Below, one piece after another: positions 1 through 46,897 of a stretch of DNA of 46,897 bases (within the stretch, counting starts at the first letter, position 1; every line of letters starts with the position of its first letter). This stretch comes from a virus, in IMG/VR virus record IMGVR_UViG_3300025141_014521, positions 1 to 46,897 of that record. One strand, given 5' to 3'. Position numbers and translations under genes: made by a program. A model generated the notes under the pieces. The model ran no database searches and had not been told where the DNA came from. It saw only the letters and a program-made list of their open reading frames with translations.

Positions 1-1
1 A

Positions 2-31
2 AATAACATTTAATTTTAATTAAATGTTATT
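2..31. repeat. 14-bp perfect inverted repeat
   Basis: Bases 2-15 are the exact reverse complement of bases 18-31, separated by TT. The stem is almost entirely A/T, with one C:G pair. It lies about 50 bases before the first gene. It could be the terminator of an upstream gene outside the window (no clear T-run follows) or an operator. In DNA this AT-rich a chance palindrome is possible, but 14 paired positions is long. Confidence 0.45.
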
Positions 32-53
32 AAATACAAAAAATTCATTATAT

Positions 54-61
54 TATAAATT
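54..61 (+). promoter_or_regulatory. Possible late-type promoter box, one mismatch
   Basis: TATAAATT matches the T4 late promoter core TATAAATA at 7 of 8 positions. It lies 20 bases before the first gene start, just after the inverted repeat at 2-31. A GGAG ribosome-binding site follows at 69-72. In such AT-rich DNA a 7/8 match is weak evidence; its position in a non-coding gap is the main support. Confidence 0.25.
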
Positions 62-81
62 TTTTATTGGAGTAATTATAA

Positions 82-849
82 ATGAAAAAATTTACTGTAT
101 TGACACAGTCTTATCATCAGGAAGATTTTTTAGTAATCTTATTAAAATCATTTGAAAAATTTAAACCAAAGGATTTTGATATTGAATACGTTGTTGTTGA
201 AGGTTCTGATGATGTTTCATATAAAGAAAAAGTTTGTAATATATCATCTAATATTAAGTGGTTTAACAATGTTGAATCTGATACAAATAATCCTATAAAT
301 GGCGCATCAACAGCAAATGGTCTTAATATTGAATTTGGTAAACAATTTATTGAAAGTGAATGGACATTTGTATGCCATAATGATATAGCAGTTACATCAA
401 AAAATTTCTTTAATATATTTCAAAATTTAACACAAAAATATGATTTAATATCAATGTGTAAAGATAATATCAGGATTGGTGCATGCCATATTTCTGGATT
501 ATTTGTAAAAACAAATATATTAAAACAAGTTGATTGCATGCCATTCTTACCAGAATTAGATGTTGGTGATAATTTAACTGTATTTTGTAGAGATAATGAA
601 TTGAATTATATTAGTTTACCAAATACCCACAATGATCCAGGACTTTGGGATAATTTATCTGGTGAATGGAGTGATATCGGCAAAGATGCAGGTGTAGATC
701 GCTGTGTTGTTGATAATGAAGTAATTTTCACACACCTCGGAAGGGGTACACCAAAATTTTTAAAATCTTATTTTAAGGAAGGCAAGGTTACATACGAAGG
801 TTGGAAATTACTTCATTCTGAGTATTTAAGTGAGGATAACACACAATGA
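82..849 (+). CDS. GT2-like (GT-A fold) glycosyltransferase
   Basis: This 255-residue protein probably transfers a sugar from a nucleotide-sugar donor in the cytoplasm. The N-terminus (FTVLTQSYHQEDF, residues 4-16) looks like the first strand and helix of a GT-A domain. VCHNDIAV (residues 97-104) sits where the metal-binding DxD motif is expected, with HND in its place. There is no membrane segment. The start is supported by GGAG at 69-72. It is the first gene of the long carbohydrate block and overlaps the next gene by ATGA. Donor and acceptor cannot be told; the family call rests on motif layout. Confidence 0.6.
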   Translation: MKKFTVLTQSYHQEDFLVILLKSFEKFKPKDFDIEYVVVEGSDDVSYKEKVCNISSNIKWFNNVESDTNNPINGASTANGLNIEFGKQFIESEWTFVCHNDIAVTSKNFFNIFQNLTQKYDLISMCKDNIRIGACHISGLFVKTNILKQVDCMPFLPELDVGDNLTVFCRDNELNYISLPNTHNDPGLWDNLSGEWSDIGKDAGVDRCVVDNEVIFTHLGRGTPKFLKSYFKEGKVTYEGWKLLHSEYLSEDNTQ

Positions 850-1856
850 ATGTAATGATTACTGGGATTGCAGGGCTATTAGGTTCTAGGTTGGCAACAT
901 GGATTATTGATAATACTGAACATAATATTATTGGTGTTGATGATTTATCTGGTGGATATATCGAAAATATTGATACCAGACAAGATAGGTGTAAATTTTA
1001 TAAATTAAATACAACATCAGATGTTTCTGAATTAGGAGAAATATTTAAAAAAGAAAAAATTGATATAGTTTATCATTTAGCAGCATATGCTGCAGAAGGT
1101 TTAAGCCCATTTATAAGACGTTTTAATTATCTTAACAACGTTATTGGTTCAATAAGTTTAATAAATTATTCTATTAAATATTCTGTTAAAAGATTTATTT
1201 TTACAAGTTCAATGGCTGTATATGGCGATAAGTATGCGCCACCATTTAATGAAAGTATGCAACCTTTTCCAATAGATCCATATGGAATTGCAAAATTTTC
1301 AATTGAACAGGATTTGGAATGTGCCTATAGGCAACATGGGTTAAAATATACTGTTATTCGTCCTCACAATGTATATGGTTTGGGCCAAAATATATGGGAT
1401 AAATATAGGAATGTTTTAGGTATTTGGATGTATCAAATTTTAAATAATCAAAGGCCAACAATATATGGTGACGGAAATCAAAAGCGTGCATTTAGTTATA
1501 TTGATGATTGTCTGCTGCCATTATGGACCGCATCTCAAAGTGATGACTGTATAGGCGAAATAATTAACCTGGGAGGTATTAAGGAAACATCAATAAATGA
1601 TGCCTGTAAAACATTGATTAAGGTTATTGGAACTGATATGAAACCCTTATATTTGGAAGAGAGACATGAAGCAAAATATGCCTGGTCAACATGGGATAAA
1701 TCAGTTGAATTATTAAATTTTGAACATAAAACTGAGTTAGATGAAGGTTTAAATCAAATGTGGGCTTGGGCAAAAGAACAACCTAATAGAAAAAGAAAAA
1801 CTTGGGATGTGTATGAATTAGAAAATGGTTTATATGAATATTGGAAAAATAAGTGA
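846..1856 (+). CDS. NAD-dependent sugar epimerase/dehydratase (extended SDR)
   Basis: This is a 336-residue extended short-chain dehydrogenase of the GalE-like group, acting on a nucleotide sugar with bound NAD. The Rossmann motif GIAGLLG is at residues 7-13. The active-site serine is in SSMAVYG (121-127), and the YxxxK pair is Tyr146 and Lys150 in YGIAK. The length fits the family (about 310-350). It starts inside the stop of the preceding gene (ATGA). GalE-type 4-epimerase, dehydratase or reductase are all possible, and the substrate cannot be chosen from sequence alone. Confidence 0.8.
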   Translation: MNVMITGIAGLLGSRLATWIIDNTEHNIIGVDDLSGGYIENIDTRQDRCKFYKLNTTSDVSELGEIFKKEKIDIVYHLAAYAAEGLSPFIRRFNYLNNVIGSISLINYSIKYSVKRFIFTSSMAVYGDKYAPPFNESMQPFPIDPYGIAKFSIEQDLECAYRQHGLKYTVIRPHNVYGLGQNIWDKYRNVLGIWMYQILNNQRPTIYGDGNQKRAFSYIDDCLLPLWTASQSDDCIGEIINLGGIKETSINDACKTLIKVIGTDMKPLYLEERHEAKYAWSTWDKSVELLNFEHKTELDEGLNQMWAWAKEQPNRKRKTWDVYELENGLYEYWKNK

Positions 1857-1869
1857 TTAAGGTAGTGAT

Positions 1870-2796
1870 TTGGGCGTTCATAAACTAGGCAATATTGATA
1901 TAGGTACTAATTTAACAAAAGAAGTACTTAATAAACAATTGTCAGACGATTATGTCGGCATCGGGGTATTTCCTTCATGGAACCATGGCGTACATATTAA
2001 GCGTAGTGATATAAAAAAAAATACCAACAAGAAACCTATAGATAAATGCGAATTTTTATATTCAGAATATGTTAATAATAGGTCAAAAATTACTAATAAA
2101 TTTGGATCACTTAATAAGTTAGAATTTTTACCTACATTGAAAACACAACAATTATTACACAAAGTAACTGATAATGATATTAATTTTAATATAGTTTATA
2201 AAAATTATATTGATTATGTTATTGGATTTGCAAAAAATTTTGGTACCTTTGGTCAATTTGAGGCATTTTTATATAAAACATGTGATAAACTATTAGATTT
2301 TGGATCCGGTAATGGTAATGAATGGTTATTAAAGATTACGAAGGAATATTATACACTTGATAAGGATCCAAATTATGAGACAACATTTGATCATATTGAT
2401 GAAATACCGGATGATTTAAAATTTAATGCAATTATATCAAATCAAGTATTTGAACACATTGAAAAAGATAAATTACCAAATATAACAAAAAAATTAAGTT
2501 CGTTATTGCTACCAAAGGGTAAAATAATGATAACGATTCCAAATGTTCATAATTGGTATCATTATTTATGCGATTTTGATCATAAATCACCATTAATGTA
2601 TTGGGATATTGGGTCATTACTTGAATCAAGCGGTATAACTGTTACAAATATTTATTTTTATACAAAAACTGATAAATTTATGGAAATACAGCGTGATTTA
2701 CATGATGAACTAAATCGTAGATTGTTTCAATTTGTTACAAAGAATTTTTATTTACATCCTGCAGATTTCATTGCAATTGTTGGTGAAAAAAGATAA
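1870..2796 (+). CDS. Class I SAM-dependent methyltransferase
   Basis: This 308-residue protein has a C-terminal Rossmann-type methyltransferase domain. SAM-binding motif I is LLDFGSGNGNEW (141-152), an acidic residue at the end of strand 2 is in LDKDP (about 163-167), and NQVFEH is at 191-196. The first 130 or so residues are not recognised. The start is TTG: an in-frame stop lies only 12 bases upstream, no early in-frame ATG exists, and AAGG sits about 7 bases before it. Given the neighbours it most likely methylates a sugar or sugar nucleotide. The acceptor is unknown. Confidence 0.7.
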   Translation: MGVHKLGNIDIGTNLTKEVLNKQLSDDYVGIGVFPSWNHGVHIKRSDIKKNTNKKPIDKCEFLYSEYVNNRSKITNKFGSLNKLEFLPTLKTQQLLHKVTDNDINFNIVYKNYIDYVIGFAKNFGTFGQFEAFLYKTCDKLLDFGSGNGNEWLLKITKEYYTLDKDPNYETTFDHIDEIPDDLKFNAIISNQVFEHIEKDKLPNITKKLSSLLLPKGKIMITIPNVHNWYHYLCDFDHKSPLMYWDIGSLLESSGITVTNIYFYTKTDKFMEIQRDLHDELNRRLFQFVTKNFYLHPADFIAIVGEKR

Positions 2797-3707
2797 TGTT
2801 AAAAATATTATTTGATAATGTTAATTTTCAAAGTTTATCAGGCCCAAATTCATTTGGTAGAAAATTGGCAACATCACTAATTAATAAAAAACATAAGTTG
2901 GTTGGGATTCAAGATAATCCAGATATACAATTAAGTTTTATTCAGGCAACAAATAAAGTTACAAATTTGGTTCAAAGATTAGATGGAATATATTTTAATA
3001 CCGATCAGGATTGGCACCATCTAAATCTTCCAATATATGAAACATATAAAATTGCAGATGCAGTAATATTTCAAAGTAATTTTAATAAAAAATTAACTGA
3101 AAATTTTTTTGGAGTGCCAAAAGATTCATATGTTATTCATAATGGCACCGATATTGGTATAATAAAATCAGTCCCAAAATTACAACATACAATATTAGAT
3201 GAATTTGAAGATGTTTGGTGTTGTGCTTCAAACTGGCGACCACATAAAAGATTGGAAGAAAATATTCATTATTTTCTTGAGCATACAGAAGAAAATTCAT
3301 GTTTAGTTGTGGCAGGAGATGTTTCAAATTTAAACTATAATTTAAACTCAAATAGGGTATTGTTTGTAGGTAACTTAGATTGGTTACAGTTAATATCACT
3401 ATATAATAGATCAAAATATTTTATTCATTTATCATTTCTTGATCACTGTCCAAATGTAGTAATTGATGCCAGGGCAGCCGGTTGTAATATTATATGTTCG
3501 TCTAGCGGCGGCACAAAGGAAATTGCGGGAAAAAATTCAACAATTATACAAGATATTGATTGGGATTTCAGGCCTTTAAAATTATATTCACCACCAAAAT
3601 TGGATTTTAATAAAAAAATTGAGTATAATTCCGATTCAAATATTGATATAAATTATACGTCAGATCAATATCTTGATGTTTTTCACAATGTTTTGAGAAA
3701 TAATTAA
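2796..3707 (+). CDS. GT4-like (GT-B) glycosyltransferase
   Basis: This 303-residue protein has the C-terminal half of a GT-B glycosyltransferase: SNWRPHKR (145-152) resembles the loop that binds donor phosphate. HCPNVVIDARAAGC (217-230) is the E/D-x7-E-like donor-binding region, followed by SSGGTKEI (236-243). The N-terminal acceptor domain is short, so the protein is smaller than typical GT4 enzymes (350-420). It shares one base with the previous stop (TAATG) and with the next start, which suggests translational coupling. Sugar specificity is unknown. Confidence 0.7.
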   Translation: MLKILFDNVNFQSLSGPNSFGRKLATSLINKKHKLVGIQDNPDIQLSFIQATNKVTNLVQRLDGIYFNTDQDWHHLNLPIYETYKIADAVIFQSNFNKKLTENFFGVPKDSYVIHNGTDIGIIKSVPKLQHTILDEFEDVWCCASNWRPHKRLEENIHYFLEHTEENSCLVVAGDVSNLNYNLNSNRVLFVGNLDWLQLISLYNRSKYFIHLSFLDHCPNVVIDARAAGCNIICSSSGGTKEIAGKNSTIIQDIDWDFRPLKLYSPPKLDFNKKIEYNSDSNIDINYTSDQYLDVFHNVLRNN

Positions 3708-4735
3708 TGAAAATTTTAATTACAGGTTCTGGTGGTTTGATAGGGAGTGAAGCTTCCCGTTTTTTCCTATGGAAGAAACATAAAGTCTTTGGGATTGATA
3801 ATAATACCAGACAGGTATTATTTGGCCCAGCCGGAAGTGTTCTTGTAAACATAGAAAATTTAAATAAATTTAGCAATTATGTCCATCTTAATGTTGATAT
3901 AAGAAATAGAAGCGAAATATTATCAATTTTTAAAAGGTATAAACCAGATGTTGTAATTCATTGTGCTGCTCAACCATCACATGACAAAGCGGCATCAATA
4001 CCATTTGATGATTTTGATATTAATGCTACAGGTACAATAAATTTATTAGAATCTTGTAGATTACATTGTAAAGATGCAGTTTTTATTAATATGAGTACAA
4101 ATAAAGTATATGGAGATACACCAAATAAATTAAACTTGATTGAAAGTGAAAAACGGTATGATTTTGCTGATGAAAAATATATTAATGGTATTAATGAAAC
4201 GCTTAGCATAGATAATTGTTTACATTCACTATTCGGTGCATCAAAAGTTTCTTCAGATATTATTGCACAAGAATATGGAAAATATTTCGGAATGAATGTT
4301 GGTATTTTTAGGGGAGGTTGTCTAACAGGTCCCCAGCATACAGGCGTTGAATTACATGGATTTTTGTCATATATTGTTAAATGTGCACTAAGTGATAAAC
4401 CATATACGATTTTTGGTTATAAAGGTAAACAGGTTAGAGATCAAATTCATAGTTATGATGTTATAAAAGCTTTTGAATGCTTTATTGAAAATCCTAGGCA
4501 GGGCGAAGTTTATAATATAGGTGGATGCAAGGAAAATAGCGCATCAATTTTAGAAACTATAGATTTAATTAATAAATTAACAGGAAAAAAATTAAATTAC
4601 GCAATGTCAAATGATAATAGGGTTGGTGATCATATTTGTTATTATTCTGATATGTCAAAATTTAAAATACATTATAATAATTGGTCATTAACATATAATT
4701 TAACTGATATTATTCAGGAAATTTATGAATGTTAA
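3707..4735 (+). CDS. CDP-paratose 2-epimerase-like extended SDR
   Basis: This 342-residue NAD-dependent nucleotide-sugar epimerase carries the Rossmann motif GSGGLIG (7-13). CAAQPSHD (86-93) and MSTNKVYGD (129-137) are typical of the CDP-tyvelose/paratose 2-epimerase branch, as are FRGGCLTGP (about 207) and FGYKGKQVRDQIHSYD further on. The YxxxK position reads FGASK, with Phe176 and Lys180, so the usual catalytic tyrosine is absent at that spot. This may be a feature of the subfamily or may alter chemistry. It could act on a CDP-, UDP- or GDP-sugar. The family call is firm; the substrate is not. Confidence 0.75.
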   Translation: MKILITGSGGLIGSEASRFFLWKKHKVFGIDNNTRQVLFGPAGSVLVNIENLNKFSNYVHLNVDIRNRSEILSIFKRYKPDVVIHCAAQPSHDKAASIPFDDFDINATGTINLLESCRLHCKDAVFINMSTNKVYGDTPNKLNLIESEKRYDFADEKYINGINETLSIDNCLHSLFGASKVSSDIIAQEYGKYFGMNVGIFRGGCLTGPQHTGVELHGFLSYIVKCALSDKPYTIFGYKGKQVRDQIHSYDVIKAFECFIENPRQGEVYNIGGCKENSASILETIDLINKLTGKKLNYAMSNDNRVGDHICYYSDMSKFKIHYNNWSLTYNLTDIIQEIYEC

Positions 4736-4809
4736 ATAGTGATTTTATACTTGCATCATATTATCCTTATAATGAAATAGGTGATAAATTTCATTGGTAC
4801 AATGGATAA
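4729..4809 (+). other. 26-codon open frame, possible gene remnant
   Basis: An ATG overlapping the end of the epimerase gene opens a 26-residue frame (MLNSDFILASYYPYNEIG at its start) before a TAA. It fills much of the 109-base gap between two glycan genes. The gap is unusual because nearly all other junctions here overlap. It may be the stump of a deleted gene, a leader peptide or a chance frame. No ribosome-binding site of note precedes it. Confidence 0.2.
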
Positions 4810-4844
4810 ATGGGTGTATATAATGGGAGATGAGGTGATATAAA

Positions 4845-5858
4845 ATGAGTTTACCAAAGGTAACATTTGGGTTCGTTAATTGTAATAGACTATATTATTT
4901 AAAGAGTTGTTTAGAATCTTTGTTATATTGCACTGAAGATTATCCAAATAAAGAAATTATTATTATTGATAATGCATCAGTTGAAGATGGCACAGAAGAG
5001 TATTTAAAAGAAAAAGAAGAACAAGGTCTTAAGGTTATACGTAAAAAATTCAGGGATCCATCAAATGAATTTGCAAAAGGTTTGAATACAATTGTTAGAG
5101 AATCAACAGGTGATTTTATATTTCCATTACAAGGTGATATGCAATTTATAGTCAAAGGTGGATGGTTACAAGAATTTGTTAAATTTTATCAAGAGAATAA
5201 TAAACATGTTGGTTTTATAATGTTGGATGCTCAGCGTAAAATCAGAAATGCTACTGAATCATTCACCAAACCAGTAGGTAATGAGTTTAAATTTGTTTAT
5301 AGTTTAAGCAGAAACCCTATAAATGGTGCAGCAGATGTAATGTATAGCAGGGAAATTATAGATTTAATTTATCCTTGGAATGAAAAAAATAAAAACCATG
5401 AAGGTGGTAATGATTCAGAGACAGCAATGTTGGAAAAAATTAATAGTTACATTACAGATAATAATATGCAGGTATTATGTACAATACCAATGTTTCCTGT
5501 GTCGATAGGAATTTTTACAGACGCTGGCGGTACAAATGCAAGGGTAAGGGACAATAAAAGATATGGTGATTATTGGCAACCAAAAGAAGATTTTAAATAT
5601 TATGAAATTTATGAATATAATGATTGTTTAAAAAGATTTGACGATGAAAAACCATTAGGAATTGAAGATGTTGCAATACCTATTGGTTGGAAAAAGCCAG
5701 TTGATATTAATGGTAATTGGCTTAAGAATCCAATTAATCCAAATACAGCAGGCCCTAATGATTATGTTGTTTTATGCAACAAAGAAAATAAATTAGTAGA
5801 AAATAATGAACAAATTATTACCGAGGTTGGTTATATGTCTGATTGGTTAGAATCTTAA
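4845..5858 (+). CDS. GT2-like glycosyltransferase
   Basis: This 337-residue protein has a family 2 glycosyltransferase N-terminus. VTFGFVNCNRLYYLKSCLES (6-25) is the first strand and helix, IIIIDNASVEDG (38-49) is the nucleotide-binding loop, and FPLQGDMQF (93-101) stands where the DxD metal site is normally found. The C-terminal 150 residues are not recognised. The start is marked by a near-perfect GAGGTGAT ribosome-binding site at about 4831-4838, the best in the glycan block. It follows a 109-base gap, so it may begin a separately translated set. Confidence 0.75.
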   Translation: MSLPKVTFGFVNCNRLYYLKSCLESLLYCTEDYPNKEIIIIDNASVEDGTEEYLKEKEEQGLKVIRKKFRDPSNEFAKGLNTIVRESTGDFIFPLQGDMQFIVKGGWLQEFVKFYQENNKHVGFIMLDAQRKIRNATESFTKPVGNEFKFVYSLSRNPINGAADVMYSREIIDLIYPWNEKNKNHEGGNDSETAMLEKINSYITDNNMQVLCTIPMFPVSIGIFTDAGGTNARVRDNKRYGDYWQPKEDFKYYEIYEYNDCLKRFDDEKPLGIEDVAIPIGWKKPVDINGNWLKNPINPNTAGPNDYVVLCNKENKLVENNEQIITEVGYMSDWLES

Positions 5859-5861
5859 AAT

Positions 5862-6791
5862 ATGGATGTTTTTTGTCATATCCCAAGAGAAAACTGGATT
5901 GTAGATAGAATTGGTAAGGAATTCTATGAAAATTCAAATCACAATGTATCATTCGATAATATTAATTGTGATTTAATTTGGATTTTGGCGCCATGGTGTT
6001 GGAAACAAATACCAACACAAATTTTAAATTTTAATAAAGTTATTTGCACAATTCATCATGAAGTTCCTGAAAAATTTGATGAAAATAGAAAAAATGATTT
6101 TTTATTACGTGATAAATTTGTTAATCATTATCATGTGCCTTGTCAGCAAACACACGATTTTATACGTCAATATACAAATAAACCAATTACAATTTTAGGA
6201 TATTGGCTAAATAATAAATTTTGGAAAAGATATGATAAATTTGAGTCTAGAAAAAAACTTGGATTACAGGGTGATAAATTTATAGTTGGTTCATTTCAAC
6301 GTGATACAGAAGGAAGTGACTTAAAAACACCCAAACTTGAAAAGGGACCTGATTTATTATGTAAACATTTAAAATTATTAAAAGAAAAATATAAAAATTT
6401 ACATGTATTACTCGGTTCATGGAGGAGGCAATATGTTATTAATCATTTAAATAATTTGAACATAGAATACACATATAAAGAATTACCAACATTGGAAACA
6501 ATTAATTTAATGTATAATGCATGTGATTTATATGTTGTACCATCAAGATATGAAGGTGGCCCACAGGCATTATTGGAATCATCTTATTTAAAGGTACCAA
6601 TAGTAGCAACTAATGTTGGTATGTCAAAACAAATATTATCAAATAATTGTATTTTTGATATAACTAATACAACATATTATCCAGGCTGTGAAGATATTAA
6701 TGATTCATATAAGAATGTTTTGAAATATGAATTAACAACACATATTAAAGCTTATGATAAATTTTTAAATGAGGTATATGTAAATGGCTAA
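5862..6791 (+). CDS. GT4-like (GT-B) glycosyltransferase
   Basis: This 309-residue protein has a recognisable GT-B C-terminal domain. GSFQRDTEGSD (143-153) leads the donor-binding domain, and VPSRYEGGPQALLES (226-240) is the conserved EGGPxxxxE nucleotide-sugar motif of GT4 enzymes, followed by a VAT-NVG loop. There is no membrane segment. It begins 3 bases after the previous stop, and its end overlaps the GDP-mannose dehydratase gene by 8 bases. The sugar transferred is unknown; mannose or a 6-deoxy sugar would suit the neighbour, but that is inference. Confidence 0.8.
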   Translation: MDVFCHIPRENWIVDRIGKEFYENSNHNVSFDNINCDLIWILAPWCWKQIPTQILNFNKVICTIHHEVPEKFDENRKNDFLLRDKFVNHYHVPCQQTHDFIRQYTNKPITILGYWLNNKFWKRYDKFESRKKLGLQGDKFIVGSFQRDTEGSDLKTPKLEKGPDLLCKHLKLLKEKYKNLHVLLGSWRRQYVINHLNNLNIEYTYKELPTLETINLMYNACDLYVVPSRYEGGPQALLESSYLKVPIVATNVGMSKQILSNNCIFDITNTTYYPGCEDINDSYKNVLKYELTTHIKAYDKFLNEVYVNG

Positions 6792-7749
6792 AGTAGCTTT
6801 AATTACAGGTGTAAATGGTATGGATGGAAGTCATCTTGCTGATTTTTTATTAAATAAAGGTTATAAAGTTTATGGTCTTGAAAGAAGATCTTCGGTAAAA
6901 AATAGGACAAATACATCCCACCTAGAGGATAAAATAACATACTTAACAGGTGATTTAACAGATCAAAATTCATTGATTAGGGCAATCAAAGAAAGTAATC
7001 CTGACGAAATTTATAATTTAGCATCTCAATCATTTGTCGGAAAAAGTTGGAACATACCAGAATATACATCCGATGTAACAGGCATAGGGGTCTTAAGGGT
7101 ACTTGAGGCCATTAGGGAATATGGGAAAAATATAAAATTTTATCAGGCAAGTTCATCAGAAATGTTTGGTAGAATGGTTGAAAACCCGGCCAAAGAATCA
7201 ACACCATTTTATCCAAGAAGTCCATATGGTGTATCAAAGCTATATGGACACTGGATTACAAAAAATTACAGGGAATCATATGGAATGTTTAATGTTTCAG
7301 GCATTTTATTTAATCATGAATCAGAAAGAAGGGGATTAGAATTTGTAACAAGAAAAATTTCAAATGGCGTTGCAAGTATTTCATTGGGTTTGTCTGATTA
7401 TATTACTCTTGGTAATTTGGATTCAAAACGCGACTGGGGTTATGCACCAGATTATGTTGAATCAATGTGGTTAATGTTACAGCAAGATAAACCTAATGAT
7501 TTTGTGATTGCAACCGGAGAAACTCATTCAATTAGGGAATTTTTAGATGTTGCATTTGCAAGGGTAGGAATTAATAATTGGACAAATTATGTAAAACAAG
7601 ATCCAAAATTTATGAGACCTGCTGAGGTTGATGTTTTAAGGGGTGATTATACTAAGGCAAAAAATGTTTTAAATTGGTCCCCAAAAACTAGATTTGAAGA
7701 ACTTGTTAATATAATGGTTGATAATGATATTAAATTATTATCTAAATGA
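6784..7749 (+). CDS. gmd: GDP-mannose 4,6-dehydratase
   Basis: This enzyme would convert GDP-D-mannose to GDP-4-keto-6-deoxy-D-mannose, the precursor of fucose, rhamnose, perosamine and related sugars. Its motifs match the Gmd family closely: GVNGMDG (9-15) binds NADP, SSSEMFG (123-129) and YGVSK (148-152) form the catalytic set. NHESERRG (177-184) and GNLDSKRDWGYAPDYVE (210-226) are Gmd signatures. At 321 residues it is shorter than the 370-residue bacterial enzymes. No clear GDP-fucose synthase partner was found, but the epimerase at 846-1856 could reduce or epimerise the product. Confidence 0.93.
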   Translation: MAKVALITGVNGMDGSHLADFLLNKGYKVYGLERRSSVKNRTNTSHLEDKITYLTGDLTDQNSLIRAIKESNPDEIYNLASQSFVGKSWNIPEYTSDVTGIGVLRVLEAIREYGKNIKFYQASSSEMFGRMVENPAKESTPFYPRSPYGVSKLYGHWITKNYRESYGMFNVSGILFNHESERRGLEFVTRKISNGVASISLGLSDYITLGNLDSKRDWGYAPDYVESMWLMLQQDKPNDFVIATGETHSIREFLDVAFARVGINNWTNYVKQDPKFMRPAEVDVLRGDYTKAKNVLNWSPKTRFEELVNIMVDNDIKLLSK

Positions 7750-7765
7750 AGGAATAAAGTAGATT

Positions 7766-9415
7766 ATGAAAATAGCGGGTTTATGGTCAGGACATGATTG
7801 TTCGTTTTGTATATTGGAAAATGGTGTGCCTATAGTACATGCCGAATATGAAAGGTATATTAGGGAAAAAGAGCCTAAAGGTGATTCAGTACAATTTTTA
7901 ATTGATGAATGTAATGATCATTTTAATGATATTAAATATGCAACAAGTTGTTATCCTAAAAAACAGTTAATAAAGTATGGTGATTCATTTTCTAAATTGG
8001 AAAATGTTTTAAGTAATAGTGAAAATTCAGTATATTATATGTCACACCATAAGGCACACGCCGCAAATGCTTTTTATTCATGTAATTTTGATTCATCTTT
8101 GATTTTAACACTTGATGGGGGTGGTGTAGAGGATGAATCAAATAATGCATCTGCTTGTACTGTTTGGGCAGGTAATGGTAATAAAATACAACATGTTTTA
8201 ACTTTCCCAATGAATCAATTAAATATTGGTGGAATGTGGACACGAGCAACCCGTTATATTTTTAAATTACAGTCTGGTTGGCCAAGAGGCCACCAGGCCG
8301 GTACTGTTATGGCAATGGCTGCTATGGGCAATAAAGAAAGATTTGTTAATGATTTTTACACTATGTTAACAAAAGATATTCAATATGCTTCATTTAAACC
8401 ATCTTCTCAACCACCAGGTGCACTTATGCCTGGCAAAGATCCAATTCATCCTTATTTAGATAAATGGGTAAAGATTGCAGAAGAAAGTGAACAAAATAGA
8501 TTTGATTTAGCTGCAGGATTACAACATGCAACCGAATTATTATTTAAACAAGTTATTGAACATATTTTGGGATTATGTCCAGGTTATACTAATTTATGCC
8601 TTGCCGGCGGCGTTTCCTTAAATTCAGTTATGGTTGGTAAAATATTAAATTGGTTTGGGAAAGAAGCCGGTGGCCCATTAGAAAATGTGTATGTTACTCC
8701 TACCCCACATGATGGAGGATTGGCCATTGGGTCTGCACAATATTTTTGGCATCAGGTTTTGGGTAATCCAAGAATTAATTGGAAAGATGTTTGTAGCCCT
8801 TATTTAGGCGTTCATTATAATTTAGAAAGTGTGAAATCTGCAATTAATGATAATGATGGTGTTGTAAAAGTACAAAATGTAGATGATGATTATGTAATTG
8901 ATTTATTAGATAAACAAAATATAATTGCAGTCTATGGGGGTGGTTCTGAGTCCGGTAGACGAGCACTTGGAAATAGGAGTATTTTGGTAGATCCACGTAG
9001 TCCTAACATGAAGGATATGATAAATGAGAAAGTAAAACACAGGCAATGGTTCCGCCCATTTGCCCCTTCAATATTACGTGAAGAAGTAAAAAATTGGTTT
9101 ACCAAAGATATTTCAAGTCCATATATGAGTTTTGTTTTGGATTTTAAGGATGAAGTAAAGGATAAAGTGCCAGCTGTTGTACATCTAGATGGCACCGCGC
9201 GGTTACAGACGGTTACAAAAAATGATAATACATGGTACTATGGATTTATTAAAAAATGGTTTGAGATCACCTCTGTGCCGATCTTGTTAAATACAAGCTT
9301 TAATGATAGGGAACCAATATGTGAAACCCCAACTCATGCAATCAATTGTTTTTTAGGTACTGATATTGATTACTTGTATTTTTATGAATATGGTATGTTA
9401 CTATCTAAAAGGTAA
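7766..9415 (+). CDS. O-carbamoyltransferase (NodU/CmcH family)
   Basis: This 549-residue protein would transfer a carbamoyl group from carbamoyl phosphate (via carbamoyl-adenylate) to a hydroxyl, here probably of a sugar. The N-terminal Kae1-like domain has SGHDCSFCILENG (8-20), HHKAHAANAFY (94-104, metal-binding histidines) and a TLDGGG phosphate loop (115-120). LAGGVSLNS lies in the middle. The C-terminal YrdC-like domain has ESGRRALGNRSIL and FRPFAPSI. The length is typical of the family. It directly follows gmd, so carbamoylation of a mannose-derived sugar is plausible. The family is secure; the acceptor is not. Confidence 0.93.
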   Translation: MKIAGLWSGHDCSFCILENGVPIVHAEYERYIREKEPKGDSVQFLIDECNDHFNDIKYATSCYPKKQLIKYGDSFSKLENVLSNSENSVYYMSHHKAHAANAFYSCNFDSSLILTLDGGGVEDESNNASACTVWAGNGNKIQHVLTFPMNQLNIGGMWTRATRYIFKLQSGWPRGHQAGTVMAMAAMGNKERFVNDFYTMLTKDIQYASFKPSSQPPGALMPGKDPIHPYLDKWVKIAEESEQNRFDLAAGLQHATELLFKQVIEHILGLCPGYTNLCLAGGVSLNSVMVGKILNWFGKEAGGPLENVYVTPTPHDGGLAIGSAQYFWHQVLGNPRINWKDVCSPYLGVHYNLESVKSAINDNDGVVKVQNVDDDYVIDLLDKQNIIAVYGGGSESGRRALGNRSILVDPRSPNMKDMINEKVKHRQWFRPFAPSILREEVKNWFTKDISSPYMSFVLDFKDEVKDKVPAVVHLDGTARLQTVTKNDNTWYYGFIKKWFEITSVPILLNTSFNDREPICETPTHAINCFLGTDIDYLYFYEYGMLLSKR

Positions 9416-9420
9416 GAATT

Positions 9421-10446
9421 GTGAATAAGTTTATTAATAATCCTGCAGATATTTCAATAGATGAAAGTAATGTGTATATTCATAGTTTACCTGAAAATGC
9501 TGATTTTTATGATTTAATGTGGGAATATCAACGTAGTGATGATCATATGTCTGGTTGGGGGGAAAATAGAACATTAAAATTATTAAAGTTTTTTGGTGCA
9601 AATCAATCAGATGATATGTGGCACCCGCATTTATTAAATATATTATTAAAGTTTTTCGGCACAAATCAATTACCTAACGAATCCAGGTGTCTTGATATGT
9701 GTTGTGGCCTAGGACGATTTTCAATCGCCGCATTGGAATTGGGTTTTGATTGTGTAGTGGCATGTGATGGTTCATATGTTGGCCCAAAATATATAAAGGA
9801 TATGGTTCATGGTGGTAATATACCACAAAATCACCTTGGTTTCGATAGCCACAAAAATGCCTCAATATTTGCCAGTAAAAATACATTTAAAGATAAATTA
9901 TTCCCAATACAAGTTGATATTGAAAAAATTACTGATTGTTTTAAACCTGAGTCATTTAATATGATAATACATCACATGGCATTACACCATACACGTGATT
10001 ATAGAAAAACGTTATCTGATTTATCAAAATTACTATCAAAAGGTGGTATATTAGTATTTAATTTTTTCCCCAAAGGTACAACACCAAGTGTTACATATGA
10101 TCTTAGAAAAATATTTCTTGATGAAGATATGATGCTTGTTAAGAAATTTTTAATTGATATTAAAAAAATAGTAGTAAATGATAATAGAGGCAAAGAATTT
10201 GATTTTAATAATTTTTTAAATAATAATGATTGCCACCCAGAATATCACAAATACAAACAGGAATTAAGAAATCTATCAAAAATCCATAATCCAGAATTAA
10301 TTTATGAACGTTTGCGTTGGGAAGATATGCAAACCCCATATTTACATAACCTTACTAGTCGTGATGTATTTAATTATGTCACATCTAATCTTGGGATGAA
10401 TATTTTAAATTATGATATTGATAGGGTGTGTGCAATCAAAGTATAA
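9421..10446 (+). CDS. Class I SAM-dependent methyltransferase
   Basis: This 341-residue protein has SAM motif I in LDMCCGLGRF (91-100), an acidic strand-2 residue in ACDGS (114-118), and IIHHMALHHTRDY for motif IV. The start is GTG, preceded by AAAGG about 10 bases upstream and only 5 bases after the carbamoyltransferase stop. Before the SAM domain, LLKFFGANQ (54-62) recurs as LLKFFGTNQ (75-83), and the DNA is also alike, so this looks like a small recent duplication. It probably methylates a sugar; the target is unknown. Confidence 0.7.
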   Translation: MNKFINNPADISIDESNVYIHSLPENADFYDLMWEYQRSDDHMSGWGENRTLKLLKFFGANQSDDMWHPHLLNILLKFFGTNQLPNESRCLDMCCGLGRFSIAALELGFDCVVACDGSYVGPKYIKDMVHGGNIPQNHLGFDSHKNASIFASKNTFKDKLFPIQVDIEKITDCFKPESFNMIIHHMALHHTRDYRKTLSDLSKLLSKGGILVFNFFPKGTTPSVTYDLRKIFLDEDMMLVKKFLIDIKKIVVNDNRGKEFDFNNFLNNNDCHPEYHKYKQELRNLSKIHNPELIYERLRWEDMQTPYLHNLTSRDVFNYVTSNLGMNILNYDIDRVCAIKV

Positions 10447-10456
10447 CATTAATTGT

Positions 10457-11374
10457 ATGAAAGTATACCTTAATAGAAAACCTAAATTGGGCCCCTGGGG
10501 CGGTGGCACAAAGGCAGTAAATTCTCTTGCAGATTTATTAATACAAAATAATCATTTAGTAACATATGATTTAAATGAAAATAATATTGATATTATTTTT
10601 TGTTTTGATCCAAGACCAAATGTTGATGGTATTTGGTATCAACATTTTTTAAATTATAAAAGTATGCATCCACAGGTAAAAATAATTCAAAGAGTTGGGG
10701 ATGTCGGTACTCATAACAAACCTGAACTAACGGATTTAGTTAAACAAACTGTACATTATTCTGATTATATAATATTTCCATCAGAGTGGGCTAAAGAATA
10801 TATCGGTTATAATGGTGTAAACTATAGTGTTATTCACAATAGACCTATGAAACAATTTCATTCAAATAAAAGAATGAATGATTTAGGTGATGTAATTAAT
10901 ATTGTTACCCACCATTGGTCAACAAATCCTAAAAAAGGATTTGATATATATGAAAAAATTGATAAATTTTGTGGTTTAGATAATAAATTTTCATTTACAT
11001 ATATTGGTAGAAAACCTGATAATTTGACATTTAAATCATCAAATTATATTGAACCAAAAGATACAGAATTTCTTGCAAATGAACTTCCAAAATACGATAT
11101 ATATCTTACTGCATCCATTGAGGAAGCAGGTGCAAACCACGTTTTAGAGGCCATCGCCGCAGGTTTACCGGTTATATATCACACTGACGGTGGAAGCATA
11201 ATAGAATATTGTAATGAATACGGTGTATCATATGAAAATTTTGATGATTTATTAAATGGAATTAATTATTTGGTAGAAAATTTTTATGATATAAAAACAT
11301 CAGTTTTAAAATATAATGATAGTATTGGTAAAACCATAGAGGAATATTACACAATAATATGCAATGTAAAGTAA
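10457..11374 (+). CDS. GT4-like (GT-B) glycosyltransferase
   Basis: The protein is 305 residues from the ATG at 10457. An upstream ATG at 10412 would overlap the previous gene and add residues that do not fit the family, whereas MKVYLNRKPKLGPWGGG is a natural GT-B first strand and glycine loop. HHWSTNPKKGFD (152-163) marks the donor domain. EEAGANHVLEAIAAGLPVIY (222-241) is the E-x7-E nucleotide-sugar motif. No obvious ribosome-binding site is seen, so translation may be coupled to the gene before. Donor and acceptor are unknown. Confidence 0.75.
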   Translation: MKVYLNRKPKLGPWGGGTKAVNSLADLLIQNNHLVTYDLNENNIDIIFCFDPRPNVDGIWYQHFLNYKSMHPQVKIIQRVGDVGTHNKPELTDLVKQTVHYSDYIIFPSEWAKEYIGYNGVNYSVIHNRPMKQFHSNKRMNDLGDVINIVTHHWSTNPKKGFDIYEKIDKFCGLDNKFSFTYIGRKPDNLTFKSSNYIEPKDTEFLANELPKYDIYLTASIEEAGANHVLEAIAAGLPVIYHTDGGSIIEYCNEYGVSYENFDDLLNGINYLVENFYDIKTSVLKYNDSIGKTIEEYYTIICNVK

Positions 11375-12072
11375 ATGTAAGTATTGATGATGTATCTCCT
11401 CATCCCCGTTCTGGTATAAATGTTCTTAAAAATTGTGAAACATTAATAAAAGAATTTCCTGATATTAAGTTTTCACTTTTTATACCAATTGCATATTGGA
11501 GAACAATGAAACCAGGTGTTTCAACAACAGAACCATTGGTTTTATCGAAATACAAGGACTTTTGTAATATTTTACTTAGTTTACCAAAAGAAAATTTTGA
11601 ATTATGCTATCATGGTTTATATCATGGTATACCAGGTAAGTCTGATAACGATGAATTACGTAACTTAAATTATCAAGATTCATTAACATTATTTAGCAAG
11701 ATGTTTTCTATTGTAGAAGAATCAGGATTAGATAAGTGTTTTAAAAGAATTTTACGGCCTCCAGCTTGGCGAATGTCATCTGAATGCATACGAGCAAGTA
11801 AGGATTTTGGGTTTGATGTATTGGCGTTAATTGATTTGGACTATACAAAAGAGTGTTATCAAGGTGCAGAAATTGAATTTGGTAATGTTGTAAATGCAAA
11901 TTGTTATCCACCATTTGAACCACTGAAGTTATATGAAAAAACCGAAATAGTTTATCATGCATGTGATTGGGATAGAAATTATTTGGATGATGATAAGACT
12001 AATGAATTAATAGAGTTTATAGAATTTAATTTAGATAAAATCAGGTTTTCTTTTTTGGGGGAAATGTTATAA
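11359..12072 (+). CDS. Polysaccharide deacetylase-like (CE4/NodB fold)
   Basis: This 237-residue protein carries the metal-site motifs of family 4 carbohydrate esterases. SIDD (8-11) is motif 1 with its two aspartates, HGLYHG (85-90) is motif 2, and RPPAWR (133-138) is motif 3. A histidine in YHACDWDR near the end may complete the site. Family members remove N- or O-acetyl groups from sugars using a divalent metal. There is no signal peptide, unlike most bacterial homologues that act on cell walls, so it probably works on a cytoplasmic sugar intermediate. It overlaps the preceding gene by 16 bases. Confidence 0.75.
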   Translation: MQCKVNVSIDDVSPHPRSGINVLKNCETLIKEFPDIKFSLFIPIAYWRTMKPGVSTTEPLVLSKYKDFCNILLSLPKENFELCYHGLYHGIPGKSDNDELRNLNYQDSLTLFSKMFSIVEESGLDKCFKRILRPPAWRMSSECIRASKDFGFDVLALIDLDYTKECYQGAEIEFGNVVNANCYPPFEPLKLYEKTEIVYHACDWDRNYLDDDKTNELIEFIEFNLDKIRFSFLGEML

Positions 12073-12680
12073 TGGGTAGAAGCGATAATTTATTATTTCC
12101 ATTTTATAAAAATACCATTATTGAAAAAGGTGATACGGCATTATTAGGATTTACAAATAATAACCACTTTAAAGGTGATCTTTATGATTCACAATTAAAT
12201 AATTGGGATATTAATTCTAATTGGGAATTATCAAAAAAATATGATACTATAATTTGTACACGTTGTGCTTATTTTGCAAAGGACCCTTTGGATTTTATTG
12301 CAAGATGTTATAATCATTTAAACAAAGATGGAATTTTATACGTTGATTGGGGTTTGGGCGATCATTGGAGATTTAAAAATTATAAAGTTGGTTGGGTTAA
12401 AGATAATGAACATGAGTATGCATATTCTGATGATAATTTTTTATGGTCAACAGTTTGGCATGATTCATTTATAAATAATAACCAATATAAATTATTTGAA
12501 CATCGTATTGAAAAATTTGGTTATACAAGTGTAAAAGATGCCATTTTTGAAGAAGTACCCAGTGTTTTAAAATTACATTCAATTATTGATTTTTTTGAAG
12601 TTTCATATTCAATGTTGTCATTGTGGGATGATTTACCTCAATTATATACAATGTTGATTTGTAAAAGGCTTGATAAATGA
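12072..12680 (+). CDS. Methyltransferase-like protein, short
   Basis: This 202-residue protein resembles the middle of a class I methyltransferase: KYDTIICTRCAYFAKDP (56-72) is like motif IV, and LNKDGILYVDWGLGDHW (83-99) like motif V. The glycine-rich SAM motif I is not recognisable in the first 50 residues, so it may be divergent or inactive. It starts within the stop of the deacetylase gene (TAATG) and ends in an ATGA overlap. The role is uncertain; modification of a sugar is the contextual guess. Confidence 0.5.
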   Translation: MGRSDNLLFPFYKNTIIEKGDTALLGFTNNNHFKGDLYDSQLNNWDINSNWELSKKYDTIICTRCAYFAKDPLDFIARCYNHLNKDGILYVDWGLGDHWRFKNYKVGWVKDNEHEYAYSDDNFLWSTVWHDSFINNNQYKLFEHRIEKFGYTSVKDAIFEEVPSVLKLHSIIDFFEVSYSMLSLWDDLPQLYTMLICKRLDK

Positions 12681-13696
12681 ATTTTGTTGTTGATAATATG
12701 ACATCATTAAGATATTTGGTACCAATAACAATTTGTGGTAATAAAAGATCAATTAAATCAGATTATTTTATTTGTAAAGATAATAGAAAATATAATTCAT
12801 GTTCTATTAAAGAAAATTTAGAACAATTAGTACAATTATCAAAAATTTATAATTTTAATATTCATGATGTTGATAAAATTAATGATTTTACAGGTTTGAC
12901 ATTTTTTGTTGAAGGTGGCGGAAATCAATATACACATGATAACCTCAAAAAAGTATCAATTACATATATGTCTGATTTTATAGTTTTATATCAAAAATAT
13001 ATTTCAGATATTGATTATGTAATATTTCCAAATAAATTTTTTGCTGAATTTTATAAAGATAAATCAACCTATCCTGTAGGCGGCGGCCCAATGGGTGAAA
13101 CATTAAGCGAAAAAGACAAAAACTTATATTTGGGGGCATCAAAATATGATATTGTTATTGATAAAAAAGAGGTTATAAAAAAATATTCACTTCCTAATGA
13201 TAAAAATGCTTTGATTATTTTTCCACTATTAAGTTTTGTTTCACCTGAGTTGATTGAAAAAATTTATATGTTTTTAAAACAGTTGGGATTTACAATAATA
13301 GTAAAATCTCGTGCAAAAGATAATGCACCCAATCATTTACATGGTGATTATTTTTTTAATGATGTTAATTGGTTTCCACACGTAACAATGGAATTAATTG
13401 AGGCTGTTGATATCGTGGTAAATTTTGGTTCAACCACAATAAAAGAATGTATTATGGCAAATAAGCCAGTTGTTAATTTTGAAATTAGAAATTTTAAACA
13501 TTTAGAGTTTTTATATGATGGAAATCATTGTATTGATCTTGATATTAATGAAGTTGATTTTAATACATTTAAAAATTCAATTAATAAACTTCTAACTAGC
13601 GATTTATCAAATGATTTTGAGCTGGCACGTAAAAAGTTTTTATTTGAAAAAGGTAATATTTGTAACAATATTTTAGATTTATTATATGATGAATAA
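12677..13696 (+). CDS. Probable GT-B glycosyltransferase or glycan transferase
   Basis: This 339-residue protein is not matched to a named family. Its C-terminal half has a Rossmann-like layout (NALIIFPLLSF at about 178-188, FTIIVKSRAKD at about 205-215). GSTTIKECIMANKPVV (251-266) resembles the donor-binding helix of GT-B enzymes such as CDP-glycerol transferases and UDP-GlcNAc 2-epimerase-type proteins. A glycine cluster VGGGPMGE lies at 134-141. It overlaps the methyltransferase-like gene by 4 bases and the NeuB-like gene by 11, so it may transfer the sugar made by the next genes. Confidence 0.5.
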   Translation: MNFVVDNMTSLRYLVPITICGNKRSIKSDYFICKDNRKYNSCSIKENLEQLVQLSKIYNFNIHDVDKINDFTGLTFFVEGGGNQYTHDNLKKVSITYMSDFIVLYQKYISDIDYVIFPNKFFAEFYKDKSTYPVGGGPMGETLSEKDKNLYLGASKYDIVIDKKEVIKKYSLPNDKNALIIFPLLSFVSPELIEKIYMFLKQLGFTIIVKSRAKDNAPNHLHGDYFFNDVNWFPHVTMELIEAVDIVVNFGSTTIKECIMANKPVVNFEIRNFKHLEFLYDGNHCIDLDINEVDFNTFKNSINKLLTSDLSNDFELARKKFLFEKGNICNNILDLLYDE

Positions 13697-14714
13697 CGTA
13701 AAAATTATTGCAGAAGTAGCAAATTCTCATTGTGGTGATTATGAAAATGTAATTTCATTAATTAAAAATATTGAAAATTTTGATTTTGATTATATAAAAT
13801 TTCAATTGTATAGGGCAAATCAACTTGTTACAAAAGATCATCCACGATTGTCAAGTTATTTAAGAAAACAATTTAGTGATCCGCAATGGTTAAAAATTTC
13901 ACAATATTGTAATGATTTAAATTTTAATATTATTGCAGAAGTATTTGATTATGAAAGCTTTAAATTATCACTTAAAATGAATATTAAAGGCTATAAAATA
14001 CATTCAACTAGCGTAAATGATATTAATTTACTTAAAAATATAGCAAAAACAAATAAAATGATTTTATTGTCGCTAGGAGGATCAACAAAGGAAGAAATTA
14101 AACAATCAATAAAAATAATAAAAGATTCCGGAAAATCAAAAATTGTTTTAATGAATGGTATTCAATTATTCCCAACAGGCTTAGAGGATACTAATTTAAA
14201 TTTAATAAATACATTAAAAAGTGAATTTTGCCAGTTAAATAAAAGTTTTGATTTTGGTTTACAGGACCATATTAAACCAAGTGATAAAATGTCATTTATT
14301 GCTCCATGTGTTGCTGTACATATGGGATATTCATATATTGAAAAACATATTACACTTAGCAGAAAATTAACAGAGGATGGTAATAGTAATGATTATCATT
14401 CATCGCTTGAACCAAATGAATTTAATGATTTTATTAAATGTATACGTAATTTGCCATTATTATTGGGTAAAAAATCATTTGATATTACGGAAAATGAATT
14501 AAAATATAGAAATTCAATGAAAAAATTTATAGTTGCAAAACATGACATTAAAGATAATTCACATGTTTGTAGGGAAGATTTTCTATTTAAACGTACAAAA
14601 GAAATGAAGGGTTTATTACCAACAAAAATTACAGATATTATTGGATTAAAGGCAAAGAAGAGTATTAAATCTGATGAAACAATAGATATGGATATGTTTT
14701 ATAATGAAATATGA
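13686..14714 (+). CDS. NeuB-family nonulosonate synthase with SAF domain
   Basis: This 342-residue enzyme would condense phosphoenolpyruvate with a six-carbon amino sugar to give a sialic-acid-like nonulosonate. It has IAEVANSHCGD (8-18), KFQ (38-40), EKHITLSR (219-226) and HSSLEP (238-243) from the TIM-barrel domain. A C-terminal SAF/antifreeze-like domain follows from about 279 (KFIVAKHDIKDNSHVCREDF onward). The usual HCxxxYP stretch is replaced by LMNGIQLFPT (155-164), which suggests a different substrate from the other two copies in this block. It is paired with the cytidylyltransferase-like gene that follows. Confidence 0.82.
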   Translation: MMNNVKIIAEVANSHCGDYENVISLIKNIENFDFDYIKFQLYRANQLVTKDHPRLSSYLRKQFSDPQWLKISQYCNDLNFNIIAEVFDYESFKLSLKMNIKGYKIHSTSVNDINLLKNIAKTNKMILLSLGGSTKEEIKQSIKIIKDSGKSKIVLMNGIQLFPTGLEDTNLNLINTLKSEFCQLNKSFDFGLQDHIKPSDKMSFIAPCVAVHMGYSYIEKHITLSRKLTEDGNSNDYHSSLEPNEFNDFIKCIRNLPLLLGKKSFDITENELKYRNSMKKFIVAKHDIKDNSHVCREDFLFKRTKEMKGLLPTKITDIIGLKAKKSIKSDETIDMDMFYNEI

Positions 14715-15468
14715 TACTATTATATTAATAGCCGTACGTCTAAAGTCATCCAGATTACCTAGAAAGGCCTTCTCGTTGATTGAGGATCAGACACTAATTG
14801 AACACCTTATAGATAGGATGAAGTGTGTCTCAAATGCACAGAAAGTGATATTATGTACATCAATCAATGATGAAGATACACCGCTTATAGATGTTGCAAA
14901 AAATAAAAATATAGAATATTTTTGTGGTAGTGAAGATAATGTAATTAATAGATTTTTAATGGCCGTAGAAGATTATAGGCCGAATAATATTGTAAGAGTA
15001 ACTGGCGATAATTGTTTGGTGAGCGTAGAGTTTTTGGAAAATGCAATTAATATACACAATGAATTTAAATATGATTATACAACGACTGAACAATTACCAC
15101 GAGGTGCAAAAGGCGAAGTTATATCATATCAAGCATTACAAAAATTACATAGTCTTGCGACCAAACCAGAACATAGTGAATATATGACTTGGTTTTTAGA
15201 TAATCCAGAATTCTTTAATATATGCAAAATAAATGTTAATGATTCAATTAATAGGCCAGATTATAGGATTACATGTGATACATCTGATGATTTAAAATTA
15301 ATACGTAAGATTTATAAACATTTATATGTTAAAGGAAATATTATCAATATACAGGATGTGGTTACTTTGTTGGATAATAACCAGGATTTGGTTAATATAA
15401 ATAAACATATACAACAGATTTCAAAAGAAGATGTAAAGAACAAGATTATATGGGATCTTAAAAAATAA
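14704..15468 (+). CDS. SpsF-type cytidylyltransferase-like protein
   Basis: This 254-residue nucleotidyltransferase is of the SpsF/KdsB/NeuA group. VRLKSSRLPRKAF (11-23) is the CTP-binding signature. GSEDNVINRF (75-84) and RVTGDNCLV (98-106) are typical of the SpsF branch. It would activate a nonulosonate or similar keto-acid sugar as a CMP-sugar for transfer. It overlaps the NeuB-like gene by 11 bases, and a synthase-SpsF pair parallels SpsE-SpsF of Bacillus spore-coat polysaccharide. The exact substrate is inferred from that pairing, not seen directly. Confidence 0.75.
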   Translation: MKYDTIILIAVRLKSSRLPRKAFSLIEDQTLIEHLIDRMKCVSNAQKVILCTSINDEDTPLIDVAKNKNIEYFCGSEDNVINRFLMAVEDYRPNNIVRVTGDNCLVSVEFLENAINIHNEFKYDYTTTEQLPRGAKGEVISYQALQKLHSLATKPEHSEYMTWFLDNPEFFNICKINVNDSINRPDYRITCDTSDDLKLIRKIYKHLYVKGNIINIQDVVTLLDNNQDLVNINKHIQQISKEDVKNKIIWDLKK

Positions 15469-15470
15469 TA

Positions 15471-17294
15471 ATGTGTGGAATTTCAGGTTACATAGGAAAA
15501 CTACGACTAGATAGTGATAAAATTAATAACACACTGTCTTTAATGAAAAATAGGGGACCTGATTACCAAAATTATAAGCAAATAAAATTTAATGATAAGT
15601 TTATAACATTATTACATTCAAGATTAGGTATTATAGACCTTGATATGAGATCAAATCAACCTTTCTGTAAAGATAATCATGTTATTGTATTTAATGGGGA
15701 AATTTATAATTACATAGAGCTTCGAAAAAAACTAGAAATAAAGGGTCATCAATTTCATACCGACTCAGATACTGAGGTTTTATTAACATCATATCTAGAG
15801 TATGGCGAAAAATGTGTTGAGTATTTTGAAGGGATGTGGAGTTTTGTTATTTATGATCCAATAAAAAATTATGTATTTTTTTCAAGGGATAGATTTGGTG
15901 AAAAACCATTATATTTTTATGAAACAAATGATGGTTTTTATTTTGGTTCAGAAGTAAAATTTATACAATCATTATTAGGTAAAAAAATAAACATTAACGT
16001 AAATCATTGTTTACGTTATCTTATTAATGGTCATAAATCATTATATAAAACAAAAGATACATTTTTTAACGGTGTTGAAGAATTACAATTTGCAACAAAT
16101 TTAATGATTAAAAGTGATTTAAGTAAAAGGTTTTTTAACTATTGGAAACCCCAGTATAGACCACAAGATATTTCACTAAATGACACAATTCAAAAAACTC
16201 GTGAATTATTAATTAATAGTCTTGATATACGTTTACGTTCCGATGTACCTTTGGCATTTTGTTTAAGTGGTGGCATTGATTCGGCAAGCCTTGTTTCTAT
16301 AGCATCTAAAATTTTTAATTATGATGTAACTACATACTCTATAATTGATTCAGATAGTCGGTATAATGAAAATTTCAATATTAATGCAACAATTAAAGAT
16401 ACAAAATGTAAAAATATTAAGGTTCAATTAAATCAAAAAGTTGATAATATTATTAAATTAAAAAATTTAATCAAATATCATGATGCCCCAATAGCAACCC
16501 CGGCCTATTTTGTTCATTCATTATTATCTGAAAAAATTAATAGTGATGGTTTTAAAATATCCATATCAGGTACAGCGGCCGATGAATTATTTAGTGGTTA
16601 CTATGATCATTTTAATCTACATTTATATGAAGTTAAAAATACACCAGAATATGATACTGCATTATTAAATTGGAAAAAGTTTAATTTAAAATATGTTAGG
16701 AATCCATTTTTTAAAAAACATAATTTATATTTTGATAATCCAAATTTAAGATCCCATATTTATTTGAATAATAGTATTTTTATGTCATTTATTAATGGTG
16801 ATTTTTGTGAAGAATTTACTGAACATAATTATACACAGTCATTAATGCGTAATAGGATGTTGAATGAATTATTTCATGAGGTTGTAAGGGTAATTTTGCA
16901 TGAAGATGATTTAAATTCAATGTATAATTCAATAGAAAATAGAAGTCCATTTCTTGATACTAGGTTGTTTAATCATGCATATTCAATACCGAGTAAATTT
17001 TTAATTCAAAATGGATATTCGAAATATATTCTAAGAGAAAGTGTAAAAGGCATATTAAATGACACTGTTAGGTTGACACGTGAAAAACGCGGTTTTAATG
17101 CCTCAATTAAATCACTAATTGATTTTAATAATCAGGAACAGTTAAATTTAATATTTGAAGACAGTCCAATTTATGAATTCATAAAAGTTGATAAAATTAA
17201 ACAATTGTGTAATATGGGACATATACCTAATAGCTATAATAAATTTTTGTTTAATTTTATTAATTTGAAATTTTTCTTTGAGTCAAATTGTTAA
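15471..17294 (+). CDS. AsnB-like glutamine amidotransferase (asparagine synthase family)
   Basis: This 607-residue protein has two domains. The N-terminal class II glutaminase begins with catalytic Cys2 (MCGISG), then RGPD (28-31), NGEIYNY (75-81) and RDRFGEKPLY (139-148). The C-terminal ATP-pyrophosphatase domain has the PP-loop LSGGIDSA (265-272). All visible key residues are intact and the length is normal. In polysaccharide clusters such enzymes often amidate uronic acids rather than aspartate. With two sugar dehydrogenases of uronate-forming type downstream, uronamide formation is a reasonable inference. Confidence 0.9.
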   Translation: MCGISGYIGKLRLDSDKINNTLSLMKNRGPDYQNYKQIKFNDKFITLLHSRLGIIDLDMRSNQPFCKDNHVIVFNGEIYNYIELRKKLEIKGHQFHTDSDTEVLLTSYLEYGEKCVEYFEGMWSFVIYDPIKNYVFFSRDRFGEKPLYFYETNDGFYFGSEVKFIQSLLGKKININVNHCLRYLINGHKSLYKTKDTFFNGVEELQFATNLMIKSDLSKRFFNYWKPQYRPQDISLNDTIQKTRELLINSLDIRLRSDVPLAFCLSGGIDSASLVSIASKIFNYDVTTYSIIDSDSRYNENFNINATIKDTKCKNIKVQLNQKVDNIIKLKNLIKYHDAPIATPAYFVHSLLSEKINSDGFKISISGTAADELFSGYYDHFNLHLYEVKNTPEYDTALLNWKKFNLKYVRNPFFKKHNLYFDNPNLRSHIYLNNSIFMSFINGDFCEEFTEHNYTQSLMRNRMLNELFHEVVRVILHEDDLNSMYNSIENRSPFLDTRLFNHAYSIPSKFLIQNGYSKYILRESVKGILNDTVRLTREKRGFNASIKSLIDFNNQEQLNLIFEDSPIYEFIKVDKIKQLCNMGHIPNSYNKFLFNFINLKFFFESNC

Positions 17295-17301
17295 AATAAC
17301 A

Positions 17302-17330
17302 TTGAAAATTTTATTAAAGTATTGTATAAT
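17302..17330 (+). promoter_or_regulatory. Sigma70-like promoter
   Basis: TTGAAA at 17302-17307 matches the -35 consensus at 5 of 6 positions, and TATAAT at 17325-17330 is a perfect -10. The spacer is exactly 17 bases. It lies in an 82-base non-coding gap inside the carbohydrate block, upstream of the gene at 17377. A 9-base direct repeat, GTATTGTAT, is at 17319-17327 (overlapping the -10) and again at 17344-17352. If active, host polymerase would transcribe the second half of the block independently of the late sigma factor. Confidence 0.5.
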
Positions 17331-17376
17331 ATATTGGAGATGTGTATTGTATGAATGATACTTGGTAGGTAGAATA

Positions 17377-18084
17377 ATGAAAATAATTGTAGATTTATTT
17401 AATCAACATTCTGGTGATTTGACTGAATTAAATAGGCTTGCATTATCTGCGTTTTTAAATGGTGCAGATGCAGCAAAAATACAAATTTTAAATAGTCAGA
17501 GAATATGGGGCGATGATACAAGAAAGTATATGGAAATGACATTTGATCAGGTTAAAGAGTTTAAAGATTATTGTGATCAAATTGGAATTGAATTTTTGGC
17601 AACTGTTTTTGATGAGGAAAAACTAGAATGGTTAGATGAATTAAGTGTTAAAAGTTATAAAATTGCAAGTGTAACAGCATTTAAAGATAAGAAATTATGT
17701 GATAAAATTTTAAATAAAAATAAACCCACAGTGATTTCATTAGGGATGTATAAACCAAATATATTTCCGTTTGGTTTTAATAATAATATTAAATATTTGC
17801 ACTGTGTTTCCAAATATCCTACATTTTTATATGATGAAGAATTAAAGGCAATGCCAAAATCATTTACAGAAGAAAGTGGATATTATGGTTATAGTGACCA
17901 TTCGGTTGGCACCGCCGCCGCAACAATGGCATATTTTAGAGGTGCCAGTATATTAGAAAAACATTATACACATAATATAAATGCACAAAATAACTGCGAA
18001 AAGGCACATATGTGTTCATTTACACCTGAATCTTTGTACCAATTTAAAAATTTAATACAGGATTTAAAGATTATTAATGGCTGA
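17377..18084 (+). CDS. NeuB-like nonulosonate synthase, lacking SAF domain
   Basis: The protein is 235 residues from the ATG at 17377, which has AGG at 17367-17369, seven bases before it. A TTG 15 bases further up is less likely. It keeps the NeuB barrel motifs LHCVSKYPT (141-149), YGYSDHSVGTA (170-180) and LEKHYT (193-198). The N-terminal IAEIG is altered to IVDLFNQHSGD (4-14), KFQ is KIQ (34-36), and the end of the catalytic region lacks the usual SLEP. It also lacks the C-terminal SAF domain. It may be a divergent synthase or a non-catalytic partner of the copy at 19273. Confidence 0.7.
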   Translation: MKIIVDLFNQHSGDLTELNRLALSAFLNGADAAKIQILNSQRIWGDDTRKYMEMTFDQVKEFKDYCDQIGIEFLATVFDEEKLEWLDELSVKSYKIASVTAFKDKKLCDKILNKNKPTVISLGMYKPNIFPFGFNNNIKYLHCVSKYPTFLYDEELKAMPKSFTEESGYYGYSDHSVGTAAATMAYFRGASILEKHYTHNINAQNNCEKAHMCSFTPESLYQFKNLIQDLKIING

Positions 18085-19276
18085 TAAATTACAAGTTGCA
18101 TTGGTATTAAACAGAATGATAGATATTCCGGTTTTTAATTTATTATTTCAAACTTCGTTTAATTATTCTGATTTTATTAATACAAAAATTATTGTGGTAA
18201 ATTTTGATTGTATTGATGAATATAATTGGTCACGTAAAAGAAAATATATTTTTTCTAATGGGTGTACATCACAAAATATAAAATCAGTTGTTGAATTAAA
18301 TGGAAATGATAATGTAATTGTATGTAATTCAAAAGAACAATATAAAAATACAATTAAACAATTTGACCTTTGTATAGCAAGAGGCATTGAGTATGCTGTT
18401 TTAAAACCAATTATTAATAAAAATATAGCAATTTGTGGACCAAGAATTAATATCGAACGTTTGGTTGTTGATGTAATGCCGTATTATGAAGATAAATTAA
18501 AAATATTTTTACAAAGCAATTTATGGCTAGATAAAAAAGAGACAGGTTTGTTTGAATATAATAGTGATTTTGAATTATTTAAAAAGTATAAAGATAGATT
18601 TGAGTTTTCTTCAGTTTTAAATAGCTATTATGATTTAGTATCGTCTAATCTATCAAAGGATAAAATTAAATCTGGCTTTAATATTCCATTAGATAAAAAA
18701 ATTGCATTTCTTAGCCTTAGAAAAGCAGATCCTGCACATACTATGTATGAAAATAATGAACAATTTTTAAAAGAATCAATCAAAATGATAAAAAAATTTA
18801 AAGATATGGGATATTACATAGTATCACGTAGGAGATTATCAAATTATGATGTTAATGTTGCAAGGAAGAATTCTCCAGAAAATTTAAAATTTGATGAAAT
18901 ATATTCAAAATTAATTGATTTAGAAATTGATGGATATGAATCACATCCACCTGAGGTATTTTTAATACCATATATTTCTGATGTTTTATTATTGTCTGAT
19001 ACTTCTGGGATTGCAAATATAGAATCTGCAATTATGAAATTACCGATATATTTTCCACATAATAAACATGATACAAAATTTAAAGAGTATCTTAATGGTG
19101 ATTCAATTGCGCCAACTTTTCGTGATATGATTAACAATAATTTAATTACAAATGATTATACACAAGAATATTGTGAACATTATAATAATAATATTGATAA
19201 ATTTTTATATAAATGGTATCAAGGAAATATTGATGATTTTTGGCAAAAGGCATTTAAATATGGGATAAGTTCATGA
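18077..19276 (+). CDS. Probable GT-B sugar or glycan transferase
   Basis: This 399-residue protein is not assigned to a named family. KKIAFLSLRKADPAH (207-221) begins a second Rossmann-like domain. SDTSGIANIESAIMKLPIYF (307-326) resembles the donor-binding segment of CDP-glycerol/GT-B transferases, whose usual form is SDxSSxxxExxxxxxPxxF. It lies between two NeuB-family genes, overlapping the first by 8 bases and the second by ATGA. It could therefore be the transferase for the CMP-nonulosonate. There is no membrane segment. Confidence 0.5.
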   Translation: MADKLQVALVLNRMIDIPVFNLLFQTSFNYSDFINTKIIVVNFDCIDEYNWSRKRKYIFSNGCTSQNIKSVVELNGNDNVIVCNSKEQYKNTIKQFDLCIARGIEYAVLKPIINKNIAICGPRINIERLVVDVMPYYEDKLKIFLQSNLWLDKKETGLFEYNSDFELFKKYKDRFEFSSVLNSYYDLVSSNLSKDKIKSGFNIPLDKKIAFLSLRKADPAHTMYENNEQFLKESIKMIKKFKDMGYYIVSRRRLSNYDVNVARKNSPENLKFDEIYSKLIDLEIDGYESHPPEVFLIPYISDVLLLSDTSGIANIESAIMKLPIYFPHNKHDTKFKEYLNGDSIAPTFRDMINNNLITNDYTQEYCEHYNNNIDKFLYKWYQGNIDDFWQKAFKYGISS

Positions 19277-20100
19277 AAAATACATTTATAATAGCAGAAA
19301 TTGGTATTAATCATAATGGAAGTTTGGAAATTGCAAAAAAACTAATAGATATTGCAGCCGTTGCTGGATGTGATGCTGTTAAATTTCAAAAAAGAAACCC
19401 AGATGTATGTGTACCAGAACACCAAAAAAGTGTTATACGAGATACGCCTTGGGGACAAATGACATATTTGGATTACAAATATAAAATGGAATTTGGTAAA
19501 CAGGAATATGATATAATTAATAAATATTGTAAACAAAAAAATATTCAATGGACTGCTTCCCCGTGGGATTTAGAGAGCCTTAAGTTTTTGTTAGAATATG
19601 ATGTACCTTTTATTAAAATTCCGTCTGCATTGTTAACAAACACTGAATTACTTGTGGCTACTATAAATTCAGGTAAAAAAATAATCATTTCTACAGGTAT
19701 GAGTACGTTAGAAGAAGTCGATACCGCTGTTGCATTATTGGAAAAAACTGATTTTGCCTTACTACATTGTAATTCCACATATCCAGCCCCTCTTAATGAA
19801 TTAAATTTAAAATGTATTCAGACGCTAAAGGACCGTTATAATTGTGAAGTTGGTTATAGTGGTCATGAATTTAGATTAGGAACATCCGTAGCAGCAGTTT
19901 ATTTAGGCGCAACAATCATAGAGAGACATATAACACTTGATAGGACAATGTGGGGAAGCGATCATTTATCGTCTGTCGAACCACAAGGTTTAATTAAACT
20001 TGTAAAAGGTGTTAGGGAATTAGAAACTGCATACGGGGATGGCATTAAAAGAGTTACTAAGGGTGAATTAGCACCAAGAAAAAAGTTAAGAGGTAATTAA
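19273..20100 (+). CDS. NeuB/SpsE-type nonulosonate synthase
   Basis: This 275-residue protein is the most canonical of the three synthases here. It has IAEIGINHNG (7-16), KFQK (37-40), STGMS (140-144), LHCNSTYPAP (164-173), GYSGHEFRLG (194-203), ERHITLDRTMWGSDH (217-231) and SVEP (234-237). It would join phosphoenolpyruvate to an N-acylated hexosamine to give a sialic, legionaminic or pseudaminic-type acid. It ends before a SAF domain, which most bacterial homologues of about 340 residues have. The cytidylyltransferase follows after 5 bases. Confidence 0.88.
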   Translation: MKNTFIIAEIGINHNGSLEIAKKLIDIAAVAGCDAVKFQKRNPDVCVPEHQKSVIRDTPWGQMTYLDYKYKMEFGKQEYDIINKYCKQKNIQWTASPWDLESLKFLLEYDVPFIKIPSALLTNTELLVATINSGKKIIISTGMSTLEEVDTAVALLEKTDFALLHCNSTYPAPLNELNLKCIQTLKDRYNCEVGYSGHEFRLGTSVAAVYLGATIIERHITLDRTMWGSDHLSSVEPQGLIKLVKGVRELETAYGDGIKRVTKGELAPRKKLRGN

Positions 20101-20105
20101 TTTAA

Positions 20106-20795
20106 GTGGGTAAACAGGTAGATGATATTGTTGTGATAGTACAGGCCAGATTATCTTCTGAAAGATGCCTTAATAAAATGATAAAGCCATTTGCAGGTAC
20201 AACATTATCTGATGTGTGTATTCAAAAAATTCTAAATTCTAATATTATACCGCAGAAAAATTTTTATTTTTCTGTATATGAGCCTGAATTGGCTGATATT
20301 GCACATAAATATGGGGTTAATATTTTTGATAGAAGTAAAAAATCTGCATTTTCAGAAGGTACTCCATTATGCGAAATGTATGAATGGTGGAATAAACTAG
20401 ACTATAAATATTGTGTATTAATTAATGCTTGTGCGCCTTTTTTAAAAATAGAAACAATTGATAAATTTATTGAATTTTATTTAAATTCAGATTCAGATGG
20501 TTTATTCGGTGTGATTGAGAAAAAAAATTATTTTTGGAATTTTAATTATGAATTATTAACACCACTAACCGAGGATTGTATGAATACGAAAACAGTACAA
20601 ACAACATATGAGGCTGCCCATTGTTTGTATGCTGGTAAAATGTCTGAAATTGGTAATGGAATTTGGATGGGGGATCTTAATAATGATGGTATCGAACTAT
20701 TTGTTATGAATAATGAATTTGAAACTTTTGATATTGATTATCAATGGCAGTTTAATATTGCACAACAATTATATGAGGGTGGCTTAGAATTATGA
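20106..20795 (+). CDS. NeuA-like acylneuraminate cytidylyltransferase
   Basis: This 229-residue nucleotidyltransferase probably couples CTP to the product of the preceding synthase, giving a CMP-sugar. IVQARLSSERCLNKMIKPF (11-29) is the CTP-binding loop in the usual position, and INACAPFLK (about 106-114) corresponds to the NeuA NPTSPLR-like stretch. The length fits the family. The start is GTG, with AGAGGT about 10 bases upstream. The end overlaps the HAD gene by ATGA. Motif agreement is looser than for classical NeuA, so a related keto-sugar acid may be the substrate. Confidence 0.75.
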   Translation: MGKQVDDIVVIVQARLSSERCLNKMIKPFAGTTLSDVCIQKILNSNIIPQKNFYFSVYEPELADIAHKYGVNIFDRSKKSAFSEGTPLCEMYEWWNKLDYKYCVLINACAPFLKIETIDKFIEFYLNSDSDGLFGVIEKKNYFWNFNYELLTPLTEDCMNTKTVQTTYEAAHCLYAGKMSEIGNGIWMGDLNNDGIELFVMNNEFETFDIDYQWQFNIAQQLYEGGLEL

Positions 20796-21100
20796 TAATT
20801 TATGTAGATATTGATGAAACAATTTGTGAATATGATAACGATCGTATATATGATTTAGCCAAACCAATTTTGGCTAATATAAAAAAAATAAATAAATTAT
20901 ACGATAATGGAAATACAATAATTTATTGGACTGCACGTGGTGCAGTTACAGGGATTGATTGGCATGAATTAACATTGACACAATTAAATAATTGGGGTGC
21001 AAAGTTTCATAAATTAAAATTAACAAAACCACACTATGATTTGTTAATATGTGATAAAGCAATTAATTCTTTAAAATATTTTAGCGAGGAAAATGAATGA
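20792..21100 (+). CDS. Small HAD-family phosphatase of glycan clusters
   Basis: This 102-residue capless HAD protein has catalytic DIDET (6-10, Asp6 and Asp8), the motif II region YWTARG (45-50) and a C-terminal K-x8-D set in TKPHYDLLICDKAIN (78-92). Close relatives are frequent in capsule and O-antigen clusters. Here it follows a synthase and cytidylyltransferase, so it may dephosphorylate a sugar-phosphate intermediate, as KdsC does for Kdo-8-phosphate, though it is much shorter than KdsC. It overlaps both neighbours by 4 bases. Confidence 0.8.
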   Translation: MIIYVDIDETICEYDNDRIYDLAKPILANIKKINKLYDNGNTIIYWTARGAVTGIDWHELTLTQLNNWGAKFHKLKLTKPHYDLLICDKAINSLKYFSEENE

Positions 21101-21723
21101 TATATCCTGATGTTTCAATTATTGTTACAAATTATAATTATGGAAAGTATTTGGCACGATGTTTAAGGAGTTGTTTATCACAAAAAAATGTTAATGTTGA
21201 AGTTATTATAATTGATGATGTTAGTACTGACGATAGTGATGATATAATTCAAGCATTTTTAGATGATTCACGTGTAAGATATTATAAAAATAAAGAAAAT
21301 GTTGGTGTTTCGATGTCATCTAATGTAGGATTAAAAAAATCCCGGGGTCAATTTTTTGTAAGAGTTGATGCAGATGATTTTATACATGAAGAAATGTGTC
21401 ATTATTTAAAGCTTTATCTTGAATTAAATAAAGATGTATTTTGTGTTTCATGTGATTATGTTTTAGTATCTGAAACAGAGGAAAAAATAGAAAGAAAATA
21501 TGCTGGTAAAGATAATATTTCGTGCGGTATAATGTATCGTAGAGATTTATTATTGAGTCTTGGTGGTTATAATGATAAAATGCGACATAAAGAAGAAGAA
21601 GAATTACGTAAAAGATTAGATTCATATTATAAAATTCATCATTCAGGGATGCCATTTTATCGATATAGGATGCATAAAAATAATAAAACAAAAAGTCCTG
21701 AATATTTTAAAACGGAGATATAA
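21097..21723 (+). CDS. GT2 glycosyltransferase
   Basis: This compact 208-residue family 2 glycosyltransferase has VSIIVTNYNYGKYLARCLRS (6-25) as the first strand and helix. IIIDDVSTDDS (37-47) binds the nucleotide, and VDADD (90-94) is an intact metal-binding DxD. A loop with GGY and a basic stretch follow. It is shorter than most members (250-330), lacking a C-terminal extension. It overlaps the HAD gene by ATGA and shares one base with the next start. Sugar specificity is unknown. Confidence 0.88.
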   Translation: MIYPDVSIIVTNYNYGKYLARCLRSCLSQKNVNVEVIIIDDVSTDDSDDIIQAFLDDSRVRYYKNKENVGVSMSSNVGLKKSRGQFFVRVDADDFIHEEMCHYLKLYLELNKDVFCVSCDYVLVSETEEKIERKYAGKDNISCGIMYRRDLLLSLGGYNDKMRHKEEEELRKRLDSYYKIHHSGMPFYRYRMHKNNKTKSPEYFKTEI

Positions 21724-22586
21724 TGTATAGCGTTGGTATTATAGGTAATGGTTTTGTTGGTTCATCAATAGCATCTGGTTTTTCATTATGTACTGATGTA
21801 AAAATTTTTGATATTGATCCAAGAAAATCGACACATAATCTTTTGGAGGTTGTTGATTGTGACTTTGTTTTTGTTTCAGTCCCTACACCAATGCGGAATA
21901 TTAGGGGTGGAAATATTGATTTATCAATAATGGATGCCACATTTAAGCAAATTTCTGAAGTGAACAAGAGAGATGATAATGTTTTTATTATTAAATCAAC
22001 AGTTATTCCAGGAAGTGTAGAAAAATATGTTAATGCTTATGAAAATTTAAATATTATACACTCCCCAGAATTTCTGACAGAAAGGGTTGCAAGACTTGAT
22101 TTTATTAATGCATCAAGAATAATATTGGGTGGTGATAAAGAATTAACTGAGAAAGTTGAAAAATTATTTAGGATTCGTTTTCCACATACAAAAATAATAC
22201 AAACAGATGCGACAACTGCACAGTTTATAAAATATATGGCAAATACGTTTTTTGCAACCAAGGTTTCATTTATGAATGAAATGAAACAGGCATCAGATAG
22301 TTTAGGTGTGAATTGGGATGATACAATGGAAGGTTTTATGTCTGACGGTAGAATAGGCAATTCACATGTACAAGTTCCAGGACACGATGGAAATATGGGT
22401 TTTGGCGGTAAATGTTTTCCAAAAGATTTAAATGCATTTATCGGTTTGTTTAATAGTATAGGTATTAAACCAACTGTTATGAAAGCTGCATGGAGAAAAA
22501 ATCTTGAGGTTAGGGAAGATTATGATTGGAAAGACATACAAGGTGCTGTGTCAAAAATTAAAAAAATAAGGAGTAAATATGATTGA
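21723..22586 (+). CDS. UDP-glucose/GDP-mannose dehydrogenase-type enzyme, copy 1
   Basis: This 287-residue NAD-dependent enzyme would oxidise the C6 alcohol of a nucleotide sugar to a uronic acid. GIIGNGFVG (5-13) is the Rossmann motif, VPTPM is at 53-57, SPEFLTE at 114-120, and GGKCFPKDLNA (228-238) holds catalytic Cys231 and a lysine. Lys170 and Asn174 also fit. The C-terminal nucleotide-sugar-binding domain of usual 390-450-residue enzymes is missing. It is followed by a second copy overlapping by 8 bases, so the two may form a heteromer. Confidence 0.82.
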   Translation: MYSVGIIGNGFVGSSIASGFSLCTDVKIFDIDPRKSTHNLLEVVDCDFVFVSVPTPMRNIRGGNIDLSIMDATFKQISEVNKRDDNVFIIKSTVIPGSVEKYVNAYENLNIIHSPEFLTERVARLDFINASRIILGGDKELTEKVEKLFRIRFPHTKIIQTDATTAQFIKYMANTFFATKVSFMNEMKQASDSLGVNWDDTMEGFMSDGRIGNSHVQVPGHDGNMGFGGKCFPKDLNAFIGLFNSIGIKPTVMKAAWRKNLEVREDYDWKDIQGAVSKIKKIRSKYD

Positions 22587-23439
22587 CAACGTTGGGATAA
22601 TAGGGCAAGGATTTGTTGGTAGTGCTTTAAGAGAAGGTTTTGGTATTGCATATAATATTGAAACATATGATAAATTTTTAAAAGAAAAATCAACTGTTAC
22701 AAATTTAAATATTTTATGTAAAAAATGTGAATTTATTTTTGTATGTGTACCTACACCAATGAGACGAGATGGGTCATGTGACTTAAACATTGTTAATAAT
22801 ATAGTTAAAGAAATAAATGAATATGATTATGGTAATACACTTATTATAAAATCAACAGTCCCACCAGGTACAGTACAACGATTAAATGAAGAAACAAGTA
22901 AAAATTTATCAATTGTTTTTAATCCTGAATTTTTGACTGAAGCAAATGCTATTAATGATTTTAAAAATCAAAATCGTATTATTATTGGTGGTCCTCGACC
23001 TGCAACATCTAGGGTTAAAAGAATGTATCAAAAAGCATTTCCTAATGTTCCAACAATTAAAACAAGTTCTACAATTGCTGAAATGGTGAAATATGTTACA
23101 AATACGTTTCTTGCAACAAAGGTTTCATTTGCAAATGAGATTTTTCAAATTTGTGATAAATTTGAAATTGATTATGATAAAGTGATTGAATATGCAAGAT
23201 ATGATAAAAGATTAGGGCAATCACATTGGGCAGTGCCAGGTCCTATGCCGGCAACTGATGGAACATTTAAATATGGTTTTTCTGGATCTTGTTTTCCAAA
23301 GGATTTAAATGCACTTATTCATGTTGCAAAAGATTTAGGTTTAAATCCTATAATGCTTCTTGCTACATGGCATAAAAATTTGGAAGTTAGACCGGAAAAA
23401 GATTGGGAACAATTAAAAGGCCGAGCAATTAGCGATTAA
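22579..23439 (+). CDS. UDP-glucose/GDP-mannose dehydrogenase-type enzyme, copy 2
   Basis: This 286-residue paralogue of the preceding gene has GIIGQGFVG (6-14), VPTPM (57-61), NPEFLTE (115-121), Lys171 and Asn175, and SGSCFPKDLNALI (235-247) with catalytic Cys238. Like copy 1 it stops before the C-terminal domain. The two proteins differ at many positions, so this is an old duplication or two separate acquisitions rather than a recent copy. It is the last gene of the block before a 79-base gap. A uronic acid made here could be the substrate of the AsnB-like amidotransferase upstream. Confidence 0.82.
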   Translation: MIDNVGIIGQGFVGSALREGFGIAYNIETYDKFLKEKSTVTNLNILCKKCEFIFVCVPTPMRRDGSCDLNIVNNIVKEINEYDYGNTLIIKSTVPPGTVQRLNEETSKNLSIVFNPEFLTEANAINDFKNQNRIIIGGPRPATSRVKRMYQKAFPNVPTIKTSSTIAEMVKYVTNTFLATKVSFANEIFQICDKFEIDYDKVIEYARYDKRLGQSHWAVPGPMPATDGTFKYGFSGSCFPKDLNALIHVAKDLGLNPIMLLATWHKNLEVRPEKDWEQLKGRAISD

Positions 23440-23470
23440 ATAGCGTTACAAATATAAAAAAAGTGAAAAT

Positions 23471-23499
23471 TTATTATAATAAATATATTATTATAATAA
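23471..23499. promoter_or_regulatory. Two identical 12-bp palindromes, possible operator/promoter
   Basis: TTATTATAATAA, itself a perfect palindrome, occurs at 23471-23482 and again at 23488-23499, with centres 17 bases apart. The gap of 79 bases separates the glycan block from the nuclease gene. The region also contains AATAAATA at 23478-23485, which differs from the T4 late box TATAAATA at one position. An AAGGA ribosome-binding site follows. Pure A/T palindromes arise easily by chance here, so function is only suggested. Confidence 0.3.
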
Positions 23500-23518
23500 T
23501 AACAAGGAATTATAATAA

Positions 23519-24358
23519 ATGTCACAAAATGCTTTAGCCGATTTTCCAACAAATAAACCACATATATCATTTTCTGAGATAAAACAGTGGAAAGAATGTT
23601 CATGGCGTCATAAATTAGTTTATATTGATAAAATTGATGTATTTGAACCATCGCCATACCTAGATTTCGGCACTGCAGTCCATGAGGGATGTGAGTCGCT
23701 TTTGGAGTCTAATACAATTGATCGTAAAAAGATCTTAAAAGATGTAACTGATGCTTGGAAAAAACATGGTTTTGGTGAACCAGAATGGTATGAAAAAATG
23801 CCTGGCTGGTATAAACATGCCCCCGTTGAAGAGTGGTGTGAATGGGCAGAGAACATGTGGAACGATGTTCCTGTTTTTTTGGATGAAACTTTTCCTGGTT
23901 GGGAGACTGTTGAGGCTGAAGAATATCTTTATGAAAAAATTGATGAAAGTTCAGTTAAATTTAAGGGGTTTATTGATGCAGTTATAAAAGTTCCAGATAA
24001 AAAAGGAAAAATAAAATATTGGATTCTTGATTGGAAAACATCACAATCATATGGTTGGAGACGACAAAAAAAACAAGATATTTTAATGACTGCACAATTA
24101 ATATTATATAAACATTTTTGGTCTAGAAAGCATTCTGTGCCGTTAAAGGACATTAGGTGTGGTTTTATCCTATTAAAACGTGGAGGGAAACCAGGCAGTG
24201 TCTGTGAGCTTGTACCGGTATCTGTTGGGCCAAAATCATTAGATAAAGGTATTAAAATTATGAATAATATGATAAAATCAGTTATAAGGGGAATGTTTTT
24301 AAAGAATAGGGAATCTTGTAAATATTGTGTTTTTAAAGATACAGAATATTGTACATAA
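23519..24358 (+). CDS. PD-(D/E)XK nuclease, Cas4/RecB-like, with four cysteines
   Basis: This 279-residue protein has the RecB-type nuclease core. GTAVHEG (51-57) holds His55, GFID (150-153) gives Asp153, LDWKT (170-174) gives Asp171 and Lys173, and QLILYKH (193-199) is the QxxxY motif. Cys27 near the N-terminus with Cys267, Cys270 and Cys278 at the C-terminus match the iron-sulphur cluster layout of Cas4 and AddB. It probably acts as a DNA exonuclease in replication, recombination or host DNA breakdown. The start has AAGGA at about 23503-23507. It is the only DNA-processing enzyme seen in the window. Confidence 0.85.
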   Translation: MSQNALADFPTNKPHISFSEIKQWKECSWRHKLVYIDKIDVFEPSPYLDFGTAVHEGCESLLESNTIDRKKILKDVTDAWKKHGFGEPEWYEKMPGWYKHAPVEEWCEWAENMWNDVPVFLDETFPGWETVEAEEYLYEKIDESSVKFKGFIDAVIKVPDKKGKIKYWILDWKTSQSYGWRRQKKQDILMTAQLILYKHFWSRKHSVPLKDIRCGFILLKRGGKPGSVCELVPVSVGPKSLDKGIKIMNNMIKSVIRGMFLKNRESCKYCVFKDTEYCT

Positions 24359-24387
24359 GGTTTTATTTATAAAATCAATAAACTTTC

Positions 24388-24401
24388 AATAAAATTTTAT
24401 T
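24388..24401. repeat. 14-bp palindrome in an 84-base gap
   Basis: AATAAAATTTTATT is a perfect palindrome between the nuclease gene and the following glycosyltransferase gene. A near-match to the late box (AATAAATT, 24404-24411) follows it immediately. No terminator-like T-run is visible. The gap holds no gene. Chance is a serious possibility because the stretch is almost pure A/T. Confidence 0.2.
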
Positions 24402-24442
24402 AAAATAAATTCAATTTAGAAAATTATATCACAAGGAATAAT

Positions 24443-25690
24443 GTGAAAAAAAAGAAAAAGATTTTAATGTTTTCAGATCATCCATTGGCAACTTCCGGTG
24501 TTGGAATCCAATCCCGCTATTTAATAAATGGTTTGTTAAAGACAGGTGAATATTCTTTCAGGTGTTTTGGCGCGGCTGTGAAACATAATAATTATGATGT
24601 TGTTAATGTAAGTGATGATTTTGTTATAAAACCAATTGATGGTTTTGGTGATAAGGAAATGATTCGTTTGGCACTTGCAACAGAAAAACCTGATGCAATG
24701 TTTTTGTTTACAGATCCTAGGTTTTTTATGCATATTTGGGAAATGGAAGATGAAATCCATCAAATTTGCCCAATTGTATATTGGCATGTATGGGATAATG
24801 ATCCATGGCCAGATTATAACAATGTTTTATATGAAAGCACCGATTTAGTTAATTGTCACTCATATAAAACATATGGAATGGTAAAAGAAAAATTTCCAAA
24901 TAAGGCAAATTTTGCTCCTCATGGAATTCCAAAAGATTTATTTTATAGATTATCAGATAATGAGATTATACAAAATAAACAAAATTTACTTGGTAAAGAT
25001 CGTGTAGATCATTTTGTTGGTATATGGGTTAATAGAAATGCTCGTCGTAAAAAACCAAGTGATGTTTTATTAGGTTGGAAATTATTTTTAGATAAATTAC
25101 AAAATGCAAAAAATCATAAAAAAGCCACGTTAATTATGCATACTGATCCACATGATCAGGAAGGACCTAATCTTTATAAAGTTGCTGAACATTTAGGTAT
25201 TGTTAACAATGTATTTTTTTCAACACAAAAATTAGAATTTCCACAAATGAACGTTTTATATAATATTTCTGATTTTTGTATTAATGTTGCATGTGCAGAA
25301 GGTTTTGGTTTATCAACGCTTGAAGCTATGCAAACAGGAACACCAATTATAGCACAAAAAACCGGTGGTTTAACTAGGCAAGTTGTTGATCATAGGGACG
25401 GTTCTGAAAATGGCGTTGCAATAGACCCAGATGTTAGAACGCTTGTAGGGTCCCAAATGGTACCATATATTTATGAGGATCACGTATCAGATAAATCAAT
25501 TATGGATGCACTTTGGAAACTATATTCATTAAGTGATGATGAATATGATAAATTAAGTAAAAAAGTTGAAAATTATGCACTTTCTGAATTTGATTTAAAT
25601 GACACTATTAAAATTTGGCACAAAACATTAAGTGATACAATTTCAAATTGGAAGAAACAATATGATTTTGTAAGAATTACAAAATTTTAA
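24443..25690 (+). CDS. GT4 glycosyltransferase
   Basis: This 415-residue, full-length GT-B glycosyltransferase has SDHPLATSGVGIQSRYL (11-27) as the N-terminal glycine loop. NRNARRKKPSD (197-207) is a basic donor-phosphate loop, and EGFGLSTLEAMQTGTPI (286-302) is the E-x7-E motif. The start is GTG at 24443; the ATG two bases earlier is followed at once by a stop. AAGGA lies about 8 bases upstream. It is separated from the main carbohydrate block by the nuclease gene, so it may serve a different acceptor or be expressed with late genes. Confidence 0.85.
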   Translation: MKKKKKILMFSDHPLATSGVGIQSRYLINGLLKTGEYSFRCFGAAVKHNNYDVVNVSDDFVIKPIDGFGDKEMIRLALATEKPDAMFLFTDPRFFMHIWEMEDEIHQICPIVYWHVWDNDPWPDYNNVLYESTDLVNCHSYKTYGMVKEKFPNKANFAPHGIPKDLFYRLSDNEIIQNKQNLLGKDRVDHFVGIWVNRNARRKKPSDVLLGWKLFLDKLQNAKNHKKATLIMHTDPHDQEGPNLYKVAEHLGIVNNVFFSTQKLEFPQMNVLYNISDFCINVACAEGFGLSTLEAMQTGTPIIAQKTGGLTRQVVDHRDGSENGVAIDPDVRTLVGSQMVPYIYEDHVSDKSIMDALWKLYSLSDDEYDKLSKKVENYALSEFDLNDTIKIWHKTLSDTISNWKKQYDFVRITKF

Positions 25691-25703
25691 GGAGTATGTT
25701 GAG

Positions 25704-26861
25704 ATGAAAAAAGTATTATTTAGGGCTCCGGTATTAACTGCATCTGGTTATGGGGTACATTCTCGACAAATAGCTGAATGGTTGTTAAAAAAAGATATTG
25801 ATTTAACTATGCAAGTTCTACCATGGGGTATAAATCCATGGTACATTAATGATAATCATTTAAACGGATTAGTTGGGCGTGTAATGTCTAAAACCAAAAA
25901 AATATCTGGTATATTTGACATTTCAATCCAGGTTCAATTGCCTAATGAATGGGATCCCACCTTGGCAAAATTTAATGTTGGTGTTTCTGCAATGGTTGAA
26001 ACAGATATTTGTAATCCTGAATGGTTACAACATATTAATAACATGGATTTGGTTATTGTTCCATCGAAACATAATTTAGAAACAATTAAAAGAACTGGTG
26101 AAGTAACAACTAAAGTGGTAGTTATTCCAGAATCTTATTTTCCAGAAGTAGTAAATAATCCAGGTGAAGACCTAATTGGTCTCAATTTAGATACAAAATT
26201 TAATTTTTTAATGCTAGGTCAACTCACCGGTAATAATCCTCATAATGATAGAAAAAATACTTTTTGGACCATTCGTTGGTTATGCGAAATATTTAAGGAT
26301 GATAAAGATGTAGGTGTTATTTTAAAATCAAATTCAGGAAGATATACACACATAGACAACCAAATAACAAAAAATATGATGTTAACATTAATAAATGAAG
26401 TGAGAACGGGCCCATATCCAAAATTTTATTTATTACATGGTGATTTAGATGATAAACAATTATCTTCCTTATACCATAATGAAAAGGTAAAGGCATTTGT
26501 TAGTTTAACAAGAGGGGAAGGATTTGGGTTACCCATATTGGAGGCTGCCGTTGCAGGTTTGCCGACAATTACAACAAATTGGTCCGGTCATTTAGATTTT
26601 TTAAATTATGGTAAAACAATTAAAATTAATTGTAGTTTAAATGATATTCATGAATCTAGGGCTGATGGTAAAATTTTTATTAATGGTTCAAAATGGGCGG
26701 AACCAGTTGAAAAGGATGTAAAATTAAAATTTAAAAAATTTAGGGAAAAACCTAACCTACCAAAACAGTGGGCTGTTGAATTAAGTAAAAGATTAATTGA
26801 CACCCATTCGCATGAAAATATATGTAAACAATATGATAATTTATTTATGGATTTATTTTGA
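25704..26861 (+). CDS. GT4 glycosyltransferase
   Basis: This 385-residue GT-B enzyme has APVLTASGYGVHSRQIAEWL (8-27) with the glycine loop at its N-terminus. IVPSKHNLETIKRTG (118-132) lies in the inter-domain region, and EGFGLPILEAAVAGLPTI (272-289) is the donor motif. It pairs with the previous gene, and the start has a strong AAGGAG. Its middle (GQLTGNNPHNDRKNT, 172-186) resembles phosphate-binding loops of this family. The sugar is unknown. Two full-length GT4 enzymes next to late genes suit glycosylation of a virion component, by inference. Confidence 0.85.
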   Translation: MKKVLFRAPVLTASGYGVHSRQIAEWLLKKDIDLTMQVLPWGINPWYINDNHLNGLVGRVMSKTKKISGIFDISIQVQLPNEWDPTLAKFNVGVSAMVETDICNPEWLQHINNMDLVIVPSKHNLETIKRTGEVTTKVVVIPESYFPEVVNNPGEDLIGLNLDTKFNFLMLGQLTGNNPHNDRKNTFWTIRWLCEIFKDDKDVGVILKSNSGRYTHIDNQITKNMMLTLINEVRTGPYPKFYLLHGDLDDKQLSSLYHNEKVKAFVSLTRGEGFGLPILEAAVAGLPTITTNWSGHLDFLNYGKTIKINCSLNDIHESRADGKIFINGSKWAEPVEKDVKLKFKKFREKPNLPKQWAVELSKRLIDTHSHENICKQYDNLFMDLF

Positions 26862-27154
26862 TTATTATTCTAACAATAGTGAGTAGTATTTTATTTGTTT
26901 TATTATGTGTTACCTCATATTATCTTTTTAAACTTTTAAAAATATTAATGACCATAGAGGATAACATGCAAGATTCATGTGATATGTTAGATGAATGTTA
27001 TAGTACAATTAGTGAAATAGTGCAAAAACCGTTATTTTATGATAGTCCTGAAATAAGGAATGTGTTGGTTCAAATTGAACATAGTAGAAATGCTGTTTTA
27101 TACGTGGCAAATAATACTGCATTAAATAATATTAACAAAAAAGAAAATAAATAA
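26858..27154 (+). CDS. Small membrane protein of unknown function
   Basis: This 98-residue protein starts with TTG overlapping the previous stop. Residues 2-26 are strongly hydrophobic (IIILTIVSSILFVLLCVTSY at the start) and form one probable membrane helix, followed by a soluble acidic and helical tail of about 70 residues. An ATG start at residue 31 would remove the helix. It is the only clear membrane protein in the window. Junctions with the glycosyltransferase and the sigma factor are overlapping, so it is probably co-expressed. No family is recognised. Confidence 0.6.
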   Translation: MIIILTIVSSILFVLLCVTSYYLFKLLKILMTIEDNMQDSCDMLDECYSTISEIVQKPLFYDSPEIRNVLVQIEHSRNAVLYVANNTALNNINKKENK

Positions 27155-27912
27155 TGACCGATAAAGAAAAAAACAAACCCAATATTGATATTCCAAAGAA
27201 AATAAAACGCAAAAGAAGAAAAAAAAACCCTGTTCGATTATATTTTAATGAAGGTACACAGATTGCAATTGTAGAATTTCAAGATTGTACCGACAAACAA
27301 AGAAGGGAAGTTTTATATAAAACAAAAATTTTACCTGCATTTGATAAATTATGTGAGAATTTAATTTTTATGCATAAATTCCAAGGATTACATAAGTCAC
27401 ATGAAGATTTAAAAAATGATTGTATAACTTTTTTATATGAAAAATTAAATAAATATGATGAATCTAGGGGTACAAAGGCTTTTTCATATTTTAATGTTGT
27501 TGCAAAAAATTGGTTGATTAACAATTCAAAACAACGCACTAAACAAATTAGAAGAGATATTAGTCTACAGAGTACCCGCATATCACATCTTCAAATGGAA
27601 TTAATTGAACAATTTAAAATATTACCATCACAAGATGAGGAAATAATTTCAAAAGAAAATTTAAATATTCTTATGAATCTTTTACATAAAATTAAGGATA
27701 GAATGACAAATAAGAATGAAATAAATTGTATTAATTCAATAATAACGCTATTTGAAAATGTTGATAATTTAGATTTATTAAATAAAAGGGCAATTTTTTT
27801 ATATTTAAGAGAACTTAGTGGATTAAATGCCAAACAATTAACAGTAACAATGTCTTCTATAAAAAAACACTATCGTGAATTAAAGAAAATGGAAGAGTTT
27901 AATATATTTTAA
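27154..27912 (+). CDS. 55: T4 gp55-like late sigma factor
   Basis: This 252-residue protein resembles phage late-transcription sigma factors, which redirect host RNA polymerase to TATAAATA promoters. The region 2-like segment runs from HEDLKNDCITFLYEKLNKYD (83-102) through AFSYFNVVAKNWLIN (109-123), the most conserved part of the family. The N-terminus is very basic (KIKRKRRKKN, 16-25), and the C-terminal 100 residues are helical. No region 4 is obvious, as in gp55. It stands just before the virion genes, and a perfect TATAAATA box lies in the gap at 30503-30510. Confidence 0.75.
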   Translation: MTDKEKNKPNIDIPKKIKRKRRKKNPVRLYFNEGTQIAIVEFQDCTDKQRREVLYKTKILPAFDKLCENLIFMHKFQGLHKSHEDLKNDCITFLYEKLNKYDESRGTKAFSYFNVVAKNWLINNSKQRTKQIRRDISLQSTRISHLQMELIEQFKILPSQDEEIISKENLNILMNLLHKIKDRMTNKNEINCINSIITLFENVDNLDLLNKRAIFLYLRELSGLNAKQLTVTMSSIKKHYRELKKMEEFNIF

Positions 27913-27928
27913 AGGTAATTATACTATT

Positions 27929-28306
27929 ATGTCATCAGACAAAACAATTATTAATAAAACACAAAGATTAAATGAAATACAAAATAAATTAAAAAAATTT
28001 GGTAGTTTACTTAATGATTTAAGTGTATCTGATAATCAATTAAAAGCTTTGTGGTTAGAAATTTATGAAAATTCAGTTTTAGATCGTTGTAATGCTGAAC
28101 GTTTATATAATGATTTATATGTTGAATTAAAACAAAATCCTTCAAATCATGCAATTTATGGAACACAAGTTGCAAAATATCTTGAAAGAATGTGTAAGTC
28201 AAATCAACAATTATTAAATTTAGCTGAAATGATTTCTAAACAACAGGAAAAAGAATCAACAATAGATGCAGCCTCATTGCTGGATTCAATTGAAAATTCA
28301 AGGTAA
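27929..28306 (+). CDS. Unknown helical protein, possible small terminase subunit
   Basis: This 125-residue, wholly helical protein has no membrane segment. AERLYNDLYVELKQNPSNH (about 57-75) followed by YLERMCKSNQQLLNLAEMI (about 84-102) has the same layout as the central oligomerisation helices of T4 gp16: a long helix, a short residue-proline break, then a helix rich in N, Q and L. This is a resemblance by eye, not a firm match. Its position between the late sigma factor and tail genes would allow a packaging role. Otherwise it should be called hypothetical. Confidence 0.35.
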   Translation: MSSDKTIINKTQRLNEIQNKLKKFGSLLNDLSVSDNQLKALWLEIYENSVLDRCNAERLYNDLYVELKQNPSNHAIYGTQVAKYLERMCKSNQQLLNLAEMISKQQEKESTIDAASLLDSIENSR

Positions 28307-28311
28307 TAAAT

Positions 28312-30024
28312 ATGTCATTATTCGAAAGCTTTCAAGGATATGCTCAATCTGCAAGCAATTTTGGTCGTGCAGTTGTTGTTGATGTAATAGTATCATTTGA
28401 TGAAAAAATGCTTAAAGGTATGTTGGTTCAGGTTTCAAAAAATGAAGAAAAATCAAGAACATCTGAGAAAGGGGAAGAAAAAGAATCAAAAACCCCTGGT
28501 TTAACAGGACCACAAGCTGATTTAGCAAAACAGTACATACAAAAGTTATTAGAGTTTGAAAAAGAAGCTGATATTTCAAAAGATGATGACAAGTCAAAAG
28601 ACTCGAGTGAAAAAGAAGATCCGGAAAAAGAAAAAATTAATAGCCTTATTGAATCAATAATAGGTAGTCGACCATGCATAAACAGTGTTATAGCAAGATT
28701 AGTGCCTGAAACATCATATGATATTAATAGAATGATACTATTACAACCAATGTTTCCATCACATATGCAAATGCCAATAAAACCAGGGGAACAAGTATTT
28801 GTTTTATTTCCAACAACTGGGGATGTAAATGCAAAAACTAAGTTTGGTTATTGGATGTGCAGAATACCAGGTACAAATATAACAGAAGATACAAATTATA
28901 CACATGCATCAAGGGATTTTACTTCATTACCAGCTTCTGAAATTCGTACAAGTGAAAAATCAGGTGATAATAAGATAGAAGAAATCCCAGGATTTCCTAA
29001 TGGTAATAATGTTATTGATGGCCGAGCACTTTGTTCACCACATGATAACCCAAGAACCAATAATAAAAAATGGCAAAAAGAATATACTAGAATAGTTAAA
29101 GGATCTGTTAGTTATTCACAATTTATACCAGAATCAGTTCCTAGATATATAAAGCGCCCAGGCGATTTTGTGTTACAGGGCTCAAATAATACACTGATAT
29201 GTCTTGGTGAAGACAGGGATAGTGGTGGTACCGGGATTGCAACCATAAATAAAACTGATGAAAATTTAAAAGGTGGTGCGGGAACAATTGATATTGTTGC
29301 TGGTAGGGGTACTGAAGATGTGGAAGTTACAGCACCTCTTGAGATTCAAAATACGCGTAAATATTTCGAAACAGATAAAGTGAGAGAAAATACCGGGGAA
29401 GGTGATATTCATTTTACATATGATAAATCACGTATTTATGTTTCAATGAACACACGTGGTGATGATAATTTGTTTGGTTCTAAAGATGATGAAGCCAAGA
29501 TGCCACTTCCAAAAATTCCTCTTGCAAACAAGGAATCAAATGAAGGGGACGTTATTGAACAAACACCACCCCGCCCTTATATCATACAAAAATCAGATGA
29601 AATTAGAATAGTTGTCAGGCAAGGGGGAAGTGTTAAAATAGTAAAGGAAGGTGTGGCAGATGACGACAAAGAAGGAAAAGGTCGTGCAGTTATTGTAATA
29701 CAACCTGATGGAACAATTATGATTGATGGTCCAAAAATTGTTTTAGGTTCAGGAATTGAAAAAGCTCATGGTGCCGGCAATCAATTGGCAATAGGTTTAG
29801 ATGCAAAGGAACCTTTGGTTTTGGGTGATTCTTTAGGCAAAATATTAACAACATTCTTAAAGGCATGTCTTGATAATAAGACAAGTTTTTCATTGGGTCA
29901 AAGTCCAAATGCACTACACCCTGTTGTTATTAAGGCAATGATGACTGCATTAAGTGACTTAGGTGGCTCACCATATAAACCAAAAAATAATACAACATTA
30001 AGTAAAGTAGGGAAAACTAAGTGA
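28312..30024 (+). CDS. gp5-like baseplate hub/spike protein
   Basis: This 570-residue protein resembles the OB-fold and spike parts of T4 gp5 and VgrG. Residues about 120-190 (VIARLVPETSYDINRMILLQ, then KPGEQVFVLFP) look like an OB-fold. The C-terminal part contains RPGDFVLQG and QPDGTIMIDGPKIVLG (about 460-475), as in beta-helix spikes. A charged low-complexity insert (about 43-107) interrupts the N-terminal part. No lysozyme domain is visible. The neighbour order with gp25 and gp6 supports a central baseplate role. Confidence 0.6.
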   Translation: MSLFESFQGYAQSASNFGRAVVVDVIVSFDEKMLKGMLVQVSKNEEKSRTSEKGEEKESKTPGLTGPQADLAKQYIQKLLEFEKEADISKDDDKSKDSSEKEDPEKEKINSLIESIIGSRPCINSVIARLVPETSYDINRMILLQPMFPSHMQMPIKPGEQVFVLFPTTGDVNAKTKFGYWMCRIPGTNITEDTNYTHASRDFTSLPASEIRTSEKSGDNKIEEIPGFPNGNNVIDGRALCSPHDNPRTNNKKWQKEYTRIVKGSVSYSQFIPESVPRYIKRPGDFVLQGSNNTLICLGEDRDSGGTGIATINKTDENLKGGAGTIDIVAGRGTEDVEVTAPLEIQNTRKYFETDKVRENTGEGDIHFTYDKSRIYVSMNTRGDDNLFGSKDDEAKMPLPKIPLANKESNEGDVIEQTPPRPYIIQKSDEIRIVVRQGGSVKIVKEGVADDDKEGKGRAVIVIQPDGTIMIDGPKIVLGSGIEKAHGAGNQLAIGLDAKEPLVLGDSLGKILTTFLKACLDNKTSFSLGQSPNALHPVVIKAMMTALSDLGGSPYKPKNNTTLSKVGKTK

Positions 30025-30032
30025 GGTAAAAA

Positions 30033-30470
30033 ATGGCATTAAAACCAGGAACAACTAAACTAGATAAATCATCAAAAGTTACCAAATCGGCAACAAAAGA
30101 TCCAAGTACATTGGCAAAAGCAATATTTGATGATTTGTCCCCAACGAGTAGTAATAATAATTTAGGCAGAATAAAAGATAAACTTGACAAGTATTCACCA
30201 ATACCGGCATTTGATGATAAAGCAACAGAGAATCAAATACATGACGATCGTAGAAAGTTTTGTAAAGCAATTGCTGAGGCAATTTCAGAAGTTATATCAA
30301 AAGAGGTCTGTAAACACATAATAGACAATCTTGAAATAGATGGAATAATATGCGAGGTTAAACCTGGGACAATCGTTACTGCAGGGTCACCAACCACCCA
30401 AACAGGTCCAGCTGGTCCCATTCCAACACCGCAATTAAAAGGTAATAGTAAGTCTTTGAAAGTCACATAA
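30033..30470 (+). CDS. Unknown protein, probable baseplate-associated
   Basis: This 145-residue protein has a lysine/threonine-rich N-terminus, a helical middle (DRRKFCKAIAEAISEVISKE, about 72-91) and a C-terminal GTIVTAGSPTTQTGPAGPIP (about 112-131) rich in glycine and proline. The design, a helix then a beta/PG-rich tail next to a spike gene, suggests a tip or spike accessory, but no PAAR motif can be shown. GAGGT precedes the ATG. It ends before the 157-base gap holding the late promoter. Confidence 0.4.
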   Translation: MALKPGTTKLDKSSKVTKSATKDPSTLAKAIFDDLSPTSSNNNLGRIKDKLDKYSPIPAFDDKATENQIHDDRRKFCKAIAEAISEVISKEVCKHIIDNLEIDGIICEVKPGTIVTAGSPTTQTGPAGPIPTPQLKGNSKSLKVT

Positions 30471-30485
30471 TTTTTACCAAGAATT

Positions 30486-30526
30486 ACATTAATAAAATAG
30501 TTTATAAATATGATACTTATTAATGT
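30486..30526. repeat. 10-bp inverted repeat around the late box
   Basis: ACATTAATAA at 30486-30495 is the exact reverse complement of TTATTAATGT at 30517-30526. The 21-base interval contains the TATAAATA box, whose centre coincides with the centre of the repeat. It may be a binding site for a dimeric regulator, or a weak hairpin ending the upstream transcript. A second short palindrome (TTAAATA-TT-TATTTAA) follows at 30556-30571. Confidence 0.4.
30503..30510 (+). promoter_or_regulatory. T4-type late promoter box TATAAATA
   Basis: A perfect 8/8 match to the T4 late promoter core lies in the largest non-coding gap of the window (157 bases), 118 bases before the gp25-like gene. T4 late promoters have no -35 element and are read by a gp55-type sigma factor, and a gp55-like gene lies at 27154-27912. 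The same octamer occurs in coding DNA by chance (20403 and 34674), so position matters more than the match alone. Confidence 0.6.
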
Positions 30527-30627
30527 TGGATATCAAAGATAATATAGTTTTATTTTTAAATATTTATTTAAGCATAACTTCATAATAATATTTAATAAAG
30601 AATGGCCAAAATAACCTGGAGATTAAT

Positions 30628-31116
30628 ATGCCAGTAAAACCAGATGAAACAGGACCCATCGAAGGTGGGGTAAAGTTTAAGTCAATAGGAAATGCTACAG
30701 AACTTCATGAAACTTTAAAAGATCCAACAAAGGCAATTGGTATTAAAACACCACTTGAATTTGGCGTAGGTATTGATGGTGTATTTAAAATGCATAGAAC
30801 ACTTGTTGATCAAATTAAAGATAATTTTCGTAATTTATTATTAACCAATCATGGTGAACACCTTGGTAAGTTTGATTATGGGGCAAATCTTCGACCATTA
30901 TTATATCAACAGAGTGATGATGTTTCTGATGAGATGGTAAATAGAATTAGAATTGCGGTACAAAAATGGATGCCTTATATAAGTTTAGAAACACTTGAGG
31001 TTGCAGAAGAAGACTATGCTGGAAAATCATTTGCCCAAGTTTTAAGAGTAGCAATTACATATTCATTACCGGAATTAACACCGGCAGATCAAAGATTATC
31101 TATATTATTGGTATAA
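30628..31116 (+). CDS. 25: gp25-like baseplate wedge protein
   Basis: This 162-residue protein is of the T4 gp25/GPW family, a component joining baseplate wedges and nucleating the sheath. The typical core is LLLTNHGEHLGKFDYGANLR (70-89), equivalent to the family's TxxGERxxxPxFG stretch, followed by RIRIAVQKWMPYI (106-118) and a final strand pair. The N-terminal extension of about 45 residues is slightly longer than in T4 (132 residues in total). GGAG precedes the start. It is the first gene after the late box. Confidence 0.85.
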   Translation: MPVKPDETGPIEGGVKFKSIGNATELHETLKDPTKAIGIKTPLEFGVGIDGVFKMHRTLVDQIKDNFRNLLLTNHGEHLGKFDYGANLRPLLYQQSDDVSDEMVNRIRIAVQKWMPYISLETLEVAEEDYAGKSFAQVLRVAITYSLPELTPADQRLSILLV

Positions 31117-31128
31117 TAAGGTTTTAGT

Positions 31129-32988
31129 ATGACAATATCAAAACAAGCAATTAAAACAAAATTAGTAAAACAACGCTCATATCTTAATAAGGATTTTGAT
31201 TCTTTTAGGGCAGATCTTTTATCATATGCAAGGCAGTTTTTTTCTGATAAAATTGAAGATTTTAGTGAAGGATCTGTTGGTGGTTTATTTATAGATTTGG
31301 CAGCTTACATTGGTGATGTTCTTGCATTTTATTTGGATCATCAATTTGGGGAGCTTGATCTTGAACGTGCAATTGAATTTGATAATGTTGAACGTTTAAT
31401 TAGGGATTCTGGCGTGGAAATTATTGGAGCATCTCCGGCAGTTGTTGATGTTACTTTTTATATTGAAGTTCCCGCAGAACGTATTGAACATACCCAATAT
31501 AAACCACAGGCGACTGCTTTACCAATCATAGGTGCAAATACTCTTTTGACATCTGATGATGGTATAACATTTCAGTTACTTGATGATATTAATTTTGCTG
31601 ATGAGGATGAAGATGGTAAATTAATTGCAAATAATGGAAGTCCACCTGTTGGTGATGTTACCTCAGATGGAAGGCCGGAGACATTTATTTTATCAAGAGT
31701 TGCAATGTGTATATCAGGATTCAGGGCAAAAGAAACATTCTCAATTCCAGATATTTCAAAACCATTTAGGGTTATAACGTTGGCAAATCAAAATGTATCA
31801 GATATAATATCAGTTGTAGATAGTATGGGTAATATTTATTATGAAGTAGAATCATTAGCTCAAGATACCGTATTTAAGGCCATTGTTAACACAGGAATCG
31901 ATGAAAAACAAGTTCCTAGTAATTTAAGGGTGATTCCTACACCACATAGGTTTACGAAAAAAACTACTTTAGGTGATCGTATGACGTCAATACAGTTTGG
32001 GTCAGGTGATGGCCAAACACTAGATGATGATATTGTACCAGATCCTGCAGAATTAGCGCTACCAATGTATGGTAAAACAACGTTTACTAGGTTTACCTTG
32101 GATCCAAATAATTTATTGCGATCAAGAACATTAGGCGTAGCACCACGTGATACAGTTATAACTGTTGATTATAGGTATGGTGGCGGATTAAATAATAATG
32201 TTGGTTCTAAGGCCATTAATACTATTAGTGAATTAGCTATTAATTTTCCAGGAGGAATTTCAGTTGCATTACAAACATCAATTAGGAATTCACTTGATGT
32301 TACAAATGTATATCCTGCATCAGGTGCCGAAGATCCTCCTTCTTTAAATATACTTCGTGCTGAGGCTTTTTCAGCACATAATTCACAGGCAAGGATTGTA
32401 ACAAAACAAGATTTATTGGCAAGAATTCATACATTACCAACCCAATTTGGTCGTGTATTTAGGGCAGGAATGGCTCCTAATCCGAATAACCCACTTGCTG
32501 TCCAGGTTTTTATAATTAGTAGAAATAAAGATAGTAAATTAATAATATCACCTGATATGTTGAAAGAAAATCTTTCAACATATTTGAATGAATTTAGATT
32601 AATATCGTCGGGTTATGATATTTTAGACGCAAGTATTATTAATCTTGGTATAAATTATTCAATCGTTGTTGATCCCACTGCAAATAAGGCAGTTATTTTA
32701 CAAAATGTAAATGTTGCAATTATGCAAAATTTCAGAATTGAAAATTACCATATTCATCAACCAATTTTAATTTCCGAGGTTATGAATTTAATATTTAATG
32801 TTCAAGGTGTTATTTCTATTATGGATTTACAATTTATAAATAAGACAAATAGTATTAAAAATAAATTATATAGTTCATATGAATATAACGTTAAATTAAA
32901 TACCCGAAGAGGTTTACTTATACCACCACCAGGTGGAATTTTTGAAATAAGATATCCTACTGTTGATATTGTAGGTTCTGCTGAGTAG
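31129..32988 (+). CDS. 6: gp6-like baseplate wedge protein (baseplate J family)
   Basis: This 619-residue protein resembles T4 gp6 and baseplate J proteins, which form the ring of the baseplate around the hub. The N-terminus has YLNKDFDSFRADLLSYARQF (18-37) and FSEGSVGGLFIDLAAYIGDV (45-64), the conserved membrane-free helix pair of the family. VTVDYRYGGG-type sequence follows in the middle, and the C-terminal part has the MQNFRIENYHIHQPILISEV segment typical of baseplate J. It follows gp25 as in many myophages. Confidence 0.8.
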   Translation: MTISKQAIKTKLVKQRSYLNKDFDSFRADLLSYARQFFSDKIEDFSEGSVGGLFIDLAAYIGDVLAFYLDHQFGELDLERAIEFDNVERLIRDSGVEIIGASPAVVDVTFYIEVPAERIEHTQYKPQATALPIIGANTLLTSDDGITFQLLDDINFADEDEDGKLIANNGSPPVGDVTSDGRPETFILSRVAMCISGFRAKETFSIPDISKPFRVITLANQNVSDIISVVDSMGNIYYEVESLAQDTVFKAIVNTGIDEKQVPSNLRVIPTPHRFTKKTTLGDRMTSIQFGSGDGQTLDDDIVPDPAELALPMYGKTTFTRFTLDPNNLLRSRTLGVAPRDTVITVDYRYGGGLNNNVGSKAINTISELAINFPGGISVALQTSIRNSLDVTNVYPASGAEDPPSLNILRAEAFSAHNSQARIVTKQDLLARIHTLPTQFGRVFRAGMAPNPNNPLAVQVFIISRNKDSKLIISPDMLKENLSTYLNEFRLISSGYDILDASIINLGINYSIVVDPTANKAVILQNVNVAIMQNFRIENYHIHQPILISEVMNLIFNVQGVISIMDLQFINKTNSIKNKLYSSYEYNVKLNTRRGLLIPPPGGIFEIRYPTVDIVGSAE

Positions 32989-32996
32989 GTACAAAA

Positions 32997-34514
32997 ATGT
33001 ATAGAATATTAACAGCATCAAAAGATACATACATAACAAATAGAATTATTAATAATAGGTTTCGTGCAACAGATTCAAATGTTGGCCAGGCTGGTACACT
33101 TGATCTTTTCAAATTGGTTGATGAATCAACCAGCGGAACAATGAAATCAGGGGTTTTTGAATTATCAAGGATTCTTATAAAATTTAATTATCAACCATTA
33201 CATGATTTAACAGGAACAAAATTAGATCTTAATCAATCATCGTTTAAATGTACGCTTAAGTTATTTGATGTTTATGGGGGCCAACCTACACCTTCTAATT
33301 TTAAAGTAATAGTTTTTCCATTATCGCAGGCATTTGATGAAGGAATTGGTAGGGATGTTTTTCAATTTGCAGATGTGGATGCATGTAATTTTATAACTGC
33401 CTCAACATCAGAAGGTGAACCTGTAAAATGGTATATATCTGGTGCAAATCAGCAAGGATTTTTAGGTGCTCCTGATATTGATATTATAGCTAGTGGAACA
33501 TTATCTGGCAGCACAACGAATGCTGCAATTTGGAAACAGCAATTATTTAGCACAGGTGAAGAAGATTTAAACATTGATATAACACAAATTGTTTCTGCAA
33601 CCATGGTTGGTCAATTACCGGATCATGGTTTTAGAATTTCATATTCAGGCACACAGGAAACCGATGGTCGTTCTCGTTTTGTAAAACGTTTTGCTTCTCG
33701 TCATAGTACCAATACAAGAATTACACCTCGTATTATTGTACAATATGATGATTCATCACAAGATCATCATTCTAATTTTGTTTTTGATATTTCAAGTTCT
33801 TTATTTATAAACAATTTTCACCGTGGTGTTCCTGCAAATATATTATCTGGAACCCGTGCACACGGTGTTAGTGGTTCTAATTGTGTATTATTAAAATTAG
33901 AATCTGGTAGTTTTACCCAAACAACGACAGGTTCACAGCATAAAATTGGAAATAATTTTATAACTGGTGTTTATTCTGCATCATTTGCAATTTCATCATA
34001 TAATTCTACATTACGTAATGAAATTGTTACAGCAGGTTCAGCAACATTTAATGAATATTGGTTATCACTTGATGGTTCTGTTGGGTATAAAACAGGTGTA
34101 TTGGTTATAAAGGATGTTAATAGAACAACCTATAAACAAAATATTAGAAATTTAATAATTAGAATTGTTAATTTACGCCCTAGTTATATTTCTACAGAAA
34201 ATGTTAGATTAAAGGTGCATGTTAGGGATACACTTGACTCAATTACTTACGTAAAGGTACCAAGAGAACAAAAAAGTTTAATTTTTAATAAAATGTATTA
34301 TAGGGTTCGTGATGCTTATTCTGAGGATATAATTATACCATTTGATAAATCAAATAATGCGACATTATTATCAACAGATTCTGATGGTATGTATTTTGAA
34401 TTATACATGGATTCATTTGATGTTGGTAGGGTTTATACAATTGATTTCTTGATTAATGATGCAGATTATGATCAAGTATTTAAGGATGTTGCAAGATTTA
34501 GGGTTGATATATAG
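32997..34514 (+). CDS. Large beta-rich virion protein, unknown
   Basis: This 505-residue, strand-rich protein follows gp6. The first 70 residues (ASKDTYITNRIINNRF, 7-22, then SRILIKFNY) resemble the start of DNRLRE-type beta-sandwich domains that bind surfaces or carbohydrates. Serine, threonine and glycine are abundant. There is no signal or membrane segment. By position it may be a baseplate wedge component (gp7/gp8 place in T4) or an adapter. AGGT precedes the ATG. The family is not assigned. Confidence 0.5.
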   Translation: MYRILTASKDTYITNRIINNRFRATDSNVGQAGTLDLFKLVDESTSGTMKSGVFELSRILIKFNYQPLHDLTGTKLDLNQSSFKCTLKLFDVYGGQPTPSNFKVIVFPLSQAFDEGIGRDVFQFADVDACNFITASTSEGEPVKWYISGANQQGFLGAPDIDIIASGTLSGSTTNAAIWKQQLFSTGEEDLNIDITQIVSATMVGQLPDHGFRISYSGTQETDGRSRFVKRFASRHSTNTRITPRIIVQYDDSSQDHHSNFVFDISSSLFINNFHRGVPANILSGTRAHGVSGSNCVLLKLESGSFTQTTTGSQHKIGNNFITGVYSASFAISSYNSTLRNEIVTAGSATFNEYWLSLDGSVGYKTGVLVIKDVNRTTYKQNIRNLIIRIVNLRPSYISTENVRLKVHVRDTLDSITYVKVPREQKSLIFNKMYYRVRDAYSEDIIIPFDKSNNATLLSTDSDGMYFELYMDSFDVGRVYTIDFLINDADYDQVFKDVARFRVDI

Positions 34515-34523
34515 GTGATTTAA

Positions 34524-37500
34524 ATGTCTTCCATTACAAAAGGAATTGGTTCTAACAATGTAGGCTTTTTTTCACCTTCTATGTCTAAAGAAGTCATAGA
34601 AGGTAGGGAAGTCATTGAGAACAAAAGTTCTGAAGATTTATTACCTGATAGTAATATTTTAAGTACTGCGTCATATAAATATGCCGGCCCTTTACAAGGT
34701 ATTAAATCAACACAACAAGTAAATACAGATTATTCAAGATTTGAAAATCATACATTTTTTAGTTCTGCCGAAGTAAATGTAAATGTTGCATTTGATAAGA
34801 TTATTAATAAATTCCCATTTGATGGTAGAAAAAAAGATATTGAGGCATTTCTTGATGATTTTACAGGATTTGAGCGATGGGTATTTGATAATTTTCCTAA
34901 AGGCAGAGGTTATTTATTTTTTTCAGGCTCAAATGATGCAACAGTAGATCACGGTACTTACATTAAGGTTAATGATTATAAAGGCACATCATTTCCAACA
35001 CTAACAAAAGCTAATACCGGTCGAACAGCAATAGATCCAGGCATAAATTCAATTTCATTTGAAACACATATTTTTATACCGTCACAAGCAAATGATAATC
35101 AAGTTATATGTCAAAAATTATCAGGTAGTGATCAAGCAATTACGTTAGCACTATCACAATCTTCGGTTACAACAAGTTGTTCAGTTGTTTTTGGGGTAGC
35201 ATATAGTGGTTCATTTTTATCTGCTTCGGCAGATATTGATAAAGGTTCATTTCAACATTTGGTGGCGACCTTAAAGCGAGGCGGTGCAGGTGATAAATTA
35301 CAAATTTTTATAGATGATAGAATGCAGGCTGAATCAAATACCAAAACAGCATTTGGTGAGATTAATATGTTGGCGGTTCCATTCATTATAGGTTCGGGAT
35401 CATCACATAACGGTATAGGTGGCCCATCAGGTTCAACTGAAACTGGGCCGTTTATCCCTAAACAAACATTTTCCGGTGCGTTGGATGAATTTCGTGTATT
35501 TCATGATACAAGGTCTATTGTTGATCAAGAATTATATGGTGAAAAAACGATTTTTGCAAGTGATAAATTAAAATTATATTTTAAATTTAATGAGCCATCT
35601 GGCTCTTTAGGTAATGTAACAAATCTTGCACTTGATAGTTCAGGAAATGGGTTACATAGTACAATATCAAATTTTGAACGAACGCTTAGGGTTACAGGGT
35701 CAGATGCACCTATTGATGGTGGTCTAGATGTACCAATGAAATATGAATTAGACGATTTTAATCCCATTCTATTTCCAGGATATAATAATGTAATTAATTT
35801 AAATACTAGGTTAATGGTAACAGCATCATATTATGACAAGGTTAATCCTAACCTTATTACGAGGTTGGTTCCAGAACATTACTTAGTAGAAGGTAGAGTA
35901 CAGGATAATTTTGATGATTATGAAGGAACATTTAAAACTGAACTAACAGGATCAGGTCTTCCGGGTACTGCAAAAACCGGCTCAGGTCAATTAATGTTAT
36001 CATTATTATATGTATGGGCTAAACACTTTGATGAATTAAAAATTGTTATTGATGCATTTAGCACAATAAAACATACAAATTATGAAAATGTTGATGGAAT
36101 TCCTGATCCTTTACTTTTAAGTCTATTTAATAAGTATGGGTTTGTTTTCCCCAATTTATATTCAGGTGCAACGCTAGAACAATATATAGATGGTGATAAT
36201 TTATCACATTTGGTAGGCAGAACAAAAAATAGTTTACAATTTATACAAAATGAAATGTGGCGAAGACTGCTTATTAATTTACGAGAAATTATTAATTCAA
36301 AGGGAACAATTCATGCAATAAAGGCATTTTTTAGATCAATTGGAATTAATCCGGATAAAACCGTAAGAATACGTGAATATGGCGGCCCAACAATTCATTC
36401 AATTAAAAATTCTAGACAAAATAAAATAGAAGTTTCAACAATGTTAAACTTTTCTGGCGCGCTTGTGAATTCTTCACCAACGAATACAGATGCAAGAGGA
36501 ATAAATACAGGCATACCGTTAATAAGATCACCATTTTTATCTGGTTCTAGGATAGAAACAGGTTATCCTGAACCAAATAGTACATTTGTATTAAAAAAAC
36601 AATTTCCACCACACGGTATATCCAATAGGTCAAGTGATGGTTTATTTACATCGGGATCATTTACATATGAAGCAATTTATAAATTTCCACTTACAAGTTC
36701 AACAAAAACATATGCATTATCGCAGAGCTTGGTACGATTGTCGGTTACTGGAACAAATGAAGGTGAGCAGCAAGGGCTTGTTACAAACTTAATTGCTGAA
36801 AAGAATAAATTAACATTATTTATGCGTCCATCAAATCAATCACTTGCTCCAATTTTACGTTTAGCTTTGACAGGCGTAAATATTTATGACGGAGATAGAT
36901 GGAATGTTTCATTTGGTAGAAATAGAAATGATAGTATTGGTTCATTACAATCATCATCATATTTTTTAAGGACAGCAAAACATAGTCATGGTAAAATTAC
37001 TGATTCATATATAACTCAATCAATTTTTTCAGAAGATAGAACAAATACAAGAACCAATAACGTTTTTGAATCAATTATAGATACGTATAATAATTCGGGT
37101 AGTTTTATAATAATCGGATCTCAATCATTAAAATATTTTGGTACTTCTAAATTCTTAAATGATGTAACAAATGTCGGTAATATAGGACGAATAACCAATT
37201 TTGATGGTCAAATTGGTCATATTAGATTTTGGTCAAAAGCACTAGAACTTAATGAATGGAAGGAACATGTTAGAAATTTTAAATCATTAGGTGTAAATGA
37301 TCCACTTAATAATTTTAACTTTGTTACAGCAACGACAGGCTCATTTGAGAGATTAAGGTTAGATGTAACAACTGATCAACCGGTTACAAAATCAAATGCA
37401 ATGGGCGGAATAACATTATTTGATTTTTCACAGAATGCAATGTCAGGTGTTATTGGCTCACCATGGGATTTGGAAAACACAGGATCAAATCACAATATTC

Positions 37501-38150
37501 TTGATAAAAAACATTATCATATGTCAGGAACAGGTTTTCAGCCAAATAAACCAGTGGTTATTGCAGAAACATTTAATTATAGCCATTTATCACCATTTTT
37601 TGATGAATCACAAACGAATAATAAAGTAAGGATTAGGAGCTATATTGATGCAGAGAAAGCTTTAGAAAATAATGTGGCCGTTGCACCGTACCATAAATTA
37701 ACTTACGCTGAACGTCCCAATGATGATAATAGATTTTCAATCGATTTTTCTGCAACAAATGCATTGGATGAAGATATTATAAATATTTTTGCAACTTTAA
37801 AGTTTTTAGATAATGCTATTGGTGATCCCGTTTTACAATTCTCCCCAGATTATCCAAAATTAGAACAGTTACGAAGAATTTATTTTAATAGGTTAACAGG
37901 TAAACTTAATTTTAAAACATTTTTTGATTTCTTTAAGTGGTTTGATACTTCTTTTGGTGTTTTTATTGATATGTTAGTACCGGCTGAAACAAGATTTTTA
38001 GGTGCAAATTTTGTTATTGAGTCACATATGTTGGAGAGAAATAAATTTGAATATCGATTTCCTGATATTTATCTTGAAGAAGCCCACCGTCCACCAACCC
38101 GGGAGGATATTTTATTAAGACAACTTGTTGCAAGAATAAAGGGTTTTTAA
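34524..38150 (+). CDS. Giant baseplate/tail protein with LamG-like domain
   Basis: This 1208-residue protein has a concanavalin/LamG-like jellyroll at about residues 172-350: SISFETHIFIPSQ, then FQHLVATLKRG, LQIFIDDRMQAES and FSGALDEFRVFHDTRS are its characteristic strands. The C-terminus (FFDFFKWFDTSFGVFIDMLV) is compact and may anchor the protein. Such jellyrolls bind glycans or surfaces. Its place between the 505-residue and 1496-residue proteins suggests a peripheral baseplate or fibre-attachment protein. It is preceded by AGGTGA. Confidence 0.6.
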   Translation: MSSITKGIGSNNVGFFSPSMSKEVIEGREVIENKSSEDLLPDSNILSTASYKYAGPLQGIKSTQQVNTDYSRFENHTFFSSAEVNVNVAFDKIINKFPFDGRKKDIEAFLDDFTGFERWVFDNFPKGRGYLFFSGSNDATVDHGTYIKVNDYKGTSFPTLTKANTGRTAIDPGINSISFETHIFIPSQANDNQVICQKLSGSDQAITLALSQSSVTTSCSVVFGVAYSGSFLSASADIDKGSFQHLVATLKRGGAGDKLQIFIDDRMQAESNTKTAFGEINMLAVPFIIGSGSSHNGIGGPSGSTETGPFIPKQTFSGALDEFRVFHDTRSIVDQELYGEKTIFASDKLKLYFKFNEPSGSLGNVTNLALDSSGNGLHSTISNFERTLRVTGSDAPIDGGLDVPMKYELDDFNPILFPGYNNVINLNTRLMVTASYYDKVNPNLITRLVPEHYLVEGRVQDNFDDYEGTFKTELTGSGLPGTAKTGSGQLMLSLLYVWAKHFDELKIVIDAFSTIKHTNYENVDGIPDPLLLSLFNKYGFVFPNLYSGATLEQYIDGDNLSHLVGRTKNSLQFIQNEMWRRLLINLREIINSKGTIHAIKAFFRSIGINPDKTVRIREYGGPTIHSIKNSRQNKIEVSTMLNFSGALVNSSPTNTDARGINTGIPLIRSPFLSGSRIETGYPEPNSTFVLKKQFPPHGISNRSSDGLFTSGSFTYEAIYKFPLTSSTKTYALSQSLVRLSVTGTNEGEQQGLVTNLIAEKNKLTLFMRPSNQSLAPILRLALTGVNIYDGDRWNVSFGRNRNDSIGSLQSSSYFLRTAKHSHGKITDSYITQSIFSEDRTNTRTNNVFESIIDTYNNSGSFIIIGSQSLKYFGTSKFLNDVTNVGNIGRITNFDGQIGHIRFWSKALELNEWKEHVRNFKSLGVNDPLNNFNFVTATTGSFERLRLDVTTDQPVTKSNAMGGITLFDFSQNAMSGVIGSPWDLENTGSNHNILDKKHYHMSGTGFQPNKPVVIAETFNYSHLSPFFDESQTNNKVRIRSYIDAEKALENNVAVAPYHKLTYAERPNDDNRFSIDFSATNALDEDIINIFATLKFLDNAIGDPVLQFSPDYPKLEQLRRIYFNRLTGKLNFKTFFDFFKWFDTSFGVFIDMLVPAETRFLGANFVIESHMLERNKFEYRFPDIYLEEAHRPPTREDILLRQLVARIKGF

Positions 38151-38153
38151 AAT

Positions 38154-41100
38154 ATGACAAATAATAACAATAAATATACAGGTGGAAAAATAAAGCCATT
38201 TAAAGATAAAATAACCATGATTATTAGTGGTGCCCCTATCGAATTCAACTTCACGTTGGGCGGTGATGCCACCAAGGTGGTGATCAGGATCGTCAACGAT
38301 GAAGGGGCTGTGATTCGTACGATTCAGACCACAGGGGATAAAGGTTCTAATAAGGTTGTCTGGGACGGTAAAACAGACGATGGTGAAACTGCCACTGTCG
38401 GAAAGTTTCATTTTTATACGTTTTTCGTCTTCAAGGCCGTCAATGAAGACGGTGAAAACGTCAGTTGGAAGGTAGCCGGAAAATCAAGGTTCAACTCAAT
38501 GACGTACTTGGGTTCTTTGGCAATATTGAATACCGAACCATCTATAGGCAGAGGTAGGGGTAGCACTCATAATTCACATCATAAAGATTACACTACAGGA
38601 AGTTTAAGCGGTATAAATACAATTGAAATTGATTCATTTCGTCAAGGCGTACATGCATTAAGCCGCGGAAAAGCAAGGCAAATAATGCCAACATTTAGTG
38701 TATCTACAATAGAAATTAGTTCAGGCACAATTCCTATTGGGACACCAAGGATTTTTGATGATAGTGTAATTTATGAAGATAAAACCGTAATGACACCACA
38801 TGAACTTGCACTTCATCAAATTAAAGCAGACCCCAATATTGATTATGATGTAATATATCCAAAAGATACTAGTGATGCAGAAATTGATCCTGCTGTGTTA
38901 GAGCCATTTACTATTCGTGATGAAGTAACATTTACAGTGGCTCATGATGCAATAACTCGTAAAATAGCAGCCCATTTTCAAGATGGAAATGAAGATTCAT
39001 TTGGCGGTTCTAATTTTATTGAACAAAAAAAGCCAAAGCATGGTTTTCCTTATTTTAAAAGTGGTACATTTAAAGATACCAGCATTATAAATGCGATAAA
39101 CCCTTTTATTGATGCTTCTGATAAATATGGTCCATCAGGCAAAGATAGTAAAGGTGTACCATATGGCACCGCAAGTATACGCCTACCTGGTTTTATATCA
39201 GATAAACAAGAATATATAAGGCCATTTGATGAATCAATTATTAATTCATTCATTAGTAGTTCATTTGGTCATTTATCTGGTTCCATCGTTCATGTATTGG
39301 AAAATAACCATAGTAGTTCATATAACAGGTCAGGATCACACATATTTGATGGGAACCTAAATGAATCAGAAACCATTTCTGCAACAGCAGGTAGTGAATA
39401 TTTGTCGGCAATTCAAATTGGCACAGATTCACGTGCATTTGGGGATATGCAACCATATAATATTAGGGGATTTTTACAATTACGTGATTCATTAATTAAT
39501 ACGTACCCACCATCAGGTTTTTTTAGTGATCAAAATTATGATAAGACATTATCTGCATCATTATATTTACCAAACCAATATCGAAGGCCGTTTATTTATA
39601 ATGATGATAATACAATTATTTTTAACAGTAGTAGTATACCATCTCAGGCCCCTTTTGCAAAGGTCTCGGGTTCAAATTATGATGCCCAACCAGGCCCTCA
39701 ACATGCTGGAGGTCAAGCAATAAATGTAGGTAGAAATTTCCAAGTCGGTATTGGTCTTATATCTGGTTCAGGTGCTGGTAATGCAGGATTACAAGGAAAA
39801 CAAAATGTATTGGTTGCAACCGGTATAACTTCATCACTTTCACAAAGCCTAAGTGGTTCTGAGCGTTCACGTTATATGAGACATGGTTTAACAAATACTA
39901 GGCAGATTTCATATCCAATTATAGGTTCAAATTATTATGAAACAAGAAATTTATCTGGTTCAATTTATGCATTAGGCACAGTGCGAAAAGGAATTGTAGA
40001 CAAACAATATGTGTATAATGCTACGCCTCAATGGTTTTCAACCAATGCCTCTAGTTCTATAAGCCCATTTAATGAAAGTATTTCTTATTTTGAAACAAGA
40101 AATGAACGTAATCGTATGACTGGATCACTTAATTTTTATTCTGGTACGATTATAGGAAAGTCCCCACTTCCAGGTTTTTCTCAAATGTTAAGGGATAAAA
40201 CAAAAATTGTGATAGATATGAATCCAATTGAAACAACGGGGATTTATTATTCAACTGGAACAGCTTTTGTGACAGCAAGTTTACCGTCTGGTTCTGTTGG
40301 TTCTTCATATGCTTATTTTAATTGGGATTTAAGAAAGTGGGAAATGCATGGTGTTAATAGGCCTATCGAAAAACGTTCAAATGGTGATTTTTCAGATTTA
40401 AGTACAGGATTTGATGAAGCCACAGTAATGCCATATACCGGTGCTTGTGTTGCGTTTACACCTGGTGGTGTATATGCAGCCAATGCCGCGACTCCTGAGC
40501 TTCATCAAGCCGTAGGACTACCATTTTCAAATTATGGGTTTCCATGTGCAAGTCAATATGATGCAACAGGTTCACAAATATTGAAAATGTCAGATTATAT
40601 TAATGCGCCATTTTTATTGGAAAAGATTGTTTGGGAATTTTCTGCATCATTTCCCCCAACATATCGTGGCGACAGTTCAAAACCCGCGGCTGCACCACCT
40701 AGTAAATGTACGTTTTTTATATTAAACCAATATAAATATGGCCTACCACAAGGTGCTCCATTAATTGAATTTGATCATTATAGTGGCTCAGTAACTGTTT
40801 CAAGAACGGTACAATATGGTGTTAATCGGGTTAAAGACCTTGTTACATATGGTAATATAACAAGGGTTAATACGGCGGTATATGATACAGGTCGTACCAG
40901 GCCTTCTTATACCGCAGGCGAAAGTTCTACGAAATTTGATTTTGATGATTTAAATATCAATGTTACCGGAAGTACAACCGGTTTTCAATACAGTGGTGGA
41001 AGCTATAAGGGTAATCAACCGGATGCTATCACAGGATCATGGAGGTTGCAATTCCCCTGTAGGCAATCAACACTTAGAAAATCTGGAATTTCAGAATTAT

Positions 41101-42644
41101 CTATGTTTGACAGGGATCTCAACAATGACACCGGTGATTATGGCACCATAATACAAATGGTAAATAAATTAGGCACAAGGAATCTTATGGGATTTCCAAA
41201 CGGTAGGAGTTATATTAGTCCTATCCCGGCCGCGCCGGTATCAGGTGTATGGAGCCATAGAGGCAGCGAGTATCATATACCAGCAACGTCAAGTCTTCCA
41301 TCACCTTATTTATTATTACCAACAGATAATTTGGTATTTGGATTTCAAGGATTTTTTAATAGTCCGTTTTATAATATATCACCCCATGGTGACGATAATT
41401 TCCGTGGTGAGGCAGCCTTATTAACACAACAAGTTAATTTGGCTGAAGGGGCAAGTAGGATAATTTTTTATGGATCGTATATAAGGGAAGGTAAAGAATA
41501 TCATCCATCACTTAACCAACCCCTAACAACTAATGCAATACATGAAGTTATTGGGAATGAACCAGTTTTAGATCAATTTCATGTTGAATATTCAAGTCAA
41601 TATTATGGTTCATATCTAACGCGCATAGTTACAGGTTCAATGAATGTAATTTCGGGTACGGGTAGGGGTGATATACCTGATGCAAGACAAATAATGGGCC
41701 GATCCACTAGCGGTACATTAGGAACAACAGGCTCATTTTTGTTAGGTGTACGAATGTCAACAACCAGTGAAAGATATTTTGATTCTATGGTTGGTAATCC
41801 TGGTGCATATCATAATATAAATGGCAAAAAATTACTTGATACTGGGAGCAGTATAGCAGAATTTATGAGTGGTTCAATTATGTTGGGTCATTATGGTACT
41901 GGATATGATGAGTTTACTGATTCAGATTGGCCATATGGATTTCCATATGAATCAAGATATGCCTCAATTGGCAGAAATATTGATACTAGGATGAAAACAA
42001 AATTTCTAAATGATCAAGATGTAAGGGTTCAACTAACACTTATCGGTGGTTCAGGTATATACGTAAAAGATGGTGGTTCTTCACAACTCATGGGCGTTGC
42101 TCCTGAGCTTAAAAAACCATCTATAGATTTATTAATGAAATATTATTTTGGTACAGGACCTGTAAGTGGATCATTACCAGACATCAGAAGATTAAATTTC
42201 GAAGGTGCCAACCTGGGAACCCCCATTTTAAGGGGATTTAAATATGGGCTTGTTAATGCCGTTCGTCAAACAACGTCGATGGTTTTCAGGCATGATAGAT
42301 ATGGTCAATTCAGGGATATGCTTGAACAACGACAAGATACAAGATTTTTACTTGAACGGGAAAGCAAGAATGATGTTAGTCCCCCTACCTTACCACGTAA
42401 ACAAATATCAGTTACTGATGGGGTAGTAACATGTAAATTTGTTGATAGATTAAACCATGATGAAAGAGTTGATCCTATGACAACAAATAGTTCAAATTTA
42501 GATCTATATGCAACATCATCATTACCATTTTTTGAACATAGATATTTTAATGCAGATGATAGTTTAATATCTATTAGGAATCGTAACCCAATTGAAGGTA
42601 CCGCAGAAGAAACATTGGGTGGTCATACGGTAACTTTTGATTAA
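38154..42644 (+). CDS. Giant virion protein with N-terminal FlgD-like Ig domain
   Basis: This 1496-residue protein begins with a FlgD-type Ig-like fold at about residues 28-112. Its marks are RIVNDEGAVIRTIQTTG (45-61), VVWDGKTDDGE (68-78) and VGKFHFYTFF (82-91), the V-W-D-G-x-D-D-x-G-x-x-V-x-x-G-x-Y pattern of that family. The remainder is a strand-rich, G/S/T/Y-rich protein without a recognised domain. The DNA for the Ig domain (about 38225-38520) is far richer in G+C than its surroundings and uses different codons (GCC, ACC, AAG, GTG, ATC), which suggests a recent domain insertion. Probably baseplate or fibre. Confidence 0.6.
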   Translation: MTNNNNKYTGGKIKPFKDKITMIISGAPIEFNFTLGGDATKVVIRIVNDEGAVIRTIQTTGDKGSNKVVWDGKTDDGETATVGKFHFYTFFVFKAVNEDGENVSWKVAGKSRFNSMTYLGSLAILNTEPSIGRGRGSTHNSHHKDYTTGSLSGINTIEIDSFRQGVHALSRGKARQIMPTFSVSTIEISSGTIPIGTPRIFDDSVIYEDKTVMTPHELALHQIKADPNIDYDVIYPKDTSDAEIDPAVLEPFTIRDEVTFTVAHDAITRKIAAHFQDGNEDSFGGSNFIEQKKPKHGFPYFKSGTFKDTSIINAINPFIDASDKYGPSGKDSKGVPYGTASIRLPGFISDKQEYIRPFDESIINSFISSSFGHLSGSIVHVLENNHSSSYNRSGSHIFDGNLNESETISATAGSEYLSAIQIGTDSRAFGDMQPYNIRGFLQLRDSLINTYPPSGFFSDQNYDKTLSASLYLPNQYRRPFIYNDDNTIIFNSSSIPSQAPFAKVSGSNYDAQPGPQHAGGQAINVGRNFQVGIGLISGSGAGNAGLQGKQNVLVATGITSSLSQSLSGSERSRYMRHGLTNTRQISYPIIGSNYYETRNLSGSIYALGTVRKGIVDKQYVYNATPQWFSTNASSSISPFNESISYFETRNERNRMTGSLNFYSGTIIGKSPLPGFSQMLRDKTKIVIDMNPIETTGIYYSTGTAFVTASLPSGSVGSSYAYFNWDLRKWEMHGVNRPIEKRSNGDFSDLSTGFDEATVMPYTGACVAFTPGGVYAANAATPELHQAVGLPFSNYGFPCASQYDATGSQILKMSDYINAPFLLEKIVWEFSASFPPTYRGDSSKPAAAPPSKCTFFILNQYKYGLPQGAPLIEFDHYSGSVTVSRTVQYGVNRVKDLVTYGNITRVNTAVYDTGRTRPSYTAGESSTKFDFDDLNINVTGSTTGFQYSGGSYKGNQPDAITGSWRLQFPCRQSTLRKSGISELSMFDRDLNNDTGDYGTIIQMVNKLGTRNLMGFPNGRSYISPIPAAPVSGVWSHRGSEYHIPATSSLPSPYLLLPTDNLVFGFQGFFNSPFYNISPHGDDNFRGEAALLTQQVNLAEGASRIIFYGSYIREGKEYHPSLNQPLTTNAIHEVIGNEPVLDQFHVEYSSQYYGSYLTRIVTGSMNVISGTGRGDIPDARQIMGRSTSGTLGTTGSFLLGVRMSTTSERYFDSMVGNPGAYHNINGKKLLDTGSSIAEFMSGSIMLGHYGTGYDEFTDSDWPYGFPYESRYASIGRNIDTRMKTKFLNDQDVRVQLTLIGGSGIYVKDGGSSQLMGVAPELKKPSIDLLMKYYFGTGPVSGSLPDIRRLNFEGANLGTPILRGFKYGLVNAVRQTTSMVFRHDRYGQFRDMLEQRQDTRFLLERESKNDVSPPTLPRKQISVTDGVVTCKFVDRLNHDERVDPMTTNSSNLDLYATSSLPFFEHRYFNADDSLISIRNRNPIEGTAEETLGGHTVTFD
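38225..38520 (+). other. GC-rich patch encoding the FlgD-like domain
   Basis: By hand count the five 60-base lines from 38221 to 38520 hold about 46% G+C (31, 30, 28, 23 and 27 of 60). The line before (38161) has about 22% and the line at 38581 about 27%. Codons ending in C or G dominate inside and are rare outside. The borders coincide with the Ig-like domain, so the patch probably came from another genome by recombination. Confidence 0.7.
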
Positions 42645-42655
42645 CAGGTATATGT

Positions 42656-45600
42656 ATGACAATTACAAACAAAGAAGCAAAAAAACAAGGACTTTTAAAA
42701 CAGTTAGATAATAACGATGAAGTTAATCTTATTGTTTCAGTACCAGATTTTCAAATTGGATCGTCTGCATCTACAAAAGGTACCTTAATTCTTAAAGGTA
42801 TTGCTGAAGAAATTGGTAAGACAGGATTTGGTAAATTATATGTAAAGAGTACTGATGGTAAGTTATATTATAAAAATCCTGCACATAATAGTGGTGATGA
42901 AGTTGATATAACAGGCGGTTCAATTACTGTTACAGAGGCTGACGGTAGTCCAAGTGTATCTGATGTTACAACAATAAAATTTTCAAACGGTACAGTAACC
43001 GATAATAGCGATGGAACAGTTACAATTGTAAATAGTGCAGGCACAGCCACGAATATTGCTGCGGATAATATTACTACTGGTGATGCAGCTGTAGCACTTG
43101 AAACATCTTCCGGGGATGTAACAATTGATTCACAGGCTGGTGCTGTTTCTATTGATGGTCATACGGGCGTTACACTTGCTTCTTCTAATTCTGGTGATAT
43201 TACTTTAGATTCAGTTGCAGATATCAATATTGACGCAGCTGGTTCAAATATTAACTTCAAAGAGGGAGGAACAGTATTTGCTTCTCTCAATGAGGATGGC
43301 GATGATGCTTATTTAAATTTTGGTACCACTGCTGGATCTGGTGGTTATGGTATTCAAGATGATGCCGGCACTATGAAATTTAAGAATAGTGGTGGATCAT
43401 GGACAGCTTTTGCCGGTGGTTCCTTAAATGACCTTTCTGATGTTAGCTATTCCAGTGGTGATTTAACAATTACTTCTCTCGATGCGATTATCGCTTCAGG
43501 TGATCTTATGTTAGATGTTGGTGGAGATATCATTTTAGATGCTGATGGTGCAGATATTTCTTTAAAGGATGCTGGTACCCAATTTTTAAAATTTACCAAT
43601 AATAGCGGTGATTGTGAAATTTATAATGGTGTCGCTGATAAAGATATTATCTTTAAAGATCTTGGTGGTAATGAAATCTGTAGGATTGATGGATCCGCTG
43701 AATCACTTTTGATAGCAAGTGGAAAAAAGATTCAATTTGCTGACACTCTGGAATATATCACTAGTGATGGTACTGATCTTACAATTGGATCTGGTGCAGA
43801 CATAATTGTTGATGCCACGGCATCAATAGAATTAAATGCCGATGGTGGAAACATTGTTTTCAAAGATGGATCCCAACAGGCCCTTAATCTTGATATGAAT
43901 GATACGGCTGGCGACGCAGTTTTCAAGGATGCAGGCGATACAGAAATTTTTAGGATTGATGGAAGTGCTGATTCCCTTCTTATGGCAACCAGCAAAAAGA
44001 TTGAATTTCGTGATGCTGGTTTATATATTAATTCTTCCACTGATGGACAATTAGATATTGATGCAGATACAACCATTGAAATAACGGCTCCTACCATTAA
44101 ATTTGTATCATCTACAACAGTAGTACAAGAAACAAATACATTTCAAATTGGTACTGGCGCTGATACAGATATCACTTTTACTTTTAACGCCAATTCTAAT
44201 GATGGCGTAATTACTTGGATGGAGGATGAAGAACAGTTTAAGTTTTCTGATAATATCCTTATAGTCGGTTCGCACAAGCTTTATTTGGGTGATACGGGTA
44301 CATATGTGCATCAGAGTTCAAATGCCGCTCTTGATATTGTTTCTGATGGGACCGTTACAGTTGATGCTACTGGTGATATTGCATTAAGTGCTGACGGTGG
44401 TAATGTTACAATGGATGACGGTACAACAACTATTTTTGATTTTGATGTTGATAATGTTGTTTTAAAAATGATGGATGATGCAGACACAGGGGATTATTTT
44501 TCAATTGCTGTTGCTGCAAACGGTGCTACAACAATTACCACAGTTGATGATGATGCAGCCGCAGCAAATCTTACATTCACAATTGACGGTAGTTGGGATG
44601 CTAATATAACAGGTGCCATTACAATTGATTCATCAGCAGGGACAATTGGCATTGGTGTTGATGATGTTGATCAGAATATTAATATTGGTACACAAGGTGA
44701 GAGAACGATTTCTATTGGTACAGGAGCTTTTGCTGATGATATTAATATTGGTAATGCAACCGGTGCCACAGCACTTGATCTAGACGCAGGAACAGGCGGT
44801 GTCACAATTGATACAACCGGCGCCTTTTCAGTTGATGCTGCTGACGCTTCTAATATTACCGTTGCTTCTGGTGCTACCGATGAGAATCTTACACTTTCAG
44901 TTACTGGTGCTACAGCATCTAGCTTGATTCTTTCGTCTGCTGGTACAGGAACTGATGCTATAGATATTAATGCTACTGCCGGTGGTATTGATATTGATGC
45001 AAATGGTGCCTTTTCAGTTGATGGTGCTGCTGCTTCTAATATTACAGTAGCATCCGGCGATACCGATGAGAATCTTACACTTTCAGTGACGGGTGCCACA
45101 GCCTCTAGTTTAATTTTATCATCAGCTGGCACAGGCACAGACGCAATTGATATTAATGCTACGGCCGGAGGCATTGATATTGATGCTAACGGTGCTATAA
45201 GTATTGATTCTGCCGCTGGTTCTATTGACATCAACGTTGTTGATGGACAAACGGTTAAGATAGGTCTAAATGGTGCGGTTGAACAGGTTATTGCCCCCCA
45301 TGGAACAGCCGGTAGTGAATTATATTCAGTAATCAATACTGCGGGTACCACCGATGGTTCTGACGCCGCCGGTTCGATTCTACTGAGTGCGGTAGCAGGT
45401 GGTATTGGATTAGCTTGGGCCGATAGTAAAGATCTATGGGCTGAAGGTGGCCAATTTGTAGTTACGGCAAACCATGATACTGCCGCTGCTATTAAATTAC
45501 ATGCCGATGCAGGTTCTAGTCAAACAATTCAAATTATAAATGATGAAGGTACAACCGATGGATCCGAAGGTGCCGGAGCCATTGATATTGAGGCAACAGT

Positions 45601-46897
45601 AGGGGGAATTAGTCTTCATGCTGCTGACGACAAAGATATTTCGATAGAAGCTGGTCAGGTTGTTATAACTGCCAACCACAATACCAGCGAGTCGATTAAA
45701 CTTCATGCCGATGCAGGTGCCAATCAAACAATTCAAATTATCAACGATGCCGGTACAGCCGAGGGAGCCGAAGGTTCTGGGGCAATTGATATTGAAGCAA
45801 CTGTTGGTGGAATTAGTCTTCATGCTGCTGATGACAAAGATATTTCGATAGAAGCTGGTCAACTTGTCTTAACTGCCAATCACGATGCGGCAGATTCTAT
45901 TAAATTGCATGCCGACGCTGGCACTTCACAAACAATTCAGATTGTCAATGATGCTGGTACAACAGATGGTTCTGACGACGCAGGTGCGATTGAATTATCG
46001 GCAGCGGCAGGAGGTATTGGTTTAGCCTGGGCAGACGATAAAGATCTGTGGGCTGAAGGCGGTCAATTTGTAGTTACTGCTAATCACAACACTAGTGAGG
46101 CCATTAAATTACATGCCGATGCAGGATCTAGCCAGACAATTCAAATCTTAAATGACGAGGGAACAGCTGATGGTGCAGAAGGGTCCGGAGCAATCGATAT
46201 TGAAGCGACCGTTGGCGGTATCAGCCTTCATGCTGCTGACGACAAAGATATTGCGATTGAGGCTGGTCAGGTTATTGTTACGGCAAATCATGATACAGCT
46301 GGTGCGATTAAACTTCATGCTGATGCTGGAACGTCACAAACAATTCTTATACAAAATGATGCAGGTACAGGTACTGGCGCTGTAAATATCGCGGCAGATG
46401 CTGGTGGTGTTACCATTGATGCCGGTCTAGACATCACTCTTGATGCCGACGGTGCCGATATTTTCTTTAAAGATAGTGGTACTGAGGTTGGATCATTACA
46501 GTTAACAGGCACCACTAATATGACCCTGAGATCAAAGGGTGATTTAAGTCTTGATTCAAATACAGGTAAATGGTTATTTGAAGATGAAGGTACACATGTT
46601 TTTCAGGTAACAGGTAGTAGTGGTAATGTTACAGTTGAGATACCTACATCAGATAAAGATTTAATTTTTAAAGTTAATGATGGTGGTACTGCAACAGAGG
46701 TTATGACAATTGACGGTAGTACATCATGGGTTGGTATCCATACATCAGATCCAGAAGCATATTTGGATATTAAGAATACCGTTGATGATGGTACAACAAA
46801 TAGAACAATGCTAAGGTTACATAATTATCGATCTGATGATGCAGATGTTAATGACTTTGGGCCAATCTCTATTGATTTCGATATAGAAAATACCGAC
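42656..46897 (+). CDS. Tail fibre protein with tandem beta repeats (partial)
   Basis: An open frame runs from the ATG at 42656 (CAGGTA upstream) to the last base without a stop, giving 1414 codons so far. Short strand repeats of the type LDADGADISLKDAG and NIDAAGSNINFKEGG recur throughout and are typical of trimeric phage fibres. Two larger repeat sets lie at 44819-45190 (62 residues, two copies) and 45494-46309 (68 residues, four copies). Near the window end, SWVGIHTSDPEAYLDIKN resembles the stretch preceding S74-type intramolecular chaperones, so the end of the gene may be near. It likely binds host receptors. Confidence 0.8.
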   Translation, partial: MTITNKEAKKQGLLKQLDNNDEVNLIVSVPDFQIGSSASTKGTLILKGIAEEIGKTGFGKLYVKSTDGKLYYKNPAHNSGDEVDITGGSITVTEADGSPSVSDVTTIKFSNGTVTDNSDGTVTIVNSAGTATNIAADNITTGDAAVALETSSGDVTIDSQAGAVSIDGHTGVTLASSNSGDITLDSVADINIDAAGSNINFKEGGTVFASLNEDGDDAYLNFGTTAGSGGYGIQDDAGTMKFKNSGGSWTAFAGGSLNDLSDVSYSSGDLTITSLDAIIASGDLMLDVGGDIILDADGADISLKDAGTQFLKFTNNSGDCEIYNGVADKDIIFKDLGGNEICRIDGSAESLLIASGKKIQFADTLEYITSDGTDLTIGSGADIIVDATASIELNADGGNIVFKDGSQQALNLDMNDTAGDAVFKDAGDTEIFRIDGSADSLLMATSKKIEFRDAGLYINSSTDGQLDIDADTTIEITAPTIKFVSSTTVVQETNTFQIGTGADTDITFTFNANSNDGVITWMEDEEQFKFSDNILIVGSHKLYLGDTGTYVHQSSNAALDIVSDGTVTVDATGDIALSADGGNVTMDDGTTTIFDFDVDNVVLKMMDDADTGDYFSIAVAANGATTITTVDDDAAAANLTFTIDGSWDANITGAITIDSSAGTIGIGVDDVDQNINIGTQGERTISIGTGAFADDINIGNATGATALDLDAGTGGVTIDTTGAFSVDAADASNITVASGATDENLTLSVTGATASSLILSSAGTGTDAIDINATAGGIDIDANGAFSVDGAAASNITVASGDTDENLTLSVTGATASSLILSSAGTGTDAIDINATAGGIDIDANGAISIDSAAGSIDINVVDGQTVKIGLNGAVEQVIAPHGTAGSELYSVINTAGTTDGSDAAGSILLSAVAGGIGLAWADSKDLWAEGGQFVVTANHDTAAAIKLHADAGSSQTIQIINDEGTTDGSEGAGAIDIEATVGGISLHAADDKDISIEAGQVVITANHNTSESIKLHADAGANQTIQIINDAGTAEGAEGSGAIDIEATVGGISLHAADDKDISIEAGQLVLTANHDAADSIKLHADAGTSQTIQIVNDAGTTDGSDDAGAIELSAAAGGIGLAWADDKDLWAEGGQFVVTANHNTSEAIKLHADAGSSQTIQILNDEGTADGAEGSGAIDIEATVGGISLHAADDKDIAIEAGQVIVTANHDTAGAIKLHADAGTSQTILIQNDAGTGTGAVNIAADAGGVTIDAGLDITLDADGADIFFKDSGTEVGSLQLTGTTNMTLRSKGDLSLDSNTGKWLFEDEGTHVFQVTGSSGNVTVEIPTSDKDLIFKVNDGGTATEVMTIDGSTSWVGIHTSDPEAYLDIKNTVDDGTTNRTMLRLHNYRSDDADVNDFGPISIDFDIENTD
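44819..45190 (+). repeat. Tandem 186-base repeat, two copies, in the fibre gene
   Basis: Units at 44819-45004 and 45005-45190 each encode 62 residues starting GAFSVD and ending GGIDIDAN. The second differs at only a few residues. A partial third unit starts at 45191 (GAISID). The core contains TDENLTLSVTGATASSLILS in both copies. The repeats extend the fibre shaft and can change its length by recombination. Confidence 0.85.
45494..46309 (+). repeat. Tandem 204-base repeat, four copies, in the fibre gene
   Basis: Units of 68 residues begin KLHADAG at 45494, 45698, 45902 and 46106, and a fifth begins at 46310 before decaying. A degenerate copy precedes them (about 45298-45493). Two unit types alternate: one has GGISLHAADDKDISIEAGQ, the other GGIGLAWADDKDLWAEGGQ. 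In order they run A, B, B, A, B, counting the degenerate first copy as A. Confidence 0.85.

Follow-up and report, generated by a model that had tools for sequence, protein, structure and literature searches.

Smug et al. (2023, PMC10684548) documented contemporary domain mosaicism, including that of Ig-like domains, in the receptor-binding and baseplate proteins of phages. The T4 protein Hoc carries strings of Ig domains on the capsid (PMC10385173, citing Fraser et al. 2006). Here we describe an IMG/VR virus fragment of 46,897 bases (the window), in which a gene of a T4-like baseplate cluster encodes a single FlgD-type Ig domain near its N-terminus. We consider it quite probable that this domain was recently inserted in an N-terminal, domain-accepting site of a baseplate-region protein of an AT-rich T4-like phage.

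The Ig-domain gene and its baseplate setting

The following features of the window, all on the + strand, are used below.

30628..31116, +: gp25-like baseplate wedge protein (PHROG 43)
31129..32988, +: gp6-like baseplate wedge protein (PHROG 6 and 219; tblastn to annotated baseplate wedge proteins)
34524..38150, +: upstream LamG-containing baseplate-region protein of 1208 aa (Pfam: PF13385), 44-47% identical to relatives, used as synteny anchor
38154-42644, +: ORF of 1496 aa with the Ig domain near its N-terminus (ORF list)
38154..38210, +: native N-terminal peptide, aa 1-19, with 'IKPFKDKI' and 23% G+C, resembling the N-termini of relatives
38211..38534, +: GC-rich domain-coding segment, probably inserted, aa ~20-127, predicted FlgD-type Ig fold (maximum-likelihood GC3 segment; missing from relatives; predicted strands at aa 20-111)
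38214..38414, +: FlgD_ig match (Pfam: PF13860), aa 21-87, E 1.7e-11
38571..38636, +: native right-hand anchor ahead of the core ('NSHHKDYTTGSLSGINTIEIDS'), resembling 'YNPHSxxY..GSGSFTAQID' of L128, L156 and L048
38637..39455, +: baseplate-region protein, conserved core from 'FRQGV' to 'GTDSRAFGDM', aa 162-434 (alignment with 56 homologues)
39456..42644, +: rest of the ORF, homologous to the next gene of relatives and fused in frame (phmmer to large downstream genes, among them those of L048, L017 and L007)

The order ahead of the Ig-domain ORF is gp25-like gene, gp6-like gene, ORF 32997 and LamG gene, in a T4-like baseplate cluster. Judging by this synteny with the gp25- and gp6-like genes, the ORF product is probably part of the virion. 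Neither Pfam nor PHROGs contains a family matching the core, and a structure model of the core from 57 sequences is of low confidence (pLDDT 50) and was set aside. The core and the next large gene are joined in the window and are separate genes in the relatives. Since the ORF carries the core and runs on into a homologue of the next gene, two genes are fused here; no such fusion was found among the relatives read. The fusion may be natural or may stem from a one-base sequencing error at about 39455, which are indistinguishable from the sequence here.

Beside the baseplate genes there is also a large sugar-nucleotide/glycan block (82-26861) with epimerases, glycosyltransferases, a carbamoyltransferase and an asparagine synthase. 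The adjacent ORFs 21723-22586 and 22579-23439 both match the UDP-glucose dehydrogenase PHROG.

Identity and base composition of the domain

FlgD_ig is the only Pfam match in the 1496-aa ORF and scores 44.3 bits against a Pfam gathering score of 27, which bears out the FlgD-like Ig domain proposed in the initial annotation. Furthermore, an HMM built from four bacterial flagellar FlgDs matches with 58 bits across aa 7-86. Seven strands are predicted at aa 20-111, in a single-sequence model with a mean pLDDT of ~55 (54.6) that reaches about 67-79 over aa 31-80. The best Foldseek matches of this domain model are FlgD crystal structures (E 3e-4), while the other Foldseek matches, like those listed by VIA-align, are to Ig/FN3-like sandwiches in general; the fold class is therefore probably sound and the FlgD label comes mainly from sequence. 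Against viral models, Foldseek gave no match at E<=0.001.

The N-terminal region of FlgD (Pfam: PF03963), although detected in bacterial controls, is absent from the ORF, as is the tudor domain (Pfam: PF13861), which in FlgD is split around the Ig domain. The ORF is therefore not the hook-cap protein, and we rejected this identity. In shuffling tests, homology to FlgD had no support upstream of aa ~25 or downstream of aa 86, and a FlgD origin of the AT-rich N-terminal peptide or of the residues past the Pfam match was likewise rejected as unsupported.

The patch at 38225-38520 has 47.0% G+C compared with 30.9% for the whole window, in which sliding 296-base windows have a mean of 31.0% (sd 5.6%). 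Sliding G+C and codon plots thus agree with the roughly 300 bases of about 46% G+C reported initially. The flanks of 22-27% given at the same time hold only for the first 66 bases of the gene (38154-38219, 22.7%), since the 300 bases on each side have 29.7% (37925-38224) and 36.0% (38521-38820). The shift in base composition of the patch is synonymous. All 99-codon stretches of the window average a GC3 of 0.172 (sd 0.056), and the patch, at 0.535, has the highest value. If the protein sequence is held constant and synonymous codons are drawn at the frequencies of the window, 17.3 of its 98 codons would be expected to end in G or C; 53 do (z 10.4), a count reached in none of 200,000 simulations.

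A scan over all genes of the window placed the maximum-likelihood GC3 segment at 38232-38534 (log-odds 40.1; start support 38205-38244, end support 38507-38567). This is the only outlier segment, the runner-up having a log-odds of 9.3. The patch is not the richest in G+C: the 2 kb at 44507-46457 have 45% and rise to higher peaks. GC3 there is only 0.24, however, and the high G+C is driven by amino acids, being due to alanine- and glycine-rich repeats. This repeat protein is probably a fibre, and its codon usage is not that of foreign DNA.

At the left border the start of the composition segment (38205-38244), the Pfam start (38214) and the alignment gap at about 38211 (aa 20-21) coincide, and by these three agreeing lines the border is fixed. 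The right border is less sharp (38507-38570). As to the original observation that the borders of the patch match one Ig-like domain, on the left composition and homology give the same border.

Relatives and the probable insertion site

Relatives were fetched by profiles of the gp6-like and LamG proteins (80 loci each), and the gene after the LamG gene was readable in 88 loci, plus L088 by hand. In most relatives this gene encodes ~250-460 aa with a core from 'IDxFRQGVE' to 'GTDSIAFGG' and is followed by a separate large gene. The stretch ahead of the core has 7 to about 180 residues (median 48) and is widely divergent. Residues 1-19 of the window are found in most relatives, examples being the N-termini 'MSIKPFVDRP' of L107 and 'MAIRPFKDRF' of L101. 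Counterparts exist for these residues and for those from about aa 141 onward, but few or none for most of aa 20-140. Some residues of relatives were aligned inside the domain at aa 50-60, which we read as misplacement by the aligner because no FlgD_ig or phmmer match exists there.

Out of 57 aligned members, only the window's own has FlgD_ig, and none of the 56 homologues does. Moreover, the FlgD_ig model found no match above the cut-off in 102 whole records of relatives. The comparison with relatives lacking the domain, proposed at the outset, could thus be made with 56 of them, and the refuting situation named with it, whole-gene homologues that all have the domain at the same low G+C, did not hold. 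The nearest homologues without the domain are just 22-31% identical in the Ig-domain gene, so the exact empty site of the window's own lineage was not seen.

Two weak FlgD_ig matches in distant relatives were discarded, as they lie in bacterial-looking secreted proteins on the opposite strand and not in the virion gene. At L086 and L087, the contig ends of L085 and L061, there are bacterial-looking secreted proteins on the opposite strand, of type IX secretion style, with a C-terminal FlgD_ig-like domain. The L085 and L061 contigs also bear phage baseplate genes, and the secreted proteins are possibly host genes or the contigs chimeric.

Besides the window, two relatives have inserts of a different kind at this spot. 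One is L048 with ~110-120 aa between 'FPVR' and 'KYNPH..YVIGGGSGSFTAQIDPYRQGVS'; in L156 the same flanks are present and the insert is missing. Another insert, of ~110-125 aa, was found in L119 relative to L121. These inserts support the suggestion in the initial annotation of a swappable module, and its reading as a recent transfer of a single domain into a virion gene is supported by the foreign composition, the coinciding left border and the 56 relatives without the domain. The two inserts are much nearer in composition to the genomes that carry them (codon skew z 2.2 for the whole N-terminal stretch of L048 and -0.1 for L119), in keeping with older events. The strongest skew among the relatives' N-terminal stretches is z 3.1 compared with 10.4 for the window insert, as expected if the event in the window is unusually recent.

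The gene following the FRQGV gene in L133 (12147-14051) has two copies of the insert domain of L048, indicating that such domains move between neighbouring genes. ORFs resembling GIY-YIG homing endonucleases lie exactly between the LamG and FRQGV genes in L112 (10511-10843) and L114 (4944-5678), and the FRQGV gene of L112 is present in two tandem copies. Nuclease genes are documented at boundaries of phage genetic exchange (PMC10448857). The window has no nuclease ORF at its LamG/FRQGV gene boundary, so that homing-driven insertion is only a lead.

Origin, role and comparison with described systems

Foreign base composition together with absence in every examined relative makes this locus look like a single domain caught soon after a swap. 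In the favoured explanation, a FlgD-type Ig domain of ~100 codons would have come from a genome with a GC3 near 0.5 and entered in frame between the short native N-terminal peptide and the 'FRQGV' core, at a site which appears to take up different small domains repeatedly in related phages. Illegitimate or homing-driven recombination may have placed it there. The core would be docked in the baseplate periphery, with the Ig module projecting outward and exposed.

A close donor was not found by tblastn and blastn against phages, by tblastn against plasmids or by searches of viral and genome contigs, the viral contigs being searched with one sequence and with FlgD alignments. At E<=1, the 50,697 phage records contained no match to the domain, and the PHROGs library gave no convincing match. 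Genome contigs yielded four weak bacterial relatives of 31-40% identity, which are bacterial FlgDs and one type IX-style protein.

As to function, weak and exchangeable binding of host surfaces is the likeliest role of the Ig module, and we hold it with about even confidence; Hoc and other Ig domains found in phages suggest it by analogy (PMC10385173). Somewhat less probable, but still a serious alternative, is that the acquired domain has no part in attachment and serves just as a structural spacer or in assembly: FlgD itself is an assembly scaffold and the relatives manage without any domain there, yet the ORF has neither the N-terminal nor the tudor part of FlgD, and variable accessory Ig domains of phages are more often tied to surface binding (PMC10385173).

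A bolder version of the insertion, which we think unlikely, would make the N-terminus of this protein family a dedicated domain-capture site through which phages and bacteria trade small beta domains, perhaps with help from the homing endonucleases located at this gene boundary in relatives; the window would then show one domain taken from the flagellar hook-cap gene of a bacterium. Less likely again, and by a wide step, the domain could be an old one of the lineage whose GC-rich codons are kept by local selection for translation pausing, RNA structure or an antisense gene. In favour of this, local codon effects are found close to the 5' end of genes, which is where the domain lies, and it is overlapped by a 98-codon antisense ORF (38115-38411). 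However, this ORF extends into the preceding gene and ends at 38411, short of the end of the GC-rich segment at ~38534; moreover, there is no Rfam match, and the relatives lack the domain altogether and show no such skew in their N-terminal stretches. That assembly or binning fused part of a bacterial flgD-like gene to a phage contig is highly improbable. The contig is metagenomic and no independent contig covers the borders, the 99%-identical contig L002 ending upstream, but such a chimera needs two in-frame joins exactly at the domain edges in a 300-base piece with the 1496-codon ORF still open; the N-terminal and tudor parts of FlgD are not included, and relatives have other kinds of insert at this position.

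Taking the recent insertion as the probable explanation, its significance lies in its freshness. Domain swaps in phage particles have mostly been deduced from sequences that are old and ameliorated, whereas the DNA here still shows the borders of what appears to be the capture of a single domain, in agreement with homology. The alignment of relatives shows the place where the protein accepts inserts, which offers a concrete site for asking whether small Ig domains of the baseplate alter host attachment. None of the literature searched describes an Ig domain of the FlgD type encoded in a virion gene of a phage.

Bacterial FlgD (3osv, 3c12, 7eha) shares the Ig domain, as seen from FlgD_ig, the FlgD HMM and the best Foldseek matches, but PF03963 and PF13861 are missing here and the gene is a viral one in a baseplate cluster. 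As in T4 Hoc, Ig-like domains that are accessory and variable are joined to a conserved, presumably virion-docking part, but the locus differs in having a single FlgD-type Ig domain in the tail-baseplate cluster. A further parallel is the mosaicism described by Smug et al., as here too a small Ig-like domain in a baseplate-region protein was probably shuffled recently, and an Ig-like domain of one lineage is missing in homologues of the same gene (present in 1 of 57 members). What differs is the un-ameliorated composition, the FlgD-type domain and an acceptor family outside Pfam and PHROGs. The find is thus a clear, well-resolved and unusually fresh example of the Ig-domain mosaicism already described.
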